Shown in pieces: positions 1-64,000 of a stretch of DNA of 64,000 nt. The notes under the pieces were generated by a model. The model ran no database searches, had not been told where the DNA came from, and saw only the letters and a program-made list of their open reading frames with translations. Each line of letters starts with the position of its first letter. The first letter of the stretch is position 1. The stretch spans positions 47,865 through 111,864 of the IMG/VR virus record IMGVR_UViG_3300021960_000030; one strand, 5' to 3'. The translations under genes and the position numbers were made by a program. The stretch is from a virus.

Positions 1-998
1 AGATATCTGGGAACAGCACCCTTGATTGCGCCGTTTAGACCATACGCCCACTCAAAGTTTGCATCTGTAGAGGCAACTTCAACGTAATCTGCGTCTCCCC
101 ACCCGTTCATATTGGGTGGACCTTCAAATCTGGAGTCAGTATCGCCGCGTCTACCCCATCTATACTTGAAATATGACCATGGCTCTGCCCATTGATACCA
201 ACCAGACTTGTCTACACACTGTCCAGTGGGTCCAATCAGACCCACATCAACAACTTGTTTTGCTTTCTGTGACCCAAAACCACCCGTATATACATAACCG
301 ATGATGCCTTGGTATGCATATTCCCCTCTCATGGGGTCCTTGGGGGGTATAGGACCGCCTGAGAGGTTTACTTCACCTGCAGGAGTGGTGGTATAGAAGT
401 CATCATACTTCGGTGCACCTGCATAATAATGATACAGAGGGGTATAATCTGCCCCATGAGCAGCAGCACCCGCCTCTGTGGTGTGAATATAACCTAATGT
501 ACCAGTATTCTCGAATCCACTCTCACTTTGATTGGACGAGATTTTTGTATTATTGAGGTCGTGGTTGTAATGCCGATAGAACTGTGTTCCACCTGACGAT
601 GCAGATTCCAGAACATAGAACACAGGACGATTAGAACGCGGTTCTGCGTTATATTTTTTTGCTACCTTTCCTTTACGACGTTCACCGACCATATCATCTT
701 TGCGGATACGGTTCTCAATCGTATAGGTATGATCGAATCCACTGCCACCTGTACCACGATAGTGTCGATAAACTTCTCTTCTATCACTATCGCAGTTGGT
801 GCAAACTTCTTCCTCGTCCCCAATATAATGCACATTATCTTTGCCTAAGGGTAACGACCCAGGTCCCGCTCCGAGGAACTTGATCTGATACCCATCAGGC
901 ACGCCTTCATACTCATCACTATTCCAACGCTTCTCAAAATCTTTCGTTTCGATTGGATTGCGATAAGATCTTCCCGTCTCTATAATATAGGCAGGCAT
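1..998 (-). CDS. Fibre-like virion protein, C-terminus beyond left edge
   Basis: The minus frame stays open from an ATG at 998 to the window edge, giving 332 residues with no stop. It overlaps the stop of the preceding gene as TAATG. Around residues 70-90, 125-145 and 185-205 there are repeats of the type aromatic-RHY or YHYY followed 10-15 residues later by FYT or YT. These resemble the short LYRYY...FYT repeats of the DUF5648 type seen in surface proteins. Many Tyr, Gly and Trp residues suit a beta-rich fibre or baseplate-appended protein. The structural role is inferred and the receptor is unknown. Confidence 0.7.
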   Translation of the reverse strand, partial: MPAYIIETGRSYRNPIETKDFEKRWNSDEYEGVPDGYQIKFLGAGPGSLPLGKDNVHYIGDEEEVCTNCDSDRREVYRHYRGTGGSGFDHTYTIENRIRKDDMVGERRKGKVAKKYNAEPRSNRPVFYVLESASSGGTQFYRHYNHDLNNTKISSNQSESGFENTGTLGYIHTTEAGAAAHGADYTPLYHYYAGAPKYDDFYTTTPAGEVNLSGGPIPPKDPMRGEYAYQGIIGYVYTGGFGSQKAKQVVDVGLIGPTGQCVDKSGWYQWAEPWSYFKYRWGRRGDTDSRFEGPPNMNGWGDADYVEVASTDANFEWAYGLNGAIKGAVPRY

Positions 999-1219
999 TA
1001 AATACCAAGAACTGTTTCAATCGTATTTAGTCTCTCATAGAGGTCATCGAAAACCTGCTTTAGGTTTTTATACTCATCCGACCCTGGTGGTTTGTATTGA
1101 ATCATACTTGGACCTGGGGGCGGCATTTTTGAGACCGCTTCTTCTAGCAACTGTATACGGGCATTCAAGTGTAAGAATGCATCATTGATATTCTTAAAGT
1201 TCTCGTTCAGATTGTCCAT
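998..1219 (-). CDS. Small coiled-coil protein, 73 aa
   Basis: It begins with ATG at 1219 and ends in a TAATG overlap with the fibre-like gene downstream. Heptad-like spacing of Leu and Ile in residues 1-30 and again in residues 50-70, separated by a Pro-rich linker (MPPPGPS), suggests two short helices that could pair. The tight coupling suggests it is made with the fibre-like protein, perhaps as a chaperone or an attachment piece. The family is not recognised. Confidence 0.7.
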   Translation of the reverse strand: MDNLNENFKNINDAFLHLNARIQLLEEAVSKMPPPGPSMIQYKPPGSDEYKNLKQVFDDLYERLNTIETVLGI

Positions 1220-1263
1220 AATGTTGGGTCAAACGCGGTTTTTGGTTTCGCGGTTTTTGAGAG

Positions 1264-1449
1264 TTAATCTTCAGTATCGAGATCCTCGTCAGCAACCTTC
1301 TTAAGCATTATTGTACCATCGATGTCCTCAGAATATTCTAAGTAATCTCCTTCACACCATCCCGCCTCCTGTAGGAGTTCATCGGGGAACTGTACAAATA
1401 CTTCACCATCGTCCCCTTCCTGGACCTCTAAGACGTATCTCTTACTCAT
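1264..1449 (-). CDS. AbrB/MazE-like small protein, 61 aa
   Basis: The protein reads as one swapped-hairpin beta domain: a strand, then GEVFVQFPDELLQEAGW, then EGDYLEYSED, then GTIMLKK. This is the usual pattern of SpoVT/AbrB or MazE-type DNA-binding antitoxins, followed by a very acidic tail (residues 53-61). No toxin gene lies beside it, so a role as a phage transcription factor is as likely as an antitoxin role. A TATACT -10-like element lies about 24 bases upstream of the ATG, and GGAG lies close to the start. Confidence 0.65.
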   Translation of the reverse strand: MSKRYVLEVQEGDDGEVFVQFPDELLQEAGWCEGDYLEYSEDIDGTIMLKKVADEDLDTED

Positions 1450-1781
1450 TTAATACTCCGAGTAACACACAACAGTATATAGATTTTCTCAGTGTTTGTG
1501 ATACAACCAGACGTACACGTCAGCACGCACAGGTCTGAGAAACTTTTTACCCCTGGAAAAAATATTTTGTAGAGAGATATTCGCAATCTCTTTTAGGGTG
1601 AGGAAGATATACGACCATTCCTCACGGGGGGTCGTAGCGAGGGTCTGGGGGGTCTCAGAACCCCTGGAAATATTTTTAGAGAGAGATAACACTAGGGCGA
1701 TCCTATACTTTTGTAGGTTAGGGAAGTGGGGCGTTTTAATATAGCGAAATGGGGGACACGATTGCATCCCCATTGTATACA
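1450..1781. repeat. Gene-poor interval with an imperfect tandem duplication
   Basis: I see no convincing gene here. Two related units lie at about 1531-1612 and 1648-1726. Both run GGTCT(g/c)AGAA, then CCCCTGGAAA, then an A/T-rich stretch ending TAGAGAGATA, and later a match TAGG(g/t)T(g/t)AGG(a/g)AAG. The only long frame across them (97 codons, minus) has an unnatural composition and repeats with the DNA. This may be a duplicated leader or regulatory region. Confidence 0.5.
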
Positions 1782-1991
1782 CTAACTGTAACTCACATCA
1801 TAACAGAAACCCTCTGCAATCATGTAGTCTGTGAATCTTTGATACTGTTGGAGATCTTCACTCAAACCAGTATCAATAAGGAACTGTGCTAACTCTATCT
1901 GTTCGTCGGGTGGGAGTGATCCTGCGTCGTACAGATCTAGGAGAAGTTGATACTTTTCAGGCATTGGGTTGTTTACTGTAATCGGATGCAT
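1782..1991 (-). CDS. Conserved small cyanophage-type protein, 69 aa
   Basis: It starts at ATG 1991. The core LLLDLYDAGSLPPDEQIELA followed by QFLIDTGL is a compact helical pattern that I associate with short conserved cyanophage proteins of unknown function. It overlaps the 3' end of the upstream small gene by 35 bases in another frame. Nothing in it suggests an enzyme. The function is unknown. Confidence 0.65.
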   Translation of the reverse strand: MHPITVNNPMPEKYQLLLDLYDAGSLPPDEQIELAQFLIDTGLSEDLQQYQRFTDYMIAEGFCYDVSYS

Positions 1992-2130
1992 CTTGCAATG
2001 CTAGTTGATAACTCTTGAATGGTCCAAACTTAGGACAACCTTCGTAATCATATCGCCAGAAGTGTTTACGATGGTTTTCCCAGATCTGTATATCAACTGG
2101 GGGATTCGTGTTGAGGGTGATAGTTTTCAA
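1957..2130 (-). CDS. Putative 57-aa protein with TTG start
   Basis: The frame begins at TTG 2130, which shares its bases with the TGA of the gene upstream (TTGA overlap), and runs to 1957. It contains the charged, aromatic stretch WENHRKHFWRYDYEGCPKFG, which looks like a real protein. No ATG is available in the frame. The TTGA coupling is the main argument for the start. The function is unknown. Confidence 0.4.
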   Translation of the reverse strand: MKTITLNTNPPVDIQIWENHRKHFWRYDYEGCPKFGPFKSYQLALQDASDYSKQPNA

Positions 2131-2258
2131 CTCCAATCACCTCGGCAATCATGAGCGAACTCGGGCAGCATAGCATCATCAATGTCGAGGTCTTCGCTCA
2201 GTTCGTCATCATCGGAGAGCATGTAATCAATCCAGTCCTGGGCATTGAAATCATCCAT
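2127..2258 (-). CDS. Very acidic 43-aa protein
   Basis: ATG 2258 overlaps the stop of the gene upstream (TGATG), and its own TGA overlaps the TTG of the next gene. About a third of the residues are Asp or Glu (for example MLSDDDELSEDLDIDD). Small, highly acidic early phage proteins often bind host enzymes or mimic DNA, but here that is only a possibility. The continuous coupling with both neighbours supports expression. Confidence 0.5.
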   Translation of the reverse strand: MDDFNAQDWIDYMLSDDDELSEDLDIDDAMLPEFAHDCRGDWS

Positions 2259-2437
2259 CAATCTGCCTCCCAATGGTCATCAGTAGCAGTGAATGGTTTC
2301 TTATACTTTTCAACAAAAGTGTCTGTGGAATCTGTGGAAAACTCTCGACGATCTTTGTTTCCCCAGTTACGCTTCTCTCTGATAGATTTGGGACGACGTG
2401 AGTTGTGAATGTCGTTCTTCTTGTATGTGCGACCCAT
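2258..2437 (-). CDS. Basic 59-aa protein
   Basis: ATG 2437 opens a frame beginning MGRTYKKND, rich in Arg and Lys with a Ser/Thr stretch in the middle. The lead gene of a three-gene overlapping string (2437 to 1957), it follows the 260-base gene-free interval that holds the DnaA-box-like cluster. The start resembles short basic cyanophage proteins of unknown role. One further DnaA-box-like word lies inside its coding sequence at 2333-2341. Confidence 0.55.
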   Translation of the reverse strand: MGRTYKKNDIHNSRRPKSIREKRNWGNKDRREFSTDSTDTFVEKYKKPFTATDDHWEAD

Positions 2438-2651
2438 GGGATTCTGAATGACAGTGTTAGTGAAGGACTCTGTTAGTATGTATCAATCAAGGGGGCATTG
2501 TCAAGGGGTTTGTGAGGGTTTCTGAAGTGTCCTGGGGGTGTTGCTAACTCGCTGTCGATGTGTTACAGTCCGAGGTAACAATAACCACACACATTAACAC
2601 GAACTATCGAACACTAATGTATGTTTATTAGACCATTTCTTAAATACACAG

Positions 2652-2686
2652 TTTTCCACAGACATTGTGGAAAAAGTTGTGGAAAA
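2652..2686. promoter_or_regulatory. Cluster of three cyanobacterial-type DnaA boxes
   Basis: TTTTCCACA occurs at 2652-2660 on the plus strand, and its complement TGTGGAAAA at 2666-2674 and 2678-2686. The outer two copies form a perfect 10-base inverted repeat. A fourth perfect copy is at 2333-2341, and a near copy (TGTGGAATC) is at 2324-2332. TTTTCCACA is the form I know for cyanobacterial DnaA boxes. The cluster sits in the 2438-2697 interval, which I read as having no gene. It could be an origin, a DnaA sink or a regulatory site; which one is unknown. Confidence 0.6.
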
Positions 2687-2697
2687 CTGCGCGTTCA

Positions 2698-3342
2698 TTA
2701 AGTAATGCCTACAGGGACAACATTGAATGAGATAGTGATACGATTATCCCCTAGGTTTGATTCATATCCATGAGTCAGATTAGGAGGATAGATTAACACA
2801 GTTCCCTCGTTATGAGGTACATAGCACTCGGGTTGATTGAATGCGGTTTCTTTACTACATTCGATCTGCAATGCTGGGAAATGAGTAGAAACAACGTGTC
2901 GTCTAAACTTCAATGGAGAATGAACTTTCTTGTCTAGATTGAGAAAATACGTTCCCGAATACAGAGCATTAGAATGTTCATGTGGAGCATAGATTGCACC
3001 CTCTGATGCTATCTCTAGGTAGGACTCTTGTATGTCAAATCTTGATGCATAGCACCAGGCATTTTCGTTGTGTTTGGATACTAGATCAAGCAGGATTGTT
3101 TTCAGTTCAGGCAGATCATTTAGCAGTTCATTGTCATTCCCTACAGTGACAACATTGTGAGAAATCATTCTCCTACCATGATCAGGATTGAGATCCTTAG
3201 TTCTCATCCAGGAGAGGATTTGTTGTTTGACGTTGTTATGATCGGGAACGTCAAATGCAGAGATGGCAGAAGGGAAACATGCGAAGGTTTGATTCTTATG
3301 TAATACCTCTTCAGTGAGATTGTCAGAGAGTTGATCAGTCAT
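2698..3342 (-). CDS. 2OG-Fe(II) oxygenase-like protein (PF13759/TIGR02466 type)
   Basis: The likely start is ATG 3342, two bases after the preceding stop; a TTG further upstream would overlap that gene. The C-terminal half carries the family signature: a His-rich iron site in PHEHSNALYSGTYFLN, then a distal HG after IYPPNLT, then an Arg near RITISFNVV, which would bind 2-oxoglutarate. Such enzymes hydroxylate unknown substrates and are frequent in T4-like cyanophages. It is the first of about ten such genes in this window. Confidence 0.8.
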   Translation of the reverse strand: MTDQLSDNLTEEVLHKNQTFACFPSAISAFDVPDHNNVKQQILSWMRTKDLNPDHGRRMISHNVVTVGNDNELLNDLPELKTILLDLVSKHNENAWCYASRFDIQESYLEIASEGAIYAPHEHSNALYSGTYFLNLDKKVHSPLKFRRHVVSTHFPALQIECSKETAFNQPECYVPHNEGTVLIYPPNLTHGYESNLGDNRITISFNVVPVGIT

Positions 3343-3344
3343 GT

Positions 3345-3758
3345 TTAGCGAAGATAGAGATAATGACCTGCCCAATCTGCTTTACGATAACACTCTTCGC
3401 GAGAGTTCTTATCAAACAGATTGAAACGAATGCCTTTGGCAGGTTTAGAAATGGAGGCGGGTTTATATACGTCACCCGTCACCTTATCTATGAAACAATG
3501 AACAGAACGGGATCCGCTCTGATTCATCATCACTTTAGCATACTTGCGTCCTTCTTCTACATCAAAGGAAATGCGCCAATCAAAACGATCTTCGCGGATT
3601 GCATCCAGTTGTGATTGGAAATAACCCGTATCATCAGCACCTTTACTAACCTGATGACGATAGGACTTTACAGTGTAGAGTCGATAATCTTGCTCCAGTG
3701 ATTCACACAAACAGGCGATCAAAGTGTTGAGCGGAGTGTTGTTCAGAGTTTCGAGCAT
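3345..3758 (-). CDS. Conserved cyanophage protein, 137 aa
   Basis: ATG 3758 opens a 137-codon frame. The middle has GRKYAKVMMNQ and SVHCFIDKVTGDVYKPAS, then KPAKGIRFNL, a pattern I associate with a conserved phage protein of unknown function. There are no membrane segments and no recognised catalytic motif. It lies head to tail with the oxygenase downstream (2-base gap) and follows a string of small genes, so it is probably early. Confidence 0.7.
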   Translation of the reverse strand: MLETLNNTPLNTLIACLCESLEQDYRLYTVKSYRHQVSKGADDTGYFQSQLDAIREDRFDWRISFDVEEGRKYAKVMMNQSGSRSVHCFIDKVTGDVYKPASISKPAKGIRFNLFDKNSREECYRKADWAGHYLYLR

Positions 3759-3763
3759 TTGAT

Positions 3764-3928
3764 TCAGTTAGCGGTGCGTTGAATGAGATTGCCAGTCAGG
3801 TGAAATGCTTCGCCAGTGTGGTAACGAACGCCAGGAAAAAGAATAAACGAAACGACGAAGATGATGCCAATGAGTTTCACTTTTCTGGGGTCAAGTGGTT
3901 TGCAAGTGAGGCGCTTACGGCGTGCCAT
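3764..3928 (-). CDS. Small membrane protein, 54 aa
   Basis: Starting from ATG 3928, the frame has a basic N-terminus (MARRKRL) and one hydrophobic segment at about residues 18-33 (LIGIIFVVSFILFPG). By the positive-inside rule the N-terminus would be cytoplasmic. It fits exactly between its neighbours, with 4 bases to the upstream stop and 5 to the downstream start. The function is unknown. Confidence 0.6.
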   Translation of the reverse strand: MARRKRLTCKPLDPRKVKLIGIIFVVSFILFPGVRYHTGEAFHLTGNLIQRTAN

Positions 3929-3932
3929 TGTA

Positions 3933-4265
3933 TCAACCGAGGCGCATGGAAGAGAAGAAAGGAACGATGGAAATACCTTGGGCAGTGTTCATCGAAACGA
4001 ACCAATCGAAGTTCTTTTGAAACACACCATCACCCGATTCGCCGTGCTCTTTGAGAATAGCATTCAGGCGGGATTTGGTGGTGTTGGATTGCCAACCACC
4101 ATCGAAAAGACGGATGTAAGTCTCACCCACGTCTGCAATGTGATTGCCGTGCAGATACACTTTAGACTCACCAGTGTCGGCGTCAAAGGTAACAGAAGTG
4201 TTACCAGATTGCCAGTTCACGTTGTTGGTGATGGCGGCGTTCATTTGGGTTTCGATCTTACGCAT
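3933..4265 (-). CDS. Conserved cyanophage protein, 110 aa
   Basis: The frame begins at ATG 4265 with MRKIETQMNAAI. It contains NTSVTFDADTGESKVYLHGN and FDGGWQSNTTKSRLNAILKE, both recognisable as a recurrent cyanophage protein of unknown function. The fold looks mixed alpha-beta and no active site is evident. It is the first gene after a promoter of the recurrent upstream-box type (4322-4362), so it probably belongs to the early class. Confidence 0.7.
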   Translation of the reverse strand: MRKIETQMNAAITNNVNWQSGNTSVTFDADTGESKVYLHGNHIADVGETYIRLFDGGWQSNTTKSRLNAILKEHGESGDGVFQKNFDWFVSMNTAQGISIVPFFSSMRLG

Positions 4266-4321
4266 GATTGAGAAGAGAGTGGTTTGCGGGGGGCGGTGCT
4301 CTGTGCCCCTCCGATGAAACT

Positions 4322-4362
4322 AATATAGGGCATTTGGGGGGTCTGTGCCAGAATGGTGGACA
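4322..4362 (-). promoter_or_regulatory. Box promoter: TGTCCAC, 28 bases, TATATT
   Basis: On the minus strand TGTCCAC (4362-4356) is followed after 28 bases by TATATT (4327-4322). A GGCACAGACCCCC stretch between them recurs almost exactly in the promoter at 7106-7146. There is no clear TTGACA-type -35. The leader to the ATG at 4265 is 56 bases, longer than in the other members of the set. Confidence 0.6.
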
Positions 4363-4387
4363 CTCTGCCGACTGGCACAGGAGTTCT

Positions 4388-4561
4388 TTACTCTTCTAGC
4401 AACTCGGGATAGTATTCTCCAACCTCATCAATCAGTTCCTTTTCACTATATCCATCCAGGTTTTCATCCAGTTGATCATATACCAATGCGATGAGATCTT
4501 TGAGGTCCATGCCATCAATGATTTGATTGATGTATGCTGCTTGGAGTTCTTCGCGGTTCAT
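4388..4561 (-). CDS. Acidic helical protein, 57 aa
   Basis: The frame runs from ATG 4561 (MNREELQAAYINQIIDGMDL) to TAA at 4388 and is strongly acidic and helical, with EYYPELLEE at the C-terminus. The N-terminal sequence looks like a recurrent short cyanophage protein. No function can be assigned. It is separated from its neighbours by about 40 and 120 bases, so it may have its own leader. Confidence 0.6.
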   Translation of the reverse strand: MNREELQAAYINQIIDGMDLKDLIALVYDQLDENLDGYSEKELIDEVGEYYPELLEE

Positions 4562-4600
4562 GATTGTTGAGGTGATTGTGTTAGTCAGCGTTGCGCGTTC

Positions 4601-4762
4601 TTATCGGTAATCAGCGCAAACTTCATCATAGGATGCGCCAACTGGGATTTGTTTGCAGAATCGTTCTAACTTAGCGTCCTGCAGTTGTGAGACTGCCTCT
4701 ATAGCACGGAGACCCATGATTCCACCACAAAGTAGAACGATTGCAACGAGAATAAGACGCAT
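4601..4762 (-). CDS. Small exported or membrane protein, 53 aa
   Basis: Starting at ATG 4762, residues 1-20 form one hydrophobic segment (MRLILVAIVLLCGGIMG). The polar remainder carries two Cys residues (FCKQIP and EVCADY). The Cys at 12 sits near the end of the segment but not in a clear lipobox. It is probably an inner-membrane protein with a short periplasmic or cytoplasmic tail. The function is unknown. Confidence 0.5.
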   Translation of the reverse strand: MRLILVAIVLLCGGIMGLRAIEAVSQLQDAKLERFCKQIPVGASYDEVCADYR

Positions 4763-4770
4763 GATGTTAA

Positions 4771-4950
4771 TCAGAGACCGTTGATAAAGTCAGCGAGTGC
4801 CTCATCGTACTCTGCTTTAGTGTTAAAAACACGACCGTGAATCTCACGGGGATAGGTAGCATCAACACCGACACTTGCTACCATCTGGCAGTCAGCGACA
4901 TCGTAACCCATTTCAACGAGAGTAGCAACGTAGGGATTGGAGATTGTCAT
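4771..4950 (-). CDS. Conserved cyanophage protein, 59 aa
   Basis: ATG 4950 begins MTISNPYVATLVEMGYDVAD. The C-terminal part, YPREIHGRVFNTKAEYDEAL, is soluble and mixed in structure. The pattern is one I recognise as a common short cyanophage protein. It lies 8 bases upstream of the 53-aa gene, which suggests co-transcription. Its function is not known. Confidence 0.6.
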   Translation of the reverse strand: MTISNPYVATLVEMGYDVADCQMVASVGVDATYPREIHGRVFNTKAEYDEALADFINGL

Positions 4951-4982
4951 TTGTTTGTGTTAGTTAGTTGGAAAAGATTGAA

Positions 4983-5255
4983 TCAGTAACGAGAATCACC
5001 TGCGATGATTTCATCATCCAGTTCTGCATCAAAAGCAGCAGATTGCCAGTTAAAGTAGAACAAATCCCATGCAGCATTGTCACAAACAAAGGAGTGACAA
5101 TCTGCCTGATCACATACCCAATCGTATGCCATATCACAATCGGCGTTGTTATCGATGGTGAAAGATTGCAGACCTTCGATTGCACCCAGGAACGCAGGAT
5201 CCTCAACCAGGGAGACGTGCGCCTTGCCAGTTTCGGGGTCGTGGATGAGAGTCAT
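4983..5255 (-). CDS. Cys-rich unknown protein, 90 aa
   Basis: I take ATG 5255 as the start because a TATAAT -10 at 5286-5281 would begin the transcript inside the longer possible frame. Four Cys residues fall in the second half (CDMAYDWVCDQADCHSFVCD), close enough for a metal site or disulfides. The rest is acidic. There is no recognised family. The promoter is one of the five box promoters. Confidence 0.65.
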   Translation of the reverse strand: MTLIHDPETGKAHVSLVEDPAFLGAIEGLQSFTIDNNADCDMAYDWVCDQADCHSFVCDNAAWDLFYFNWQSAAFDAELDDEIIAGDSRY

Positions 5256-5280
5256 GAGTCGTTTCGTTTGGTGTCCCCTT

Positions 5281-5323
5281 ATTATAGGCATGGGGTTGGG
5301 CGGTTTCGGGGGTGGAGTGGACA
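5281..5323 (-). promoter_or_regulatory. Box promoter: TGTCCAC, 30 bases, TATAAT
   Basis: TGTCCAC (5323-5317) and a perfect TATAAT (5286-5281) are separated by 30 bases. The ATG of the next gene follows 25 bases after the -10. The implied transcript leader is about 18 bases and has no clear Shine-Dalgarno sequence. Confidence 0.65.
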
Positions 5324-5361
5324 GTTAACACATTGTCCCCCATGTGTTAAGAATGTTGGAT

Positions 5362-5643
5362 TTATTTAACACATGCTGCGGAGAGGTTTGCTACCTTGAA
5401 GCGTGCAATCTCATCGGGGGTGTTATCAACCAGCACAGGAGTGTCGTTGAAACTGATACGAACGATGGAAGGATTCATTTCCTGCCACTCACGCAAAGTG
5501 AGGCGACGAACATCACCCGAATCAGGAAAAGAGGTCAGTTTCTTGATAGTTTTGAACTCGCTGGCAGTGGTATCATCAGCGAAGAAATACTTCAGTTCCC
5601 GACGATACGTTGCAGTCGTGATTGCGTTGGGAAGGAGTTGCAT
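5362..5643 (-). CDS. Unknown protein, 93 aa
   Basis: ATG 5643 is chosen because it lies 25 bases after a -10 element; upstream in-frame codons lie in the promoter. The protein (MQLLPNAITTATYRRELKYF at its start) is soluble, basic in the first half, and ends VANLSAACVK. The conserved-looking core RRLTLREWQEMNPSIVRISF suggests an alpha-beta fold. No function is assigned. Confidence 0.6.
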   Translation of the reverse strand: MQLLPNAITTATYRRELKYFFADDTTASEFKTIKKLTSFPDSGDVRRLTLREWQEMNPSIVRISFNDTPVLVDNTPDEIARFKVANLSAACVK

Positions 5644-5668
5644 TTGATTGCGTTTCTTTGACTCTCTT

Positions 5669-5709
5669 AGAATACACGCTTTTGGGCGCTTGTGCGGGTT
5701 TGGTGGACA
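5669..5709 (-). promoter_or_regulatory. Box promoter: TGTCCAC, 28 bases, TATTCT
   Basis: TGTCCAC (5709-5703) is followed after 28 bases by TATTCT (5674-5669) and, 25 bases later, by ATG 5643. Just after the -10 comes AAGAGAGTCAAAG, nearly identical to the leader at the 7106-7146 promoter (AAAAGAGTCAAAG). Confidence 0.6.
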
Positions 5710-5722
5710 GTTTGTGGAACTG

Positions 5723-5968
5723 TCACACCACTCGCTCAGTGTAGACAGTTTCCTCCACACAATAGTAGAGGGATTCTGATTTTAAGTTGATAAACTGCAG
5801 CACTTTCATTGTCAACAATGCGATGCGTTCTTGTCCACCATTGCTATACCAGTTGCGTGCACTTTTTGCAGCGTAGGTAACAACACCAATCCAGAATGCA
5901 AGGATGGTAGCAATGTGGAACAGCATGTTGTGAATGAAAGTGAAGTAGTTGTCAGCGAAAGTTTTCAT
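5723..5968 (-). CDS. Small membrane protein, 81 aa
   Basis: ATG 5968 overlaps the TGA of the 28-aa gene upstream. A hydrophobic segment lies at about residues 12-32 (MLFHIATILAFWIGVVTYAA), followed by a soluble, mixed tail. The C-terminal end overlaps the box promoter region of the next gene, which is unusual but common in this packed block. The function is unknown; it may modify the host membrane. Confidence 0.6.
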   Translation of the reverse strand: MKTFADNYFTFIHNMLFHIATILAFWIGVVTYAAKSARNWYSNGGQERIALLTMKVLQFINLKSESLYYCVEETVYTERVV

Positions 5969-6051
5969 CGGTTGATTGCTTTGAAGAAGAAGATTAGTCC
6001 ACCAAGAGTCAACAAACCAGTTGCAATCAGTGAAGCATTAACTACATCCAT
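5965..6051 (-). CDS. Putative 28-aa single-span membrane peptide
   Basis: The frame from ATG 6051 encodes 28 residues with one hydrophobic stretch (IATGLLTLGGLIFFFKAI) and a basic end. Its TGA overlaps the next ATG (ATGA), and its start lies within the end of the 72-aa gene upstream. The coupling on both sides argues for translation. Its small size keeps the confidence modest. Confidence 0.4.
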   Translation of the reverse strand: MDVVNASLIATGLLTLGGLIFFFKAINR

Positions 6052-6256
6052 AGTTCTCCATGTATTCGGTGAGAGTATAACCCTCGTCGTCAGTATTGGT
6101 TTCTGCGATTAACTGTTCGAGAGTGTAGTTGTTGAGATCCTCACGATACTCTTCTGTCGTTGGATCTACATCAGGATCGAAATCATCATGGCAGAGATAA
6201 TCCCACTCTGCACACAATGCATCGATGAGTTGTTCTCTGGTGTATTCAGTAGTCAT
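6038..6256 (-). CDS. Acidic unknown protein, 72 aa
   Basis: ATG 6256 begins MTTEYTREQLIDALCAEWDY. The protein is acidic, with CHDDFDPDVDPTTEEYREDL in the middle and a Tyr-rich tail. I associate this pattern with a recurrent short cyanophage protein. It overlaps the genes on either side by 11-14 bases. There is no known function and no motif of an enzyme. Confidence 0.6.
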   Translation of the reverse strand: MTTEYTREQLIDALCAEWDYLCHDDFDPDVDPTTEEYREDLNNYTLEQLIAETNTDDEGYTLTEYMENYGCS

Positions 6257-6458
6257 ACTGATGGAATGTGCAGTTTTGATCGAGTTTGTTCAGTTGTTCG
6301 TAGTATTTGAGGAAGATTGTATCAATCGTGCTGTAGTAGGGTTCGTTAGCACTTGGATACCCACATTCTCGTGCGTTCTCTATAAAATGCAGCAGGCAAC
6401 TAACTTCTTCATTATCGAACTGAATAGCATTGAAGACTTCAGAAACCGAAACTGTCAT
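6246..6458 (-). CDS. Unknown protein, 70 aa
   Basis: The frame from ATG 6458 (MTVSVSEVFNAIQFDNEE) is soluble and largely helical, with Cys at two sites. Its start shares bases with the TGA of the 41-aa gene upstream (ATGA), and its end overlaps the next gene by 11 bases. The family is not recognised. Evidence for it is gene packing and an ordinary composition. Confidence 0.5.
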   Translation of the reverse strand: MTVSVSEVFNAIQFDNEEVSCLLHFIENARECGYPSANEPYYSTIDTIFLKYYEQLNKLDQNCTFHQYDY

Positions 6459-6580
6459 TTGTTGTAAGGAGAGTTGAAGAAACGACGGAAAGCAGTAACA
6501 ACAATGATAAACGCCGAAACAACACCAACCAAACCAAGGTAGGTAACAGCATCGCCAGTGAAAGTGTAAGTGTCAGGCAT
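6455..6580 (-). CDS. Small membrane protein, 41 aa
   Basis: ATG 6580 encodes 41 residues with one strong hydrophobic segment (YLGLVGVVSAFIIVVTAF) followed by a basic RRFF. Its TGA overlaps the next ATG. The ATG lies against the stop of the 86-aa gene upstream. It is one of several one-span peptides in this block. The function is unknown. Confidence 0.5.
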   Translation of the reverse strand: MPDTYTFTGDAVTYLGLVGVVSAFIIVVTAFRRFFNSPYNK

Positions 6581-6840
6581 CAATCAAAAACAGGGAGTAC
6601 AGGTGGACGATTTCGGAAAAAGTCACGTCGAACTTCTTCCATAATCTTTGGAGGAGTGCCATAGTAACCAAGGTGCATCCAGTAACAGTCAATCAATCGA
6701 AGATCTTGCTCTCTTCGATTGTCTTCATCGTAGGGATCTAGTTGTGTGAAGTGAGCACAATAGACCACAATCTCATGAGGAATCTTATCAACAGCGAACC
6801 CCACAGATGGGGGTTGCTGGATATAAATGGGGACAGTCAT
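6580..6840 (-). CDS. Unknown protein, 86 aa
   Basis: ATG 6840 overlaps the TGA of the upstream gene (TGATG); a GTG two codons earlier is an alternative. The protein is soluble, with HEIVVYCAHFTQLDPYDEDN and a C-terminus rich in Arg and Pro (FFRNRPPVLPVFD). I see no family signature. Coupled translation with its upstream neighbour is likely. Confidence 0.6.
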   Translation of the reverse strand: MTVPIYIQQPPSVGFAVDKIPHEIVVYCAHFTQLDPYDEDNRREQDLRLIDCYWMHLGYYGTPPKIMEEVRRDFFRNRPPVLPVFD

Positions 6841-7079
6841 CAGCACATCACAGGAGAATAGTCAGAACCGTTGTATGCACGGAGGTTGAAGTCAACAACC
6901 TGAGCACCGTTAGCAATAAGATTGCGGATGTCGTAGAGTGCGTCAGTCTTAACAACAGTGGAGAAAGAGGTCATCTCAGACTCAGCACCAGGATGCCAGA
7001 TCACACGCTTAACAAAACGCTTTGCAGCAGGACTGCAAGGGTAGAAGTCAACTTGAGTGGCAGAGTTGGTCAGTTGCAT
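6840..7079 (-). CDS. Unknown protein, 79 aa
   Basis: It starts at ATG 7079, 26 bases after a TATATT -10 element of the box promoter set. The protein has KRVIWHPGAESEMTSFSTVV and then NLRAYNGSDYSPVMC, and looks like a small alpha-beta domain. It heads a run of short overlapping genes going down to 5362. Its role is unknown; the promoter class suggests early expression. Confidence 0.65.
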   Translation of the reverse strand: MQLTNSATQVDFYPCSPAAKRFVKRVIWHPGAESEMTSFSTVVKTDALYDIRNLIANGAQVVDFNLRAYNGSDYSPVMC

Positions 7080-7105
7080 GTGGTGGGTGTTCCTTTGACT
7101 CTTTT

Positions 7106-7146
7106 AATATACAGGAGATTGGGGGTCTGTGCTGGTCTAGTGGACG
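7106..7146 (-). promoter_or_regulatory. Box promoter: CGTCCAC, 28 bases, TATATT
   Basis: CGTCCAC (7146-7140), one base off the TGTCCAC consensus, is followed after 28 bases by TATATT (7111-7106). Between them lies GCACAGACCCCC, shared with the 4322-4362 promoter. ATG 7079 follows after 26 bases. Confidence 0.6.
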
Positions 7147-7164
7147 CTTTGACCAAGTGGCACA

Positions 7165-7368
7165 TCAGTCACCTGAGAGGTGCCCCGACTGCTGCAGCAT
7201 GGCGACCTCACGATCCCAGGCAGCATTGTTCTCTTTACATTGGCGAATAAACTCAGGATCATTTGCCATTGCTTCGGCAGCAGATTCGAGATCTTGGATG
7301 TTACCATCCCACATGATATTTCTGGATTGATTGTACTGGTTGAACCAGTGAGAGTCATACTTAGGCAT
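7165..7368 (-). CDS. Unknown protein, 67 aa
   Basis: ATG 7368 is preceded by a strong ribosome binding site (AGGTGAGGG, 3 bases before the ATG), which decides against the longer frame. The sequence MPKYDSHWFNQYNQSRNIMW is followed by an acidic helical part with LESAAEAMANDPEF. It is soluble and its function is unknown. Confidence 0.6.
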   Translation of the reverse strand: MPKYDSHWFNQYNQSRNIMWDGNIQDLESAAEAMANDPEFIRQCKENNAAWDREVAMLQQSGHLSGD

Positions 7369-7478
7369 TTCCCTCACCTCAGATACAATACACCCCTGAG
7401 ACCCTTCCACAAGCGCCTGTAGGACGGTTCAAAGACTGTCCTAGGGGCATAGGGGGTCTAGGGGTCAAATAGACTATT

Positions 7479-7724
7479 CTAACCTGCTGCAATGTCATCT
7501 ACCTCAAAGAACCTAACTACTTCCTCATAAGGTATATCAATGTCACTGGTTTCAGTGATCGATTGATGCATCATCCACTCACGATAAGTGCCAATCCTAT
7601 CAATCGTGTCCCACACTTCCGTCGTGAGATCATCATTGGCGTAACTCTCAGTCTCCAGGTGATATGATGCGAGTGCATCCATGATGATGTTGAGTTGACG
7701 GATTGTGAGACGTTTGGGTGTCAT
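7479..7724 (-). CDS. Unknown protein, 81 aa
   Basis: ATG 7724 overlaps the end of the gene upstream by 4 bases (ATGA type). MTPKRLTIRQLNIIMDALAS is followed by an acidic C-terminal half ending RFFEVDDIAAG. It appears helical, and a basic N-terminus with an acidic rest might suit protein binding. No family is recognised. Confidence 0.6.
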   Translation of the reverse strand: MTPKRLTIRQLNIIMDALASYHLETESYANDDLTTEVWDTIDRIGTYREWMMHQSITETSDIDIPYEEVVRFFEVDDIAAG

Positions 7725-7936
7725 AGTGATTGATTCTGATAGTGCAAATGTGAGTCATTCACTGAGAGATTAGGATCATGATCACTGAAGATGCAAATGA
7801 TTGCATCATCATTCTCTACTGTGACACGCTCACGTTTTTCATGATAGAGATTATATGCGAACTCTCTCGCATAGTCAATATCATCGAAGTCCCATGTTTG
7901 TTCTACTGGGCGCTTCTGTCGTACTGTTATTGCCAT
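7721..7936 (-). CDS. Unknown protein, 71 aa
   Basis: ATG 7936 begins MAITVRQKRPVEQTWDFDDI. The protein is soluble and mixed in charge, with a beta-rich middle (ERVTVENDDAIICIFSD). It overlaps the gene upstream by 10 bases and the one downstream by 4. No function is assigned. Confidence 0.6.
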   Translation of the reverse strand: MAITVRQKRPVEQTWDFDDIDYAREFAYNLYHEKRERVTVENDDAIICIFSDHDPNLSVNDSHLHYQNQSL

Positions 7937-8085
7937 GGATCTTTGATTACTAACTCGTGTGCTGCTTGTTGTCTAATCTTGGATGCAACGTAACGTTCAT
8001 CCTCTGAACCCCATTTCCATCCCATAAACACACCAACCTTAAATCCAATCGCAAATCCGAGTGCAAATGTGAGTGATGGAATCAC
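7927..8085 (-). CDS. Small membrane protein with GTG start, 52 aa
   Basis: The frame begins at GTG 8085, which overlaps the TGA of the acidic gene upstream (GTGA). A short hydrophobic segment (IPSLTFALGFAIGFKVGVF) is followed by a charged tail with ERYVASKIRQQAAHELV. There is no usable upstream ATG. The overlap is the reason for this start. Confidence 0.5.
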   Translation of the reverse strand: MIPSLTFALGFAIGFKVGVFMGWKWGSEDERYVASKIRQQAAHELVIKDPWQ

Positions 8086-8342
8086 AGTTCATCTTCCTCA
8101 ATGATGTCAGAGTAATCTACACCATGTTCATCTAGAACTCTCTTGGCATGAGATGTAATCATGTCGATGAAGTCTTGCTCAGTGAAGTCATTGAAGATAG
8201 ACCAACGTTCATCATTAGGGTCCCACTCTATTTGTAGAGTGCCATCCTCATTTTCGCTTACCCTTAGACCGTCGTCCTCGGATGTTAGTGCTGGTGCTAA
8301 ATCCTCCTTCGGATTCTGGTCTGGGGTCAATGACTTCGACAT
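8082..8342 (-). CDS. Acidic unknown protein, 86 aa
   Basis: ATG 8342 opens a strongly acidic protein with the core GTLQIEWDPNDERWSIFNDF and the end DYSDIIEEDEL. The alternation of W and acid residues recalls small phage proteins of unknown role. It overlaps the gene upstream by 95 bases in another frame, one of the longest same-strand overlaps in the window. Confidence 0.6.
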   Translation of the reverse strand: MSKSLTPDQNPKEDLAPALTSEDDGLRVSENEDGTLQIEWDPNDERWSIFNDFTEQDFIDMITSHAKRVLDEHGVDYSDIIEEDEL

Positions 8343-8487
8343 GGCAAATGTACTGTGAAAAGTTCCAATAAACTGTCAGGACTTCATCGTATGAATGAAA
8401 CACTTTACAGGTGTCATCCTTGCACCATACTTTATACCAATGGCGATCATATGGTGCTTCAGATGTGACTGTAAAGTGTTGGGTCAT
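8248..8487 (-). CDS. Unknown protein, 79 aa, overlapping the next gene
   Basis: From ATG 8487 the frame reads MTQHFTVTSEAPYDRHWYKV, then a beta-rich part and a very basic tail (RGRRSKGKRK). The first 50 residues look like a compact domain. The last 30 lie over the start of the acidic gene in another frame, so their composition is constrained by it. No function is known. Confidence 0.55.
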   Translation of the reverse strand: MTQHFTVTSEAPYDRHWYKVWCKDDTCKVFHSYDEVLTVYWNFSQYICHVEVIDPRPESEGGFSTSTNIRGRRSKGKRK

Positions 8488-8714
8488 TAGTCAAACATTT
8501 CGTTGCGTTTCTGACAGAGAAAGTCTAGCACAATCTCTCGCCATTCCATCAACTCATAGAAACACTCTTGATTGTGTGCACATTGACGGAGTTCATGGTC
8601 TGGTTTGAGAACTGACTCATAGAATAAACCCCACCCATCACGCATTTTCTGGGTTTTGATAGGATCCATCTCTTCATGCATTTCAAATGTTGCAAACTTG
8701 TAGTATTTAAGCAT
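8487..8714 (-). CDS. Unknown protein, 75 aa
   Basis: ATG 8714 begins MLKYYKFATFEMHEEMDPIK and continues as a helical protein with W and C residues (RQCAHNQECFYELMEWREIV). It directly follows the perfect hairpin at 8721-8752, whose last base is near the ATG, so the hairpin may end the previous transcript or control this start. The function is unknown. Confidence 0.65.
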   Translation of the reverse strand: MLKYYKFATFEMHEEMDPIKTQKMRDGWGLFYESVLKPDHELRQCAHNQECFYELMEWREIVLDFLCQKRNEMFD

Positions 8715-8720
8715 AAAAGT

Positions 8721-8752
8721 GAGGAAATCCTTACGTCTTTAAGGATTTCCTC
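8721..8752 (-). terminator. Perfect 13-base-pair hairpin
   Basis: GAGGAAATCCTTA and TAAGGATTTCCTC flank a 6-base loop. On the minus strand only a weak U stretch (ACTTTTAT) follows, so it is a terminator-like hairpin or possibly an mRNA-processing or translation-control element. It lies between the stop at 8765 and the ATG at 8714. Confidence 0.5.
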
Positions 8753-8764
8753 ATATTTACTTAA

Positions 8765-8947
8765 TCAAACTTCTTGAAACTTACCGTTCTTCCATTGTGC
8801 AAACTCGGGGTTGACTACATACCGTCCCTCTACAGGAGACCACAGAATCGGGTTGGGTTGAGCAACATTTTCGGCGTTGCGAATAGCATTACGGGATTGT
8901 GCAACCAGTTCCTCGATAGTGTAACGAGCGGGGCGAACTCCGTACAT
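8765..8947 (-). CDS. Conserved cyanophage protein, 60 aa
   Basis: ATG 8947 lies 26 bases after a TATACT -10, which sets the start; longer frames would begin in the oxygenase gene upstream. MYGVRPARYTIEELVAQSRN is followed by NPILWSPVEGRYVVNPEFAQ. It looks like a recurrent short cyanophage protein of unknown function. Confidence 0.65.
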   Translation of the reverse strand: MYGVRPARYTIEELVAQSRNAIRNAENVAQPNPILWSPVEGRYVVNPEFAQWKNGKFQEV

Positions 8948-8969
8948 TTGGTGTCTTTGTTTGGTACCC

Positions 8970-9539
8970 TCATAGTATAGGCACAGGATTGCGGAGATCC
9001 AGGGGATCGTGGACAGCAAGTGGACTGGCACACTTCCAGACGTACCCGAGACTGTATCGAATAGGTTCACTCACAGGAGGGCAACCTTGATGCCATATTG
9101 TACTGTCAAACAGCACTAATCGCCCTGGTTTGCACTCAACATGCATAGTTTCACCCTGTTCAGTATAAAACAGAGTGTCACCATCGCCTCTGATGTAATA
9201 CAGACCACTGATTCTGTCGCTTCCCTTTAGAACATCCCAATCCGTGTGACTTTGGGCGTTCTGCCCAGGCGTCTGCACGTTCAGCAGGCAGCGATCAAGT
9301 TTTTGGATTCTATAATCCAACAGGATGTCATTGCACACTACCATATGCAAATAGTCCACAAACCAATGAGGAGCAATGGGTGCAATCCATCGCTCCTCAT
9401 CGATAAGCAACTGACCAAAGAACCGACTCACTTCATACTGACCGTAGGGTGAGTTGGTATAGGTTACAGGTATAAGTTGAAACTCTTCTGCATTCTTATT
9501 CACCATCCATTGTGGGAAATAGTTATCAACTATCAACAT
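8970..9539 (-). CDS. 2OG-Fe(II) oxygenase, prolyl-hydroxylase-like
   Basis: The 189-residue protein shows the double-stranded beta-helix signature. HTD in SHTDWDVL gives two iron ligands, GDTLFYTE follows, then PGRLVLFDSTIWHQGCPP supplies the distal His, and an Arg in IRYSLGYVW would bind 2-oxoglutarate. The length suits a minimal oxygenase. The substrate cannot be told. Its 3' end contains the -10 part of the promoter for the 60-aa gene downstream, and its start overlaps the endonuclease gene by 14 bases. Confidence 0.8.
   Translation of the reverse strand: MLIVDNYFPQWMVNKNAEEFQLIPVTYTNSPYGQYEVSRFFGQLLIDEERWIAPIAPHWFVDYLHMVVCNDILLDYRIQKLDRCLLNVQTPGQNAQSHTDWDVLKGSDRISGLYYIRGDGDTLFYTEQGETMHVECKPGRLVLFDSTIWHQGCPPVSEPIRYSLGYVWKCASPLAVHDPLDLRNPVPIL
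8974..9015 (-). promoter_or_regulatory. Box promoter: TGTCCAC, 29 bases, TATACT
   Basis: TGTCCAC (9015-9009) and TATACT (8979-8974) lie 29 bases apart, mostly within the 3' end of the oxygenase gene. ATG 8947 follows after 26 bases with the leader ATGAGGGTACCAAACAAAGA, similar to the leader at 5281-5255. Confidence 0.6.
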
Positions 9540-10041
9540 GTTGAATACGTTCAGAAATAACCTTAATCATGATAGCACGGATCTCTTCAGGGGCAAAACC
9601 TTGAGTGTTAAAGAAGCACGAGTTGCTACCAGCATTATATGTATCAAACCCATCAAGGTGTGCAACGTTGAGTGCCTTACCGATCACACCATCAGAGTAT
9701 GCACCCTCACCGATTGCAAAGGTGACGTATGACACATCAGGGTTAATCTTGCGGCAGATGTAGTTGTTCTTGAACCAGCGTTCGATAGCATTACCAGCAT
9801 CTTGCTGCTTCTTACCTTCAAACACTGCGATCAGTTTGCCCTTGTAGAACCATGCACCACCATCAGGTTCGCAGGCACCTTTACCACCAGGGATCTGATT
9901 CTTCTTCAACTTCTTCTGCAATGTCACACCAGTATATTGCAGAACGTCTGCAATCTCTTCCTTGATGACTTTACATTGGTTGTCAAGTTTGCGAGCATGT
10001 GCATCAGTAGCAACCATGCCTTTCTGAATGCCGCCTGCCAT
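9526..10041 (-). CDS. EcoRI-family (PD-D/ExK) restriction endonuclease
   Basis: The 171-residue protein matches the heart of EcoRI. PDGG at residues 59-62 supplies the catalytic Asp (D60), and FEGK at 74-77 corresponds to the EAK of EcoRI (E75, K77). AGNAIER at 82-88 is identical to the EcoRI segment that reads the target bases, and a KN pair follows. It is shorter than EcoRI (277 aa). Known relatives (EcoRI, RsrI, MunI, MluCI) cut sites with an AATT core. No methyltransferase is seen nearby. ATG 10041 is chosen because a TATAAT -10 (10072-10067) overlaps the earlier ATG at 10068. Confidence 0.85.
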   Translation of the reverse strand: MAGGIQKGMVATDAHARKLDNQCKVIKEEIADVLQYTGVTLQKKLKKNQIPGGKGACEPDGGAWFYKGKLIAVFEGKKQQDAGNAIERWFKNNYICRKINPDVSYVTFAIGEGAYSDGVIGKALNVAHLDGFDTYNAGSNSCFFNTQGFAPEEIRAIMIKVISERIQHVDS

Positions 10042-10122
10042 TGTCTTGTGTCGTTTGGACTTCTTCATTATACACACAGAAAAGGGGCGGTGGTGCCGCC
10101 CCATGTGGAGGTTGATGGACTG

Positions 10123-10614
10123 TCACATTGTATATTTCAGTTTCATCTTTCGATGGTATTGATATGCAAAGTGGGTTCGATTGCCATGGATACCCCAACC
10201 CAACCAGGGATAAGAATCACGCACATATTGTGGGATTGTTTTCCCTGGGGTTTTCATCCTAGGCAGAATGCCTTGGAACTGCTGCTCATTGTAGAGATAA
10301 CGGAGTTGTCCTTCCAACGAGTCAACATTGCAGGTATGCTTATAGCAAAACTTTGCTAGTCCGTTATACCTGTGTATTGTGGTCCATTGAATCAAACCAA
10401 ATCCACCAGACTTGCATCCATAATATCCTGTGAGTGCACCACCTTCGCAAACGAGATGATTAAAGTTGCTTTCTTGCTTGATGTTACCCATCAGTGCAGC
10501 GAGAGCATTCTTATCCTTGATCCCTTTTTCTTGAAAGAACGAGAGTGTTCTTTGTTCGGCAGGGGTACAAGTTTCACATTGATATATGGGTGCAGGAGGT
10601 TGATCGTAAAGCAT
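10123..10614 (-). CDS. Lysozyme-like protein (phage tail lysozyme type)
   Basis: The sequence ALAALMGNIKQESNF around residue 48 supplies a likely catalytic Glu (E48), followed by GGFGLIQWT and a helical C-terminal part. This is the layout of the Phage_lysozyme2 (PF18013) group, which cleaves peptidoglycan glycan strands. At 163 residues it is a stand-alone domain. There is no signal peptide. It may act as an endolysin with a holin elsewhere, or be packaged in the virion; the sequence does not decide between these. Confidence 0.7.
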   Translation of the reverse strand: MLYDQPPAPIYQCETCTPAEQRTLSFFQEKGIKDKNALAALMGNIKQESNFNHLVCEGGALTGYYGCKSGGFGLIQWTTIHRYNGLAKFCYKHTCNVDSLEGQLRYLYNEQQFQGILPRMKTPGKTIPQYVRDSYPWLGWGIHGNRTHFAYQYHRKMKLKYTM

Positions 10615-10619
10615 TAGAT

Positions 10620-11858
10620 TTAGACGAGGGACAGAGGAGGAATGCCTTTCACGAAGATAGCATCAACTACGTTCTGCAGTCGTTTGGTCACTTGCTTACC
10701 GTATGTGCGGTGCACAGGGACAGTTACATAACCGAAAGGTTTCCTGTAAAAGTCAAACTTACCAGGGGTAAGTTCACCGCTGCGAATGCGAGCGGCGTCA
10801 TCCTTATGTAGACGGATAACACGCCCGATGGTCTGTGCCATCTCAACAACGTTGAGATTGCGGAGCAGGATGCAGTGAGTCAGTCCAGGAACGTTGATAC
10901 CTTCAGACAGAATACTGTAGTGGAAGATAACAAACTTCTTGGTAGGATCGGCACCCCAAGATGTCAGGGTGTTGAAGAACTGCTCACGATTGACTTTCTT
11001 ATCGTCTACATAGGCACCGAACTTAGAGGTAACGTGGAGAACATTGTAACCACGATCCTTAAGTTGTTGGAGAAGATCGGTCTGACCGATCATGTTACCT
11101 AGCACACGACTAGACGGCACTGCAACAAGAACCTTGGCAGCATGAGTATCATCGAGATTGTCAATGATGTCCTGCACGGTGTTGCTGTCAACGACATGTG
11201 CGTTGACCTTGTTACGAGTATTGTCTGTGGTGAATGGCACAATCTGGGGAGGGATGATGCTACCGTTGTTGATCAGTTCCGAAGCAGGAACGTTCTCAAT
11301 GACGGCACCATAGACCTCACGATTGTGCATTCCACGCTCATGCTTGTGCGAGATGCGAGGAGTAGCAGTGAAGAAGTAGCAACGCTCTGCAACATCAGAG
11401 ATGGCAAAGGTGCTGGTGAAGAAAGACTTAGCAACACTATTGTGTGCCTCGTCAAAGTACACTGCACTGATATTGATGCCTGCATCAACTACACGACCCA
11501 GCGAATGATAGGTGGTGAAGATGATGCAGGACTCACCTGCTGCACGAGCGGTGTTGTTGAAGAGAGCAATCTTGCTGCTCTTGGTAGAGTGAAAGTAATG
11601 GGTTTCACCACTGTGAGCGTGACACACATGCACAGACTTGCTGTCAATGAACTGCATGAACTCATCACACAGTTGAGTAGCAAGCAGGATGCGAGGAGCA
11701 ACAACAACAATCGTAGAAGATTGCTGCAGTTGACACAGTGCATCCTGAATCATGATGAAAGTCTTGCCACCGCCAGTAGGGACAATGATTTGACCCTTAT
11801 CGTTGACTTGCATTGCTGCAAGGGCACGATCTTGGTGAGGACGAAGAACAACAGTCAT
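10620..11858 (-). CDS. Superfamily II helicase, UvsW-like
   Basis: The 412-residue protein has Walker A PTGGGKT at 27-33, a DEAH box in VYFDEAHNS, TATPR as motif III, and late motifs around HYSILSEGINVPGLTHCILL and QTIGRVIRLHKDD (motif VI). It resembles UvsW and restriction R-subunit-type helicases, which unwind or anneal branched DNA during T4-type recombination. It sits 5 bases from the lysozyme-like gene. A TATATT -10 lies 24 bases before its ATG. Confidence 0.8.
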   Translation of the reverse strand: MTVVLRPHQDRALAAMQVNDKGQIIVPTGGGKTFIMIQDALCQLQQSSTIVVVAPRILLATQLCDEFMQFIDSKSVHVCHAHSGETHYFHSTKSSKIALFNNTARAAGESCIIFTTYHSLGRVVDAGINISAVYFDEAHNSVAKSFFTSTFAISDVAERCYFFTATPRISHKHERGMHNREVYGAVIENVPASELINNGSIIPPQIVPFTTDNTRNKVNAHVVDSNTVQDIIDNLDDTHAAKVLVAVPSSRVLGNMIGQTDLLQQLKDRGYNVLHVTSKFGAYVDDKKVNREQFFNTLTSWGADPTKKFVIFHYSILSEGINVPGLTHCILLRNLNVVEMAQTIGRVIRLHKDDAARIRSGELTPGKFDFYRKPFGYVTVPVHRTYGKQVTKRLQNVVDAIFVKGIPPLSLV

Positions 11859-11898
11859 GTATGTGGATCGCTCAACAGAAATAATATACTACCACACC

Positions 11899-12075
11899 TC
11901 ACCAGTCGGTGAAAACAGGGTGCACTTCGCAAACTGTCACACCACCCCTCTTGAGGTGCTTTTCCCATTCAATCGCATCAACTAGCGTCAGAAACGTCGC
12001 TGTAACTTGCGAAGTATGCCCTTTCTTCTTCTGTCTCTTCCAAATAACGTTGTATTTCTTCGCGTTTGATGTCAT
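11899..12075 (-). CDS. Basic 58-aa protein, overlapping another small gene
   Basis: ATG 12075 opens a frame reading MTSNAKKYNVIWKRQKKKGH, then TFLTLVDAIEWEKHLKRGGV and a C-terminal VTVCEVHPVFTDW. This looks like a compact beta-alpha domain. For about 98 bases it shares DNA with the 50-aa gene in another frame. Since the C-terminal half lies outside the overlap and still looks natural, I favour this frame as real. Confidence 0.6.
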   Translation of the reverse strand: MTSNAKKYNVIWKRQKKKGHTSQVTATFLTLVDAIEWEKHLKRGGVTVCEVHPVFTDW

Positions 12076-12130
12076 AAACAGAGGGAAGTTGCTTAGCGTT
12101 TGAATGTTGCGGATCTTGTTGGGGACTCAT
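11978..12130 (-). CDS. 50-aa protein, overlapping another small gene
   Basis: ATG 12130 overlaps the end of the upstream gene and gives a helical, acidic protein (YDIKREEIQRYLEETEEERA). It ends at 11978 within the 58-aa gene. The coupling to the upstream stop argues for translation, but two thirds of it overlaps the other frame, so one of the two might be a shadow. Confidence 0.45.
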   Translation of the reverse strand: MSPQQDPQHSNAKQLPSVYDIKREEIQRYLEETEEERAYFASYSDVSDAS

Positions 12131-12462
12131 TGGGGGCGCTCTCCTTCAGGTAGCATATCGTTGCCAGGATGTTCAGGAATGTAACCATGGTATGCTTTGT
12201 GATTGTAGAAGTGTGAATCTTCTATTTCAATCTCATCCCAATCATGTTGATAGATTAGCAAACAACATTGTGTTGTTGGTTGTCTAGCAGATGGGTCACC
12301 GTGTTCATATTCATGAAAACACATTGAGATGTAATCATTACAGGTAAAGCAGATGTAACCCTCTAAACCTTTGTACCGAATGGGTGATCCGATCTCAAGT
12401 GATTTCAAGATGTTCCTGATCTCCAGGGCAACTGACTCTGAGATTAGCAGGGGTGTGGTCAT
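12127..12462 (-). CDS. Unknown protein, 111 aa
   Basis: ATG 12462 overlaps the TGA of the oxygenase upstream by 4 bases. The protein includes SPIRYKGLEGYICFTCNDYI and a His- and Tyr-rich segment (HFYNHKAYHGYIPEHPGND). There is no iron-binding motif typical of its oxygenase neighbours. It may be the last gene of the oxygenase operon or the first of the early block; the function is unknown. Confidence 0.65.
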   Translation of the reverse strand: MTTPLLISESVALEIRNILKSLEIGSPIRYKGLEGYICFTCNDYISMCFHEYEHGDPSARQPTTQCCLLIYQHDWDEIEIEDSHFYNHKAYHGYIPEHPGNDMLPEGERPQ

Positions 12463-13091
12463 ATTGTCAACCTATTGGTACAGTCTCCGTACTGTCCATG
12501 CAACCAATAGTTGAACGCAACACTATACCGATCCGACAGACTTCGGTTAGGTTCAACACTATGCTCTACAGTTGATGGGAACAGCAATATCAATGCTTCC
12601 TCAGCAGGTATAGACCAGCACGATGAGTTGTAGACATTGTGCTCAACAATATCAGGTCTCATTGCTGGTGTTGTATATGTGTCACGATTGGAATCTGCGT
12701 GAAACAATATATCCCCACAGTTGGGTGGCGTCTTTATGTATATGACACCACTATACATTGAGTTGCAATGTGTATGTTTGTGTGCAGAATGACCTATTTT
12801 GTGTCTAGTTGCCCACGAACAATGATGCCGTGCTACATATCTCTTATCGAAGCACAGTATGTTATACAAATAGTGATTCAGATGTCTCTCAACCAGTGCC
12901 TTTAACTCTGGGCACCCATCTAATAGTCTTTGGTTGGAAGTATTCTCACCATTCTTCTCTTGTGGGTCAGAATAATACTCCTGATTAACAACATACTCCA
13001 CTATCTCTGTAGACAGTGGAGCATTGCGAGACACATATAATGGATTGTTGAACAGTGGAAAGACTGATCTATCGTAATCACCTAAGTTCAT
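12459..13091 (-). CDS. 2OG-Fe(II) oxygenase-like protein (PF13759 type)
   Basis: In this 210-residue protein the iron site is expected in HKHTHCNSMYSGVIYI, the distal His in PSTVEHSVEPN, and the 2OG-binding Arg in RYSVAFNYW. It is a clear paralogue of the next gene upstream (13088-13696), suggesting tandem duplication. The target is unknown. Its position at the end of an oxygenase-halogenase operon next to tail genes may point to virion or sugar modification, which is only inference. Confidence 0.75.
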   Translation of the reverse strand: MNLGDYDRSVFPLFNNPLYVSRNAPLSTEIVEYVVNQEYYSDPQEKNGENTSNQRLLDGCPELKALVERHLNHYLYNILCFDKRYVARHHCSWATRHKIGHSAHKHTHCNSMYSGVIYIKTPPNCGDILFHADSNRDTYTTPAMRPDIVEHNVYNSSCWSIPAEEALILLFPSTVEHSVEPNRSLSDRYSVAFNYWLHGQYGDCTNRLTI

Positions 13092-13696
13092 AGCACCAAA
13101 TCTCGTGTGGGTGCACTGAAGTCACCCTTCATGATTACATTAAATCCTAATGAATATCTATCTTGTATAGACTCATTGTATCCTGTGTAGTGGTCTACAT
13201 GTGCAGGGAAGCATACAATCATGCCACGCTCAGGTACAATCTGCCAGATGCGTGAGTTGAATATATTATTCTCCCATGTTCGTGGTTCCAATGTACCTGT
13301 GTTCCATGTGGCATGATTATATGATGCCTCAAAGATAATGTTGCCACTATCATCAGGCACGTCAAGATACAGGCAACCTGTGAACATACTATTGGTATGT
13401 CCATGCCTGTCTGCTCTTTCACCTGGGCGATGTTTATTCACCCATGAGCATACAATCTCACACGTCACTCGATCATCAATAGCGAGGACATTGTGAGCAT
13501 AGTGGGCAATATGTCCAAGACAAATGTGATGCAGTTGTGGATACCTTCGTAAAATCTGAGTATCAACAGTCTGCATCCCATCTGCCCGCTTGGGGTAATC
13601 CTTATATTCTTCCTGTTTGATTAAATCTATCTCATCTTGTGGAATGTCATAGGTGTCAACAAATACAGGTGTGGAGAATATAGGAAAGACAGTCAT
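13088..13696 (-). CDS. 2OG-Fe(II) oxygenase-like protein (PF13759 type)
   Basis: The 202 residues begin FPIFSTPVFVDTY, the usual start of this family. Motifs are DRHGHTNSMFTGCLYL for the metal site, PAHVDHYTG for the distal His, and RYSLGFNVI for the cosubstrate Arg. The stop overlaps the next ATG (ATGA). It is the closer relative of the 12459-13091 gene. The reaction is presumably hydroxylation and the substrate is unknown. Confidence 0.75.
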   Translation of the reverse strand: MTVFPIFSTPVFVDTYDIPQDEIDLIKQEEYKDYPKRADGMQTVDTQILRRYPQLHHICLGHIAHYAHNVLAIDDRVTCEIVCSWVNKHRPGERADRHGHTNSMFTGCLYLDVPDDSGNIIFEASYNHATWNTGTLEPRTWENNIFNSRIWQIVPERGMIVCFPAHVDHYTGYNESIQDRYSLGFNVIMKGDFSAPTRDLVL

Positions 13697-13863
13697 TTTT
13701 CAGTGGGTTCAAGATGTAATGTAGTAACGATCTCATGAATCGTAGCACGTTGTTTAGGACTGATGTCTCCCTGCCTTTTATAGAGGTCAGAGAGTAATAG
13801 TAACATTGCCCTCTTAAGTAATCCTTTTGCCTCGTGACTAAGTTGTGCTGACTTGAGGAACAT
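13693..13863 (-). CDS. Small helical protein, 56 aa
   Basis: ATG 13863 is preceded by AAGGAG at a suitable distance, which favours it over longer starts inside the lyase gene upstream. The protein (MFLKSAQLSHEAKGLLKRAM followed by LLLLSDLYKRQG) is a pair of amphipathic helices. It overlaps the lyase gene by 26 bases and the oxygenase downstream by 4. The function is unknown. Confidence 0.55.
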   Translation of the reverse strand: MFLKSAQLSHEAKGLLKRAMLLLLSDLYKRQGDISPKQRATIHEIVTTLHLEPTEK

Positions 13864-14347
13864 CGGTCTCGTTCTCCTTACGAGTTTCGTAGTATTGTCC
13901 GACGATAGTGACACGGTTGCCCTTGAAACCAATCGTCTGTCGTAATCTTACCGTGTCATTATGTAAAAGTCGAATCTCTTCACGAAATCTTTGTTTTCCA
14001 TATTCTGTATCAAAGAGGATAGTATCCTCATCAATCATAGTTACATCAGTCATGGTGGGACTGGAGGTCATATATCCCTGAGAGCGATACATCTTCCCAT
14101 CCTTACTATTGATTCCGACAAGCATCTCACCAGATGAAGCAGGTTCACCTGAACTATATTTAACAGTTTCCCATCCAAACTTTACATAATAGTCACTGTG
14201 GACATCTTCTGGGATGACTGCTTTCTCAGCATCATTTAGTTCACCAACGAGGAGTTCACTGGTCATGAGTTCTGCACTCTCACCATACAAATATCTACGG
14301 TGGGAATGCCATTCACCTTTCGATCTATCGAACCATTGTGTAATCAT
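13838..14347 (-). CDS. cpeS: CpeS/CpcS-like phycobiliprotein lyase
   Basis: The 169-residue protein starts with WFDRSKGEWHSHRRYLY and SAELMTSELLVGEL, matching the N-terminal signature of CpeS-type lipocalin lyases. A beta-rich barrel with RLRQTIGF and a final GQYYETR follows, as in the family. CpeS enzymes attach bilins to Cys-82-type sites of phycobiliproteins. It stands inside the oxygenase operon, so a different lipocalin role is conceivable. The identification is by motif only. Confidence 0.7.
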   Translation of the reverse strand: MITQWFDRSKGEWHSHRRYLYGESAELMTSELLVGELNDAEKAVIPEDVHSDYYVKFGWETVKYSSGEPASSGEMLVGINSKDGKMYRSQGYMTSSPTMTDVTMIDEDTILFDTEYGKQRFREEIRLLHNDTVRLRQTIGFKGNRVTIVGQYYETRKENETDVPQVSTT

Positions 14348-14880
14348 ACTGACCTCTTCAGATTTACATTTAGAACGACACGAATGCCTTCCTTGGGTGG
14401 TGTTGATGCATGTAGAATATGTCCAGGGAAATGTACTACACGACCCTGCCTACAGTCTACACTATCAGTGAGTTCTAGTCTGTCATTGAAGAACAACGTG
14501 GGTGCTTTTTCGTTTTCAGTTATATACCACAACACCACGTCATGTTCCTCACTGAAGTCTACATGTGGTTTGTTATGTTTCTTCTTGGTAGGATACAACA
14601 AACCCAATCGTGCACGATATATATCCTCATGACTATATCCATACAGACTTGCAAACTGACACAACTCTAGATGAAATAGATCATAGTATGGTGATCGTAC
14701 CTCATAGTCCATCTTTAATAGATGCATGAATGCACCACCACCAGAGGGCACAAGGTCTGTGGCATCAGGTATATAATGCCATGGAAACTCAGGCGAGGTA
14801 ACTATACGTTCAATCTCTTTTGTTGCTACATCAGAGATTAAGTGCGTATTGATTTCTGTCTGGTTTGTTCTCAGGATCAT
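14344..14880 (-). CDS. 2OG-Fe(II) oxygenase, P4H-like
   Basis: The metal site reads KPHVDFSEEHD with H-x-D, followed by APTLFFNDRL, then GRVVHFPGHILHAS with the distal His and EGIRVVLNVN with the Arg. The layout matches the minimal oxygenase of 178 residues. Its start overlaps the cupin gene upstream by 50 bases and its end overlaps the lyase gene by 4. The substrate is unknown. Confidence 0.8.
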   Translation of the reverse strand: MILRTNQTEINTHLISDVATKEIERIVTSPEFPWHYIPDATDLVPSGGGAFMHLLKMDYEVRSPYYDLFHLELCQFASLYGYSHEDIYRARLGLLYPTKKKHNKPHVDFSEEHDVVLWYITENEKAPTLFFNDRLELTDSVDCRQGRVVHFPGHILHASTPPKEGIRVVLNVNLKRSV

Positions 14881-15523
14881 GCCAACATGGAATACTTAGG
14901 GACAGTCGTTCTTGATCAGGACGAGCACAATGATAGCAGCGTGATGGTATATACAACATGTCTCCAGGTTGTAGTACCGTATCGATTGCAGGTGTTACTT
15001 CATCCTTACTAGGATTATAGGGGAATCCAGTATATTTGACAAGTGTACTCACTCTCTCATTATATACTGTCCAGTGTGTCTCACCATGTATTTGCATGAT
15101 GAAGTTTGCTGGTTGATCCCAATGAATCTTGAATGAACTTGCACCACCTAATGCACCATAAATGTGTGCATCACATGCTACATCGAATGTACCCTCAATC
15201 CTACGCAGCAATGCATTAACACGAGCATTGTGATGACCATACTTAGCGATCACAAATGTGTTGTTCCTATTGACAAGTTCAAAGATAACTTTCTTGTCTG
15301 GATGCCAGTTACCATGCCACGGGTGAGGCACAGTGGGCATAGGAACTTTGGTGTTGTTGTTATCTAAAATCTCAACATTATACACCCAGGGATTGTTTAG
15401 GCAATGCTCAACATCTGCCCAGTGCACATACTCTGTGGGTGTGTCACATACACCCTTGAATAACATCGGGGTGTCACCACATGTGTAGTGGTTAGGATTC
15501 AGAAATGGATACGAAATGGACAT
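14831..15523 (-). CDS. JmjC/cupin-type oxygenase-like protein
   Basis: The 230 residues contain the JmjC-type iron site SFKIHWDQPANFIMQIHG with H-x-D, then GETHWTVY, and LQPGDMLYIPSRCYHCARPD with the distal His. These are the hallmarks of cupin-like (RoxA/MINA) hydroxylases that modify ribosomal proteins or other residues. It belongs to the same operon as the 2OG enzymes and uses the same chemistry. The target is not known. Confidence 0.75.
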   Translation of the reverse strand: MSISYPFLNPNHYTCGDTPMLFKGVCDTPTEYVHWADVEHCLNNPWVYNVEILDNNNTKVPMPTVPHPWHGNWHPDKKVIFELVNRNNTFVIAKYGHHNARVNALLRRIEGTFDVACDAHIYGALGGASSFKIHWDQPANFIMQIHGETHWTVYNERVSTLVKYTGFPYNPSKDEVTPAIDTVLQPGDMLYIPSRCYHCARPDQERLSLSIPCWHDPENKPDRNQYALNL

Positions 15524-16191
15524 TTAGATTCCCTCTTCATGATTAAATCCCAGGACTTATATGGTGCCCAGTGTTTGAGTTGCTGATCCTGTTTGATCCT
15601 TTCTAGTTTATCAGGAGATGGTGTCTTTCTACTCAGTTTGAATGTATCTTTACCACGCACAAACTTAGCATGAAAGATAGGTGTGCCACGTTTGATTACT
15701 ATATCGTCATCAATACGATGAGGAACAATACCAATGGGCAACGATCTCATCCATGATGAGACAGGAAATGTGCCAGGGACAACACTAAACCCATGTTGTG
15801 CAACTGTGGGGTGTCCAGTATATTCTACCCACACATTCTTGGCATCAGTCCAGAACAATGTATTGTATCTGATTTGTATCTCAGGCAGTTCATCATTCCA
15901 CCAGTTAGGACTAATCATGAACAGATCTTGGAGTTTATCTCCATGCGTATCAGATCCGATCATGCGATGCTCATTGCTACACCTGAAGTGTAGATCAAAT
16001 GGGAAATAGAATGTCCACCTATTCTTACACCACTCTTTGTGTGCTGGGCAATACATATGGTCGTGAGACTTTATCCCATCATTGTATGCAATGGTGGGTG
16101 TAATCTCCCAATCTTCAGCAAAGGTAGGAATCTGGTAGTCCTCATCAGGACCAGAAGGAATCACTGATGTGTGATATACATTTACTGCCAT
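15499..16191 (-). CDS. Unknown protein, paralogue of 17845-18567
   Basis: The 230-residue protein shares with the 17845-18567 gene a CPAxKxW motif (here CPAHKEW), a following FPFDLHF or PAPCDFYI strand, and a later GTPIFHAKF or GTPLFQVTP strand. The fold looks beta-rich. I may have seen the family as DUF6065, but cannot be sure. It lies between oxygenases, suggesting a shared pathway. No catalytic residues are recognised. Confidence 0.65.
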   Translation of the reverse strand: MAVNVYHTSVIPSGPDEDYQIPTFAEDWEITPTIAYNDGIKSHDHMYCPAHKEWCKNRWTFYFPFDLHFRCSNEHRMIGSDTHGDKLQDLFMISPNWWNDELPEIQIRYNTLFWTDAKNVWVEYTGHPTVAQHGFSVVPGTFPVSSWMRSLPIGIVPHRIDDDIVIKRGTPIFHAKFVRGKDTFKLSRKTPSPDKLERIKQDQQLKHWAPYKSWDLIMKRESKCPFRIHF

Positions 16192-16817
16192 GATCTTGTT
16201 GTGTCTGGATATACACCTTCCTTAACACGGAAGTTAAATGATACAGAGATACGATCCATGTCTGATCTATTCTCTGTCACAGAATGTGGTTGCCATGCAG
16301 GGAACAGAATCATCTTGTTCTCTACAGCACGATAAGTTACAGAGTCCCAGGTGATCTGATTGTCACCACGATTGCAGGAGGTATATGCACCCAAGGAATG
16401 ATACATGTGTGCGGTTGCTGCATCTCTACGGATACTAATAGCACCAGCATCAGCAGGCAATGGTGCCACCTGCAGATATACAACACCAGACAACACAGCA
16501 CCAGGATGTGTATGTAATGCCATACGATCTCCTGGTGGGACACTAATGAACCAGAAGCGATCCATCTCAGCATATGTATTCAAAGGTCCGAAGTCTTGGA
16601 ATGCTTCGTTTGCCTTTGCTTCTACTTGTCTGACAAAACTACCAACAACACACTTGCTATCACGATACTGTGATGCCAGGAGATTGCAGGATTCATAACT
16701 ACCCCCATTCATCTTGTTGGGGTTCATGTAGTCAACACTGAATGCCAGTAGGGCATCAGTATTCAGATCGACATCATCATGCCAGACTGGTGTGGGGAAA
16801 AGGAACTCAACATTCAT
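16182..16817 (-). CDS. 2OG-Fe(II) oxygenase-like protein (PF13759 type)
   Basis: The 211-residue protein begins FLFPTPVWHDDVD, typical for the family. The metal site is in LHTHPGAVLSGVVYLQ, the distal His in PAWQPHSVTEN and the Arg near DRISVSFNFR. It pairs with the next gene upstream as a close relative (same FPTPVW start and HTHPG motif). Hydroxylation is presumed; the substrate is unknown. Confidence 0.8.
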   Translation of the reverse strand: MNVEFLFPTPVWHDDVDLNTDALLAFSVDYMNPNKMNGGSYESCNLLASQYRDSKCVVGSFVRQVEAKANEAFQDFGPLNTYAEMDRFWFISVPPGDRMALHTHPGAVLSGVVYLQVAPLPADAGAISIRRDAATAHMYHSLGAYTSCNRGDNQITWDSVTYRAVENKMILFPAWQPHSVTENRSDMDRISVSFNFRVKEGVYPDTTRSWQ

Positions 16818-17466
16818 TGATCTTCTTTACGATGCCGTACGATATTCTATCATGAGTTTGCACAGGAACAAGGTTGAAGGAGATCGAGATGCGTTCTTCT
16901 TGAGTCTCACTCCTCTCTACCTTGTGTGGCAACCATGCTGGGAACATTATACACCTATTCACCATCGGTGGGTAACTAAACTGATTCCATAACCAAGGTT
17001 CACCCTCACCCAATGCAAAGTCCTGCATTGTACCTACTGAAGAGAAGTTAAATGCACTTGAATGATCTCTACAAAATACAATCTTGCCTGCATCTTCGGG
17101 TGCAGTGACATAGTATGCACCAGAGATTACAGAACCAGGATGTGTATGCGTGACATTGTAATCACTGCCGTTGTTTATATTGATCCACAGATTTGCTAAC
17201 TCCACATGTGTACCCTGTGGTTCAAATCGTGCATAGATTTCTGATGCCATCTCTGTGAGACGATTGGCAAGTTTGCCCAACTCATCATCAACAGTTAATA
17301 GATGTGCACCATTAAAATCATTTGACTGATACCCACCAACATTTGATCTAATCTGACCACCATACTCATCACGAACATGGTGGCAGATAGTCGTCAGTTC
17401 ATTGGTATCGAGTTCAAAGTCCTGCCACCATACTGGTGTAGGAAATAACAACTCTTGCGTAATCAT
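16807..17466 (-). CDS. 2OG-Fe(II) oxygenase-like protein (PF13759 type)
   Basis: This 219-residue protein has LLFPTPVWWQDFELD at the start, THTHPGSVISGAYYV for the metal site, PAWLPHKVERS for the distal His, and ERISISFNLV for the Arg. It is a clear paralogue of the 16182-16817 gene. Its stop overlaps the next start by 11 bases. In the operon it follows the small coiled-coil gene and the 240-residue unknown. Confidence 0.8.
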   Translation of the reverse strand: MITQELLFPTPVWWQDFELDTNELTTICHHVRDEYGGQIRSNVGGYQSNDFNGAHLLTVDDELGKLANRLTEMASEIYARFEPQGTHVELANLWININNGSDYNVTHTHPGSVISGAYYVTAPEDAGKIVFCRDHSSAFNFSSVGTMQDFALGEGEPWLWNQFSYPPMVNRCIMFPAWLPHKVERSETQEERISISFNLVPVQTHDRISYGIVKKINEC

Positions 17467-17852
17467 TACAAACCGATATTAACTTTCGGTGCGTCGTAAT
17501 CGGGATGCCATTCTTCCAGTTCTTTATACTTCTCACCCGATTTACCCTTTGTTCTCACCTTAGGTGCGGGACGCTCAGGTTCAATAACGTATGTGCGTTC
17601 TTCTTTACCTTCGATCTGAGTGAAGATGATATTCAGAGCATCAAGTGCACCCTCAATCTTTACAAGTTCATCACGCTTTCCTTGGAGATCTCTAAGATCG
17701 AATGTGGTACCACTTGTTTGTGAGGTGGGATTATTCGCGACACCATCGACTTGACCTTTGAGCACAAGATATTCTTCCATCTTGACTGCATGTTGCAGTG
17801 CAAGATTATCCCACAGTTCATCGATGGACGATACTTTAAGTTCTTCAGACAT
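17466..17852 (-). CDS. Unknown protein with coiled-coil character, 128 aa
   Basis: I take ATG 17852 as the start. Residues 1-30 and about 55-85 are helical (LKVSSIDELWDNLALQHAVK and later LRDLQGKRDELVKIEGALDA), separated by a polar linker. The C-terminal 40 residues are charged and Pro-rich. It is probably an adaptor or structural protein rather than an enzyme. The start overlaps the upstream gene by 8 bases. Confidence 0.6.
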   Translation of the reverse strand: MSEELKVSSIDELWDNLALQHAVKMEEYLVLKGQVDGVANNPTSQTSGTTFDLRDLQGKRDELVKIEGALDALNIIFTQIEGKEERTYVIEPERPAPKVRTKGKSGEKYKELEEWHPDYDAPKVNIGL

Positions 17853-18567
17853 GACGGTTCTCAATAATCTTTTGGTTGTTTTTAAGGACGCTATGTGTAT
17901 CTATGTTAAACTTAGATGTCATATTATATGAGATCGCTGCTTCAAACATGCGATCAGATTCATTAGCATCCTCGACTACATAGTCCCACTGTCTAAGCGA
18001 TTTGCGAAGAATAGGTGTGACTTGAAATAGTGGCGTTCCTGCTTCAATGAGTGTCTCACCCTCTAACACATGCCAATAAAGTTGTGCATTGAGTTGTGGA
18101 ACTCTTGTGGGATCAAAGATACCACTTGCAGCAGTAAAACGCTTCTCACCATTATATAGCACTGGGGATTGGATAAGCACAATATCCTTCGGTGCCCACA
18201 CTCTCCAGGTTGTACCCACCTTGATCACAGAATCCATACTGTGAGGTGGTGCAGATTCCTTTGCTTGCTTATCATCATGGATCGTAATGAATCCATTGTC
18301 AGTATCAAGCAACGTAGGAGACTTCCAATCTACAGTAACCCCATCACCATTGGTGATGATGTAGAAGTCACACGGAGCAGGAATAATAAACCCCGTATTG
18401 CTCCATTGTTTCAGTGCAGGACACTTGCTGGCATGTTGTTGTATAGCAGCAAATGGGCACTTTGACATACTGCGTTCCAGTTTGTGTGCTGGATATACAG
18501 GATGGCAATCTTTTACACCTGGGACTGTAGACCAAAACCTGATAGGTTTTCTCTTACGAAACAGCAT
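17845..18567 (-). CDS. Unknown protein, paralogue of 15499-16191
   Basis: In this 240-residue protein CPAIKW-like motifs appear as CPALKQW, followed by FIIPAPCDFYI and, later, EAGTPLFQVTPILRKS, mirrored in the 15499-16191 protein. Cys-rich KCPFAAIQQHASKCPALK near the N-terminus might bind metal. It directly follows the halogenase gene with a 14-base overlap, so it may act on or with the halogenase. The function is unknown. Confidence 0.65.
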   Translation of the reverse strand: MLFRKRKPIRFWSTVPGVKDCHPVYPAHKLERSMSKCPFAAIQQHASKCPALKQWSNTGFIIPAPCDFYIITNGDGVTVDWKSPTLLDTDNGFITIHDDKQAKESAPPHSMDSVIKVGTTWRVWAPKDIVLIQSPVLYNGEKRFTAASGIFDPTRVPQLNAQLYWHVLEGETLIEAGTPLFQVTPILRKSLRQWDYVVEDANESDRMFEAAISYNMTSKFNIDTHSVLKNNQKIIENRHV

Positions 18568-20107
18568 AGATGGTGTCCCTCAAATACTCATAAGATGTAG
18601 GTAGTTGCTTGATATATTCTAGCGCACAGTACATATGACTGTCAACCTGAGCATCCCACTGTGCAACAGGTGGAGTGCCAAATCGTTTCTCAGTGATAAT
18701 CTGTCCCTGTCCTCTAAGTGTAGCGAAGTCATTACCAGCGAGAACATACAAATCACCAGTAAACTCCTCAGGAAACTCATGCTTGACATACTTACAATCT
18801 GTCAGCAGTCGGAATGGATTATCCTCAGGATGATTCATGGCAAAGTGATTCTTTGCGTAGTCAATCTCTTCGGTCACATACCTCCAGTATGCTGTATCTC
18901 TACGCATCGAGAAGGCATAATGCCATGCAATGAAATCAGCAAATCCATCAATCTCACGATCAGCAGCATTATTGAACATTGCCTTTTCAATACTACTAAC
19001 CACACCACCTCTAGTCTGTAGTGTTTCAATCAGACGACGAATCTGTTCATGTACCGTCAACAATCCAGTGGACTCTAGTGGTTCTAAGAATCCATAGGAA
19101 AGACCAACACCAACAACATTCTTCACCCATGCTTTCTCATGCTTGCCACTGCGAAGATCAATGACACGGAAATCATCAGGTACATTTGTATGATGTTTGG
19201 CAAGATGCTCTCTGAACTCTTGTTCTGCACCTGATTCATTCTGAAACTTATCACACCAGACATATCCTGTGCCTGATCTAGTCCACAGAGGTACCTTCCA
19301 TACCCATCCATTGCCTAGTGCAGTACAGTTTGTATAGTTGACAATCTGAGTTGATGCATCATGATGCGGAATACGACAGACCGTTGCCTTATTGTTGGGG
19401 AGAATGTCATTGAATGGGATATGCTTAGACCCCATCAATCCTTCCAGCAACACAGACTTAAATCCTGTGCAGTCAACAAATAGATCTGCCTTTAGGAATA
19501 CATTGGTGTCAAGGTGCAGACGTTCGATGTTACCTTGCTCATCAAAGTCTGCATCCATAACATGTCCTTGAACGTATTTCACGTTCTTGCACACATTATT
19601 CTTCAACCATTGACCAAACTTGACTGCATCCATGTGATAGGAATAGTCCGTCCCCATGTCACCCCACTTACCAGAATCATCGATTCTGTTTTCTTCCATC
19701 AACAATGTGTTCCCATTTATCATTCTGGCGAATGAGTTAGGGTGTGAGTATTTCTCAGGATAAGCATTACGAAGCGCCCAGAAAGATACAAGTCCCCCAG
19801 GCAAAGCAGCGTTAGAAGGATCCACAAAAGGATAATCCCAGTGCGTACCGTCTTTCTTGTAGAAGTCTGTGAATCTGATTCCAACTTTATGTGTTGCTTC
19901 ACAATCTGCCATCCACTCTTCATCTTTCAACCCGAGCAAACACATATACATGTTGATATGCCCTAAAGTAGATTCCCCGACGCCAGTAATAGGCACATCG
20001 GGGGACTCTACAAGGGTTACGTTATATTCAGGGAGGAGTCTTTCAAAGGCGGCAGCGGTCATCCAACCAGCAGATCCACCGCCTACAATAACAACATTAC
20101 GAATCAT
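18554..20107 (-). CDS. Flavin-dependent tryptophan halogenase-like enzyme
   Basis: The 517-residue protein has the FAD-binding GGGSAGW at residues 9-15, GEST at 44-47, K74 in ATHKVGIRF where PrnA-type halogenases have their catalytic Lys, the GWVWKVP version of the WxWxIP motif, and FLEPLESTGL. These enzymes use FADH2, oxygen and halide to halogenate aromatic rings. A viral relative, VirX1 of cyanophage Syn10, is known. It leads the oxygenase operon. Substrate and reductase partner are not evident. Confidence 0.85.
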   Translation of the reverse strand: MIRNVVIVGGGSAGWMTAAAFERLLPEYNVTLVESPDVPITGVGESTLGHINMYMCLLGLKDEEWMADCEATHKVGIRFTDFYKKDGTHWDYPFVDPSNAALPGGLVSFWALRNAYPEKYSHPNSFARMINGNTLLMEENRIDDSGKWGDMGTDYSYHMDAVKFGQWLKNNVCKNVKYVQGHVMDADFDEQGNIERLHLDTNVFLKADLFVDCTGFKSVLLEGLMGSKHIPFNDILPNNKATVCRIPHHDASTQIVNYTNCTALGNGWVWKVPLWTRSGTGYVWCDKFQNESGAEQEFREHLAKHHTNVPDDFRVIDLRSGKHEKAWVKNVVGVGLSYGFLEPLESTGLLTVHEQIRRLIETLQTRGGVVSSIEKAMFNNAADREIDGFADFIAWHYAFSMRRDTAYWRYVTEEIDYAKNHFAMNHPEDNPFRLLTDCKYVKHEFPEEFTGDLYVLAGNDFATLRGQGQIITEKRFGTPPVAQWDAQVDSHMYCALEYIKQLPTSYEYLRDTIYAVS

Positions 20108-20110
20108 ACT

Positions 20111-20683
20111 TTAGTTCCACTCAGGCATTGCATCTCTAGGAAGTACGGGATCCTGATTAGGATCAAATGGGCAACCGTCACCCTCAACCATATGGGTGAC
20201 ATACAGTTTATAGTCGGGATCATTCACCAGATCGGGGAATGCTTCCTCTGCCTCTGCACGAGTCATCCATGCAGGGATGTCCTCATTATGAGACCATGGT
20301 TTATACTTATCGATCGGTTGTCCGTTCTCATCATACTCCAACTCACCGTACTTGGCAAGAGTTTCATCCTTGACAGATTGAACTGCCTTGAAAAACTTAC
20401 CTTCTTTTGCTGCTTCACCAAACACTCCTGCCTTGATGTCATCAAACAGTCTAGCAAACTGTGCACCAGATGCACCATAACCAACGATTCTTGCTGCGAA
20501 AGGATCAACATGACCATGATCAGGAATCCACTCGTTAAACTCAAGTTTCCAATCGAGTGTTATCTCATCGGGTGCATCTACCCAGCGAAGTTTAGCGCCA
20601 GGACCAGTGTAGATCTCAAACTCTGCGCCTGGGTCTACAATGTCGGTTGGAAATCCTGTTGCGGAAATAAGTGCTCTTTTCAT
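20111..20683 (-). CDS. Unknown protein, tail-fibre associated
   Basis: The 190-residue protein begins MKRALISATGFPTDIVDPGA and includes FEIYTGPGAKLRWVDAPDEI, patterns seen in small proteins near phage fibre genes. It is acidic, with no signal or membrane segment. It lies 8 bases downstream of the glycine-rich adhesin and 3 bases upstream of the halogenase, which links the fibre module to the modification operon. The role is unknown. Confidence 0.6.
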   Translation of the reverse strand: MKRALISATGFPTDIVDPGAEFEIYTGPGAKLRWVDAPDEITLDWKLEFNEWIPDHGHVDPFAARIVGYGASGAQFARLFDDIKAGVFGEAAKEGKFFKAVQSVKDETLAKYGELEYDENGQPIDKYKPWSHNEDIPAWMTRAEAEEAFPDLVNDPDYKLYVTHMVEGDGCPFDPNQDPVLPRDAMPEWN

Positions 20684-20690
20684 TTGATTA

Positions 20691-21494
20691 TCAGTTGAAG
20701 TTGTAGACTACCACATAACCTTGGCGACCATCGCCACCACGCTCAGAGTTACGACCAGCGGTACCGCCAGCACCCCATGCAGCGTGTCCACGGTGGTTCT
20801 GAGACCATTGTTGTTGGTGGTGAGAAGTACCAGAGGCACCACCCCAGAAAGAGGATCCACCGAATCCAATGCCAGGTTGACCGTTTTCGTGACCGTTACC
20901 AGATCCACCATAGACCTGAATAGCACCCTGAGAAGGCGAACCACCAAGACCACCAACGTGTTGACGCTGACGGTTAGCACCCTGACCACCGCCAGAAGAA
21001 CAATAGTTACCAAAAGAAGAGGAACCACCGTTACCAGAACGACCCGAGTAACCGTCGCCACCACCACCACCGCCAACAGTCACGCCGATGGAGTTGATGT
21101 TAGCAACGTCAACGATCTGTTCTGTGTGTGCACCAGCACCACCAGATTCACCGTAACCAGATCCACCACCGCCACCAGCAGTACACTTCACCCAGATACG
21201 CTTAACACCGCTGGGTTTGTTCCAAGTGCTGTTGTTATTATATACGTTGATGGAAATCGGACCACCACCTGCCTCAATAGTGCCCCACGACAATGTACTG
21301 CCGTTAGTTGTCAGGTACTTACCAGATTGACCACTCTGAGAGGGGATAATCTGACCAGAAGAACCAGAGATAGTTCCGTTAATCTGGATGTTAGAAACAG
21401 TGAGAGTTCCGTTTGCAGTGATAGAACCACTGGAGAAGGAAAAACCACCTTGACCAGCGAGGTCTTTTACAGATGCAACTTTTAGGGTACTCAT
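20691..21494 (-). CDS. Glycine-rich tail-fibre adhesin
   Basis: Residues 1-70 are a beta-rich N-terminal domain (VKDLAGQGGFSFSSGSI). After IWVKCTAGGGGGSG come about 150 residues with many GG and GGSG runs, ending in YVVVYNFN. This layout suggests a T2-gp38-like or polyglycine-II adhesin at a fibre tip. The DNA in this part is locally repetitive because of Gly codons. A TATAAATA late promoter lies 24 bases upstream of the ATG. Confidence 0.75.
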   Translation of the reverse strand: MSTLKVASVKDLAGQGGFSFSSGSITANGTLTVSNIQINGTISGSSGQIIPSQSGQSGKYLTTNGSTLSWGTIEAGGGPISINVYNNNSTWNKPSGVKRIWVKCTAGGGGGSGYGESGGAGAHTEQIVDVANINSIGVTVGGGGGGDGYSGRSGNGGSSSFGNYCSSGGGQGANRQRQHVGGLGGSPSQGAIQVYGGSGNGHENGQPGIGFGGSSFWGGASGTSHHQQQWSQNHRGHAAWGAGGTAGRNSERGGDGRQGYVVVYNFN

Positions 21495-21517
21495 TCTTTT
21501 GAAACCTCTTTACAACT

Positions 21518-21525
21518 TATTTATA
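21518..21525 (-). promoter_or_regulatory. Late promoter TATAAATA
   Basis: TATAAATA on the minus strand lies 24 bases upstream of ATG 21494. This is the exact T4 late-promoter core, which needs the gp55-type sigma, the clamp and the gp33 co-activator; gp33 is encoded at 51401-51646. Confidence 0.7.
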
Positions 21526-21529
21526 CAGA

Positions 21530-22405
21530 TCAATAACCAATACGGCGACCAATCATACGCCAACCTGCAGCGGATGCATCGTACCAAAGTTCACATTCGA
21601 TTCTATCATATGTAGATGGGTTACCATTGTTAGAAATACTCCACCAAGGAATACCGCTACCATTTACCCTAACACCTGTAATATATCCAGAGGGGGAACC
21701 GAAACCACCACGGATAATGAATACAAAGTGGAAGACAGATGTCATAATCGATTCACCAGATGTAGGTACATTGGTGAAATCAATAGTGTAGTTAGATCCG
21801 CTACCTGAGTCGGAATACCAATATGAAGATCTTCTAATATCGATGGGAACTACGCCACCACGATAGAAGTATTCTCTGTGACTTCTTCTTGCCGCTACTT
21901 CAAACCCTGCACCAGGGTCCATACGGAAGTGACCATCAGAGGAGATAGCGAGGTATCTCTTATACTCATAGGTATCAGTCTGCTTATCTGAGAACACAGT
22001 CCATGATGCACCGTTCTCAACAGTTACGGTGTATCCGTTCTGAATCTCAACCTCACCAAAGGTGAAACCGTTGGTGTACTCATCTCCACCGTTAGCAACA
22101 GAACCAACAGTGATATTCTCTTGGATGACTGTACCATTCGTACGAATGATTGAACCTTCACCAAGACTAGGACCACCGCCACCTACTGATGCCCAACCAG
22201 GCAAACCTTGACGAGCATCTTGCTTATAGATCTGTGCCTCATCTTCAGTTGTGTTATACACAACAGTACCAAACGCAGGAGTGCCAAGGGCATCAACTTG
22301 CGTTTGGTTAAGATCAGGAAGATTGATTTGTTCAGTAACGTCCCACGATGTCACGATGCCTCGTGTCGTCGCGTTTATCTGGTTACCGATAATCTTTGTC
22401 GTCAT
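21530..22405 (-). CDS. Tail-fibre or baseplate-associated virion protein
   Basis: The 291-residue protein is beta-rich, with TVVYNTTEDEAQIYKQDARQ and GGGGPSLGEGS in the first 100 residues, and a C-terminal globular part with SSYWYSDSGSG and RVNGSGIPWW. The N-terminal motif TFGTVVYNTTE is widespread among phage fibre proteins. It sits between two other fibre-like genes. No receptor or enzyme motif is seen. Confidence 0.65.
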   Translation of the reverse strand: MTTKIIGNQINATTRGIVTSWDVTEQINLPDLNQTQVDALGTPAFGTVVYNTTEDEAQIYKQDARQGLPGWASVGGGGPSLGEGSIIRTNGTVIQENITVGSVANGGDEYTNGFTFGEVEIQNGYTVTVENGASWTVFSDKQTDTYEYKRYLAISSDGHFRMDPGAGFEVAARRSHREYFYRGGVVPIDIRRSSYWYSDSGSGSNYTIDFTNVPTSGESIMTSVFHFVFIIRGGFGSPSGYITGVRVNGSGIPWWSISNNGNPSTYDRIECELWYDASAAGWRMIGRRIGY

Positions 22406-22426
22406 GTTATCCCTTCGGAGTGGTTA

Positions 22427-25400
22427 TTAGATTACGAGTTCACGGATCTGCAGCGTGTCTCCTGTTGCAGGAGGAGTGCCAACACTAAAGTCAACAGCAT
22501 TACCAGTGACGGTGTAATCAACGCCAGGAACCTGGCAAACACCATTCAAGAATACAAGGACAGAATATGCATTGTGACCAGCAGTAATAGCGAAGGAAGT
22601 GGTAGTACCATCGCCTGCATATGTCACACCTGCGTTACCATTAGCAACACCAGTTGCTAAAGAGTATTTATCAGCACAACCATATGTACCTGTAACATCG
22701 AAGTTACCTGTAATCTTGGCGTTGCCATTTACTTTCAATCTCCAAGATGCATCTGCTGCTTCACCCAGACCGAAGTGAGTGTTACCATTGAATCTACCTG
22801 TGAAGATCTGACCAGAATCAGAAATGCCGAACTTATACCAGACAGCATTATCATAGATCCAACCCAGAGGTGTGCCAGGTGTCCAGTCAATGTTATAGCA
22901 GATGTCACCATTGTTGAATGCAGTACCAACAGCAACATCAGGTTCACCGTTGGGGAGTTCTTCAGCGAGGAAGAACTGCTTCAACACAGTACCATCATCG
23001 TTGGAGAATGTTTGCTTGAGAGTTTGAATGTTCTCTTGAGATGTAATCTTCTTCTGGAAGGTTACAGGACCAGAGAATACAGATTCCAACTGGTTAGATG
23101 CACCACCGATAACAGTCAGTTTGTCGGTAAGCACAATCTCAGAGAAGGTTTCAATCTCACCCTCTTCACCAACAACGTTCAGTTGTGCAATATCTTCGGA
23201 TGTAATCGCACCCGTAACTGGGTTGATAACTTGGTTACCAATGTAGAGTTCACCGTCAGAGTTAACACCAGTGAAGTATGCAACGCCTGCTTCTTCTTTC
23301 AACTGCTGAGACAATCTCACTTCATCTTCACTCAGAACTTGTACCTGAGTAGAGGGGAATGCAGTTGAGTAGTTACCAGGACCGAAACCAAGGTATTCAA
23401 ACGTGTGACCAGATGCACGGAGAATCGAATAACGACGCAGTTCAATCAGCAGAGGTGCGACTGACTGGTCAGCATTCAGTTTGAGTGCAATCTTACGATC
23501 TTCTTCGTCACCCAGACGTGCAGTAACAGAAACACTATTCAGTGTGTTAGATGTAGTGTTGTATCCCAGGTTGTTCTCACCTTCAAGCAAGAAGAACTGT
23601 GCTGCTTCTCTAGTAATAGAACGCAGAGTATCAACTTTGGGTGTAGGTGTTGCACCATCGGTGGTCTTAACCAGACCGATAGTTTCGTTATCAGCAACAG
23701 ACACAGCGGCAGCAGGGTCAGCAGAAGGGTTATCTCTGTCGAATGCAGGATAAACATCCTGTGTTCTCTGAGAGAATGCCATGTCGTTGAAGTTATCCGT
23801 GGAAGGAGTAACCGACGCAGACAGAAGTGTCAGATAGTAGATACCATCTGCTTCACCACGAACAAACTCTTGGAATGTTTCTACAGCATAGATGTAGTAC
23901 ACCTTGCTATATGAAGGTGAGTTAGTTTCAGACGATCTAGGTTGCAGAACGAAACCAGTGATGGGTTGACGAGGAACGGGGAATGCATCCTTGTCCAGTA
24001 CATAACGGAAGCGATATGTTCTGTCAACAAGGTTACGGGGGTCGGGAACACGACGGATGAAACTCGGCGGAGAGAATGCCAAGTTCTGATACAACGAGTT
24101 CGCCAGAAGTGTGGTATAGATCGTGTTGTTGTTAGGATCAACTTGGATATACCAGTTATTCTGTGCAGGGTCCCACTTGATCGGGTTCAGACCTTCAATA
24201 TCATTAGGTCTTGTGCCTGTTACTTGAGGACCAGCGGGATTGATATATGCATAGTGAGTTGTAGGATCCGCAGCACCCGATGCTTTCAGAAGCACAAATA
24301 CTTGGTCGGGAAGTGATGCCGAGTCTCTACGTGCACCGATTGTGTAACCCTGAACCTTAGACGGCGGGGGTGCTGTCTCTACACTATAACCATACAGATA
24401 CAGTCTAGAACTATTAGCAGCAGCACGAGTCTTTGCAATGTCCAGAGACACCCAGTTTACTGGGACCTCAATAACATCCGACAGAGATTTCGGTGGAATG
24501 ATGTGGGTGATTGCACCTGCTTTATCTTTAGTAAATGCGGCGCTTGAGAAACCCTTTGAACGCAGCGAAGTGTTTCCAAAGTTCGAGTTTGAGTTAGTAA
24601 TGGATAGGTCACCACCAGACTCACTAAAGAAATGGTCACCAAATCCCACAGCGAACACAGACACAACCTGAATGAAACTGCCGTTGGATGCGTGAATATG
24701 GCAGTGCCGCCATCCTTTACGGTATTTCGCCAGACCGTTAATGTGTGCGCCCGATCCTTGTGCTTGTGCTTCATATGCACCAGTTGACTGGTTATAGAGA
24801 ACAAATGCACGGTCATCTTTCTGCAGAGAGATACCCGTGAACTGTGCAACCACCATCGATTTGAAACCAGTTGCACGGGAACCATCTGCGTGCATTCCAT
24901 TGATGCCCCAGACAGATCTCAATGAACAGTTAAACACATATGGCGATGCAGAGTCAACTGTATCGATCTCAACTTTAACCAGAATGTTAGAACCAAGAGC
25001 ATTACCTGATGGTTCTGCTGCCATCTGATAAGTGAACTGGTTACCTTGTGCAGATGTAATCAGGAACGAACCATTGTAAAGCAGTTGATCCTGCTCAGTT
25101 GGTCCAGTAACACCTGAGATATTAACAGCAACGCCCACTGAGAATCCATGATTCTTAGGATTACCCTGTTCGTCAACTGTGAATGCAGTAGCAGTCTGAC
25201 CATTTCGTACAATCTGAGAAACAGCAAACTCGTCAGAAATCGGACCAACGATTCTGTTTTCTTCGACTCGTGCCTGAATCTGGTCCTGAGCAACAATACC
25301 AGAGGAATCGGGAATAGTTGCGTAACCTTTGGAGATCTTCTGGTAGTACAGATCAAGATCGGAAGACTTCGCAAACTCAAAACAAGTTATCTTGTGGTGG

Positions 25401-26005
25401 GAATAGTTAGGAGCGATAGTTGCAATATCGTCACCACGATAATAAACACCATTGTTGTCACCATCGAAGAATGACATCTGCCAGAAGTACGATGCACCTG
25501 TCAGCAAGAAGATAGCAGACTTAACAGGTTCGTTGGCAGCAGTGATACCTAGGGTACCTGATGTTGTTGGGTACGGAACATACTTAGGTACGATCTTAGT
25601 GCGACGGAGGTCACTACCAACAACAGAACAACCTCTCGGTACGATAACCCCACCATCAGTTGAGTTGTACCTATAAAGGACATTCGCAGAACTTGTAATA
25701 TCGAAGTTAGTGTTGGCATCAAAAGGTTGAATAGCGTTGAAATCTGATACACCAGGGCGGTTGTCAATGACGTATTCTGATGGATACAGATAGATCGAGA
25801 ATGCGTCGAACTCGTCATTACTTAGACCGACACGATACGAGAAACGTGCCACCTCAAGGAAGGCACGTTGCAACGTCTTAAACGGACGCAGTGCTGAGTT
25901 TCCTCTGTTATCATATGCATCCGATGCATCGAAGTCGTCGGGGTTGACGTAGATAATACGTCCCGTCCTCGACGTGATGATATTCTTAAGACGAGTAAGT
26001 GCCAT
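22427..26005 (-). CDS. Large virion structural protein, 1192 aa
   Basis: The N-terminal region (residues 1-110) reads RTGRIIYVNPDDFDASDAYD and ALRPFKTLQRAFLEVARFSY, then LYPSEYVIDNRPG, a layout seen in pectin-lyase-type beta-helix proteins of cyanophage virions. The middle holds many beta repeats, and the C-terminus (VNGNAKITGNFDVTGTYG and YAGDGTTTSFAITAGHNAYS) looks like a fibre domain. It is probably a baseplate-attached fibre or spike. A late AATAAATA promoter precedes it. Confidence 0.75.
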   Translation of the reverse strand: MALTRLKNIITSRTGRIIYVNPDDFDASDAYDNRGNSALRPFKTLQRAFLEVARFSYRVGLSNDEFDAFSIYLYPSEYVIDNRPGVSDFNAIQPFDANTNFDITSSANVLYRYNSTDGGVIVPRGCSVVGSDLRRTKIVPKYVPYPTTSGTLGITAANEPVKSAIFLLTGASYFWQMSFFDGDNNGVYYRGDDIATIAPNYSHHKITCFEFAKSSDLDLYYQKISKGYATIPDSSGIVAQDQIQARVEENRIVGPISDEFAVSQIVRNGQTATAFTVDEQGNPKNHGFSVGVAVNISGVTGPTEQDQLLYNGSFLITSAQGNQFTYQMAAEPSGNALGSNILVKVEIDTVDSASPYVFNCSLRSVWGINGMHADGSRATGFKSMVVAQFTGISLQKDDRAFVLYNQSTGAYEAQAQGSGAHINGLAKYRKGWRHCHIHASNGSFIQVVSVFAVGFGDHFFSESGGDLSITNSNSNFGNTSLRSKGFSSAAFTKDKAGAITHIIPPKSLSDVIEVPVNWVSLDIAKTRAAANSSRLYLYGYSVETAPPPSKVQGYTIGARRDSASLPDQVFVLLKASGAADPTTHYAYINPAGPQVTGTRPNDIEGLNPIKWDPAQNNWYIQVDPNNNTIYTTLLANSLYQNLAFSPPSFIRRVPDPRNLVDRTYRFRYVLDKDAFPVPRQPITGFVLQPRSSETNSPSYSKVYYIYAVETFQEFVRGEADGIYYLTLLSASVTPSTDNFNDMAFSQRTQDVYPAFDRDNPSADPAAAVSVADNETIGLVKTTDGATPTPKVDTLRSITREAAQFFLLEGENNLGYNTTSNTLNSVSVTARLGDEEDRKIALKLNADQSVAPLLIELRRYSILRASGHTFEYLGFGPGNYSTAFPSTQVQVLSEDEVRLSQQLKEEAGVAYFTGVNSDGELYIGNQVINPVTGAITSEDIAQLNVVGEEGEIETFSEIVLTDKLTVIGGASNQLESVFSGPVTFQKKITSQENIQTLKQTFSNDDGTVLKQFFLAEELPNGEPDVAVGTAFNNGDICYNIDWTPGTPLGWIYDNAVWYKFGISDSGQIFTGRFNGNTHFGLGEAADASWRLKVNGNAKITGNFDVTGTYGCADKYSLATGVANGNAGVTYAGDGTTTSFAITAGHNAYSVLVFLNGVCQVPGVDYTVTGNAVDFSVGTPPATGDTLQIRELVI

Positions 26006-26034
26006 TTATTCGGATTCCAACGGTGCCGTTTGAC

Positions 26035-26042
26035 TATTTATT
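26035..26042 (-). promoter_or_regulatory. Late promoter AATAAATA
   Basis: AATAAATA on the minus strand lies 30 bases upstream of ATG 26005 and overlaps the final codons of the 745-residue structural gene upstream. Confidence 0.6.
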
Positions 26043-28278
26043 AGGGTACTACTGGAGCACCATCATCACCAGCATCCTTCGGAAGGTGAACAACTTCATA
26101 GTCCGAAGATGCAGTTTCAAATCCTTGCACTGCAACTGCAATCTGTGCAGAAGCATATGCAAGCAAGTTCTGACCAGGACCAACTACGATTGCAGTATCG
26201 CGTTGCTGATCGTTGTTAGCAATAGACTTATCATAGAGCAGATAATCTTGACTCTCTGCCTCGTCCACATCTACATGCACAGCATCAGAGACAGTTGCAA
26301 CAGTAAATGTTACGTTTGCTGCACCACCTGCACCCAATACAGAGTCATTGATTGTGACAGTATCGGCGGCAATGAAGTCTGAACCACCATCAACAATGGT
26401 GAGAGTCACACCACCACCAGCAGCAACAACTACATTGAAGACTGCACTTACACCAGCAGCACTTGTAGACCATGCAACTGCATTGTATGTGCCAGGAACG
26501 CGAGAAGCGTCAGCACCACTCAGACCAGAAATGGTCAGGATCTTACCATCAACTGCTTGAACAAGTGTTCTGTTTGCGTTGTTCTGTGTAGGTGTAGTGT
26601 AGAACTCGTCGTTGTCTGCAAATGCTGCAGATCCGATGTCCAGAGATACCTTCAGCAGTGCTGTATCTGCATCGTATGCATGAACATAACCATAAGCACC
26701 AGGAGTGATGCCACCCTGCTGAATGGTTTGAGTTGTAGTACCAACGGTGAATGTATCAGCAGCAGTGAAAGGTTCGCCTGCTACTTTGTAGACATAGATC
26801 TCTTCATAGAGAGGTGCAAGTACGGGTTCAAATGTGAAACCACCACCAGCATCGTTAGCGTTGCCATCACCATCAACACCAGCATCAGAGAATGCATACA
26901 GTGTGGTGGGAATGTTGTCATCAATGGTGATCTGAGAGTATGCACCACCAGATCCAGCAGTACCAACCTTGATAACACCTGCAGTGTATTCTGTACCCGT
27001 CGAAGAGTTTGAACCTTCTTCGTTATCACCCGAGAACTTCAATGGGTGACCAGCATTGGAAGCATCCGACTGATCGAAACGATAAACTCTTTCGTTGTTT
27101 GCTGTGATCGGTTCAATAATCTCATGATCAGTTGCAACAGCACTGGTCTGAGAGAGAATGAAACTAGGAGTGATTTCAACATCCTGAGCAACAGTGAATC
27201 CCAGAGTTGCAGTTGCATTACTTGTACCGAAGGTAACGTTCTCGTCCTCGGTGAAGTAGTTAAGGAGATATTGACCAGAGTCGGTCAGAGCGGTGACAGT
27301 AGAACCATCGTTATGGTCAACGTCAGCAGTGCCATATGCACCACGACTAACAGTCAAATCGTTACCATTAACGTCGGTGACTTCCATCACTTCGTTATCA
27401 ATGGTGATAAACTGACCAGTAAGGAAACCAGTGGAATCAGTCAGTGTGAGAGTTACGTCACCAGCAGCAAATGTTGCACCTTCGTTAACTGTGGTTTGAG
27501 TTGCAGACAGAGTGAATGCAGTTACATACTCACCAGACTTGATTGCACGAGCAACAGTGCCATATGCACCACGAGTGATAGTCAGTGTGTTGTTGGTCAG
27601 GTTAATACCACCAACGTCAATGGTGACCAGTTCAGTAGTCGATGCTCCACCACCAGGGGGGAAAGAAGGACCAATGGTCAAAATCTGACTATCAGCAAGA
27701 CCAGTATTTCTGGAAACTTTTACTTGATTGGTACCAGAAGCAACATCAGGAATGTTGACGTGAGCAAGGTTGTCTTGTGCCAGGAAACCACGGTTTGTAG
27801 CAACCAAACCAGAAGTTGCACCAGTGATTGTCTCACCACCAACAGGTTGACCGACAACAGTTTCAGGAGCAAAAGGAAGATCAGAGATCTCTTCAAACTT
27901 CACATAGTACAGAATAGTATCGATCGGTTTGTACACGTCCAGCAGTTTGGCAGTAGAACCAAGTGCACTGCTAATAGTTGTACCAGGGACCGCCTGGGCA
28001 TATGTAAAACCAGGAGCAACCTTGAGTTTATATCCAGTAACGGGATTACCCTTTACAAACTGGTGCGTCGATGCTGCACCACCATTTGCATTGATTTGAG
28101 GACCAGAAACCCTGAGGATTTGATCATAATCTCTAAGTGCCAAGCGGTATGCTGCTGCACCACCAGACCAGTTGGCGGCAGTCACCATCACACTTGCGGT
28201 GCTATCAATGTCTGCACCATACACTACAGTGTTTGTAGTTGCAGACAGATATTTTGCTGCGAGTCTTCCTGCTGTCAT
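26041..28278 (-). CDS. Virion structural protein with repeats, 745 aa
   Basis: Two related segments, ITRGAYGTVARAIKSGEYVT and VSRGAYGTADVDHNDGSTVT, lie at about residues 233-255 and 308-330, each after a VDVGG or TIDNEV strand. The N-terminal part (MTAGRLAAKYLSATTNTVVY) and an overall Gly-, Thr- and Ala-rich beta composition fit a fibre or sheath-decorating protein. I recognise the type as cyanophage structural but cannot assign the T4 equivalent. Confidence 0.7.
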   Translation of the reverse strand: MTAGRLAAKYLSATTNTVVYGADIDSTASVMVTAANWSGGAAAYRLALRDYDQILRVSGPQINANGGAASTHQFVKGNPVTGYKLKVAPGFTYAQAVPGTTISSALGSTAKLLDVYKPIDTILYYVKFEEISDLPFAPETVVGQPVGGETITGATSGLVATNRGFLAQDNLAHVNIPDVASGTNQVKVSRNTGLADSQILTIGPSFPPGGGASTTELVTIDVGGINLTNNTLTITRGAYGTVARAIKSGEYVTAFTLSATQTTVNEGATFAAGDVTLTLTDSTGFLTGQFITIDNEVMEVTDVNGNDLTVSRGAYGTADVDHNDGSTVTALTDSGQYLLNYFTEDENVTFGTSNATATLGFTVAQDVEITPSFILSQTSAVATDHEIIEPITANNERVYRFDQSDASNAGHPLKFSGDNEEGSNSSTGTEYTAGVIKVGTAGSGGAYSQITIDDNIPTTLYAFSDAGVDGDGNANDAGGGFTFEPVLAPLYEEIYVYKVAGEPFTAADTFTVGTTTQTIQQGGITPGAYGYVHAYDADTALLKVSLDIGSAAFADNDEFYTTPTQNNANRTLVQAVDGKILTISGLSGADASRVPGTYNAVAWSTSAAGVSAVFNVVVAAGGGVTLTIVDGGSDFIAADTVTINDSVLGAGGAANVTFTVATVSDAVHVDVDEAESQDYLLYDKSIANNDQQRDTAIVVGPGQNLLAYASAQIAVAVQGFETASSDYEVVHLPKDAGDDGAPVVP

Positions 28279-28284
28279 GTTTGA

Positions 28285-29619
28285 TTACCAACCTGCTTGG
28301 AAATAAGATTGAAGTCTAATAGAACCACCTAATGTCGGTGCCGAGAGAGGACCACCGAAGGTAATAGCAACATCACTAATGTTGTTTGTGGACAGCAATG
28401 TAGCGTTCGCGTTAGGGAACTGAATGGTCACTGTCTCTGTGATGTTAGAGGCATCGATAATAACTCTACCGTTCAGTTCTACAGGGTTATCGAAACTTGC
28501 GTTCTGAAAGATTTTGTTATTAACGATCTGAGTTGCTTGCTCAGCAACCAGTACATTACTGTTACCGCCATTATTTAGCGGGAATGCAATACTGCCCTCT
28601 GGGAAGGTGAAGTCCAGAGTGCTGTTTGAGTTGAGGTTTGTGAGGTTGAAGAAGACCTTCTTCGTTTCATCAGCGATGTCCTCAAGCACCGCACCTTTGT
28701 ATGATTTGTTGCTCAGTGTTTGGGATGCTGCTTCACCAACAACGATGACGTTCAAGTCAGGGAACGTAACTGTTCTATCTTGTGTCAGTCTAGACTGATC
28801 GAAGATGACGAAACGTGTGGGGTTGTTAGGATCGGTGGAAGGTGTGTTGGAGAACGTGGGGTTAACCATGTTCTTGTTATACACATCCTGATCAGTTACA
28901 TCATCAAGAAGTGTAGATGTAACAACAGCAGCACCAAAGTCAGGCAGTTTGTATGTGTGAGTACCAGGAGATTCCCAGGTGTCAACTTCAAACTTGGCAA
29001 CCTTTGATGCATTGGAAGAACCAATGACGCTGAGTTCAGAGTCCTTGATAATGATTGTCTTGTTAGAGACAGTCTGGACAGTGTTATCAGCAAGAAGAAC
29101 TGAAGATGTCAGTGTACCCAAGTCGGGCATATCCAGGCGGCGAGTACCAGTCTGGAGAGACACAGTATCGACGTTGAAATATACTTTCTTGCCAGGGTTT
29201 TGTGCACCGATGAAGATCGTATTTTGGTCAGTAAACTGCGAAATACCATTAACAGTAAAATAACCAGAACCCTGGGGAGAGATCTGGTAGTTAGAGTTAG
29301 ACGCCGCAGTGTCAATGACTCTGGTATTTACTGTGCTAGAACCATCAGTGTTGGCGATTCTAGAATGATATACAGAGGAGGTACCAAACGTTAGACCCAG
29401 TTCGTTAACCGCTGATTGATACAGACCTGTATCTCGGTCAAGGTCAAACGCCAGACCAGGCGCAGACTGTGATCCCGCAGCAACACCACGGAAGAGTTGG
29501 TTAACTTTTGCTTTCCTGTTAGGAATAAGAGGGTCGGAGATAACGATGGGCAGGACTGCCTCACCCGTCACCAATCCGTCCGCAATCGTATCTAACTGGG
29601 ATATTCTTTTGGTTGCCAC
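28285..29619 (-). CDS. Fibre-like virion protein, 444 aa, GTG start
   Basis: The frame begins with GTG 29619, 27 bases after a TATAAATA promoter. MATKRISQLDTIADGLVTGE is a common start for cyanophage fibre proteins. Three repeated blocks occur: VYFNVDTVSLQTGTRRLDMP, FEVDTWESPGTHTYKLPD, and FFNLTNLNSNSTLDFTFP, each followed by a V-rich strand and SNKT or NNKI. The periodicity suggests a trimeric beta fibre. Its receptor is unknown. Confidence 0.75.
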   Translation of the reverse strand: MATKRISQLDTIADGLVTGEAVLPIVISDPLIPNRKAKVNQLFRGVAAGSQSAPGLAFDLDRDTGLYQSAVNELGLTFGTSSVYHSRIANTDGSSTVNTRVIDTAASNSNYQISPQGSGYFTVNGISQFTDQNTIFIGAQNPGKKVYFNVDTVSLQTGTRRLDMPDLGTLTSSVLLADNTVQTVSNKTIIIKDSELSVIGSSNASKVAKFEVDTWESPGTHTYKLPDFGAAVVTSTLLDDVTDQDVYNKNMVNPTFSNTPSTDPNNPTRFVIFDQSRLTQDRTVTFPDLNVIVVGEAASQTLSNKSYKGAVLEDIADETKKVFFNLTNLNSNSTLDFTFPEGSIAFPLNNGGNSNVLVAEQATQIVNNKIFQNASFDNPVELNGRVIIDASNITETVTIQFPNANATLLSTNNISDVAITFGGPLSAPTLGGSIRLQSYFQAGW

Positions 29620-29644
29620 TACGAAACAGTACGATTCTTCTGGT

Positions 29645-30223
29645 CTATTTATACAGACTTATTATAGGACTTTCCTGGGCATTTTTAGGCAACTTAGGCA
29701 ACTTGCTCGATCGAGTATTTGCCTTACGAAGATGGTGGTTGTCTGTGTAGTTAGATTCCTCTAGATTTCCGCCAGAGTTATTCATCTTGTTGTCGTCTTT
29801 GTGATCAACAACAGGTGTTCTTGGCCAACGTTTATTATAGAGGAAGAATGCAAGTGTGTGGTATTGAAACTTGAATGATTGCAACTCACCATGAATGTTC
29901 TTGCATGTCACTGCAACAACACGATAGTTTTTGTAACCATCCCATCCACCTAGGATTAGTTTACCATTACTCTTGCGGTAGATGTTACCTCTACACTGAA
30001 CCAGTGTTCTTCTCTCTGGATCTGTCTTCCACTTATAGTGGTCGATTACAGTATCCTTGAGTTCATACTTGTTTAGCAAATCTTGATCATCGATCTGCCA
30101 CCTGACGTTGTTTGGTGTGATAACACCCCTACGCTCCAGTAGATCGCGGATGTCAACATCATGTTTGTCTTTCAGCAGTTGTGCTGCCTCGACAAACTTA
30201 TCAAGCATCAAGTCCAAACTCAT
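29645..30223 (-). CDS. HNH endonuclease, probably homing type
   Basis: The 192-residue protein has an HNH core: FFLYNKRWPRTPVVDHKDDN, then NNSGGNLEESNYTDNHHLR. The spacing (DHKDDN and N...N..H) matches HNH_3-type homing enzymes. An N-terminal 120-residue part may read DNA. It lies between fibre genes and two unknown genes without an intron nearby, as free-standing homing genes often do. It overlaps the gene upstream by 23 bases. Confidence 0.75.
   Translation of the reverse strand: MSLDLMLDKFVEAAQLLKDKHDVDIRDLLERRGVITPNNVRWQIDDQDLLNKYELKDTVIDHYKWKTDPERRTLVQCRGNIYRKSNGKLILGGWDGYKNYRVVAVTCKNIHGELQSFKFQYHTLAFFLYNKRWPRTPVVDHKDDNKMNNSGGNLEESNYTDNHHLRKANTRSSKLPKLPKNAQESPIISLYK
29646..29653 (-). 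promoter_or_regulatory. Late promoter TATAAATA inside a stop region
   Basis: On the minus strand TAT AAA TAG encodes the last Tyr-Lys and the stop codon of the HNH gene and also forms TATAAATA, 27 bases before the GTG of the 444-residue structural gene. Confidence 0.7.
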
Positions 30224-30605
30224 AACTATTCTCCAGGGTCATTGCAGAAATCTCATCATCCGTGTAGTTGGGAGCGTCAGGATTCAATACCCGAGAAAGT
30301 TTTGCTTTGAGATCAGCATTCTCGTACTTAAGATCAACGTAGTCCTCATTCTTGCAGAGTTCATACTCAGTCAATACTTTCTGCACAAGACAATCATCGT
30401 TGTCTTCAAAGAGAGCAATGTGCATACCCGCATCCATAATCTCATAATCAGAGAATCCCATGCTCCTCATGAAAGAAGCAAACAACCGAATCATTTGGTA
30501 TGGAAGGAGTTCTTCTGAAGGCACCTCCATCGTGATGGTTTGTTCAGGCAGCGTCATGTTGTCGAAATAGTTATCCTGACGATGATACTTCAGCGTGATC
30601 GACAT
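30201..30605 (-). CDS. Unknown protein, 134 aa
   Basis: ATG 30605 gives an acidic protein with a beta N-terminus (MSITLKYHRQDNYFDNMTLP) and a helical C-terminal part (YVDLKYENADLKAKLSRVLN). It overlaps the genes on both sides. No family is recognised. The small overlaps suggest one transcript with the 123-residue gene upstream. Confidence 0.6.
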   Translation of the reverse strand: MSITLKYHRQDNYFDNMTLPEQTITMEVPSEELLPYQMIRLFASFMRSMGFSDYEIMDAGMHIALFEDNDDCLVQKVLTEYELCKNEDYVDLKYENADLKAKLSRVLNPDAPNYTDDEISAMTLENSYEFGLDA

Positions 30606-30961
30606 GTGATGTTCGTAACTGAGACTATCTTACCAGCACAGAAGGTCATTTGGCAAGTGGGCCAGTCTTCCCACTGTCCCTTCCAGTTGGCAGGATATGC
30701 TTCAATAACACCGTAGTATTCTGAGGCACGAACCTTACCGTGATTTCCATTGGGAACCCATGTTATACCCTTCCAGAAGGGGGTATCATCCTGCTCGTTC
30801 ACAGCAAAATCTTGGGTACCACTGTAATCAATCTCATAGAGTTGACCTGCAGGAGAAATCCAATACTCTGCCATCAAACAATCCAACGATTTAGTTTGAA
30901 GTTCTCCGTCCATACCTTTGCCTAGGTTATAGGAAGATCGGATAGTGTCGAACATGCCCAT
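30590..30961 (-). CDS. Conserved phage protein, 123 aa
   Basis: MGMFDTIRSSYNLG and the following LQTKSLDCLMAEYWISPAGQ then LYEIDYSGTQDF recur in short phage proteins. A Trp-rich middle (FWKGITWVPNGNHGK) and a final Cys-containing strand suggest a small beta barrel. No enzyme motif is evident. It starts with ATG 30961, a few bases after the oxygenase gene. Confidence 0.6.
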   Translation of the reverse strand: MGMFDTIRSSYNLGKGMDGELQTKSLDCLMAEYWISPAGQLYEIDYSGTQDFAVNEQDDTPFWKGITWVPNGNHGKVRASEYYGVIEAYPANWKGQWEDWPTCQMTFCAGKIVSVTNITCRSR

Positions 30962-30973
30962 GTGAAATACCCA

Positions 30974-31486
30974 TTAAAAATAGTTTAGGTTAAGAACAAA
31001 ACGGCGGGTGTATCCAGTTGCGGATGCTGCTGTGTGTTCGTATTTTCCATCAAACACTAGCATCCTGTTACGGACACTTTTAATGATACCAATACTTTCA
31101 TCGGATGGTTCTAGGATTCTAGTATATCCGTTGTTAGTGTTCATGTAAAAGATGGCAGTCTTAGACTGCCAGTCTTTAGGAACATCAGTATGACTTCCCC
31201 ACTCTATACAGGATGGGGTTGAATGCGTCATATTTAGTTTGATTCTGATCCAACTCTTAACATTCAGACGTTCGGCAAAGGTTTCTTCAATCACATTATA
31301 GTATGGTGATTGAGGTTGGTCCTTGTCGTAAAACTTATGAACGTACTGATAGTTATATGTTGGATCAACCGAAGAAGTTTCCAGTTTTACATCGTAGAAC
31401 CATGGAAACTCTCGGTTGTACACAGTGGCATTGCATAATGAAGTGAAAACATCCTCTGGGAGGAAATCATCGATCACACTGCACAT
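30974..31486 (-). CDS. 2OG-Fe(II) oxygenase
   Basis: The 170-residue protein has H-x-D in WGSHTDVPKDW, TAIFYMNTNNGYTRI, LVFDGKYEHTAAS with the distal His, and YTRRFVLNLNYF with the Arg. It is a minimal member with an intact metal triad. The gene lies directly upstream of the tRNA cluster and may share its transcript. The substrate is not known. Confidence 0.75.
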   Translation of the reverse strand: MCSVIDDFLPEDVFTSLCNATVYNREFPWFYDVKLETSSVDPTYNYQYVHKFYDKDQPQSPYYNVIEETFAERLNVKSWIRIKLNMTHSTPSCIEWGSHTDVPKDWQSKTAIFYMNTNNGYTRILEPSDESIGIIKSVRNRMLVFDGKYEHTAASATGYTRRFVLNLNYF

Positions 31487-31504
31487 ACACTTCCTTCACA
31501 CGGA

Positions 31505-31577
31505 CTCCTCCACCTGGGCTCGAACCAGGGACATTTTGATTAACAGTCAAACGCTCTACCGACTGAGCTATAGAGGA
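31505..31577 (-). tRNA. tRNA-Asn (GUU)
   Basis: The minus strand folds into a full cloverleaf of 73 bases: acceptor UCCUCUA/UGGAGGA with one G-U pair, D-arm GCUC..GAGC, anticodon loop CUGUUAA (anticodon GUU), T-arm CCUGG-UUCGAGC-CCAGG. CCA is not encoded. Phage tRNAs typically help decode codons common in the phage but rare in the host. Confidence 0.9.
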
Positions 31578-31602
31578 ATATTCGCTATTCGCAAATAGCG
31601 AA

Positions 31603-31675
31603 TGGAGAATAGCGGACTCGAACCGCTGACATCCTGCTTGCAAAGCAGGCGCTCTACCAACTGAGCTAATCCCCC
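31603..31675 (-). tRNA. tRNA-Ala (UGC)
   Basis: A 73-base cloverleaf on the minus strand with acceptor GGGGGAU/AUUCUCC (two G-U pairs), a standard D-arm, anticodon arm CCUGC-UUUGCAA-GCAGG (anticodon UGC) and T-arm AGCGG-UUCGAGU-CCGCU. CCA is not encoded. It lies 25 bases before tRNA-Asn in the direction of transcription. Confidence 0.9.
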
Positions 31676-32065
31676 TGGCGACCCTTTTATTGACGAGGTA
31701 GAGTCGAACCCCGTGGTGAATATAAGGTATGGACCCCCATATTCTTTTTCACTATGAAGAATGAAACATCATAGCGCCAGATGAGGGCAAGGGTATCTGC
31801 CTACGATAATCTACGATGCAGTATAGGGGACCCTTTATTTAATACAACGTTCCTTGTTGTACCCAAAGATGGAGTAAGCGTAATATACCTCATAAGGATA
31901 TAACAGAGGCTTACCCTCTATGTTGCCGTGTGTTTGTGAGACTAAATCAGACTGATTTGATAGACGCCCCACAGGATTCTATCATAAAATCTGAACCACG
32001 GTATCATATTTATGTGCAATCATCAACGAATATTAACGTTTTTGAGCACAAAAACATGTTTTTTG
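31676..32065. other. Gene-free interval between tRNAs
   Basis: I find no convincing gene. A T-loop-like GGGTTCGACTC lies at about 31690-31700 (minus) without matching arms. There are two hairpins: CATTCTT..AAGAATATG around 31741-31768 and TACAAC..GTTGTA at 31843-31861. A TTAAATA word at about 31836-31843 could be a weak late promoter. The region may hold decayed tRNA genes. Confidence 0.4.
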
Positions 32066-32137
32066 TCATCTGTCTGGGAATCGAACCCAGTTTCCAACTC
32101 CCTTGTCGGGGTGTCCTTACCAATAGACTACCAGATA
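32066..32137 (-). tRNA. Degenerate tRNA
   Basis: Acceptor (UAUCUGG/ACAGAUG, one mismatch), D-arm (GUCU-AUUGGUAA-GGAC) and T-arm (CUGGG-UUCGAUU-CCCAG) are clear. The anticodon arm CCCCGACAAGGG forms only three pairs and has no U at position 33. Its closest reading would be GAC (Val), but it does not look functional in decoding. It may be decaying or a processing spacer between tRNAs. Confidence 0.5.
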
Positions 32138-32141
32138 CCAA

Positions 32142-32215
32142 AGCCCACGGTCGGACTTGAACCGACGACCTACGGTTTACAAAACCGTTGCTCTATCCAG
32201 CTGAGCTACACAGGC
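32142..32215 (-). tRNA. tRNA-Thr (UGU)
   Basis: A 74-base cloverleaf: acceptor GCCUGUG/CGUGGGC with three G-U pairs, D-arm GCUC..GAGC, anticodon arm ACGGU-UUUGUAA-ACCGU (anticodon UGU) and T-arm UCGG-UUCAAGU-CCGA. CCA is not encoded. It is spaced by 4 bases from the degenerate tRNA and 3 from tRNA-Ser. Confidence 0.9.
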
Positions 32216-32218
32216 ATA

Positions 32219-32305
32219 CGGAGAGTTAGGGATTTGAACCCTAGAAGAGGTAACCCCCTTACAGCATTTCCAGTGCTGCTCCTTCAACCACTCGGACAAC
32301 TCTCC
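32219..32305 (-). tRNA. tRNA-Ser (GGA)
   Basis: An 87-base class II tRNA: acceptor GGAGAGU/ACUCUCC, anticodon arm CAGCA-CUGGAAA-UGCUG (anticodon GGA), a long variable arm rich in G and C, and T-arm UAGGG-UUCAAAU-CCCUA. CCA is not encoded. Its first 22 bases overlap the 3' end of the 73-residue reading frame on the same strand. Confidence 0.9.
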
Positions 32306-32505
32306 TCTTCTTTTTTGAGTTTGAAGTAGAGTTTGTAATACCTCTTCTTCATCTCGTCAAGGGTATCCATGTCTTCTTGGAAACCCATGTACTTAAGGAG
32401 CGAATATGACCCCTCAAGTTCACTTAGCAATCTTAGTATATTGACTGCTGATTTGTCAAACCCCCCAAATCGATATGCGTAGAAGTCGTCAGCCTGCTTC
32501 TTCAC
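32284..32505 (-). CDS. Unknown protein, 73 aa, ends inside tRNA-Ser
   Basis: GTG 32505 overlaps the TGA of the gene upstream (GTGA). The frame is helical and charged (LLSELEGSYSLLKYMGFQED) and ends with LKKEEESCPSG. Its last codons and stop lie in the acceptor and D-arm of tRNA-Ser, so processing of the tRNA would cut the 3' end of the mRNA. No family is recognised. Confidence 0.55.
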   Translation of the reverse strand: MKKQADDFYAYRFGGFDKSAVNILRLLSELEGSYSLLKYMGFQEDMDTLDEMKKRYYKLYFKLKKEEESCPSG

Positions 32506-32774
32506 AATGGGATGTCCTGATAGTTCTCGATCATATCATCGATACAGAACAGAATAGGATGGCAACCTTCCTCAATAAGGTATGAGGAATGCCTATACAT
32601 GTCATCCATGTTATAGGTTATGTTTGCTTGCTGCTCCTCTGGGATGTCATCCACGGTGAGATTGATATCTTCCAGTTCATCAAAGGTGAATGGTACTCCA
32701 TTGATGAACCAAAACTTGACGATACCAACGTTCTCTAAAAGACCGAACCCACTATGGATCTTGTATTTTACCAT
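32502..32774 (-). CDS. Unknown protein, 90 aa
   Basis: ATG 32774 opens a soluble protein with a beta-rich start (MVKYKIHSGFGLLENVGIVK), an acidic middle (INLTVDDIPEEQQANITYN), and a C-terminal helix with a Cys pair (GCHPILFCIDDM). A late AATAAATA lies 22 bases upstream. The stop is coupled to the next gene's GTG. The function is unknown. Confidence 0.6.
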   Translation of the reverse strand: MVKYKIHSGFGLLENVGIVKFWFINGVPFTFDELEDINLTVDDIPEEQQANITYNMDDMYRHSSYLIEEGCHPILFCIDDMIENYQDIPL

Positions 32775-32794
32775 AGTCCTGCACCTGTACAGTA

Positions 32795-33013
32795 TTATTT
32801 ATTACTGACACGCACAGTTTCCTCATGCATGATAATGTCAGTCTTCAGTTCAATGTCGTATAAACATTGAGCAACAGTGGAACATTTGCCCACATAAAAG
32901 TGCTGTTCATGTGTGATTAGTGTCCAATGGAATAGACAATCAATCTCACTATACCAGATCTTGATATCAAGATTCAAGTTCTGTCTGCATTTCTTGGAGT
33001 TGTTCGCGTACAT
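32795..33013 (-). CDS. Unknown protein, 72 aa
   Basis: I take ATG 33013 (MYANNSKKCRQNLNLDIKIW) as the start; a longer frame would overlap the antitoxin-like gene more. The protein is beta-rich with EIDCLFHWTLITHEQHFYVG and a charged C-terminus. It overlaps the upstream gene by 47 bases. No family is recognised and the start is uncertain. Confidence 0.5.
   Translation of the reverse strand: MYANNSKKCRQNLNLDIKIWYSEIDCLFHWTLITHEQHFYVGKCSTVAQCLYDIELKTDIIMHEETVRVSNK
32796..32803 (-). promoter_or_regulatory. Late promoter AATAAATA
   Basis: AATAAATA on the minus strand, 22 bases before ATG 32774, overlapping the stop of the gene upstream. It could also drive the tRNA cluster downstream. Confidence 0.55.
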
Positions 33014-33248
33014 AATCACGGGTTCCAATCGGATCAACAAATGATTCAGGATCAATAGGCAATCCCAAATCTCCCCCAATGGGAGGATTGAAGGAGGTTG
33101 CTTCTTTGTAAGTTGGTAGAGGTACCATCATCACCCGTGTGCCGTCTTCTCGGATGATCTTGACGGAACTACCACGACAGACGAGGTTAAACAGGAAATC
33201 AAAGTTGTCTTGTGCTTCCTGTTCGGTTACTTCGATAATGTTGTTCAT
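32967..33248 (-). CDS. Phd/YefM-type antitoxin-like protein
   Basis: The first 45 residues, IIEVTEQEAQDNFDFLFNLV followed by GSSVKIIREDGTRVMMVPL, follow the Phd/YefM fold (DNA-binding N-terminal domain of antitoxins). The C-terminal half (PPIGGDLGLPIDPESF and a final helix) would be the toxin-binding part. There is no toxin gene beside it. In a phage it may counteract a host toxin or regulate genes. The identification is by pattern. Confidence 0.65.
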   Translation of the reverse strand: MNNIIEVTEQEAQDNFDFLFNLVCRGSSVKIIREDGTRVMMVPLPTYKEATSFNPPIGGDLGLPIDPESFVDPIGTRDYVREQLQEMQTELES

Positions 33249-33433
33249 AGGACAAAACAGAAATCTTCTTCAGGAACCATTGCCCTGATGTGTTGAATAG
33301 TGTCGGAGAATCCTTCGGTACCGTCCTCATCAAACTTCCACTGGATCTCCTCTTGATACCCTTCGGAATCAAGCATGACGACCTTGCGGGAAGAGATGTG
33401 AACCCAGCAGTGCTCAAGAGTGGTGTCAGACAT
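33245..33433 (-). CDS. Conserved small cyanophage protein, 62 aa
   Basis: ATG 33433 begins MSDTTLEHCWVHISSRKVVM and continues WKFDEDGTEGFSDTIQHIRA. The pattern is familiar from short cyanophage genes. A TATGAT -10 at about 25 bases upstream and a C-rich leader are similar to the box promoters, but the box itself is not clear. Its TGA overlaps the ATG of the antitoxin-like gene. Confidence 0.6.
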   Translation of the reverse strand: MSDTTLEHCWVHISSRKVVMLDSEGYQEEIQWKFDEDGTEGFSDTIQHIRAMVPEEDFCFVL

Positions 33434-33501
33434 AGGGGGGTGTGTCGCTTACCCCCGTATCATAGCAAGTCTGTGTGGGTCCCGCAACCCCCCTGTGACA
33501 C

Positions 33502-36324
33502 TTAGTTAAGTAGCAGGGGCAGACCGTAGACCTGATGGGGTCCGACTGCACAACCAGTTGCCATGAAACCAGTGCCCACACCGTAGGATGCCAGACCCGT
33601 GGTCACTTGGTTCACGATAGCACCATTGCTGGATGCCACGATCTCACCGATGCCACCAGTGGGAGATGCCACGAAGGTGAAGTGAATCGCAGGTTGAGAA
33701 CCAGTGATAATGTCTGCCATGGTAGTGGGCATTGATTGTGCCACCGACATACGGACATGTGCAGGAGGTGTAGCACCAGGGAAGGGAAGGTCAGTCGTCA
33801 AATCGATAATAGCACCCTTAACGATATTGAACTGACCAGAGATAGCAGCAAGAGGGTTAAACAGTGCCACAAACTCAAATCGTCCACAGTTCAGGAACGA
33901 TGTAATCCAGTTTGCTTCCTGTGTAATCTCACCATCTGCACTGATGCCGATGTTGTTGCCTTCAATCTTGATCTGGTTACCGTTGAGTTTCAGGTTAGAG
34001 ATAGCGTTGATGCTAACTTGGTTACCCTGAATACGAACGTCACCAGAGTATGCAATGTTGTGGTCACCAGACTTACGCTCTGCAGACTTCTGCTCGTTGT
34101 CATCGTCAACAGATGTTGCAAGATTGGTGTACTTCATCGGAGGTGTAACTACACCAACACCACTGGGAGGATTGATAGGTTTCAGATTAGAGTAGAACTC
34201 CTCATCTTCCCTGCGGAGACGTTCTTCCAGAGACTCAACCCGATCTCTCAGAGTGATCATCTCACCAAAAGAGATTGTGTTCTTAGAAACAACATCGGTT
34301 TGTAAGTCCTTAGAAAGGAATGCCGTATTGTTCCTACGCTGAAGGTTTGTTGCTCCAGATGAAGTCTGGACAGTGGTAGTGGTGGTAGTGCCACCAGATG
34401 TGGAAGCACCAGAGTCACCAACCTTTGCTGTTGGTTTGCTGCTACCAGAGGCAGATGCCTGGGGACCGTTACCTTGAGAGTTGTTGATCGCACCTTCAAC
34501 TTCAATGTGCCAGTTACCATGCACCTTCAGATAGTAGTCACCTTCAATAGTGTCAATGCGGTTTGCTTTGACTGTGGTGCACTTGTCCCTTGCAATGATC
34601 TTAGTCTCGTTGTTAGGAACATTGGTGTGCTGGTTGCCTTGGTTATCTTGGAAGTTAGATACACCACCAGGACCCTGAGTTGCTGCCCACTCCTTACCCT
34701 TGGTTGCGTTGTGAATGACACGAGAACCATCAAGGAATGACTGAACTTCCATCACACGAATGTTGATTCCCTTGAATAGGTTATCAACGTATCCAGCAGA
34801 TGATGTGGCATCCGTCCACTCTTTCAGAGATGTTGGCAAACTGGTTGAACCAAACCCAGACATGCCAGTGACAAACTCCGACACGTCATTACAAGTGGTA
34901 CTACCTAATAGTGGGAACCATTGTTTAGTCTTTGGTTTCTTGATCTTTCGTCCGCAGTCCTTCTGGAATAGCAGACCGAGAAGTGCTTTCAGGATAGCAA
35001 TCAGAGAACCCCAGTTCAGTTTGGTGAAGTCCACTTTGAACAGCATGTCCAGAACAGACTTTGCTTGACCAATGAACTCAACACCAGACTTCAGAGCATT
35101 GACTGCAGACACCACAACTTTTGCAATGTCTCGTACCTTCTGAATCGTCTGGTTGATATTGGACAGGATTCTGTCGGTAATACCCTGTACCTTAGAAACG
35201 ATTGTAGATACAACATTGCTGACCTGAGATACCACCATGCCAACGATCTGGTCGGCAAATCCAGTTATGTCCGTTAGTGCTGACTGGACTATACTTAACC
35301 ACTGTGGGTGAGGCACACAGAATAGGTCAAGGATGAAACTGATTAGATCCAGGATCCCCAAGAAGATAGACAGAGGGATGAACGAGGAAATAATCTTAAC
35401 GATTGTGTTGATGATCTTGACCGTAATCTCTGCCAAGAACTCTTTGAGAGGTGCAAGGATTGCAGAGATACCAGAAGAGATATAGTTTGCTAGTTTACCT
35501 AGGTGCTCAAGAACTTTGTCACCGTTGATTCTCTTACCAGTGATCAGTGAAATGAACTGACCATCACTACCACTGGCGATTGATGCTGCCATTGTGCCCA
35601 ACTCAGTGAGCATACGGGTCAGACCTTTTTCAAAACCTTCACCAGCGGGACCGTTTGCACCGTCTGCCACTTCCTGAGACTCGGTAGGTGGTTTGAGTGG
35701 GTTAGTAACGGCGTTACCAGGGGTACATGCCTCAGCAGTGCTCAGACCGCCGCCTCGTGCCTCCTCAACCTGCCCTGCAGGTCCAGCAACCGCCTGCTGC
35801 TGGTCTTTTGCTAGTGGTGCACCACCATGGTTCTTCTCCCCTGCCAGCGTCGCCTGTTGGGGGGTGTTAGTTTCGTTCTCTTTAGCGACTGTAATGTCGG
35901 CAATAGTTGTTGCCTTGGTTGTCTCCTGTGCACCCTTACCTTTACCAGCAGCAGACTTCTGATCATCTGCTTGCTTGAAACCACGGAATGCACCCATGAC
36001 CACAGGCAGTTGTGCCTCATCTCCGTCAAGGAAGAATCCCATGACGAATGCACCAACCTGCAACTCAGTTGTGGTACCTGTACCCTTGATCTGAGGTTTA
36101 TCTGTAGGCAGAAGGACAGTTGCCCACGGAAGGTTTTCAGTAGGAAGTGTTTTGGTATAAGAATCAGCACCTTTGTTTGACTTGTTACCAGTGTACCAAC
36201 CAACAATACGGACCTTTACACGACCAAGTTGAGACGGGTCTTTGTTATCCTCAACTTCACCAACCCACCATACAAATCCGTCGCGACCTGCAAAATCTGT
36301 CTTGTAACCTTGAAGTCCTTCCAT
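33502..36324 (-). CDS. 5: Baseplate hub spike protein gp5-like, 940 aa
   Basis: Residues 1-125 form the OB-fold of gp5/VgrG (GFVWWVGEVEDNKDPSQLGR, then VKVRIVGWYTG and FVMGFFLDGDEAQLPVVMGA). A Gln-, Ala- and Pro-rich linker and a long hydrophobic helical part (residues 250-430) follow. Beta-prism repeats (VRIQGNQVSINAISNLKLNG) form the needle near residues 760-810. T4 gp5 carries a lysozyme domain, but none is visible here. It forms the central membrane-piercing spike with gp27. A GATAAATA late promoter precedes it. Confidence 0.85.
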   Translation of the reverse strand: MEGLQGYKTDFAGRDGFVWWVGEVEDNKDPSQLGRVKVRIVGWYTGNKSNKGADSYTKTLPTENLPWATVLLPTDKPQIKGTGTTTELQVGAFVMGFFLDGDEAQLPVVMGAFRGFKQADDQKSAAGKGKGAQETTKATTIADITVAKENETNTPQQATLAGEKNHGGAPLAKDQQQAVAGPAGQVEEARGGGLSTAEACTPGNAVTNPLKPPTESQEVADGANGPAGEGFEKGLTRMLTELGTMAASIASGSDGQFISLITGKRINGDKVLEHLGKLANYISSGISAILAPLKEFLAEITVKIINTIVKIISSFIPLSIFLGILDLISFILDLFCVPHPQWLSIVQSALTDITGFADQIVGMVVSQVSNVVSTIVSKVQGITDRILSNINQTIQKVRDIAKVVVSAVNALKSGVEFIGQAKSVLDMLFKVDFTKLNWGSLIAILKALLGLLFQKDCGRKIKKPKTKQWFPLLGSTTCNDVSEFVTGMSGFGSTSLPTSLKEWTDATSSAGYVDNLFKGINIRVMEVQSFLDGSRVIHNATKGKEWAATQGPGGVSNFQDNQGNQHTNVPNNETKIIARDKCTTVKANRIDTIEGDYYLKVHGNWHIEVEGAINNSQGNGPQASASGSSKPTAKVGDSGASTSGGTTTTTTVQTSSGATNLQRRNNTAFLSKDLQTDVVSKNTISFGEMITLRDRVESLEERLRREDEEFYSNLKPINPPSGVGVVTPPMKYTNLATSVDDDNEQKSAERKSGDHNIAYSGDVRIQGNQVSINAISNLKLNGNQIKIEGNNIGISADGEITQEANWITSFLNCGRFEFVALFNPLAAISGQFNIVKGAIIDLTTDLPFPGATPPAHVRMSVAQSMPTTMADIITGSQPAIHFTFVASPTGGIGEIVASSNGAIVNQVTTGLASYGVGTGFMATGCAVGPHQVYGLPLLLN

Positions 36325-36338
36325 GAACGAATGTCTTT

Positions 36339-36794
36339 TTACGGATTATTTATCTTGACAAATCTAAACTCTTTCATGGGATCATCGCTGATGTCCAAAC
36401 CCCAACGAAACTCTCCTGTCTTCGGATCTACACCCGTATCTCTAGATCTGTACTCTTCACCATTGAATCGTACATGAGAAATGACTTTCGTATCCCGTAG
36501 GATACAGTCTCCCTGTGGTTCACCCCACCACCAACCATCAAAGAATCCCCATTGAAAAGGACATGATGCTTCGTCAGTCTTTAGATTGACCGATGTAGTG
36601 AAACAGTTGAAATGCCTATCATATCTATACTCTACACGAAAGTGTCGATACGGTTCATTCTCACCCTGATACTTATACCAGGACTTAAAGTCTAACGTAC
36701 CGTCTTCGTTCTCAGTATATTTTACATGAATATGGGGCCATGCAGAGGGATTACTCTGCGCCTGGCGTTTGTTGCTGTAGTGTCCCAGCACCAT
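36339..36794 (-). CDS. cpeT: CpeT-like phycobiliprotein lyase
   Basis: The 151-residue protein from ATG 36794 starts MVLGHYSNKRQAQSNPSAWP, the CpeT/CpcT signature, and has FFDGWWWGEPQGDCILRDTK, then RSRDTGVDPKTGEFRWGL, with a final pattern of CpeT type (RWGLD...FRFVK). Such lyases attach bilins to Cys-153-type sites of phycobiliproteins. Cyanophages often carry this gene, so it may tune light harvesting during infection. It lies between gp5 and an oxygenase with 44 bases of overlap. Confidence 0.8.
   Translation of the reverse strand: MVLGHYSNKRQAQSNPSAWPHIHVKYTENEDGTLDFKSWYKYQGENEPYRHFRVEYRYDRHFNCFTTSVNLKTDEASCPFQWGFFDGWWWGEPQGDCILRDTKVISHVRFNGEEYRSRDTGVDPKTGEFRWGLDISDDPMKEFRFVKINNP
36347..36354 (-). 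promoter_or_regulatory. Late promoter GATAAATA
   Basis: GATAAATA on the minus strand, 23 bases upstream of ATG 36324, within the 3' end of the CpeT-like gene. Confidence 0.6.
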
Positions 36795-37383
36795 CTTGTG
36801 CCACATAATCATACCAACCAGTCACAATCATTTTCGTTTCATTTGGTGCAACCTTTCCCTGATGGAAATGTGTCCAATCAGCAGGCCATAGTAATGTCAA
36901 TCCCTTCACAGGTTTGATCATTGCTTCCTGCAGTGGGAAATATGTATGCCCACCTTCTTCAACGGTATTTAGATAGGTCATCCATGCCATAACACGATGC
37001 TGAGATGGAGTCTCGTTAGTCATCTTCTCAGTATGCATGGCAAAGTAACCCCCACCAGGAGGATACTGTTGAATGTTGAACGCTGAAACAAGGTCCCAAG
37101 AGATCTTACCGAATCCTGGGTATCTTGCGATGTATGTAATCGTTGCCTGTGCTAACTCTTCAATATATGCCTCTATTCTTGGGTCCTTAAGATGTACTGG
37201 GACCGTCATGTCAATGGAATCTTTGACGCTTGGGTTAACTCCGCTACCCGTATGTCCAGGTTCCTTAGACAGGTATTCGCATTCATTGAAGAACTCTATA
37301 ACTCCATCACACACAAGAGGATCAATCTTCGCTCCAGCGATGAAACTCTTAGGGTGGTTAATCTCAATAAGCTCTAAAGCCAT
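36751..37383 (-). CDS. 2OG-Fe(II) oxygenase (prolyl-4-hydroxylase type)
   Basis: The 210 residues carry the P4H layout: YPPGGGYFAMHTEK with the proximal His (here H-x-E rather than the usual H-x-D), VEEGGHTYFPLQEAMIKPVK, LLWPADWTHFHQG with the distal His, and a Lys in ETKMIVTGWYDY where P4H enzymes bind 2-oxoglutarate. It may hydroxylate Pro in virion or host proteins. The H-x-E variation should be noted. It precedes CP12 in the genome. Confidence 0.8.
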   Translation of the reverse strand: MALELIEINHPKSFIAGAKIDPLVCDGVIEFFNECEYLSKEPGHTGSGVNPSVKDSIDMTVPVHLKDPRIEAYIEELAQATITYIARYPGFGKISWDLVSAFNIQQYPPGGGYFAMHTEKMTNETPSQHRVMAWMTYLNTVEEGGHTYFPLQEAMIKPVKGLTLLWPADWTHFHQGKVAPNETKMIVTGWYDYVAQDGAGTLQQQTPGAE

Positions 37384-37436
37384 TCCTTTGAACCCTCACA
37401 GTGTTAATCATAATCATTTATTGGAGTCTTGTCAAG

Positions 37437-37649
37437 TCAGTCGTCGTAAACTCTACACTCAAGAGCACTCGGGTTGTTGTCGCAATACAGTTCAAGAGAT
37501 GTAGGATCGTGATGATCTTCGGGATGACGCTCAGCGTATGCCTCCAGTTCCTTAAGTTCGCCTTCAATGTGACGACGACGTTGAGCAGAGATCTGAGGAT
37601 CCATCAACTCAGCACGATCTACTTCGATGTGCTTTTCGATGTTTTCCAT
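37437..37649 (-). CDS. cp12: CP12-like Calvin-cycle inhibitor
   Basis: The 70-residue protein ends in YCDNNPSALECRVYDD, the CP12 C-terminal hairpin with C56 and C65 as the disulfide pair and the RVYDD tail that enters GAPDH. The N-terminal helix (residues 1-45) has EGELKELEAYAERH, which is related to the PRK-binding AWDxVEE region but altered, and lacks the N-terminal Cys pair, as in known phage CP12. It would shut down PRK and GAPDH. ATG 37649 is chosen over an upstream TTG. Confidence 0.8.
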   Translation of the reverse strand: MENIEKHIEVDRAELMDPQISAQRRRHIEGELKELEAYAERHPEDHHDPTSLELYCDNNPSALECRVYDD

Positions 37650-37676
37650 GGTCAAATGCGTATTAGTACGTACTAT

Positions 37677-37793
37677 TTAGTTGTTGTCCGTAAATACGTT
37701 TGTGATTGCGGTGAAGATTGAATGAAAAAACACATACAGGAAGAAAGTCTCGGTCGCCTCTTTCTTTGCCTGCTTCTTATAAGATTGAGCCAT
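37677..37793 (-). CDS. Putative 38-aa membrane peptide
   Basis: ATG 37793 gives 38 residues: a basic, hydrophilic start (MAQSYKKQAKKEAT) and a hydrophobic segment (TFFLYVFFHSIFTAITNVF). It lies between gp27 and cp12, 20 bases downstream of a GATAAATA late promoter, which argues for expression. The function is unknown. Confidence 0.5.
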   Translation of the reverse strand: MAQSYKKQAKKEATETFFLYVFFHSIFTAITNVFTDNN

Positions 37794-37812
37794 AAATCAC
37801 TTGTCGCTGCCC

Positions 37813-37820
37813 TATTTATC
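37813..37820 (-). promoter_or_regulatory. Late promoter GATAAATA
   Basis: GATAAATA on the minus strand lies 20 bases upstream of the 38-codon gene and covers the stop of gp27. A weaker ACTAAATA lies at 37674-37681, 25 bases before cp12. Confidence 0.6.
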
Positions 37821-39216
37821 ATTTAACACTGTCTCTGATGAGTTCTAGCGTTGTTGAGACACCTTCTTTGGTCCAAACGTGGGCAATGCCAGCAATCAAA
37901 TACTTACCAGAATAGACCTTATCTTCCTCAACTTTGTTAGCAGAAGAACGACCGAGAGGAATCAACACCTTGATCACGTCACCCGCTGCCAGAGCAGTGT
38001 TTCCAGGTACCTCAACCCTCAAACAGATCGCCCTGATTGCCTCGTAACGTGCCATAGCATAGGTTCCAACCTCCAGAGTATCCCCGTCAGCGGTGGGTGC
38101 ACCTGCTGTTGGATCACCTGCAGGTCTACCTTGCTGCTCCTTCTGATCCTTCAATCCAGGGAGGATTCTTAACTTGGCACGAGAAGGGAAATACTCTTCG
38201 TATTCCTTCATAAATGCCATCGGATTACCCTTTTCTAGGGTTGACATCTTGCCAAACATGGCACTATACTTGGATTCTCTAGGTCCAGTGATAGTTCCAC
38301 CACCACCGCCAGATGTATCTTGAGCGACAGCAGAACGAGTCATCACAGGCAACATAATACCCGATGTGACGTTGTAGATTGTTCCCGTTCTTAACTTCTC
38401 CAGGATGTGTGTGCGGTCAGGGAAAGCGATGTTGTTGATGAGATAGTAGTTACGTTCGGTGTCACTTTCCTGCACGTTGCTTTGCTCATACACATACTCA
38501 AAGTCGAGCGGTGGTTGCTCACACATGTAGTCGATGCTTTGGAAGTTGAAACCTCTACGATTCTCATAGAACAGAAATCCTGATTGTGTTTCGCTACCCT
38601 TTCCTTTGTTGGATCGAGTAACCTTATCACACATATAGTTGAGAAGGTCTACGGGTCTCCAGTTAGGAGACACGAAGTTAATCTTGGAGTGTGGTTCAAT
38701 AGCACCAGCATGTTTGAGTTTCTTTTGACCCTGCAGGTGTTCCTTAACGATATATTGAACGATGTCTTGCTTTCCTGAACCTGCCTTAGTTGCAGGTCCA
38801 AAAGAACCGAAGACGCGGTTCACCTCATTGTTCAGTGCTTCTGTGCTGACACAGTGAAGAATATAAGAACATGTTCTTTCAGTCTTGATCACACTTGCAA
38901 TCTTGAAGATCTGCCCTTCCCACTTCAAACTCTTTCCTTTAGAAGCATCAGTCACGATCTCCAAGTGCACAACCTCACCACCCCTCAATAGGTTGATGAA
39001 GTCAACAGATTCAATAATGGCGATATCTAGTCTGCAGAATGGCGAATCGATCGATTCATACCATGTAAACTCAGCAGCGACTGACTTCAGATCAAAAGAG
39101 TTCTTAGAGTCCTTCTTGAATCTAGATGCGAGATCCTTACTAACCTGTCGGTTGCCACCCGTTTTAGGAATCGTAATGGTTAGATCTTTAAGTTCGTAAC
39201 CTCTTGCTTCTGCCAT
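37819..39216 (-). CDS. 27: Baseplate hub subunit gp27-like, 465 aa
   Basis: The protein has the tube-like domains of gp27/VgrG: SPFCRLDIAIIESVDFINLL and WEGQIFKIASVIKTERTCSY in the first 130 residues, a middle helical region (KINFVSPNWRPVDLLNYMCD), FDFEYVYEQSNVQ-type beta strands, and a C-terminal barrel near AGIAHVWTKEGVSTTLELIR. In T4 a trimer of gp27 binds gp5 at the end of the tail tube. The neighbourhood (gp5, gp51, gp26) confirms this. Confidence 0.85.
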   Translation of the reverse strand: MAEARGYELKDLTITIPKTGGNRQVSKDLASRFKKDSKNSFDLKSVAAEFTWYESIDSPFCRLDIAIIESVDFINLLRGGEVVHLEIVTDASKGKSLKWEGQIFKIASVIKTERTCSYILHCVSTEALNNEVNRVFGSFGPATKAGSGKQDIVQYIVKEHLQGQKKLKHAGAIEPHSKINFVSPNWRPVDLLNYMCDKVTRSNKGKGSETQSGFLFYENRRGFNFQSIDYMCEQPPLDFEYVYEQSNVQESDTERNYYLINNIAFPDRTHILEKLRTGTIYNVTSGIMLPVMTRSAVAQDTSGGGGGTITGPRESKYSAMFGKMSTLEKGNPMAFMKEYEEYFPSRAKLRILPGLKDQKEQQGRPAGDPTAGAPTADGDTLEVGTYAMARYEAIRAICLRVEVPGNTALAAGDVIKVLIPLGRSSANKVEEDKVYSGKYLIAGIAHVWTKEGVSTTLELIRDSVK

Positions 39217-39217
39217 A

Positions 39218-41770
39218 TTACGTTAACATCGTGGGTGGTGTGTTGATCTCGTTCATCAGACCAAACCTAGGTATCATGTATTTAGCGGCAGCCTGGGCAC
39301 GTTGAGGCAGACCAACGATTGCAGGTCTACTGGTAGACTGACCACCGCTACTTCCCTGACCCTTCTGGGTGACTGTAGGTGCCTGTGCAACTTTTGTTTG
39401 ACTTCTTTCTGATGCAGCAGACTCAATACGTTGTTCTTGTCCCTGTTGCAGAGACGACAGTTGATCACCACCTGTACCAGTGTTGGTGGGTGGTTTCAGA
39501 CTCCTGAGGTAAGAAGCACCACCAGTGCCCTTACCCTTGATCAGACTGATGATCGGCTCTGCTCTGCGTCCTACCTCAGAGTACCATGCACTATCCCTGA
39601 GTTCTTCACCTGCCTTATTATAGTTACCTGCTTTCAATGCTGCAGTGAACTTAGGGAAACCCTTCCAGAATGAACCACCCATGTTGAAGGTGAGGTCAAT
39701 CAGTGCTGCCTTTGCCTGTGGGTGTGCTTTCTTGTATCCAGGGATCTTCTGTGCCATCGCAAGGTGATGGTTGAAGTCCTTATTAAACAGTTTATCTGCC
39801 TCAGACTGAGAGATGACAGATCCCATGCCGTATCCGTCGCCTGGTTTGATCAGGTGACCATAACCAATCGTCGGGTATCCCTTGCTATCCTTATATGCTC
39901 TGTGTCTACCGCCAACGATGTTAGATCCCTCGTGGATCTTGATCATCTTCTTGGCAAAGTCAAACACACCACCTTCGGCAAAACCAGGCAACTGGTAACC
40001 ACCACGCATTGCCTCACCCCAACGTTGGTTGGTGAGACCTGGGTTTGCTTTGGTTGCAGGGGTGTCGAATGGAACAACAAACGCAGATCCACCGCTGGCA
40101 TATCCCTTCATGCCAACCCATTCGGTACCGTGACCGATGAAGTCTACACCTTGACCAGTAAGAGAGACAGGATATCCCGATTGTGGACCGCTGATCCATC
40201 CACCCTTTGCTTTCTGTGGCAGAGGACCACCTCTTGCCATCTCTTTCTTCTTATCTTCGTCTTCTTTCTTCTTGAAGATATCCAGAACTTTCTGGACTGC
40301 CGTGAACATAGTAACATAAGGCAGCAGCAAGTTCTTAAGAAGACCGCCACCTAATCTCTTGAGTTTATCAACATACGGAGAGATGAACTCTTTGACTGTA
40401 CCAAATAGTTCACCGAAGAATCCAATGGTGTCATCGAGTTCCGACTTGAAGAACCCAACAACCTTCACAAACATATCCTTCACACCATTGAACAAGTCAA
40501 TGATGGGTTGGAAGATGGGTTTCAGTGCACTCCAGAAGTTGCCACCTTTCTTCTTCTGAGATTCGGCAGACTTCTTAGAATCCTCTTCTGTTTGTGCCTT
40601 GATCTCATCTGCAGAGTACATCAACTTCTCTGCAACTTGCTGCTTAGCAAGTTCTTCGAGCGCCTTCGGATCCATACCCTCCGTAAGGTCGGGCATTTCG
40701 ATGTCCTCGAAGTTTACGTCTGGCATTGCCAGCATAGACATCGGGTCACCAGTCATGCCACCATAGGCATTCGTCTCTTCTGCTTGAGACTTACCGCCCT
40801 CTACCCCAGTGTTAGGTTGATTGGCGTCGTACGCCATCTTACCAAGTGCTGCAACACCTGCAACGGCGGCAACACCTAGGGCAACTTTAGGATTCTTGAC
40901 TAAAAACTTACCTGCTTTGAAGATGCCTTTGGCGGCAACCTTCGTCATGTTGAATAGTAGTTTTCCAACCCCTTTCAACAGTGAGAACAGGGGTTTCAGA
41001 ATGAGTTTGTAACCACCCTTCAAGAGTAGTTTCAGACCCAGTTTAGCAAGTGTTGGTCCTGCAAAGATAGCTGCAAGAACCAAGAAGAACTTACCAATAC
41101 CCAACAATCCCTTGAGGGAGATTGGGTTCTCCATAAAGTCGGTGATGCCGTCTAAAGCAACACCCGTTAACCAAGAGGCAACTTGATATACAAACTTTCC
41201 AGCAGTGACCATGAAGTCCACGATCTTCTGCACCTTCTCTGGATTCCTTGATATCCAGTCAAGTGAAGCAAAACCAACCAGACTCATGAAGAATGAACCT
41301 AGGTTTGCCAGCAGATTCATCATACCGTTGGCTACCTTACCAGCAACCATGCCTGCAGCAAAACCTACTTTGCCTGCAAACTTACTGAATCTACCCTCTT
41401 GCTTTGCTTCAGCAAGATCATCTGCTGCTCTACCCTCTTCCTTTCTCTTTGCTCTAATATCTTTCTCTTCACGGACTGCTGTATCCTTAGCAGCATCATC
41501 CTGAGCGTCAGCAATCTTCTCTTGAGAGCGAATCTGTGCTTGCACAGAGTCCCTGAAAGACGCATTCATGTTCTCCAACATGATTGCGATGCTATTAACA
41601 GACGCACCAATACTATTGAGTGCCTTACCCATCTGGCGGAAACCAGTGTCCTGCACAGTGATCATTGTACCGAAATCGGTATTAGTCACCGACCTCTTAG
41701 AGATCCCCTTGGTAGAGATCATCTTAAAGAGTTTGGCTCTTGGTACTCCTGAAGGTGCGTTAGCTGCCAT
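39218..41770 (-). CDS. Giant hub protein with a GH24 lysozyme domain, 850 aa
   Basis: The first 450 residues are helical with several hydrophobic segments (LLGIGKFFLVLAAIF and related). From about residue 605 to 745 lies a T4-type lysozyme (GH24): E614 in KIHEGS, D628 in YKDSKG and T634 in PTIGYGH match Glu11, Asp20 and Thr26 of T4 lysozyme, followed by ALIDLTFNMG. It would digest peptidoglycan during DNA entry. A tape-measure role like gp29 is plausible from size and position. It shares an N-terminal plan with the next gene. Confidence 0.75.
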   Translation of the reverse strand: MAANAPSGVPRAKLFKMISTKGISKRSVTNTDFGTMITVQDTGFRQMGKALNSIGASVNSIAIMLENMNASFRDSVQAQIRSQEKIADAQDDAAKDTAVREEKDIRAKRKEEGRAADDLAEAKQEGRFSKFAGKVGFAAGMVAGKVANGMMNLLANLGSFFMSLVGFASLDWISRNPEKVQKIVDFMVTAGKFVYQVASWLTGVALDGITDFMENPISLKGLLGIGKFFLVLAAIFAGPTLAKLGLKLLLKGGYKLILKPLFSLLKGVGKLLFNMTKVAAKGIFKAGKFLVKNPKVALGVAAVAGVAALGKMAYDANQPNTGVEGGKSQAEETNAYGGMTGDPMSMLAMPDVNFEDIEMPDLTEGMDPKALEELAKQQVAEKLMYSADEIKAQTEEDSKKSAESQKKKGGNFWSALKPIFQPIIDLFNGVKDMFVKVVGFFKSELDDTIGFFGELFGTVKEFISPYVDKLKRLGGGLLKNLLLPYVTMFTAVQKVLDIFKKKEDEDKKKEMARGGPLPQKAKGGWISGPQSGYPVSLTGQGVDFIGHGTEWVGMKGYASGGSAFVVPFDTPATKANPGLTNQRWGEAMRGGYQLPGFAEGGVFDFAKKMIKIHEGSNIVGGRHRAYKDSKGYPTIGYGHLIKPGDGYGMGSVISQSEADKLFNKDFNHHLAMAQKIPGYKKAHPQAKAALIDLTFNMGGSFWKGFPKFTAALKAGNYNKAGEELRDSAWYSEVGRRAEPIISLIKGKGTGGASYLRSLKPPTNTGTGGDQLSSLQQGQEQRIESAASERSQTKVAQAPTVTQKGQGSSGGQSTSRPAIVGLPQRAQAAAKYMIPRFGLMNEINTPPTMLT

Positions 41771-41773
41771 TTA

Positions 41774-44368
41774 TTAACACTTATTGATGAGCGGTGATGG
41801 GTTCGGTTGTGATACAATCACGGATTGCGTCTCACCGTTTGCAGCAGAACGGATCTGCTGAATCATAATAGTGCTTCCACCAGGGGCAAGTGCCCTATTC
41901 ATTGCTTGCTGACTGCTGAATGCAGAGAGCGACCCAACTTTATTTATGGACTGATTATCAGTGCCCTTGATTGCACCAACTGCTGCTTGCAGACTACCAA
42001 AGTATTCTTCCTCAGCACCAGCAGACATCGGATCATTGCCGATGATTCCACCTTGGAAGATATCGCTGAGGGAGTATTGAGGTGCCGCTGCAACTTCCGC
42101 TCCATCTACACTCTGGGATTCTGATCCATCCTCTTCCTGGGAAGGAGTATTGCCAGTGCTACCACTGACAGGTTTACCCATAGAGACATAGTTTGAGAAT
42201 ACCTCATGCAATCTCTTAGGTGCGTTCATGTGCAGGTGCCAAGATCCAGGTGTGCCTGTGTCACCCTGACCACCAACAATCGTACCCGCTGGGATTTTAC
42301 TTCCAGGTCTAAAGTTACCAAAAGAATGCAGGTGAGAATACTGCATGAAACCCTGCTTCGTCTTGAGGACCACGGTGTTACCGTAACCACCAGAACGAGA
42401 TGTGGGGTCTTTGTAAACAACCTCAGCAGGCAATGGAGTTGGGATGCCTACGTCTCTACCAGAAGAGGGCCAAGGATCACCACTCTTCGTATTACTGAAG
42501 TTGTAGTCCTTGGGATAACCAATCTTGTGTGAACCGTACGATCTAAACGTCGTAGGTTGACTGTGGTGCTGATAAAGCATTCCATAGGTAATCTCTTTAC
42601 CCATGGGTAACTTCTTAGATGCACCACCAGAACCAGTGGTGTACCAAGCTTGAATCTTACCACCCGATGCCTTCTTGGGCATCTTCTTAGGTTCGGTTCT
42701 CTTTCTTTGGTGAACCTCTCTCTGTACTTGGTTCTTATTGCTAACAGGACCACCTTCGGCACGGAAGAGACCCGTAACAAAGTTCCAGACTGCTCCTGCC
42801 TTCTCTGCTAAGAACTCTGCACCATTGATGATGTTCCTGATGGTGTCAATCACACCGTCAAGAACTGAGTTTAGAATAAACTCGTTGAACTTGTTGATAC
42901 CATCAACAACATCTGCCAGGAGATCAATCCAAGTAAATGTAAAGTCCAGGAAGGGTTTAATAAACTTGAGTTGAATATTCAACACCTTCTTGATGGTGTC
43001 TTTGATAAACCTCTTCGCCTTCTTGAGGAACTCAAATACTTTCTTAAATGCCTTCTCTACCAGAGGTGCAAGTTTCTCACCTGCCCACTTACCCAACCAG
43101 TCACCGATCAAACCACCGATGATGGGAGCAAAGGGACCAAGAAAAGGACCCAGTAGAGCGGTACCAATAACGGCACCAAGCATACCACCTGCTGCAGCAC
43201 CAACACCGCGGCCAACTGCTTCGGTATTTGTCTTGCCTTCTGCGAGTGCATCCTGATAGGCATTCACACCGCTCAGGACTGCCATAGCAGGTCCAGCAAT
43301 CCTGGTCAGACCTTTAGTCAGACCTTTCATTCTACCGAGTTTGCCACTCAGTTTCTTAAGACCATTACTAAGGTTCTTGGCACCTCGATTGATTTTGTTT
43401 GCGGTTGCCCTGACCTTATTAAATGGTCCTCTACCCTTTACGTTCCCTTGGAATCTTCTACGAGCAGCATCACCACCATAGCGGCGAGCATATCTCTGTC
43501 TCGCTGCCTTAGATGAGTTGGCAGTTCTCTGTCTCCTGCTAGGACGTTGGTTGCCTCCTCTTTGTTGATCCTGTTGATCCTCACTTTCACCGTTGAAGAT
43601 GTCCCAGAGTTGCACAAAACGTCTGGTGTCGTTGATCAACTTCCAAGGCATGAACACCCTAGAAGCAACCCAGAGACCACCCAGACCTAAAACCAGTTGA
43701 CCGATTCCCTTGACGCCATCGAACACACGTTCCATGACGCTCTTATTTGGATCAGTGGTGCCAGTCAGTGTGGCAACACCATCCATGAACTTATCAATAC
43801 CGAATGATAAGATCTTATATCCGAACTTACCCCATCCTACAAGAAAGTCCAGTACGGTCTGGACCTTATCGGGGTTCTTTGATACCCAGTCAAGTGCTGC
43901 TAAAGCACCCAACTGAGCGATAAACGGTGCTAGAAGATTACCAATAGACTTAAAGAATCCGAGGATGCCTTTGAGTGCACCCCCCTTTTCCTTTTTGACC
44001 TTCTCCTTCAGTTTGGATTCATCAACGACATTTTCATCGTCAACATCCTTCTCTTGCAGATCTTCTGCTTCTTGATCTTGCTTCTTGTTCTTTAGTTTTT
44101 CATCTACCCGTCTACCTTCCAACCAACGCTTGTGTGATTGTTTGTTCTGGTGACGAATCTTTCTAGTACGGCGTTCTCCCGTACTATCCAACCACTCTTC
44201 CGAAAACTCATGCAGACCGTGGATTTGACCAATGCTCCTGCCGATGCCCGTGAGAGTGGTGCCAAGACGGTTAATCTGTCTAATGGAATCAGTAAAGCCC
44301 ACAGAAAGTCCAGTGCTATCCCTTGCAGGGCGCACTGGTACATATTCTCTGACTTTTATTTTTGCCAT
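41774..44368 (-). CDS. Giant hub or tape-measure protein with an M23 peptidase-like domain, 864 aa
   Basis: Residues 100-560 resemble the gene downstream: ALAALDWVSKNPDKVQTVLD and GIGQLVLGLGGLWVASRVF, and then hydrophobic segments. Around 620-715 lies an M23-type domain: SSGRDVGIPTPLPAEVVY, then GYGNTVVLKTKQGFMQYSHL, and GSWHLHMN with the HxH at 711-713. The first His of the family's HxGxD is Ser here, so zinc binding may be altered. It probably measures tail length and carries a lytic domain. Confidence 0.7.
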   Translation of the reverse strand: MAKIKVREYVPVRPARDSTGLSVGFTDSIRQINRLGTTLTGIGRSIGQIHGLHEFSEEWLDSTGERRTRKIRHQNKQSHKRWLEGRRVDEKLKNKKQDQEAEDLQEKDVDDENVVDESKLKEKVKKEKGGALKGILGFFKSIGNLLAPFIAQLGALAALDWVSKNPDKVQTVLDFLVGWGKFGYKILSFGIDKFMDGVATLTGTTDPNKSVMERVFDGVKGIGQLVLGLGGLWVASRVFMPWKLINDTRRFVQLWDIFNGESEDQQDQQRGGNQRPSRRQRTANSSKAARQRYARRYGGDAARRRFQGNVKGRGPFNKVRATANKINRGAKNLSNGLKKLSGKLGRMKGLTKGLTRIAGPAMAVLSGVNAYQDALAEGKTNTEAVGRGVGAAAGGMLGAVIGTALLGPFLGPFAPIIGGLIGDWLGKWAGEKLAPLVEKAFKKVFEFLKKAKRFIKDTIKKVLNIQLKFIKPFLDFTFTWIDLLADVVDGINKFNEFILNSVLDGVIDTIRNIINGAEFLAEKAGAVWNFVTGLFRAEGGPVSNKNQVQREVHQRKRTEPKKMPKKASGGKIQAWYTTGSGGASKKLPMGKEITYGMLYQHHSQPTTFRSYGSHKIGYPKDYNFSNTKSGDPWPSSGRDVGIPTPLPAEVVYKDPTSRSGGYGNTVVLKTKQGFMQYSHLHSFGNFRPGSKIPAGTIVGGQGDTGTPGSWHLHMNAPKRLHEVFSNYVSMGKPVSGSTGNTPSQEEDGSESQSVDGAEVAAAPQYSLSDIFQGGIIGNDPMSAGAEEEYFGSLQAAVGAIKGTDNQSINKVGSLSAFSSQQAMNRALAPGGSTIMIQQIRSAANGETQSVIVSQPNPSPLINKC

Positions 44369-44550
44369 TAGAGTGACTGTCTATTTTGTGCCTTTTGCCT
44401 ACGCTCTTCCTCTTGGAGGTGGGCGATAAGTAAGTTCACATATACATCACGTTCCCACGGAATCATGTCTTCAAGTTCAGTTAGACTGTACTTGTGATGC
44501 TGCATCAGAGCAAAGTTAACCTTATACATGTTCATAAGGTTGTCATGCAT
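44368..44550 (-). CDS. 51: Baseplate hub assembly protein gp51
   Basis: The 60-residue protein, MHDNLMNMYKVNFALMQHHK then YSLTELEDMIPWERDVYVNL, matches gp51 of T4-like phages, a small factor needed for hub assembly. It lies between gp26 and the giant hub genes, the usual order in cyanophages. Its stop overlaps the next ATG (TAATG). Confidence 0.8.
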   Translation of the reverse strand: MHDNLMNMYKVNFALMQHHKYSLTELEDMIPWERDVYVNLLIAHLQEEERRQKAQNRQSL

Positions 44551-44555
44551 GAGTG

Positions 44556-45260
44556 CTATCCGAAAAAAGCAGCAAGACCTTCTAATACAACTGTGCTCTT
44601 GACGCCAGTCTTGGGGTTTTCTACCGCAAGATCATGCTTCAGTTTGGGGATCGTATCAAAGAACTTCTGAACTTGTTGGAACTGCTCAGAGTTCAACTCT
44701 CCCAAGAAATCAAGTGCTTCTTTCTGAGTGAAAGACTCGTAGATTTCTTCAGCGTCATACACCTTATCGATACATGATGCTGCAAGTTTGAACATATCCT
44801 CGATGTCGGGATTGTCCTTCATATTCTGATCAATGAACACATCCAGGGACGGATACTTCATTTCCATTTTAATGTTCCCACCCAGATCAATCATGTTGGT
44901 ATGATCTGGATCAACAACAACATCAATCTGCTCCAGGGGAAGACGAACTTCCACAGTAGTCTCATTATCATCTGGGCAGGTGATGACAAACTCACTCACC
45001 TCACCAACTGCCTTTGCACGAATGCGAAGGAAGATGTATTCAATCTCGAATGTGGGGAGTTTGTCGATATCCTTCTTGATATCGGTACAGTTTTTAATAA
45101 TCGTCTTCACCGCATTCACCATCTCGGATTCCTTTTGGGATTCCATGGCAAGATACAGGAGTTTTTCTTCTTTGACTAGAAAAGGTCTATACTTAACCTT
45201 TCTACCTGATATAGGAAGTGTACATGTATACTCAGGTACAACAAGTTTAGGTAAGGGCAT
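44556..45260 (-). CDS. 26: Baseplate hub protein gp26
   Basis: The 234-residue protein begins with LPKLVVPEYTCTLPISGRKV and KYRPFLVKEEKLLYLAMES, a signature of T4 gp26. Then CTDIKKDIDKLPTFEIEYIF and a region with FITCPDDN (possible Cys near a loop) follow. It is soluble and alpha-beta. In T4 gp26 helps form the hub; the neighbours gp51 and gp27 agree. A weak GCTAAATA element lies 28 bases upstream. Confidence 0.85.
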   Translation of the reverse strand: MPLPKLVVPEYTCTLPISGRKVKYRPFLVKEEKLLYLAMESQKESEMVNAVKTIIKNCTDIKKDIDKLPTFEIEYIFLRIRAKAVGEVSEFVITCPDDNETTVEVRLPLEQIDVVVDPDHTNMIDLGGNIKMEMKYPSLDVFIDQNMKDNPDIEDMFKLAASCIDKVYDAEEIYESFTQKEALDFLGELNSEQFQQVQKFFDTIPKLKHDLAVENPKTGVKSTVVLEGLAAFFG

Positions 45261-45287
45261 AATGTGGCATTACGACTTCAGTATAGG

Positions 45288-45295
45288 TATTTAGC
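45288..45295 (-). promoter_or_regulatory. Possible late promoter GCTAAATA
   Basis: GCTAAATA on the minus strand lies 28 bases upstream of the gp26 ATG. It deviates from TATAAATA at two positions, so it is weak or not used. Confidence 0.35.
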
Positions 45296-45297
45296 GG

Positions 45298-46047
45298 TTA
45301 AATACCATAGTCATTTACCTCTGTTTGCCCGTAGTCTCCGCTGATTCCAATATCGTTAAGAACGCCGAGACTGATACCTGCCTGAGTGAAAAGATCAATA
45401 TAGCGATCAGGCATATTTGCCCAACCAACGTTTTCAAGAACCTGATCGAACCTGTATCTTTCATATGCAAACTCAATATCCATTTTCATGAGTGTGGTGC
45501 TTTCGTTGTTCAGGTTCATCACACTGATGTTAGTCGGGAATGCACCAATCATTTGCCAGGCACCAGTGCAACGATTGAGTCTTTGTTTGATACGGGGATC
45601 TCTATGATCCTTATACACTACGTTACTGCCCAGTTCCCACTTCTGAATAATGATATTCGTGGTGTACTGGTCGTAGAATGCTGTGCGGTTCTCTTGATCG
45701 CCTGCAGCACTATTCATCCACAGTTCAAACACCTGTCTCATCAGCAGGTCTTTTGTGACTAAGAATGAGATAGTAATAGGACTGTTGACCTGACCCGTAG
45801 CGTAGTTACGCTGCATACCAAAGTCTTTGACCTGTGAGGTCGTGATTTGTCTGCTAGGTACGGTTACATCATCAGCAGCAAAGTTCACATACTCGGTCCA
45901 GGTACGAAACTCACTGAACCCAGCGGCACGAACACAAGGGGGCAGACCCACAAACACAGAATATAGGTTGGAACGGGCGGGTTCTGCTCCACCAGTACGA
46001 ATCCAATCTCTAAACTCTGTAAATGAGTTTGGTGCTGAGTATGGCAC
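45298..46047 (-). CDS. 54: Tail tube initiator gp54-like protein
   Basis: GTG 46047 overlaps the TAG of the gene upstream (TAGTG). The 249 residues follow a tail-tube fold: RSNLYSVFVGLPPCVRAAGF near the start, FAADDVTVPSRQITTSQVKD, then NSPITISFLVTKDLLMRQVF and a domain ending with MDIEFAYERYRF. T4 gp54 caps the tube at the baseplate. The position and the fold favour gp54 over gp48, which is at 46950. Confidence 0.65.
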   Translation of the reverse strand: MPYSAPNSFTEFRDWIRTGGAEPARSNLYSVFVGLPPCVRAAGFSEFRTWTEYVNFAADDVTVPSRQITTSQVKDFGMQRNYATGQVNSPITISFLVTKDLLMRQVFELWMNSAAGDQENRTAFYDQYTTNIIIQKWELGSNVVYKDHRDPRIKQRLNRCTGAWQMIGAFPTNISVMNLNNESTTLMKMDIEFAYERYRFDQVLENVGWANMPDRYIDLFTQAGISLGVLNDIGISGDYGQTEVNDYGI

Positions 46048-46520
46048 TATAATCTACTCCAAACGTGAGAACTAGGTATGTCGATTTGCCGACCCATAAC
46101 AGTAGTTGTGAACTGTTCTAGTGGCAACTTGCCAATACTGTCCAGTTCTTCTTTGGGGACTAAATACATAGAACCCGCTGCACTTAAGAAGTATTTATGA
46201 TGGCAGCGGCGAGGATATGACATTCCTCCTGCCTTGATTGACGCTCCTACACTAATCTGTACTGTAGGTCTGAGGTAATGTAGGTTACCACCCTCAAACA
46301 TGTTCTCAGCAAGATTGACATCTGTAATAAGTGTCATTGGAAACTTATCCCAGAACTTTAGTTTTTCTGCTGTCTGTGCGCTGTAGTTGTAGAAAACAAC
46401 GTCGCCAATAGCAGGCAAACGGTCCAAAGGTGTAAGTAGAGAACGGACTTGATCGCGATACCAAGGGCGTGATTTTCTCCTGAATCCTGCTCCATCCATT
46501 ACATCCGAGTAAATGCTCAT
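46047..46520 (-). CDS. Conserved T4-like cyanophage protein, 157 aa
   Basis: The protein contains RDQVRSLLTPLDRLPAIGDV, FYNYSAQTAEKLKFWDKFPM, then GNLHYLRPTVQISVGAS. A similar W/YxDxFP and NLHYL pattern is known to me from hypothetical proteins of T4-like ocean phages beside tail genes. It is small, beta-rich and basic. The gene is locked between gp54-like and gp4 by overlaps. Function is unknown, probably structural or in assembly. Confidence 0.65.
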   Translation of the reverse strand: MSIYSDVMDGAGFRRKSRPWYRDQVRSLLTPLDRLPAIGDVVFYNYSAQTAEKLKFWDKFPMTLITDVNLAENMFEGGNLHYLRPTVQISVGASIKAGGMSYPRRCHHKYFLSAAGSMYLVPKEELDSIGKLPLEQFTTTVMGRQIDIPSSHVWSRL

Positions 46521-46951
46521 ACCTTGAGTTCCTTTTCGGTGAGTATCAGAAAACTCATTTTACGGTCAGCACAATAATCTCTTGCTGCCTTCCACTTCGC
46601 CTCATTGACAGCATATGTTTTGACCTCAGTCAAATATTTTTTGGTCTTCCTTGTCTGCTTCTTGGGGGGAGCAGTCTGCGACTTTGGTTTAACTTCAATA
46701 ATGAACTTCTCAATCCCTCCACCCCTGGTCCTTGCTCGGACATAGAAGTCTGGATAATAGCGATGAACCCTACCGTCAACAGGAGAGATGTAAGGAATAA
46801 CGATTTCTTCACTGCCCCACTCTAAAACGTTATCGTTTTTATCGCACCACACCATGAACTTTCTTTCCCACAAACTGCGATAAATAATGTTTGTAGGATC
46901 CCCCTTATATTTTTGAGTATGTGATGGTCTAAACCTTCCAGAGTAACTCAT
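46517..46951 (-). CDS. 4: Head completion protein gp4 (gp50)
   Basis: ATG 46951 (MSYSGRFRPSHTQKYKGDPT) is chosen as the start. Typical gp4 features follow: NIIYRSLWERKFMVWCDKND, NVLEWGSEEIVIPYISPVDG, YYPDFYVRARTR and EKFIIEVKPKSQT, a PD-ExK-like nuclease core that fits its supposed role in finishing the filled head. The ATG overlaps on the opposite strand with the ATG of gp48 (CATG). It leads a minus-strand run that includes gp26. Confidence 0.8.
   Translation of the reverse strand: MSYSGRFRPSHTQKYKGDPTNIIYRSLWERKFMVWCDKNDNVLEWGSEEIVIPYISPVDGRVHRYYPDFYVRARTRGGGIEKFIIEVKPKSQTAPPKKQTRKTKKYLTEVKTYAVNEAKWKAARDYCADRKMSFLILTEKELKV
46879..46886 (+). promoter_or_regulatory. Late promoter GATAAATA
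   Basis: GATAAATA on the plus strand, 64 bases upstream of the gp48 ATG and inside the coding sequence of gp4 on the other strand. Confidence 0.55.
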
Positions 46952-47927
46952 GGCATTAGTATTTCCGAGAGTAAAACCGCTCGGTACAAGTTCGGTTAGT
47001 AGCAGAAAAGCGATTGGAAACACCGCATCGTTTCCAACTGAGGCAATGGACTACCTGAAAATCGATATCTTCGATTCCAGGAAAACTAGCCCGTATAACT
47101 ATGTAGGCAGCGGTCAGGGAACTGGCAGATCTAAAGGACGATCTAAAGAATCGATCTTCTTGTACCTTCCAGCCAACTTATCCGAACAGTATACCACAAA
47201 GTATAACCAAGTGGGTCTAGGGGCGTTTGGTAAGGCTGGAATGGATGCAATGTCCCAAGGTAACGTCCAAGGTATTGGGCAAACGATCTCTCAGGGGGCA
47301 GAACAAGGAAAATCCCAACTTTCGGGTCAAATGGCGGCGAGTGCCATGAACATCGCGAACATGGGTAATACTAATATCACAGTTAATGATCTTGCTGCTC
47401 TTTCAAAGAGAGCGATTCTCAACCCATACGAAGAAACCACATTCCAAGGGGTTGACTATAGAACTCATTCATTCCAGTTCAAACTGGTCCCCAGAGGTCC
47501 ACAAGACGTTGTAGCAATCACCAAGATTATCCAATCTTTGCGTGTGTCTATGCTGCCTGGCACATCAGGTGGTGGTGATAATGCTGGATCAACAGATGTC
47601 TTCTCTCAGATTGACTCTGGTACAGGTAGAGGAGATCGTTGGTTGACTATTCCCGACTTCTTCCAGTTAAGCATCGTAAGATACAAAGGTGCGAATGAAA
47701 CTCTGGATGACGACATGTCTCCCCCAGAAACGCTCTCGTTCCTGATGCAGTTCCCAACAAAGTGTGTTCTGACCAACATGACAGTGAATATCACTCCAGA
47801 TGGTCACCTGAATACCCTCAAGAATGGGGATAATAAGAACGATACCTATGATTATGGTCCGACCGCATATGAACTGGGTCTTCAGTTCAGCGAAACTGCA
47901 TTCATTACACGAGAAATGTTAAGATGA
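46950..47927 (+). CDS. 48: Baseplate tail tube cap gp48
   Basis: The 325-residue protein has DYLKIDIFDSRKTSPYNY, ESIFLYLPANLSEQY, LAALSKRAILNPYEETTFQG, then RTHSFQFKLVPRGPQ and LQFSETAFITREMLR, the tail tube and cap pattern of T4 gp48. gp48 sits on the hub and starts tube growth with gp54. It is the first gene of the only plus-strand pair; the stop overlaps the next ATG (ATGA). The ATG overlaps the gp4 ATG on the other strand. Confidence 0.8.
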   Translation: MALVFPRVKPLGTSSVSSRKAIGNTASFPTEAMDYLKIDIFDSRKTSPYNYVGSGQGTGRSKGRSKESIFLYLPANLSEQYTTKYNQVGLGAFGKAGMDAMSQGNVQGIGQTISQGAEQGKSQLSGQMAASAMNIANMGNTNITVNDLAALSKRAILNPYEETTFQGVDYRTHSFQFKLVPRGPQDVVAITKIIQSLRVSMLPGTSGGGDNAGSTDVFSQIDSGTGRGDRWLTIPDFFQLSIVRYKGANETLDDDMSPPETLSFLMQFPTKCVLTNMTVNITPDGHLNTLKNGDNKNDTYDYGPTAYELGLQFSETAFITREMLR

Positions 47928-48823
47928 GTACATATTTTTCATACCTTCCTAACGTATACGTTCGCCTTGATAGTTTTTACAAGCAAGGCGTAGATCCGTA
48001 TATCCAAGCAAAGAACATTTTTCGTCGTATTAAGATACGAGACGATATTACTGGTGCAGTTCTTGGTTTCCAGCAGTATTCTATTGGTTCTAACGAAAGA
48101 CCTGATGAAACTGCTAACAAGGCATACGGTGACCCTCAGTTAGATTGGGTTGTTCTTCTTGCCAACAATATCATCAATATCTACAACGAATGGCCTATGC
48201 ATGAAGACGAACTCATGCGTTATGTGGATAGAAAGTACGGTACTGATGCAGGTGGCATTCACCACTACGAAACCCTCGAAATCACCGACTCTAAAGGTAA
48301 CGTTTTGGTGCCTGAGGGTGTAGAGGTTAACTTTAACTACCAGTATACTGACAGTCAGGGTGTTATCAGACCTATTTCTGAATGTGTCAGACCTGTGTCA
48401 AACTATGATCATGAGATTCAGCAGAATGACTACAAACGCAACATCTATCTTCTGAAACCACAATACCTCTCAAACTTCATTGCAGAGTTCACCGAACTGG
48501 TCGAATACCTGCCAAACGAAGAACTCAACGAAGAGACGATTAAGAAGACATTTGACGTTCTTGATGAAAACTATATCAAGAACAGAGACACCTACTCTAC
48601 CGACATTGGTCGTGTTGCTGTTACGAAGACTGTACCTCAGCAAGACTTCGCAGATAGGTCATTTACCAAAAGTGCAGGATCCTCTGCGGTCATCTTTGCG
48701 GTGCAAGAAGCGGCTTCCAACACAGTTAACGCATCAGGCGTTATTGCAGGAACACAGGACTCTTCGACAACTATCTCACAATCGACACAATCGTCCTCTT
48801 CGTCCTCTAGCAGCGGTTATTGA
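47924..48823 (+). CDS. 53: Baseplate wedge protein gp53
   Basis: The 299-residue protein has YFSYLPNVYVRLDSFYKQGV, AKNIFRRIKIRDDITG, then FQQYSIGSNERPDETANKAY, YGDPQLDWVVLLANNIINIY and NEWPMHEDELMRYVDRKYG, all typical for gp53. The C-terminal 60 residues are Ser-, Thr- and Gln-rich and may be disordered. It links wedges and has a LysM-like fold in T4. The gene ends tail to tail with the next minus gene (17-base overlap). Confidence 0.85.
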   Translation: MSTYFSYLPNVYVRLDSFYKQGVDPYIQAKNIFRRIKIRDDITGAVLGFQQYSIGSNERPDETANKAYGDPQLDWVVLLANNIINIYNEWPMHEDELMRYVDRKYGTDAGGIHHYETLEITDSKGNVLVPEGVEVNFNYQYTDSQGVIRPISECVRPVSNYDHEIQQNDYKRNIYLLKPQYLSNFIAEFTELVEYLPNEELNEETIKKTFDVLDENYIKNRDTYSTDIGRVAVTKTVPQQDFADRSFTKSAGSSAVIFAVQEAASNTVNASGVIAGTQDSSTTISQSTQSSSSSSSSGY

Positions 48824-49019
48824 GTTTTGCCTCTATTTCGTTGATATGGGTAAACTCTCCATATGCTCGCTCAGAGCGTTCATGGAGAATATCGCTAATA
48901 TCTTCCAAAACGACCTCAGGGGCAATATAGTCGTCTAGGTACTTGTCAATCGCTTCTTTAAGATAGCGATATCTGTGCCATTCTGGCGAATAGGGTCGAT
49001 ACTGCATAATGTGGGTCAT
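48807..49019 (-). CDS. Conserved small cyanophage protein, 70 aa
   Basis: MTHIMQYRPYSPEWHRYRYL and then KEAIDKYLDDYIAPEVVLED form a helical, charged protein that recurs in cyanophages. ATG 49019 or the internal ATG (residue 5) may be used. Its 3' end overlaps that of gp53 by 17 bases on the opposite strand. No function is known. Confidence 0.65.
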   Translation of the reverse strand: MTHIMQYRPYSPEWHRYRYLKEAIDKYLDDYIAPEVVLEDISDILHERSERAYGEFTHINEIEAKLNNRC

Positions 49020-49038
49020 TCTCTAAGTAGTATATACC

Positions 49039-49266
49039 CTATGGATTCTGTTTGTCAAGTCCTAGGGAAATAAGGTAGTCTGTCCACCACTGTGGGTCTT
49101 TTTGTGATTTCCACCGTGGCACTGGTTTGCCATGAAGCGAATAATACTCGCTAATCGCTTCATCGATAATCTGTGCGATCTCCATATTCCTCTTCCTCTT
49201 CATCAACGTCCTCATATGGGTTTGCCACATAAGGTCCGTGTGGTTTTCTGGATTCTGATTTGACAT
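49039..49266 (-). CDS. Unknown protein, 75 aa
   Basis: ATG 49266 is preceded by GGGAGG at 7 bases, a strong binding site, which chooses it over the longer frame. MSNQNPENHTDLMWQTHMRT starts a helical protein with a later PRWKSQKDPQWWTDYLISLG. Over 107 bases it shares DNA with the 70-residue gene below in another frame. The function is unknown. Confidence 0.6.
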   Translation of the reverse strand: MSNQNPENHTDLMWQTHMRTLMKRKRNMEIAQIIDEAISEYYSLHGKPVPRWKSQKDPQWWTDYLISLGLDKQNP

Positions 49267-49372
49267 ACTTTGCCTCCCCGACGCTAGCAGACAACCATAG
49301 TGCAAGTTTCATTGTAATCCATATCACCGCGATCGGTGTGAAGCAGAGTGCAAGGATTAAGGAACTTTTCAA
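49160..49372 (-). CDS. Small membrane protein with TTG start, 70 aa
   Basis: TTG 49372 shares bases with the TGA of the gene upstream (TTGA) and has GGAGG nine bases before. One membrane segment (SSLILALCFTPIAVIWIT and more) is followed by a soluble tail rich in Glu and ending GDRTDYR. It overlaps the 75-aa gene by 107 bases. Both frames look natural, so I keep both. Confidence 0.55.
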   Translation of the reverse strand: MKSSLILALCFTPIAVIWITMKLALWLSASVGEAKYVKSESRKPHGPYVANPYEDVDEEEEEYGDRTDYR

Positions 49373-49686
49373 TCTCTTTGCCTCCAATCATCTGGTTTGT
49401 CTTGTTTGAACCAATCGATGATATCGTCAGCAGACTGAAATCCTGTTCTATGGTTAGATGGGTCTGGATCACCTAATCCCATCTGATTCATAAAATCGTC
49501 CATGCTGCCTTCTACCATATCTGGGTTAGCAGCACGTCGGCGTGCTCTCTTTAACATTTCACGGGCGCTGGTATTTGCTTTACCAATCTTTTCTGCCCAA
49601 ATCATGTCTGGGAGATCCACCGACTCCCTTAAAGCAATCTTCTGACATATGCCTTCTAAACGAAGGCGATATTGAGTCGAAAGCAT
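49369..49686 (-). CDS. Unknown protein, 105 aa
   Basis: ATG 49686, 22 bases after a late AATAAATA promoter, opens a helical protein with MLSTQYRLRLEGICQKIALR, then MLKRARRRAANPDMVEG and a C-terminal acidic part ending DDWRQRD. It may be an assembly or regulator protein. Its TGA overlaps the TTG of the next gene. Confidence 0.6.
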   Translation of the reverse strand: MLSTQYRLRLEGICQKIALRESVDLPDMIWAEKIGKANTSAREMLKRARRRAANPDMVEGSMDDFMNQMGLGDPDPSNHRTGFQSADDIIDWFKQDKPDDWRQRD

Positions 49687-49707
49687 TTGTACCTCGCGTA
49701 CTATTAG

Positions 49708-49715
49708 TATTTATT
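49708..49715 (-). promoter_or_regulatory. Late promoter AATAAATA
   Basis: AATAAATA on the minus strand, 22 bases upstream of ATG 49686 and a short distance after the terminator at 49732-49765. Confidence 0.6.
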
Positions 49716-49731
49716 GAAAAACCCTAGGGAT

Positions 49732-49765
49732 AAAAAAATACCCCAAGTTTTTTTCGGGGGTATTT
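49732..49765 (-). terminator. Rho-independent terminator
   Basis: AAATACCCC and GGGGTATTT form a 9-pair stem with an A/G-rich loop; on the minus strand a run of T residues follows. It ends the gp32-to-49789 transcript before the late promoter at 49708-49715. Confidence 0.8.
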
Positions 49766-49788
49766 GTAAATCAAAGGTCGTTTTTGGT

Positions 49789-50052
49789 TCAGCAGCTCAC
49801 TCGGACTCTCTCCGTCCACCGACGAACCCACCCTGGTCTGTACCTTCCGCTCCTGCTGTAGTCACTTGGGATGTACTCCTCATGTTGAATAGTTTCGTAG
49901 CAGAAGGTACGACGCGGTGCGTAGTAATGGTGGGGTCGTTCGTAGTGGTGGTGATGCTGATTATCGGTGAAAGGTTCCCAGAACTCTCCCCAAGTTACAG
50001 CACTAGCGGGGGATGCTGTTAGCAGTAGCAGGGGGAGAGCAAGGAGTTTCAT
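49789..50052 (-). CDS. His-rich secreted protein, 87 aa
   Basis: Residues 1-19 form a signal peptide (MKLLALPLLLLTASPASA) with a likely cleavage after ASA. The mature part has NQHHHHYERPHHYYAPRR, a metal-binding-like His and Tyr cluster, and then a beta-rich C-terminus with two Cys (FCYETIQ and the final C). It probably acts in the periplasm during infection. The function is unknown. The gene is the last of the gp32 unit. Confidence 0.65.
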   Translation of the reverse strand: MKLLALPLLLLTASPASAVTWGEFWEPFTDNQHHHHYERPHHYYAPRRTFCYETIQHEEYIPSDYSRSGRYRPGWVRRWTERVRVSC

Positions 50053-50948
50053 CAGAGTTCAGCAGCGAGGTCTTCAAAGTAAGAGAGATCGGGTTCATCC
50101 GACTCTTGACTGAATGATTCTACAGCAGAACCGAACCCACTGGGGGCAGCAGATGTGACAGTTTCGCGAGCGAACAGTTCTTCATCTTGCTCATCCTCAA
50201 CCACAGCACGAGTCTGCTTCTTGTTCAGGACCATGCCAAGACGTGCTTCTAGTTCTTCATAGGACTTGAAGTTGGAGGGATCAACAAAGTCCTTGAGCGA
50301 GTGCTCTTGGTTGTAGATCTCTTCCAGTTCAGCATCCGAGAACCCACCGAGGGTACCAGGAGCACTGAACTCAGACTTATCATAGTTCCAGAACCCAGCA
50401 ACCTTCGTGATCTTGATCTTGAAGTCAGCACCCTTCCAGAAATCGAAGGGATTGATGGGGGTCTCATCTTCAAACTGAGGTTGAGCAGCGGTGACGATCT
50501 TATCGTGGATCTTCTTACCGTACTTGTAGAGGAACACCTTACCCTCGTTCTGAGGGTTCATGGGGTCCTTCACGACGTAGATATTGCTATAGTATGACAG
50601 TTTACGCTTCTGCTTACGAGCGACCTCCTTGTCGGCATCGATGCCAGAGTTCCAGAGTTGACGATTCAGTTCACCGACAGGATCCTTCTGACCGAGAGTG
50701 GTCAGGGAGTTCTCGATGTACCAACCACCAGGACCTTGGAAGGCATGGGACCAGACCTGTGCCCAGGGCAGATCAGTATCCTTCTCGGGCAGGAAACGGA
50801 TCACGGCATAACCGTTACCGCTCTTGTCCATTTCAGGTTTCCAGAAGCGTTCATCCACCTTAGAACCAGTGGTAGACAACTTCTCGATTGCCTTGTTCAG
50901 AGAGGCAAAGGAGGAACCGCTGGACTTTTTGAGGGATGCGAAAGACAT
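50052..50948 (-). CDS. 32: Single-stranded DNA-binding protein gp32
   Basis: The 298-residue protein starts MSFASLKKSSGSSFASLNKA (the LAST-like cooperative motif), then has RFWKPEMDKSGNGYAVIRFL, GPGGWYIENSLTTLG, DKEVARKQKRKLSYYSNIYV and NPFDFWKGADFKIKITKVAG, all gp32 hallmarks. The C-terminal 60 residues are acidic, as in T4. It coats ssDNA in replication and recombination. A GATAAT-like element lies 40 bases upstream. The Cys zinc ligands of T4 gp32 are not seen. Confidence 0.9.
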   Translation of the reverse strand: MSFASLKKSSGSSFASLNKAIEKLSTTGSKVDERFWKPEMDKSGNGYAVIRFLPEKDTDLPWAQVWSHAFQGPGGWYIENSLTTLGQKDPVGELNRQLWNSGIDADKEVARKQKRKLSYYSNIYVVKDPMNPQNEGKVFLYKYGKKIHDKIVTAAQPQFEDETPINPFDFWKGADFKIKITKVAGFWNYDKSEFSAPGTLGGFSDAELEEIYNQEHSLKDFVDPSNFKSYEELEARLGMVLNKKQTRAVVEDEQDEELFARETVTSAAPSGFGSAVESFSQESDEPDLSYFEDLAAEL

Positions 50949-51023
50949 GTTTGTATTCTCCGTATTGAGTGTGTGGTGTCGTATTTGCCACGGGATTATC
51001 GTAGCATACTATTTAGGCGGTGG

Positions 51024-51404
51024 TCAACCCTCAGAGGTGTGACCCGACTCAAGGATTTGGGTTTTCCATTCCCTGAGTTTGCTCTCCATCTGATCGAGCA
51101 CCACCGTCAGATCGAGACCACCAGAGTACATCTGAGACATGGTGTCGATACGATCCTTCATCTCAGCCACGCTGCCATCCCGCTGAGATTCCTCAACGTG
51201 GTGCGATGCCAGAGCGAGACGGGCGTAGAACACCTTCTGCTTAGCGATTAACTCTAGTGTTTTATTGATGTGATCCAATCTCTCCTGTGGAGAAAAATCC
51301 TGAAGTTTGTTACTCATCTTCAGGAGATCTTCATAGGTCTTTTGGATGTCACCTATTTCTTCTCGGACTAAATCCGAACTAAAAAACTCATTTGCGTCTG
51401 TCAT
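51024..51404 (-). CDS. DUF1825-family protein
   Basis: The 126-residue protein has FFSSDLVREEIGDIQKTYED and LDHINKTLELIAKQKVFYAR, then MSQMYSGGLDLTVVLDQMES, matching the cyanobacterial DUF1825 family of small helical proteins. Hosts carry it as a single gene, so it may be of host origin. It lies between gp32 and gp33, so it might act in transcription or replication. The function is unknown. Confidence 0.7.
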   Translation of the reverse strand: MTDANEFFSSDLVREEIGDIQKTYEDLLKMSNKLQDFSPQERLDHINKTLELIAKQKVFYARLALASHHVEESQRDGSVAEMKDRIDTMSQMYSGGLDLTVVLDQMESKLREWKTQILESGHTSEG

Positions 51405-51646
51405 AAAGGTAAGACTCCTCTACTCGTACGTTTGATGTAGTTAAGTTGTTGTGCGTTGTATTTGATTTTATCTTTGAGTGGTTTGGAGATCAACTTGCTA
51501 GCGGTTTCAACTTCGATCTCATACTCATCACAAATAGATGTGACTGCTTCGATGTAGTTGACCAAACCGTTAGAGTCTTTCACCACCTTCTCAACGAGAG
51601 CAGAGAACTTTGCCTGGGTCATAAACTTTTCTTCAATCTCCTTCAC
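51401..51646 (-). CDS. 33: Late transcription co-activator gp33
   Basis: The core MTQAKFSALVEKVVKDSNG then LVNYIEAVTSICDEYEIEVE and TASKLISKPLKDKI is the cyanophage gp33 pattern. In T4 gp33 connects RNA polymerase to the sliding clamp and gp55 at TATAAATA promoters. GTG 51646 overlaps the TGA upstream (GTGA); ATG 51622 is an alternative. The stop overlaps the DUF1825 ATG by 4 bases. Confidence 0.75.
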   Translation of the reverse strand: MKEIEEKFMTQAKFSALVEKVVKDSNGLVNYIEAVTSICDEYEIEVETASKLISKPLKDKIKYNAQQLNYIKRTSRGVLPL

Positions 51647-52323
51647 TTGTTAATCCCCCGTGCATAATAGCGGTATTCCTTGATCCAGTCAATCAAAGTA
51701 TTCATATAGGGGATCTTGTCATAACGTTGTTCAACTTGAATCTGTCCGTCTTCAGCAACAGACAGTGTGACCAGTTTAGTAACCTCAACACCCGTCAGTT
51801 CATAATACATGTAGGCATATGCTGCCTCCTGTACGAAGAACTTCTCTAGGTGCTCACGTTTCTTCAGTCTTGTGGTTGTCTTGAAATCGATTACAGCAAG
51901 TTCGCCATCAAACTCAGCAATACAATCCACACGCCCAGCGATACCAAGACGAGCAGAATAAAGAGGGGTTTCAAGACAATGAATAGGACCAATACGATTA
52001 AGAGTCGTACGAGCAGCCCTAAAAAGGTAGACGGGAAGACCTTCGCCTTCCTTATCTTTGTCCAGTTCATTATTTAGATAGTGTTCAACGATGGAATGAT
52101 AACGAGAACCACGCCAGGAAGCGACGCGGCGGATCCTTTCTGCCTCAGTGAACCCTACACGCTTCTCCCAATCCAGGATGCCTGCTTTAGTGCTATGACT
52201 AACCACAGTGGTGACACTCGGCACCCACTGCCCTTGTGGTAGTTTATAAAACCTCCCATGAGGCAGTGTTTGAGAGTCCAGCTCAGATATCTCTGTTGCT
52301 GGACCGAGGTGCACAAATGTCAT
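51643..52323 (-). CDS. PD-(D/E)XK exonuclease (RecB/Cas4-like)
   Basis: The 226-residue protein has GRVDCIAEFDGELAVIDFKT, the catalytic D...D-x-K (GRVD, then IDFK), preceded by RGSRYHSIVEHYLN, with a QEAAYAYMYYELTG helix after it, as in the RecB nuclease family. It may process DNA ends in recombination. It follows PhoH by 6 bases and leads to gp33. Confidence 0.75.
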   Translation of the reverse strand: MTFVHLGPATEISELDSQTLPHGRFYKLPQGQWVPSVTTVVSHSTKAGILDWEKRVGFTEAERIRRVASWRGSRYHSIVEHYLNNELDKDKEGEGLPVYLFRAARTTLNRIGPIHCLETPLYSARLGIAGRVDCIAEFDGELAVIDFKTTTRLKKREHLEKFFVQEAAYAYMYYELTGVEVTKLVTLSVAEDGQIQVEQRYDKIPYMNTLIDWIKEYRYYARGINK

Positions 52324-52329
52324 AATAAA

Positions 52330-53070
52330 TCAGAAACCAAGATTGATCTTAGAGATGAGGTATTCTTTAACGAAACCTGAACGAACGATGTCTTCAATGC
52401 CGAACTCTACGACATCAACTGAAGGCATTGTCTGCATGATTTTCATGAAGTCTAACACACCATTCCTCTCATTGTGTTTAACGAGGTCAGACTGGGTGTA
52501 GTCTCCAGAGAAAATGATCTTACAGTTCTCACCAACACGGGTGATAATACTATCAAGTTCATGGAAGTTCAGGTTACTGAACTCGTCTACAATAATAACA
52601 CAGTCATCCATAGTAACACCACGGATGAAGGAGGTAGACCAGAAGGAAATGGTTTCCTGTCCCCTCAAGTTATCATACAGTGTTTCAAAGCTGTTGTCAT
52701 CAGGCATCTGGAACATGTACTTAACCATATTCTTGTAGGGAATCTGGTACAAGTTGCTCTTATCTTCATGGTCTCCAGGAAGGAAACCAATCTCTCTTGT
52801 AGGAACAAGAGAACGAACCATGTAAACCTTTTCGTAAGGGGATTCCTCGTCAAGAACATCCTGCAGTGCAAGATAAAGACTAATGAATGTCTTACCTGTA
52901 CCTGCAGCGCCATGGAGAACTAAGTTCTTTCCTTCGCTGTAAGAGTTGAACACTCGTTCCTGATTAGGAGTGAGTGGTTCAATGTTCTTAAGGTGTTCAA
53001 GGTTAATCGCCTTCTTTCGGAAGTGCTTCTTGGGAGGAGTCTTCCGAGGTGCTGTCTTTGCTCTAGGCAT
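52330..53070 (-). CDS. phoH: PhoH-like ATPase
   Basis: From ATG 53070 the 246-residue protein has a basic N-terminus, Walker A GAAGTGKT at 54-61, RSLVPTREIGFLPGD, Walker B VIIVDE, and GDYTQSDL. These are the PhoH features. PhoH is an ATPase of uncertain role, common in marine phages and often tied to phosphate stress or RNA handling. I see no pho box. An earlier TTG is possible. Confidence 0.9.
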   Translation of the reverse strand: MPRAKTAPRKTPPKKHFRKKAINLEHLKNIEPLTPNQERVFNSYSEGKNLVLHGAAGTGKTFISLYLALQDVLDEESPYEKVYMVRSLVPTREIGFLPGDHEDKSNLYQIPYKNMVKYMFQMPDDNSFETLYDNLRGQETISFWSTSFIRGVTMDDCVIIVDEFSNLNFHELDSIITRVGENCKIIFSGDYTQSDLVKHNERNGVLDFMKIMQTMPSVDVVEFGIEDIVRSGFVKEYLISKINLGF

Positions 53071-53072
53071 AA

Positions 53073-53303
53073 TCAAGTGTAACGACTGAGGTTTGCACCA
53101 GGATGAGCAGACTGGATCTTCTGCATAACAGATTTGAATCCATCTGACTGCTTGGGATTAGGGTATACCGTGGCAACATGCTGGTTACCAAAGTATCGCT
53201 CTAGTTCTGGATGCTCTTCTTTGTATTTATCGAGATCATTGATCGACATAAAGTTGGTAATGATCTCTCCTGTTTCTTTGTTAATCCAATCGTAGGTTGG
53301 CAT
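53073..53303 (-). CDS. Conserved cyanophage protein, 76 aa
   Basis: It begins MPTYDWINKETGEIITNFMS, which recalls the FmdB-type zinc ribbon start (MPTYE...), but the Cys pairs are missing. The rest is helical and charged (KYKEEHPELERYFG and later). It lies 2 bases before PhoH and is part of the replication unit. The function is unknown. Confidence 0.65.
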   Translation of the reverse strand: MPTYDWINKETGEIITNFMSINDLDKYKEEHPELERYFGNQHVATVYPNPKQSDGFKSVMQKIQSAHPGANLSRYT

Positions 53304-53304
53304 A

Positions 53305-53994
53305 TTAGTCTATCCGAATGCAAGGTTGGACATCATTACAATCACAGTCATCATCACACCAACCCAGTGCCTTGGAGACAGTGGGGAACTGACAGATGAA
53401 GTGCTTCTTGCACAGTTCTGCAATCTCCATGTGCTCCAGTTGTGTGCCGTTGGCAGCGCGAAGATTGATATAATGGATCCATGAACGCACAGATCCCGTC
53501 ATGTAGATACGAGTTGGAGTTGCCAAAGGCAATACAAAACGGGCACACTCTTTTGCCACGCCTGCTTCAAGCATTTCTTGATAGATATGTTGAGCATGGT
53601 AGAAGTGCTCTTCAATCTTTGCTTGGAAGCGAGCGACAAGGATAGGATCAAGGTCCGCAGTGGAGTTCTGACGGTTCTTGGTATCCTGACGGCGGAGATC
53701 TGGCACAGGGATCTCATCGCCCAGCAGAGAGGCATCAGCATACCGCTGGGAAAACTCTTGATATGTGAACGAACGGTGCCTCAGGATTTGAGCTGCGATA
53801 CCCCTGGTAGTGTTGATCTCAAGCGTCATATGCGCCTGCTCAAAGACGCTCCAATGCCCATGTGTAATACAATAGGACAGGAGACCTGCAACGTTGGGAT
53901 TATCCTGATTGTTGGGGTTGCTTACACGAGCAACATATCCCATGGTCTTCTCTGCATCAGGAGTAGCAGAGATCAAACATACTTTAGTCATCAT
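53305..53994 (-). CDS. thyX: Flavin-dependent thymidylate synthase ThyX
   Basis: The 229 residues include RHRSFTYQEFSQRY from position 72, the ThyX signature RHRxxS, preceded by FEQAHMTLEINTTRGIAAQI and followed by ARFVLPLATPTRIYMTGSVR. ThyX makes dTMP from dUMP with FAD and methylene-THF. It supplies dTTP for phage DNA. It is near PhoH, gp32 and RNase H, as in other cyanophages. Confidence 0.9.
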   Translation of the reverse strand: MMTKVCLISATPDAEKTMGYVARVSNPNNQDNPNVAGLLSYCITHGHWSVFEQAHMTLEINTTRGIAAQILRHRSFTYQEFSQRYADASLLGDEIPVPDLRRQDTKNRQNSTADLDPILVARFQAKIEEHFYHAQHIYQEMLEAGVAKECARFVLPLATPTRIYMTGSVRSWIHYINLRAANGTQLEHMEIAELCKKHFICQFPTVSKALGWCDDDCDCNDVQPCIRID

Positions 53995-54259
53995 GCTTAA
54001 AAATCAAACGGGCAAGGAGATGCAGACCGAATGCTTGGAAGTATCCAATGGTTTTCAAACCGAACAAGAGTGGCATCAACCAGTTCCATAATAGCATCAT
54101 GATGACAGGAGAAAGAATCAATGTGCCAAGCACCATGATTGCTTTTTGTCCTGCCTGAATGTTTGCCTTCTCTTCCTCACGTCGGTCAAGTTCTGCAAGG
54201 AGTTCACTCTTTACTTCTTCCGCCGCTTTGCGGGGATTAAAGTACACATTGTCAGTCAT
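53984..54259 (-). CDS. Small membrane protein, 91 aa
   Basis: ATG 54259 begins with a charged helical part (KAAEEVKSELLAELDRREEE), followed by two hydrophobic segments (MVLGTLILSPVIMMLLWNW, MPLLFGLKTIGYFQAFGLHL). It resembles phage-encoded inner-membrane proteins of unknown role. Its 3' end overlaps thyX by 11 bases. Confidence 0.6.
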   Translation of the reverse strand: MTDNVYFNPRKAAEEVKSELLAELDRREEEKANIQAGQKAIMVLGTLILSPVIMMLLWNWLMPLLFGLKTIGYFQAFGLHLLARLIFKHDD

Positions 54260-54513
54260 TTTTTCTTCGTAGGATTATTCCAAAGTTTAGGGTTAACTCT
54301 ACCTTCTGTCTGGTTGAAGGTTATTAAATCTTCACGGTAACGGTCCCAGTAGTAATCAAAGACATCAACTTTTTTGTTGGCAACGACGAGATCGTACCGT
54401 ATTTCATCTCCGACTCTATATTGAACCAGAAATGATGTGTATGGTAGTGATCTGTCGTCTGCCAATGACGGATCACAGTTCTCTGCGATCTTCTTCAACC
54501 CCGATTCCCCCAC
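54256..54513 (-). CDS. Unknown protein, GTG start, 85 aa
   Basis: GTG 54513 is the only sensible start in the frame and lies inside the end of the upstream gene. The protein is soluble with VQYRVGDEIRYDLVVANKKV and DYYWDRYREDLITFNQTEG. It looks like a small cyanophage-type protein. The stop overlaps the next ATG by 4 bases. The function is unknown. Confidence 0.6.
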   Translation of the reverse strand: MGESGLKKIAENCDPSLADDRSLPYTSFLVQYRVGDEIRYDLVVANKKVDVFDYYWDRYREDLITFNQTEGRVNPKLWNNPTKKK

Positions 54514-54929
54514 TCAATAGATGGAAATGCTTCTTTGATTACAGCAAGTGTAATCCTGTACTTTTTATGCAGACGATGGTTGAACACATCAACCAGCAGT
54601 TCTGCTTCATCTTCATGCAGACCTTCAAGCATCTGAATGAACATGGATTCGATCTTGAGAGTAGGAACGTTATCTGCACCACCCTTCACAAAGTAGTACA
54701 ACTTCTTACCTTCATGCTCAAGTATCGTGTGCTCTGTACCCTTGGGTGCTTCGTTCTTACGATAGGGAACTTCACCTTCAGGGATACGAGTCTGCACAGA
54801 CTCATCAAAGTTAATGATGAACAGAGACCTCAAGACCTGAGAGTTGTACTGCTGCAGCAGTTCAATCTTCTTCGCCTTGGTCTTTGCTCCGTGGACCTTC
54901 TGAATAACTTCAGACAACATCAGTTTCAT
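54495..54929 (-). CDS. DUF6433-like phage protein, 144 aa
   Basis: The protein begins MKLMLSEVIQKVHGAKTKAK, then KIELLQQYNSQVLRSLFIIN, and LEGLHEDEAELLVDVFNHRL near the end, a pattern I associate with the DUF6433 family of T4-like phages. It lies between RNase H and ThyX. The role is unknown, but its constant position suggests involvement in replication or regulation. Confidence 0.7.
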   Translation of the reverse strand: MKLMLSEVIQKVHGAKTKAKKIELLQQYNSQVLRSLFIINFDESVQTRIPEGEVPYRKNEAPKGTEHTILEHEGKKLYYFVKGGADNVPTLKIESMFIQMLEGLHEDEAELLVDVFNHRLHKKYRITLAVIKEAFPSIEWGNRG

Positions 54930-54930
54930 T

Positions 54931-55809
54931 TCAAAACTCCGTGATATGGTTCATGAGTTCGTCCAGTTTGTTCTGGGCGAAATAAGTAAACATAGAACCA
55001 CGCGAGGGTGGTTGTGTAGTTTCAAACGTATTTAGCACATCCTCTTCAACCTCTTTTGGGATGCAGTCGAAGTTGATAAGCACTCGATTCCTTTCATAGT
55101 TCTTTGCAGTTTCAGGAGAACAGAAGTCCTCAGGTGAAAGAAGAGACCAGGATTGAATCTTACCCTTGCCAAGAGGACGCTGACGCTTCCCACTTACAAA
55201 GGTGTCATCATCAGATAGGAAGTTAGGAATACCATCAGAACGATCACCCTTGAGAATGTGCTCAGCAACAAACTGTTGGGGATCTTCTGAGATTACGAAC
55301 TTCTTCTGGATGGGGTTGTACTGACTAACAAACTTATACTTCTGCAGTTGCATGAAGTCTTTGTCCCCACTAAGGATCAACACCTTCTGGGGAGGTTGCA
55401 TGTTGTTCATCAGTCGGATGTTTCGATGTGCCTGATCCTTACACAGGATTGCAATGACATCATCTGCTTCAGCACCACTAACCTCTACAACTTTGTAGGG
55501 CATGTGTGTACGAATCTCATCCTTAATGCGATTGATCTGGTCAAAGATGGCAGTCCAGTCTAAGGCAGAACGCTCACGATCTTTCTTACGATTAGACTTG
55601 TAGTATTGGAAATACTTGCGCCGCCAATAGGTCTTACTGTCGTAGCAAAGAACCAACTCCCCGTACTCTTTGCCGAACTTGGATCGGTAGAGTCGCAGGG
55701 AGTTGAGAACCATGTGACGGATGAGACCGTCACTCACACGGCTAACCGTGCTTGTCAGAGAAACCATCAGGTTGCTGATGCAAACCTGATTCATGTCAAC
55801 AAGGATCAT
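54931..55809 (-). CDS. rnh: Ribonuclease H (T4 rnh, FEN-1 type)
   Basis: The 292-residue protein has ILVDMNQVCISN at the start with the first metal Asp, CYDSKTYWRRKYFQYYKSNR (helical arch), SGAEADDVIAILC and LILSGDKDFMQLQKYKFVSQ with the other acid ligands, and GDRSDGIPNFL for DNA binding. The 5' to 3' nuclease removes RNA primers from lagging-strand fragments. The T4 enzyme has 305 residues. Confidence 0.9.
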   Translation of the reverse strand: MILVDMNQVCISNLMVSLTSTVSRVSDGLIRHMVLNSLRLYRSKFGKEYGELVLCYDSKTYWRRKYFQYYKSNRKKDRERSALDWTAIFDQINRIKDEIRTHMPYKVVEVSGAEADDVIAILCKDQAHRNIRLMNNMQPPQKVLILSGDKDFMQLQKYKFVSQYNPIQKKFVISEDPQQFVAEHILKGDRSDGIPNFLSDDDTFVSGKRQRPLGKGKIQSWSLLSPEDFCSPETAKNYERNRVLINFDCIPKEVEEDVLNTFETTQPPSRGSMFTYFAQNKLDELMNHITEF

Positions 55810-55815
55810 CAGACC

Positions 55816-56055
55816 TCAATCATCTTCATCATCCATCATATCATCCTCGTCACCGAAATGCAAGTAGAGAAGGTCAGATGGGTCAACGGGTTCACCATCT
55901 TGATACATTTCGGGGTGCATCACGACTGCTGCGTACTCAGCACGCTCCTTCCATTCATCCCAGGTCTTGCGAAGATTCCAAGACGCAAGGAATCCTAAGA
56001 GGAAGGATCCAATCGTGAGGAAAAAGGCAATGTACAAAAACGATGCATCTGCCAT
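55816..56055 (-). CDS. Small membrane protein with acidic tail, 79 aa
   Basis: One membrane segment (FLYIAFFLTIGSFLLGFLAS) near the N-terminus is followed by a basic and then very acidic part ending DDMMDDEDD. It may bind a host protein at the inner membrane. It is separated by 6 bases from rnh. The function is unknown. Confidence 0.6.
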   Translation of the reverse strand: MADASFLYIAFFLTIGSFLLGFLASWNLRKTWDEWKERAEYAAVVMHPEMYQDGEPVDPSDLLYLHFGDEDDMMDDEDD

Positions 56056-56085
56056 GTGGCATACCTCCGATTGTTCCTATATGTA

Positions 56086-56442
56086 TTATTTAGGACGATT
56101 TCGTGAACCTTTCTTTCGTCCTGGTTTGCGTTCTGCATGGTATCTCCATGCATCATCAAGGATTTTATAGCAGTAGTCTCGGATCTTCCGTGCTTTTGGT
56201 TTGGGAAGATATCCATATGCTTCCTTGAGTGTCTTGTCTTTTCCCTTAATATACTCATCAAGTTCTAAGACTAGATTGTTAATCTGTGCCGCTGAATGAG
56301 ACTCAATGAACTCGTTGGTCTCCCGACGGGTCCACTTGTTCTGCTTCAGGTAGGTGTACATATTGAAAAGAAAACGACCATTGATTGTCGCCTCGTCAAT
56401 GGCGCGATCAATGATCGTATAGAGTTCTTGAGTGTCAGTCAT
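56086..56442 (-). CDS. Unknown basic protein, 118 aa
   Basis: The N-terminal half is helical (ELYTIIDRAIDEATINGRFL and TYLKQNKWTRRETNEFIESH) and the C-terminal end is strongly basic (ERKPGRKKGSRNRPK), suggesting nucleic-acid binding. ATG 56442 overlaps the stop of glutaredoxin by 1 base. There is no recognised family. Confidence 0.6.
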   Translation of the reverse strand: MTDTQELYTIIDRAIDEATINGRFLFNMYTYLKQNKWTRRETNEFIESHSAAQINNLVLELDEYIKGKDKTLKEAYGYLPKPKARKIRDYCYKILDDAWRYHAERKPGRKKGSRNRPK

Positions 56443-56693
56443 TAAAGGAACTTGTTCTCACGTAAGTATTTTACAGTATCGGTGCAACCCCCCATACGTC
56501 TTCCGTTAAGAATGACTTGAGGGAACGTGGCACCAGGACCAAACTGTTTAGTGAACTGGTCACGAGTAAACTGTTCGTTCAGTTTATACTCTGTGAACGC
56601 CCAGCCCTTACTTCTAAACACTTCTACAATCTTACTGCAGTAGGGACACCCAGCACGGGAATAGATCAACGCGGATCCAGGATTAGCACTCAT
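56442..56693 (-). CDS. grx: Glutaredoxin
   Basis: The 83-residue protein has the redox motif C16-P-Y-C19, then TFPQVILNG with the cis-Pro, and GGCTD for glutathione binding. The thioredoxin fold and the length fit class I glutaredoxins. It could reduce ribonucleotide reductase or other phage enzymes. A late AATAAATA lies 21 bases upstream. Confidence 0.9.
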   Translation of the reverse strand: MSANPGSALIYSRAGCPYCSKIVEVFRSKGWAFTEYKLNEQFTRDQFTKQFGPGATFPQVILNGRRMGGCTDTVKYLRENKFL

Positions 56694-56713
56694 AGTAAAG
56701 CATCAACTCAGTC

Positions 56714-56721
56714 TATTTATT
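56714..56721 (-). promoter_or_regulatory. Late promoter AATAAATA
   Basis: AATAAATA on the minus strand, just after the terminator and 21 bases before the glutaredoxin ATG. Confidence 0.65.
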
Positions 56722-56744
56722 AAAAAGGGGACCCGAAGGTCCCC
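56722..56744 (-). terminator. Rho-independent terminator
   Basis: GGGGACC-TTCG-GGTCCCC on the minus strand forms a 7-pair stem closed by a UUCG tetraloop (the plus strand reads CGAA in the loop), followed by TTTTT. It ends the transcript of the outer-membrane-type gene. Confidence 0.85.
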
Positions 56745-56772
56745 AACATATTACATGCTACTCAGCAGCAAA

Positions 56773-57144
56773 TCAGAAGGAATACTTCAGACCTGCTTTG
56801 GTGCCGTAGGAACGGTCAACACCAGCGATGCCGCTGCCCACGAAGGACACCTCAGCATAAGCACCCAGGCTGTCGGTCAGACCAACGCCCAGACCTGCCT
56901 TACCAGAAGGCACGGTGTCAGCAGAACCAGCGTCGGGCAGTTTGACGGTAGCGCCACCTTGGACGTAGTACGAAGCGTTCTCACCCAGAGCGCCTTCGTA
57001 ACCAACGTGGGTGTCAACAGCAGTACCACCGTAGTTGGAACCAGTCCAACCAGAGTTTGCTTCGACGTTCACGTAGGGACCTGCCATTGCAGCGCCAGCG
57101 AAAAGGGGAGCAGCAGCCAGTGCTGCGAATGCGGATTTGATCAT
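56773..57144 (-). CDS. Secreted outer-membrane-type beta-barrel protein, 123 aa
   Basis: Residues 1-21 are a signal peptide (MIKSAFAALAAAPLFAGAAM with AMA|G cleavage). The mature part alternates beta strands (GPYVNVEANSGWTGSNYGG, YYVQGGATVKLPD, LGAYAEVSFVGSG) and ends with KYSF, Phe being the usual last residue of outer-membrane proteins. I recognise it as a common cyanophage protein. It may be a small porin made during infection. It has its own promoter and terminator. Confidence 0.75.
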   Translation of the reverse strand: MIKSAFAALAAAPLFAGAAMAGPYVNVEANSGWTGSNYGGTAVDTHVGYEGALGENASYYVQGGATVKLPDAGSADTVPSGKAGLGVGLTDSLGAYAEVSFVGSGIAGVDRSYGTKAGLKYSF

Positions 57145-57225
57145 TGATTTTTACCTCGTTAGATTTACTTGTGGAATGGTTACCCACAGATGTAGGGTCG
57201 GATTCGACTTCCCGACCGCTTGTCT

Positions 57226-57231
57226 ATTATA
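57226..57231 (-). promoter_or_regulatory. -10 element TATAAT
   Basis: TATAAT on the minus strand lies about 80 bases upstream of the outer-membrane-type gene; no TGTCCAC box is seen at the usual distance, nor a clear -35. The leader includes AACGAGGTA as a ribosome binding site. Confidence 0.5.
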
Positions 57232-57301
57232 CAGTAGAACCGATCCGAGTAGTTGAGGGATCACTTTCTGTTGTAAAACGTAACAATGGGTGTTACGCCC
57301 G

Positions 57302-57309
57302 TATTTATA
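57302..57309 (-). promoter_or_regulatory. Late promoter TATAAATA
   Basis: TATAAATA on the minus strand between the 57-aa gene and the outer-membrane-type gene, next to a small inverted repeat (GTAACA..TGTTAC at 57281-57296). The interval 57145-57312 otherwise holds no gene. Confidence 0.6.
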
Positions 57310-57312
57310 CTA

Positions 57313-57486
57313 CTAAATGGAGTATGTTTTCGTCAAGTGTGCCAGTTGGGTGTTGGTTTCCTGACGTGGGGGATTGGGACGATGGAGTTGGTTATCATGC
57401 AACTTCCTTACTGCTGCTGCAACCTCGGGGGTTTCGTCCCATTCCCAAGTGTTGCCGTTCTTGTCAACGTGTGTTCTCTTCGCCAT
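57313..57486 (-). CDS. Small conserved protein, 57 aa
   Basis: ATG 57486 is preceded by CGGAGA at a good distance. MAKRTHVDKNGNTWEWDETP begins a small domain with WEWDE; the rest is basic (VRKLHDNQLHRPNPPR). It is like a recurrent small cyanophage protein. The start lies inside the 23-codon frame upstream. The function is unknown. Confidence 0.6.
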   Translation of the reverse strand: MAKRTHVDKNGNTWEWDETPEVAAAVRKLHDNQLHRPNPPRQETNTQLAHLTKTYSI

Positions 57487-57535
57487 AAGTCTCCGAGTAT
57501 GCGTAAGGGTAGATCTCGTCAAGGTTGGGACTCAT
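57464..57535 (-). CDS. Possible 23-aa leader peptide
   Basis: The frame MSPNLDEIYPYAYSETYGEE, 23 residues long, has an excellent AAAGGAG site 7 bases before its ATG and a TAGAAT -10-like element upstream. Its stop lies inside the 57-aa gene. It may serve to load ribosomes for that gene or be a real small peptide. Confidence 0.4.
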   Translation of the reverse strand: MSPNLDEIYPYAYSETYGEENTR

Positions 57536-57676
57536 TGGTTGACTCCTTTTGACGATGCCCATATTCTATCACAATACGGTGAGAGATGTGAGTGCGATCT
57601 GTGACAGTGTGGTGACTGACCCTTCCGCCTAGGTCTTCAGCAATCCGATGGATCCTGAACCAGGGGATGTCAAACC

Positions 57677-58003
57677 TCATTTCCTTTTCCTCAAAGCATC
57701 CAGCAACATCTGCTTATCTTCTTCGGACAGTGCTTCCTGATCGTCGTCGGGTTTGTCCTCAGCGACAACAGGTTCCGTCACTGGTTCAAAGTGATAGTCC
57801 TCTGCTGTCATGGGTTGGATCGAGATCCTTTCCAGTTCACCCAGAGGAGAACGCCAATACTTCTTGAGTTGCTTCAACATCTTCTTACGACCCTTGTGGT
57901 CGTTGGGGTACTTCTTTAGCACCTCTCGGATCTGTTTCAACTCTTTCATAGACTGAGAGAGGCGACGATCTGCCGCCCTCTCTCTACCAAAACCATTACT
58001 CAT
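57677..58003 (-). CDS. Unknown basic/acidic protein, 108 aa
   Basis: The first half is basic and helical (RERAADRRLSQSMKELKQIR and KMLKQLKKYWRSPLGELERI), while the end is acidic (DDDQEALSEEDKQMLL). ATG 58003 overlaps the stop of the 1306-residue gene by 1 base (TAATG). It is perhaps an assembly partner of that protein. There is no gene in the interval 57536-57676. Confidence 0.6.
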   Translation of the reverse strand: MSNGFGRERAADRRLSQSMKELKQIREVLKKYPNDHKGRKKMLKQLKKYWRSPLGELERISIQPMTAEDYHFEPVTEPVVAEDKPDDDQEALSEEDKQMLLDALRKRK

Positions 58004-61000
58004 TAGAAGAATCCATTAAAATCATCGGGGATTTCTGCAACATCGGCTGAACCTGTAGCAGGATCAGTCTGACCTACTTTAACACGGAACTTGATTCTGT
58101 GATCGTCTTTGTTACTACACCAATACCAAACTTTAGAGTCCTTGTTGTGAGACTCCTGGTATATAGCCTCGTATGGAGTACGCTTCGGAATGGTGGTGCG
58201 ATCAATCCTTTTAGCATAATCGTCCGCGTAGTAGGACTTAGGACGTTTGATGTCCACGACCCCTTCCACTCTGGTGTGATACTTCCATTGCTGAGGAAGA
58301 ACAAATCCTGCTTCTTGATCAGGATAGAACGGTGCCTCAGCAGGGTTCTCAGTTGCTGCGTCTCTCTTCGGAGGATAGTGGAAGATAAACTCATCACCCG
58401 TACGATATCCACTGCCAGGATCAATGATCCTTACAACTTCCATCCAGACTGCCATCTTAGTTTGTTGACGGTCTCTGAATGCTTTTGCAGAAACGTTACC
58501 TGAGAGTGTGGTGACCTCTCCATTGAGGAAGGTACCAGACTCAGAACCAACATACTGTCTGCTGCTAGCAGAGTCGTTCATTGGAACAGGAATAAACATA
58601 ACACGAATCTTTGCATCACCCAGAGGATGACGTTCATCTCTCAAGTAATAGTCATGGAACCATGCATCTGGGTGCCAGTTTTTATATTGATTGGGGTTCG
58701 ATTCCACGTTCAACATACCACACTGCTCAACAGCAGAGTACAACTGACTGACGCTGGCACTACCAGACTGCTGACCAGGATCAATACCATCCTCAGCAGT
58801 CACTAGGTTGGGATGGTCTGCCCACCAACCAAAGAGACCACGGTCGAAATATCTGTACTCACCGAAGAAAGGCATCGGCAAACACTCAACCCTAGACACG
58901 GGCCAACTTGGGAATGACAATCTCTTTTCTTGAGCGGTTCCTCTGTGTGGTCCATACTGTCCATCGGAGACGAGGAACTGACCGAAACCAAATACAAACT
59001 TGGCACCCTTGCTACCGAATCCAATGTTGTCTTCGTTACCGTAGAACCATGTGTCATCGTTTGCAGCATCATCATAGTCTGGTTCGGTGATCCAGATACC
59101 ACCGTAGCGAACGTCTCCACGGGTGACAATGCGATCGTCTGCGTAGAACATAGCGTAGAGCGAGTCCTCGCCCCTTGAACCCGCTTCTGGACCCTTCGTA
59201 GAGACCGCTACAACGGTCCTACGAGACCCGTTCTCCCACACCTTAGGACAGGAGTACCCCTTGGTGTCGCTGTTGCCCCTTCCAGGGTGCCCAGACCTGC
59301 CTGAGAAGTGTGACCAGACGCGATCGTCATCCTTTCTCTGAGTGTACTGACAGTCCATACGGAGACCTTCAACACTACCACCAGAGGTATATCCAGAGTA
59401 GATGTTGGTAAGGTTTGGTTCCATGTCACTGCTGCTGCCCAGAGAGACAGGCCAAATCGAATCGTATTTCAGATCCACAGGGTCAAACAGACCCAACTTG
59501 ACTTGGTTATTAGATACCAAGTTTGCATTGGTAATGTCTGAGATCTCAAAGGTCAGGGTGTCTCCAGGTGCAGCATCAAATGTAGTGAGAACTGTACCAA
59601 TCTCTGGCCAATACTTCATGGTGAAGTCTTCGCTGTAGATAGTCGATCCGTTTCTCTTGAGACGGATACCAAACTGCATACACTCTGCTTCAGAACTAGA
59701 GATCATAGATCCAAATGCCTGTAGTTGGTATCCAACCATGGCATCCTGCACATAGACATCCTGTGTCTTGTTTAGTTCCACCATGTATGCACCCGAACAG
59801 GGTCCACACTCATAGTCTGCACGTTGTTCTGACTTAGTTACAGATCCACAGTCAGCACGAATCAGGTGCACCTCACGGAAAGGTTCTTTCAATATCCTAC
59901 CATCGCAAGGGGTTCTTGTTTGAATAGGAATCTCTACCCTAGGTGGTGCATTATCTCTGAAAACATATGCAGCAATACCTTCATACATGTAACTACTGAG
60001 ACCATACTGTACCCAATAGAACATCTTAACGTCATCATAATCATCATCCCCATCGAGAAGATCTTCCCACCACTGGTAGTTGTCACCTTCCCAACGGGTC
60101 ATCTCTTTCCTATTTCGGTTGAGTCTACGATCAGAGAAGAATGTGATGTTGTCCTGATTACTATTCAGACTACATCTCCACCCGTTACCAGTGTCAGAGA
60201 ACGTGACTGCCTGTCCGTTGCTAGCACCAAAGTTGTTGCCATCTGGTACCAGGAAGAAACCTACGTTGCCACCAGCATACTGTCTGAGGACGTTGAGACG
60301 TACCTTATACTCACCGAAACCCACACTGTTGGTTGCATCAGCAAGGATCACACGACCCCACACGGGGTTGCCATTGGGGTCTGCGATGTAGACACCCCAA
60401 GAGTTTTGGTAACCAGCAGCACCCTTGTGCACATCGTACAGGATGATCATAGGCACCTTCAGGTTGCCAGGGATCTCATACAACTGTTTTCCCCCACGTC
60501 TGACCGCCTGCAGAGACACACCATCGACGTTGATATCACATCTATGGTCATGGTCAATGAGGTTACCAAATCCTTGATAGTAACGATGCAGAGCAGCAAG
60601 ACTTTCCTTATCCCCAATGTAGGGAATGCCATCCTTGGGATCCTTGAATGCCCACCCAAGAACTTTACCGTTGGCCATGCCAGCGAGATTCATCGTCGCC
60701 CGTTCACCAGCACCAGGGGAGTCTGGTTCACCAGGGTTCACCGTCAACATAGAGTCGATGGTTGTACTTGAGTAGAACTGATACAACGGTACCGATCCCC
60801 TCTGCTCCTCCTTGAGAATCCAGAAGGAAGGACTATTACTTGTCAGCGTATATCCTGCAGGAGGATTGGGTGTCACTCCAGGATCAGCAGTGATATATGC
60901 ATGATCAGTTCCCTGACCGCCACGAATGACTTCGATCTCTACCTCAACGTTCCTCTTACCACCAGCAAAAGACCCACTGTATGTGTCACCGATTGTTGGG

Positions 61001-61923
61001 TTAGAGGGAGCAGAAGAGATCCACCATTCGGAGTCCCACTCACCACCATCATTGATGGGAGTTACGTTTACTGTGAACCCATTGAAACTTACGCTTCGTG
61101 TGGCACCACTATTAAAATACTTGTTACCACCGTCTAGTCTTTTTTTCTTTCCGTTCCAGGTGCCAGAAGGTGTAGTTGTAACCACTCTCTTGTTGTGTCT
61201 CTCATTAGAGAAGGGTTTCAACTGTGGGATACCAATGTCACTGCCTCTGACACATTCCCACACAGGAATACGCTCAGGGTAGCAGTTCTTGACACAGATT
61301 GTCTTCTTATTTCCACTCCAACCTCTTGGTTGGAAAGACTCACAGTCACCTTGGGGTGGTTTATATGTGCCTGTAGCATATGGTTTGAAGATACACTCCA
61401 GTGTTTTCTTCACACACTTTTCCCAATCATTGTTGGGGTCATGCTGCTGACAGAAATACTCTTTGCCAGATTCAGAATCCAACCAACGTCCACCACCCAG
61501 AGAGATTGCTCTGTCTTGATCTCTGAGTTCTGCAACGGCACCACAGTCACCAGTGACATCGATGTAGGGCCAGTTTGCTTGACGTGGATCGAATGCATTG
61601 AGATCTAACTTGGGGAATGCATTACCGCATATACCCAGGTCAGGGAAAAAATCACAGACCCATTTAATCTGATCTTCAATGTTCAGATTAACTTGGTTGT
61701 CTGGTTCTTCTCTTGGTTCATACAAATCACCAAGAGAGATCGGTGCCTGCGTAGGATAGCAACGCCCGATCAACTCTTGGATAACTTGATTAACCGTAAG
61801 TTCTTCAACTGGTGGATCAGGTTCAGACTTTGGCGTCGCCAAAGAACCATCATCACCAGTTGGTTGCAACTCTAGATTATCGTCTTCACCGTAACAATGC
61901 GGTCCACTACCACTATTGGTCAT
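58003..61923 (-). CDS. Large virion structural protein, 1306 aa
   Basis: A 130-residue acidic N-terminus is followed by Cys-rich stretches (CVKKTLECIFKPYATG and CESFQPRGWSGNKKTICVKN). The middle carries RGSVPLYQFYSSTTIDSMLT, which recalls DUF5648 repeats, and WGVYIADPNGNPVWGRVILA with NVGFFLVPDG, which looks like DUF4114. The beta- and Gly-rich sequence suggests a fibre or appendage. It resembles the partial protein at 1-998 in its Tyr/Gly-rich style. A late AATAAATA precedes it. Confidence 0.75.
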   Translation of the reverse strand: MTNSGSGPHCYGEDDNLELQPTGDDGSLATPKSEPDPPVEELTVNQVIQELIGRCYPTQAPISLGDLYEPREEPDNQVNLNIEDQIKWVCDFFPDLGICGNAFPKLDLNAFDPRQANWPYIDVTGDCGAVAELRDQDRAISLGGGRWLDSESGKEYFCQQHDPNNDWEKCVKKTLECIFKPYATGTYKPPQGDCESFQPRGWSGNKKTICVKNCYPERIPVWECVRGSDIGIPQLKPFSNERHNKRVVTTTPSGTWNGKKKRLDGGNKYFNSGATRSVSFNGFTVNVTPINDGGEWDSEWWISSAPSNPTIGDTYSGSFAGGKRNVEVEIEVIRGGQGTDHAYITADPGVTPNPPAGYTLTSNSPSFWILKEEQRGSVPLYQFYSSTTIDSMLTVNPGEPDSPGAGERATMNLAGMANGKVLGWAFKDPKDGIPYIGDKESLAALHRYYQGFGNLIDHDHRCDINVDGVSLQAVRRGGKQLYEIPGNLKVPMIILYDVHKGAAGYQNSWGVYIADPNGNPVWGRVILADATNSVGFGEYKVRLNVLRQYAGGNVGFFLVPDGNNFGASNGQAVTFSDTGNGWRCSLNSNQDNITFFSDRRLNRNRKEMTRWEGDNYQWWEDLLDGDDDYDDVKMFYWVQYGLSSYMYEGIAAYVFRDNAPPRVEIPIQTRTPCDGRILKEPFREVHLIRADCGSVTKSEQRADYECGPCSGAYMVELNKTQDVYVQDAMVGYQLQAFGSMISSSEAECMQFGIRLKRNGSTIYSEDFTMKYWPEIGTVLTTFDAAPGDTLTFEISDITNANLVSNNQVKLGLFDPVDLKYDSIWPVSLGSSSDMEPNLTNIYSGYTSGGSVEGLRMDCQYTQRKDDDRVWSHFSGRSGHPGRGNSDTKGYSCPKVWENGSRRTVVAVSTKGPEAGSRGEDSLYAMFYADDRIVTRGDVRYGGIWITEPDYDDAANDDTWFYGNEDNIGFGSKGAKFVFGFGQFLVSDGQYGPHRGTAQEKRLSFPSWPVSRVECLPMPFFGEYRYFDRGLFGWWADHPNLVTAEDGIDPGQQSGSASVSQLYSAVEQCGMLNVESNPNQYKNWHPDAWFHDYYLRDERHPLGDAKIRVMFIPVPMNDSASSRQYVGSESGTFLNGEVTTLSGNVSAKAFRDRQQTKMAVWMEVVRIIDPGSGYRTGDEFIFHYPPKRDAATENPAEAPFYPDQEAGFVLPQQWKYHTRVEGVVDIKRPKSYYADDYAKRIDRTTIPKRTPYEAIYQESHNKDSKVWYWCSNKDDHRIKFRVKVGQTDPATGSADVAEIPDDFNGFF

Positions 61924-62177
61924 TCATTTGATGTTGGTTCTTCCAAGTTATTTATTAGTGCTTGGGGATCATACGGGATGAGTTTGGAACCGAAATCATC
62001 AAATGCTTGATACCAGATTTCATTGGTAACTGTTCGGACAACTTCAGCACAAGGACCAGGAAGATTTTCCCAGTTACCGTTGCCTTTACCATACATCTCT
62101 TCACGAACATAGTTCAATGCATAGAGATAATCTACTGCACACGCCTCAAACTTTTTCCAGTCACGATCTTCAGTCAT
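61920..62177 (-). CDS. Unknown protein, 85 aa
   Basis: MTEDRDWKKFEACAVDYLYA starts a helical, acidic protein with later NWENLPGPCAEVVRTVTNEI. It is coupled to both neighbours by ATGA overlaps. No family is recognised. It may help the large structural protein downstream. Confidence 0.6.
   Translation of the reverse strand: MTEDRDWKKFEACAVDYLYALNYVREEMYGKGNGNWENLPGPCAEVVRTVTNEIWYQAFDDFGSKLIPYDPQALINNLEEPTSNE
61949..61956 (-). promoter_or_regulatory. Late promoter AATAAATA
   Basis: AATAAATA on the minus strand, 26 bases before ATG 61923, within the 3' end of the 85-residue gene. Confidence 0.6.
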
Positions 62178-62395
62178 AAGGTCATTCCATCTTTGAGTTG
62201 TTCCTCGATCTCTTGTTCGAGTTGTTGGATTCTAAACTCAAGTAGAGTTTTTGTCAATCGGTTGACACCTGTTGCCATCTCCATGTATCCAGAATACACG
62301 AGAGATTGCCCAACGAATACCGTGGCAGTCATAGAACCCCAGAAGATGTAATACCAACGGGACTTGACTTGGTGCTGTTTGTTTTTCTTTTTCAT
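62174..62395 (-). CDS. Small membrane protein, 73 aa
   Basis: ATG 62395 overlaps the TGA of the metallopeptidase-like gene (ATGA). The basic start MKKKNKQHQVKSRWYYIF leads to one hydrophobic segment (WGSMTATVFVGQSLVYSGY) and then a helical tail (LEFRIQQLEQEIEEQL) that may form a coiled coil. The function is unknown. Confidence 0.6.
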   Translation of the reverse strand: MKKKNKQHQVKSRWYYIFWGSMTATVFVGQSLVYSGYMEMATGVNRLTKTLLEFRIQQLEQEIEEQLKDGMTL

Positions 62396-63054
62396 TTGAT
62401 GAATCCTTCTTCGCGTAACCATTGCTCAGTAAGTGGAGTTGGTTTATAGACCTCCCACATATTACCTGCGGCACACGCTTGCAGTGCTTTCATTGTCATA
62501 CCTTCAGTCCTACCTGCCCACATTGCTTCTGCTTCCCAGGGAACAGCAGATGCAGGATAAGACTTCTCTGTCATCTCACGCCAGAGTGCAGGGACATCTT
62601 CTTCTGGTTTGATGATAGCAATCATAGAGTTCTTGATGCTACCTGCCATGCAGTCTTGTGCTGCGTGCCATCCTTCATGACGCATAACACTCATGAGTGT
62701 GCTATAACGCTGGGTGAGTTCATCGTTTAGGTAGAAGTTGTTGGTCACAGTATGGTAGACACCACGATGGCCAGGAGGGAAGTATTTGCCAGGAGCAATG
62801 TACACCTTGACACCAATCTTATCGAGTGCTGCCATCATGTCATTGAACTCTGTGTAGAGGGGATTCAACATGCCTGCTTTCTTGTAGTATTTTGCTACAT
62901 CATCTGCAGACTTGATCTCTACTACGCCCTGAGTACATTCCTGTACGATCATACACCCCATGGAATCCATGGTGTAGTAACCCTTGATCTTCGATTCATT
63001 CGCACTCACTGGTGATGCAATCATCAAGGACAGTAATGCCAGTGCTCTCTTCAT
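62392..63054 (-). CDS. Secreted HExxH metallopeptidase-like protein, 220 aa
   Basis: ATG 63054 follows AGGAGA at a proper distance. Residues 1-19 are a signal peptide (MKRALALLSLMIASPVSA). Then come Cys-containing strands (MGCMIVQECTQGVVEI) and, after a YHTVTNNFYLND segment, RHEGWHAAQDC with HExxH at 126-130, where the two His residues would bind zinc and the Glu would activate water. PWEAEAMW downstream may give the third ligand. It may cleave periplasmic host proteins. The family is not named with certainty. Confidence 0.65.
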   Translation of the reverse strand: MKRALALLSLMIASPVSANESKIKGYYTMDSMGCMIVQECTQGVVEIKSADDVAKYYKKAGMLNPLYTEFNDMMAALDKIGVKVYIAPGKYFPPGHRGVYHTVTNNFYLNDELTQRYSTLMSVMRHEGWHAAQDCMAGSIKNSMIAIIKPEEDVPALWREMTEKSYPASAVPWEAEAMWAGRTEGMTMKALQACAAGNMWEVYKPTPLTEQWLREEGFIK

Positions 63055-63244
63055 GTAGTCTCCTGAGGTAGTCTTTTTCATTTTGATAGATTTTTTTGCT
63101 CCCAGACCATATCTCATACCCCTCTATAAGATCTGGTATCAACCACTGGTCAATCCTATAACAATACTTCCAGTTGGCGGGTTGAATGCAAGCCATTACA
63201 ACCACTTGGAAGAACGCTACAATATGTATCCAGAGACTGAGCAT
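62996..63244 (-). CDS. Small exported or membrane protein, 82 aa
   Basis: ATG 63244 opens a frame with a hydrophobic start (MLSLWIHIVAFFQVVVMAC), then NWKYCYRIDQWLIPDLIEGY and a charged tail with two Cys. It overlaps the HExxH gene by 59 bases in another frame. The pattern looks like a real cyanophage protein, and the gene comes right after the psbA terminator. Confidence 0.5.
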   Translation of the reverse strand: MLSLWIHIVAFFQVVVMACIQPANWKYCYRIDQWLIPDLIEGYEIWSGSKKIYQNEKDYLRRLHEESTGITVLDDCITSECE

Positions 63245-63245
63245 T

Positions 63246-63268
63246 AAAAAAGGGGGTCTTAGACCCCC
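63246..63268 (-). terminator. Rho-independent terminator after psbA
   Basis: GGGGGTC-TAA-GACCCCC on the minus strand forms a perfect 7-pair stem followed by TTTTTT. It isolates the psbA transcript from the genes downstream. Confidence 0.9.
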
Positions 63269-63343
63269 TCAGTATAGTTGTTTTTCTAATAAACGTCAAG
63301 TATCAGGATTCCTGATAAAAAGCGTTTATCGAGATTCCGAGTA

Positions 63344-64000
<657 letters not shown>

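Follow-up and report, generated by a model that had tools for sequence, protein, structure and literature searches.

Fused start codons and a late-promoter box within gp4 at the divergent gp4/gp48 junction of a T4-like cyanophage

The DNA analysed here, referred to as the window, is a stretch of 64,000 nt corresponding to positions 47,865-111,864 of IMG/VR virus record IMGVR_UViG_3300021960_000030, which comprises 111,864 bases. The window is DNA of a T4-like cyanophage. Among named phages, Synechococcus phage S-SZBM1 is closest to it by DNA (82.9% over 445 bases, 46511-46955), and this match stops at an overlap of two start codons. The following features surround that overlap:

45298-46047, minus strand: gp19-like tail tube, following the gp2-like gene in its block (PHROG 45, 7.2e-40)
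46047-46520, minus strand: gp2-like DNA end protector (PHROG 429, 1.1e-24)
46517-46951, minus strand: gp4, head closure/completion protein, 144 aa (PHROG 218, Pfam TnsA-like N)
46949-46952: CATG, the fused starts, read from the sequence (gp4 ATG at 46951-46949, minus strand; gp48 ATG at 46950-46952, plus strand)
46950-47927, plus strand: gp48, baseplate tail-tube cap, 325 aa (PHROG 230, Pfam T4_tail_cap)
47924-48823, plus strand: gp53, baseplate wedge (PHROG 232, 2.8e-82; Pfam Phage_gp53)

Profile searches placed gp4 in the PHROG 218 family 'head closure' (3.9e-64, residues 1-144), with a further match to Pfam TnsA-like N (2.5e-23), and gp48 in the PHROG 230 family 'baseplate tail tube cap' (7e-75, residues 3-324), with a match to Pfam T4_tail_cap (3.1e-5). 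gp4 is the first gene of a leftward late block that runs gp4-gp2-gp19-gp26-gp51, in which the gp2-like gene and gp4 overlap by ATGA at 46517-46520. The rightward pair consists of gp48 and, second, gp53, which overlaps gp48 by 4 nt. The minus strand holds 76 of the 97 mechanically picked open reading frames (ORFs) of the window, and gp48 and gp53 are the only plus-strand members among the 18 ORFs typed by profile. Beyond gp51 lies an 864-aa protein (41774-44368, minus strand) with an M23 peptidase domain at residues 647-716. At the other side, gp53 converges with a minus-strand 70-codon ORF (PHROG 1461), their ends overlapping by 17 nt at 48807-48823. A protein of the PHROG 254 family 'late promoter transcriptional regulator', which we take to be gp33, is encoded at 51401-51646; phrog_130 was rejected as a candidate for gp55, control genomes showing it to be another family.

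The original prediction that the ATG codons of gp4 and gp48 overlap by two bases on opposite strands is borne out: positions 46949-46952 read CATG, the two genes share 2 nt of coding sequence (46950-46951) as a divergent overlapping gene pair, and no intergenic DNA is left between them. Relatives were gathered by four gp4-protein scans, each contributing its best 80 matches, which together with the window and two named phages gave 300 sequences, some of them the same contig cut differently; because only the best 80 matches per scan entered, the counts describe this sample and not the whole collection. Among the matches listed, the gene divergent from gp4 was gp48 in 194 sequences, a gp19-like tail tube in 100 and untyped in six. 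Seven of the 300 sequences were dropped, six having no typed divergent ORF and one falling outside the gp4 length limits, and the remaining 293 formed 174 clusters at 95% nucleotide identity, 109 with gp48 and 65 with gp19 as partner. These labels derive from BLAST from seeds, of which some, those taken from L064, L068 and L076, had themselves been assigned by gene order, size and weak similarity. The gp48 clusters are termed close or far according to a limit of 46 nt between the gp4 and gp48 starts, which was set after the distances were known.

Conservation of CATG in relatives, proposed as a check of the prediction, holds in part: among the matches listed, the CATG position can serve as the gp48 start in 38 of the 109 gp48-divergent clusters and not in the rest. 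By itself the motif is cheap, since any gp4 ATG with a C just before it yields it. However, among the 42 clusters of the matches listed that carry CATG at the gp4 start, the ATG of the other strand lies in the gp48 frame and can open it in 38, the exceptions being L011, L148, L204 and L156, and this exceeds chance. In five further clusters among the matches listed the starts abut as CATATG (offset +1). The same two-base overlap has been annotated by others in S-SZBM1, S-WAM1, P-TIM40 and P-RSM6. Fused starts were absent from the other six of the ten named cyanophages inspected (Syn33, S-H38, S-CREM1, S-RIM44, ACG-2014d and ACG-2014f), although, as these ten were chosen from the match lists nearest first, four of ten is no frequency. 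The other clusters and the four named phages rule out the idea that CATG is a quirk of one contig. In S-RIM44 (L307, 1501-1938), gp4 is annotated from 1597 with homology from 1501, and the annotated start looks some 32 codons late.

A plus-strand late promoter had also been predicted within gp4, and a box of the appropriate kind is present:

46879-46886, plus strand: GATAAATA, the late-promoter box of gp48-gp53, lying antisense across gp4 codons 22-25 (I-I-Y-R)
46892-46949, plus strand: predicted gp48 leader of 58 nt, complementary to gp4 codons 1-20

The start of the gp48 message near 46892 is placed by the T4 rule for the exact distance from box to start site. The box stands at offset -72 from the gp4 start and matches the T4-type late octamer (TATAAATA / NATAAATA); gp48-gp53 begin 63 nt downstream of it on the same strand. 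In gp4, codons of the form (xxT)(ATT)(TAT)(A/C..) for Ile-Ile-Tyr-Arg give NATAAATA on the other strand, and the window box starts with G rather than T because its Arg codon is CGC; AGA or AGG, giving T, occupies this codon in 53 of the 65 close clusters among the matches listed. NATAAATA is described as the cyanophage late motif (PMC2984593), and T4 late boxes as preceding the transcription start by roughly one turn of the helix (PMC2988020). The window holds 16 copies of the core ATAAATA, where 6.1 would be expected (100 shuffles, largest 12). Fifteen copies are on the minus strand, eight of which lie 20-29 nt before an ORF start, as expected of late promoters, and the single plus-strand copy is the one at 46879-46886. 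Another late box, CATAAATA, lies inside gp2 (46192-46199, minus strand), 144 nt before the gp19-like tail tube on the same strand.

Among the matches listed, the box within gp4 is present in 56 of 65 close, 12 of 44 far and 5 of 65 gp19-partner clusters (Fisher 4e-10 and 7e-21, values that ignore kinship and, for the 46-nt limit, rest on a post hoc division); its retention in the last two groups means that a nearby gp48 is no strict condition for its presence. It occupies codons 22-25 in 38 of 38 CATG clusters among the matches listed, and 106 of the 109 gp48-divergent clusters listed have a late box either there or between both starts. The position -72 recurs in S-SZBM1, S-WAM1, P-TIM40 and P-RSM6, and also in S-H38, whose partner is annotated as a tail tube. 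Lineage-paired tests on a quick tree, the figures being means over pairings with only three to seven usable pairs, gave 1.3 pairs in the same direction, 0.0 in the other and 2.7 without difference for CATG and box (four pairs); the corresponding values were 2.5, 0.2 and 1.4 for gp48 partner and box (four pairs) and 2.2, 0.9 and 3.8 for close gp48 and box (seven pairs).

A late box pointing in the opposite direction, towards gp4, is embedded in gp48 in 28 of the 38 CATG clusters among the matches listed. Such boxes lie 80-269 nt upstream of gp4, at a distance that varies by lineage, and cover x-I-Y codons in 22 of the 28 and Y-L-Y-L in six; the head-to-head overlap of messages in these 28 clusters is estimated at 127-316 nt (median 175). 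A minus-strand late box at most 300 nt upstream of gp4 was found in 43 of 64 close clusters against 2.0 expected, in 5 of 43 far clusters against 2.6 and in 9 of 65 gp19 clusters against 5.5 (among the matches listed; expectations from dinucleotide shuffles). Within gp48 itself, nucleotides 1-300 hold the reverse box in 27 of 37 CATG clusters, compared with 9.9 expected from synonymous shuffles (largest 17), and nucleotides 301-900 in none of the 37. These reverse-box counts omit loci with less than 300 nt upstream of gp4 (one of 65 close, one of 44 far and one of 38 CATG clusters).

The stretch covered upstream of gp4 in the remaining 10 of 38 CATG clusters, namely the window and L001, L002, L008, L036, L040, L044, L045, L057 and L189, contains no exact gp4-directed late box. 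The place where two relatives carry it can be specified:

47064-47075, minus strand: site over gp48 codons D39-I40-F41-D42, where the gp4-directed box is absent in the window, L001 and L002

At the same place in gp48, L004 and L022 read D-I-Y-D and carry the box CATAAATA on the minus strand, 122 nt before gp4. In the window, the minus strand of 46952-47950 has no match to TATAAATA with one mismatch or fewer, nor is there any exact minus-strand ATAAATA upstream of gp4 before 49708. A scan for sigma-70-type sites on both strands of 46000-50200 returned five against 7.3 expected, so that a minus-strand match at 47482-47455 means nothing alone. It is possible that gp4 is transcribed by read-through from the minus-strand late box at 49708-49715, in which case its message would be antisense to all of gp48-gp53. 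Two terminator-like hairpins (49727-49759, minus strand) lie between gp32 and this late box.

Sister groups reveal a second way of using the gp4 start codon. In all 44 of 44 far clusters among the matches listed (e.g. L085, L086, L088 and Syn33, which is L082), the eight bases CATAAATA stand at the gp4 start, so that the gp48 late box takes its first three bases from the antisense of the start codon; the same octamer is found at the gp4 start in ten close and nine gp19 clusters of the matches listed. The gp48 start of the far group has moved 77-460 nt away. Hence the gp4 start codon is doubly used in two ways, being fused either to the gp48 start or to the gp48 box. The box inside gp4 is still present in 15 of 54 gp48-divergent CATAAATA clusters among the matches listed, and a lineage-paired test within gp48 leaned neither way on CATAAATA and loss of the gp4 box (0.7 same, 0.9 other, 1.4 no difference; three pairs, quick tree). 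In the 65 listed clusters in which gp4 diverges from a gp19-like tail tube (e.g. L064, L068, L073, L076; also L305 and L306), gp48 may lie elsewhere: S-H38 and S-CREM1, as annotated, have gp48 and gp53 after gp4 on the same strand, and L073 and L075-L078 have gp48, by weak similarity, after gp4 on the strand of gp4. The arrangement in ACG-2014f differs from that of S-H38 and S-CREM1. The position of gp48 and gp53 in gp19-partner phages indicates that the orientation of the gp4 block relative to its neighbours has changed within the phage group.

Taken together, these observations mark the junction as the divergence point of two late structural blocks, at which the late promoter of gp48-gp53 would be embedded in gp4 codons. 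The prediction that the divergent messages are antisense over their 5' ends follows from the sequence geometry: any gp4 mRNA has to include codons 1-20 of its gene, and the start of the gp48 message is expected near 46892. Transcription of gp48 from there would produce a leader of ~58 nt antisense to gp4 codons 1-20, and any gp4 message would be antisense in turn to the gp48 leader and the gp48 start, giving an expected 5' antisense overlap at the window junction of ~60 nt or more in which the two messages could form a duplex. Where gp48 carries the gp4-directed box, polymerases would face each other and the messages would overlap head to head. Historically, a promoter-bearing spacer of the T4 type was most likely lost, each promoter ending in the opposite gene, and the antisense overlap would then be mainly a tolerated by-product. 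We consider this anatomical reading, with late promoters in opposite genes and antisense 5' ends expected, to be quite probable. The absence of a visible gp4-directed box from the window lineage and the separated starts of the far group argue for a by-product; the 27 of 37 CATG clusters in which boxes face each other speak against it.

It is tempting to speculate that the overlap is instead a regulatory device, in which pairing of the messages at their start codons and collision of polymerases keep the head-completion/DNA-end block and the baseplate block low and balanced late in infection. The start-codon fusion is kept across 38 clusters among the matches listed, and the excess of gp4-directed boxes in the first 300 nt of gp48 would fit such a device; the variable distance of these boxes and their two codon contexts look as if facing counted more than exact place. 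Antisense RNA is, moreover, known in a cyanophage, namely CfrI of S-PM2 (PMC2984593). Against this, no gp4-directed box can be recognised in the lineage of the window, so that even there a symmetric device has not been conserved, and in the far group the coding starts no longer overlap. T4 has facing boxes, yet by the T4 spacing rule its messages would overlap by at most a few nucleotides. We regard a regulatory device as unlikely. Slightly more doubtful still is its most specific form, a reciprocal fused-start sense/antisense switch of T4-like cyanophages that, with promoters in each other's code, would balance head-completion and baseplate messages. If true, each message would mask the start of the other, and virion parts required in small numbers would be supplied at low and balanced levels.

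A different challenge concerns the box rather than the overlap, for it could be a mere by-product of conserved Ile-Ile-Tyr-Arg codons, with gp48 transcribed from elsewhere. The residues I-[IT]-Y-R are also present in T4 gp4, and TATTTAT can arise from Ile-Tyr codons by chance. However, when synonymous codons were shuffled in 37 CATG clusters, a box in gp4 nt 1-100 was expected in 9.5 (largest 19 in 200 runs) and observed in all 37. As all gp4 codons share one tree, a control within the gene is better than the comparison of clusters. In the 65 close clusters of the matches listed, I22 is ATT in 55 of 61, I23 is ATT in 60 of 60 and Y24 is TAT in 64 of 65, these codons having been taken from the window and chosen after seeing the data. 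The other codons of the same genes drift, with TAT at 375 of 574 other Tyr codons and a third base T at 469 of 1146 other Ile/Val codons. Single biased columns occur elsewhere in gp4 (K88 AAA in 63 of 65, C127 TGT in 61 of 65), and no second run of three was seen among the columns listed. In the gp19 group among the matches listed, Y24 is TAT in 38 of 61, and gp4 with this other divergent partner mostly has no box. The wobble bases that form the box are nearly invariant amid this drift; hence the late box itself is under sequence constraint and looks selected as DNA. A chance or coding-only origin is rejected on the cluster distribution, the wobble constraint and the synonymous shuffles, and we judge such a by-product, with gp48 transcribed from elsewhere, to be very improbable.

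The translation signals at the junction are modest. The ribosome-binding region of each gene lies inside the other, as had been claimed, in that the 20 nt 5' of each start fall there. The best anti-Shine-Dalgarno duplex in the window reaches -3.5 kcal/mol for gp4 and -2.4 kcal/mol for gp48. Among the 38 CATG clusters (window included), no gp48 leader reaches -4 kcal/mol with the 16S tail, and nine gp4 leaders do so, compared with four of 38 shuffled gp4 leaders. Shine-Dalgarno pairing is just as weak at several further genes in the window, so this weakness is not special to gp4 and gp48; for gp48, to speak of a 'ribosome binding site' may go too far. That one start codon has been misassigned, with gp4 beginning at GTG 47023, to which its frame stays open upstream, or gp48 farther downstream, where some relatives have an in-frame TTG or ATG a few codons inside, would suit the lack of a strong Shine-Dalgarno at either ATG but is the least credible alternative, given that gp4 homology and the PHROG profile start at ATG 46951, that, of the 80 best relatives, 73 align with gp4 from residue 1 and the other seven from residue 2, that the nearest gp4 start is ATG in 296 of 300 sequences among the matches listed, that gp48 of the close relatives L001, L002, L004 and L022 aligns from residue 1, and that others annotated the identical start pair in four named phages.

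In the open-licence literature we found no title on the gp4/gp48 junction and no expression data for it. Doron et al. are said to have mapped the transcripts of Syn9 in 2016. The available excerpts of PMC9146016 and PMC9964418 hold nothing on the junction, and that of PMC3014915 bears on the topic through a reference title on antisense transcription of T4 gene 32. In one genomic survey, cyanophage late promoters were accepted only if intergenic or overlapping the upstream gene by at most 10 bp (PMC3037559), a rule by which a box embedded in gp4 would be missed. Divergent overlapping genes are described as strongly under-represented in prokaryotes, probably owing to the room that control signals upstream require (PMC2174442); Table 2 of that paper gives 331 divergent among 14,958 overlaps, by our own summation. 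The phage group studied here appears to answer the lack of room by encoding a late promoter within the opposite gene's codons, and the CATAAATA sister group by making the start codon part of the promoter box. The junction offers a conserved case in which to ask if antisense messages that meet head to head have any importance for a lytic phage.

The closest known arrangement is that of T4 itself (NC_000866), where gene 4 and gene 53 are separated by a 47-bp gap with two face-to-face TATAAATA boxes. As in the window, the gp4 start is the point at which a block of gp2 and gp4 runs away from a baseplate gene; in T4, however, the partner is gp53 across a gap and the messages would scarcely overlap, whereas the partner in the window is gp48, with no gap, fused starts and a box inside gp4. 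S-SZBM1, S-WAM1, P-TIM40 and P-RSM6 share with the window the two-base start overlap and the box at -72 inside gp4, and differ from it in possessing a reverse late box inside gp48. The CATAAATA group, such as Prochlorococcus phage Syn33, has the same gp4/gp48 divergence and a doubly used gp4 start codon, but one fused to the gp48 late box, with the gp48 start farther off. Among cellular systems, overlapping 5'-UTRs and excludon classes are described in Listeria (PMC4179725), in which divergent messages are likewise antisense to each other's 5' ends; those cases involve long antisense RNAs over neighbouring genes and opposite expression, whereas here the coding starts themselves overlap and the arrangement is known from sequence alone. 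Finally, the divergent overlapping genes of prokaryotes (PMC2174442) have the same 5'-5' coding overlap; they are rare in cells, yet the gp4/gp48 overlap is found repeatedly in a phage group, accompanied by an embedded promoter box.
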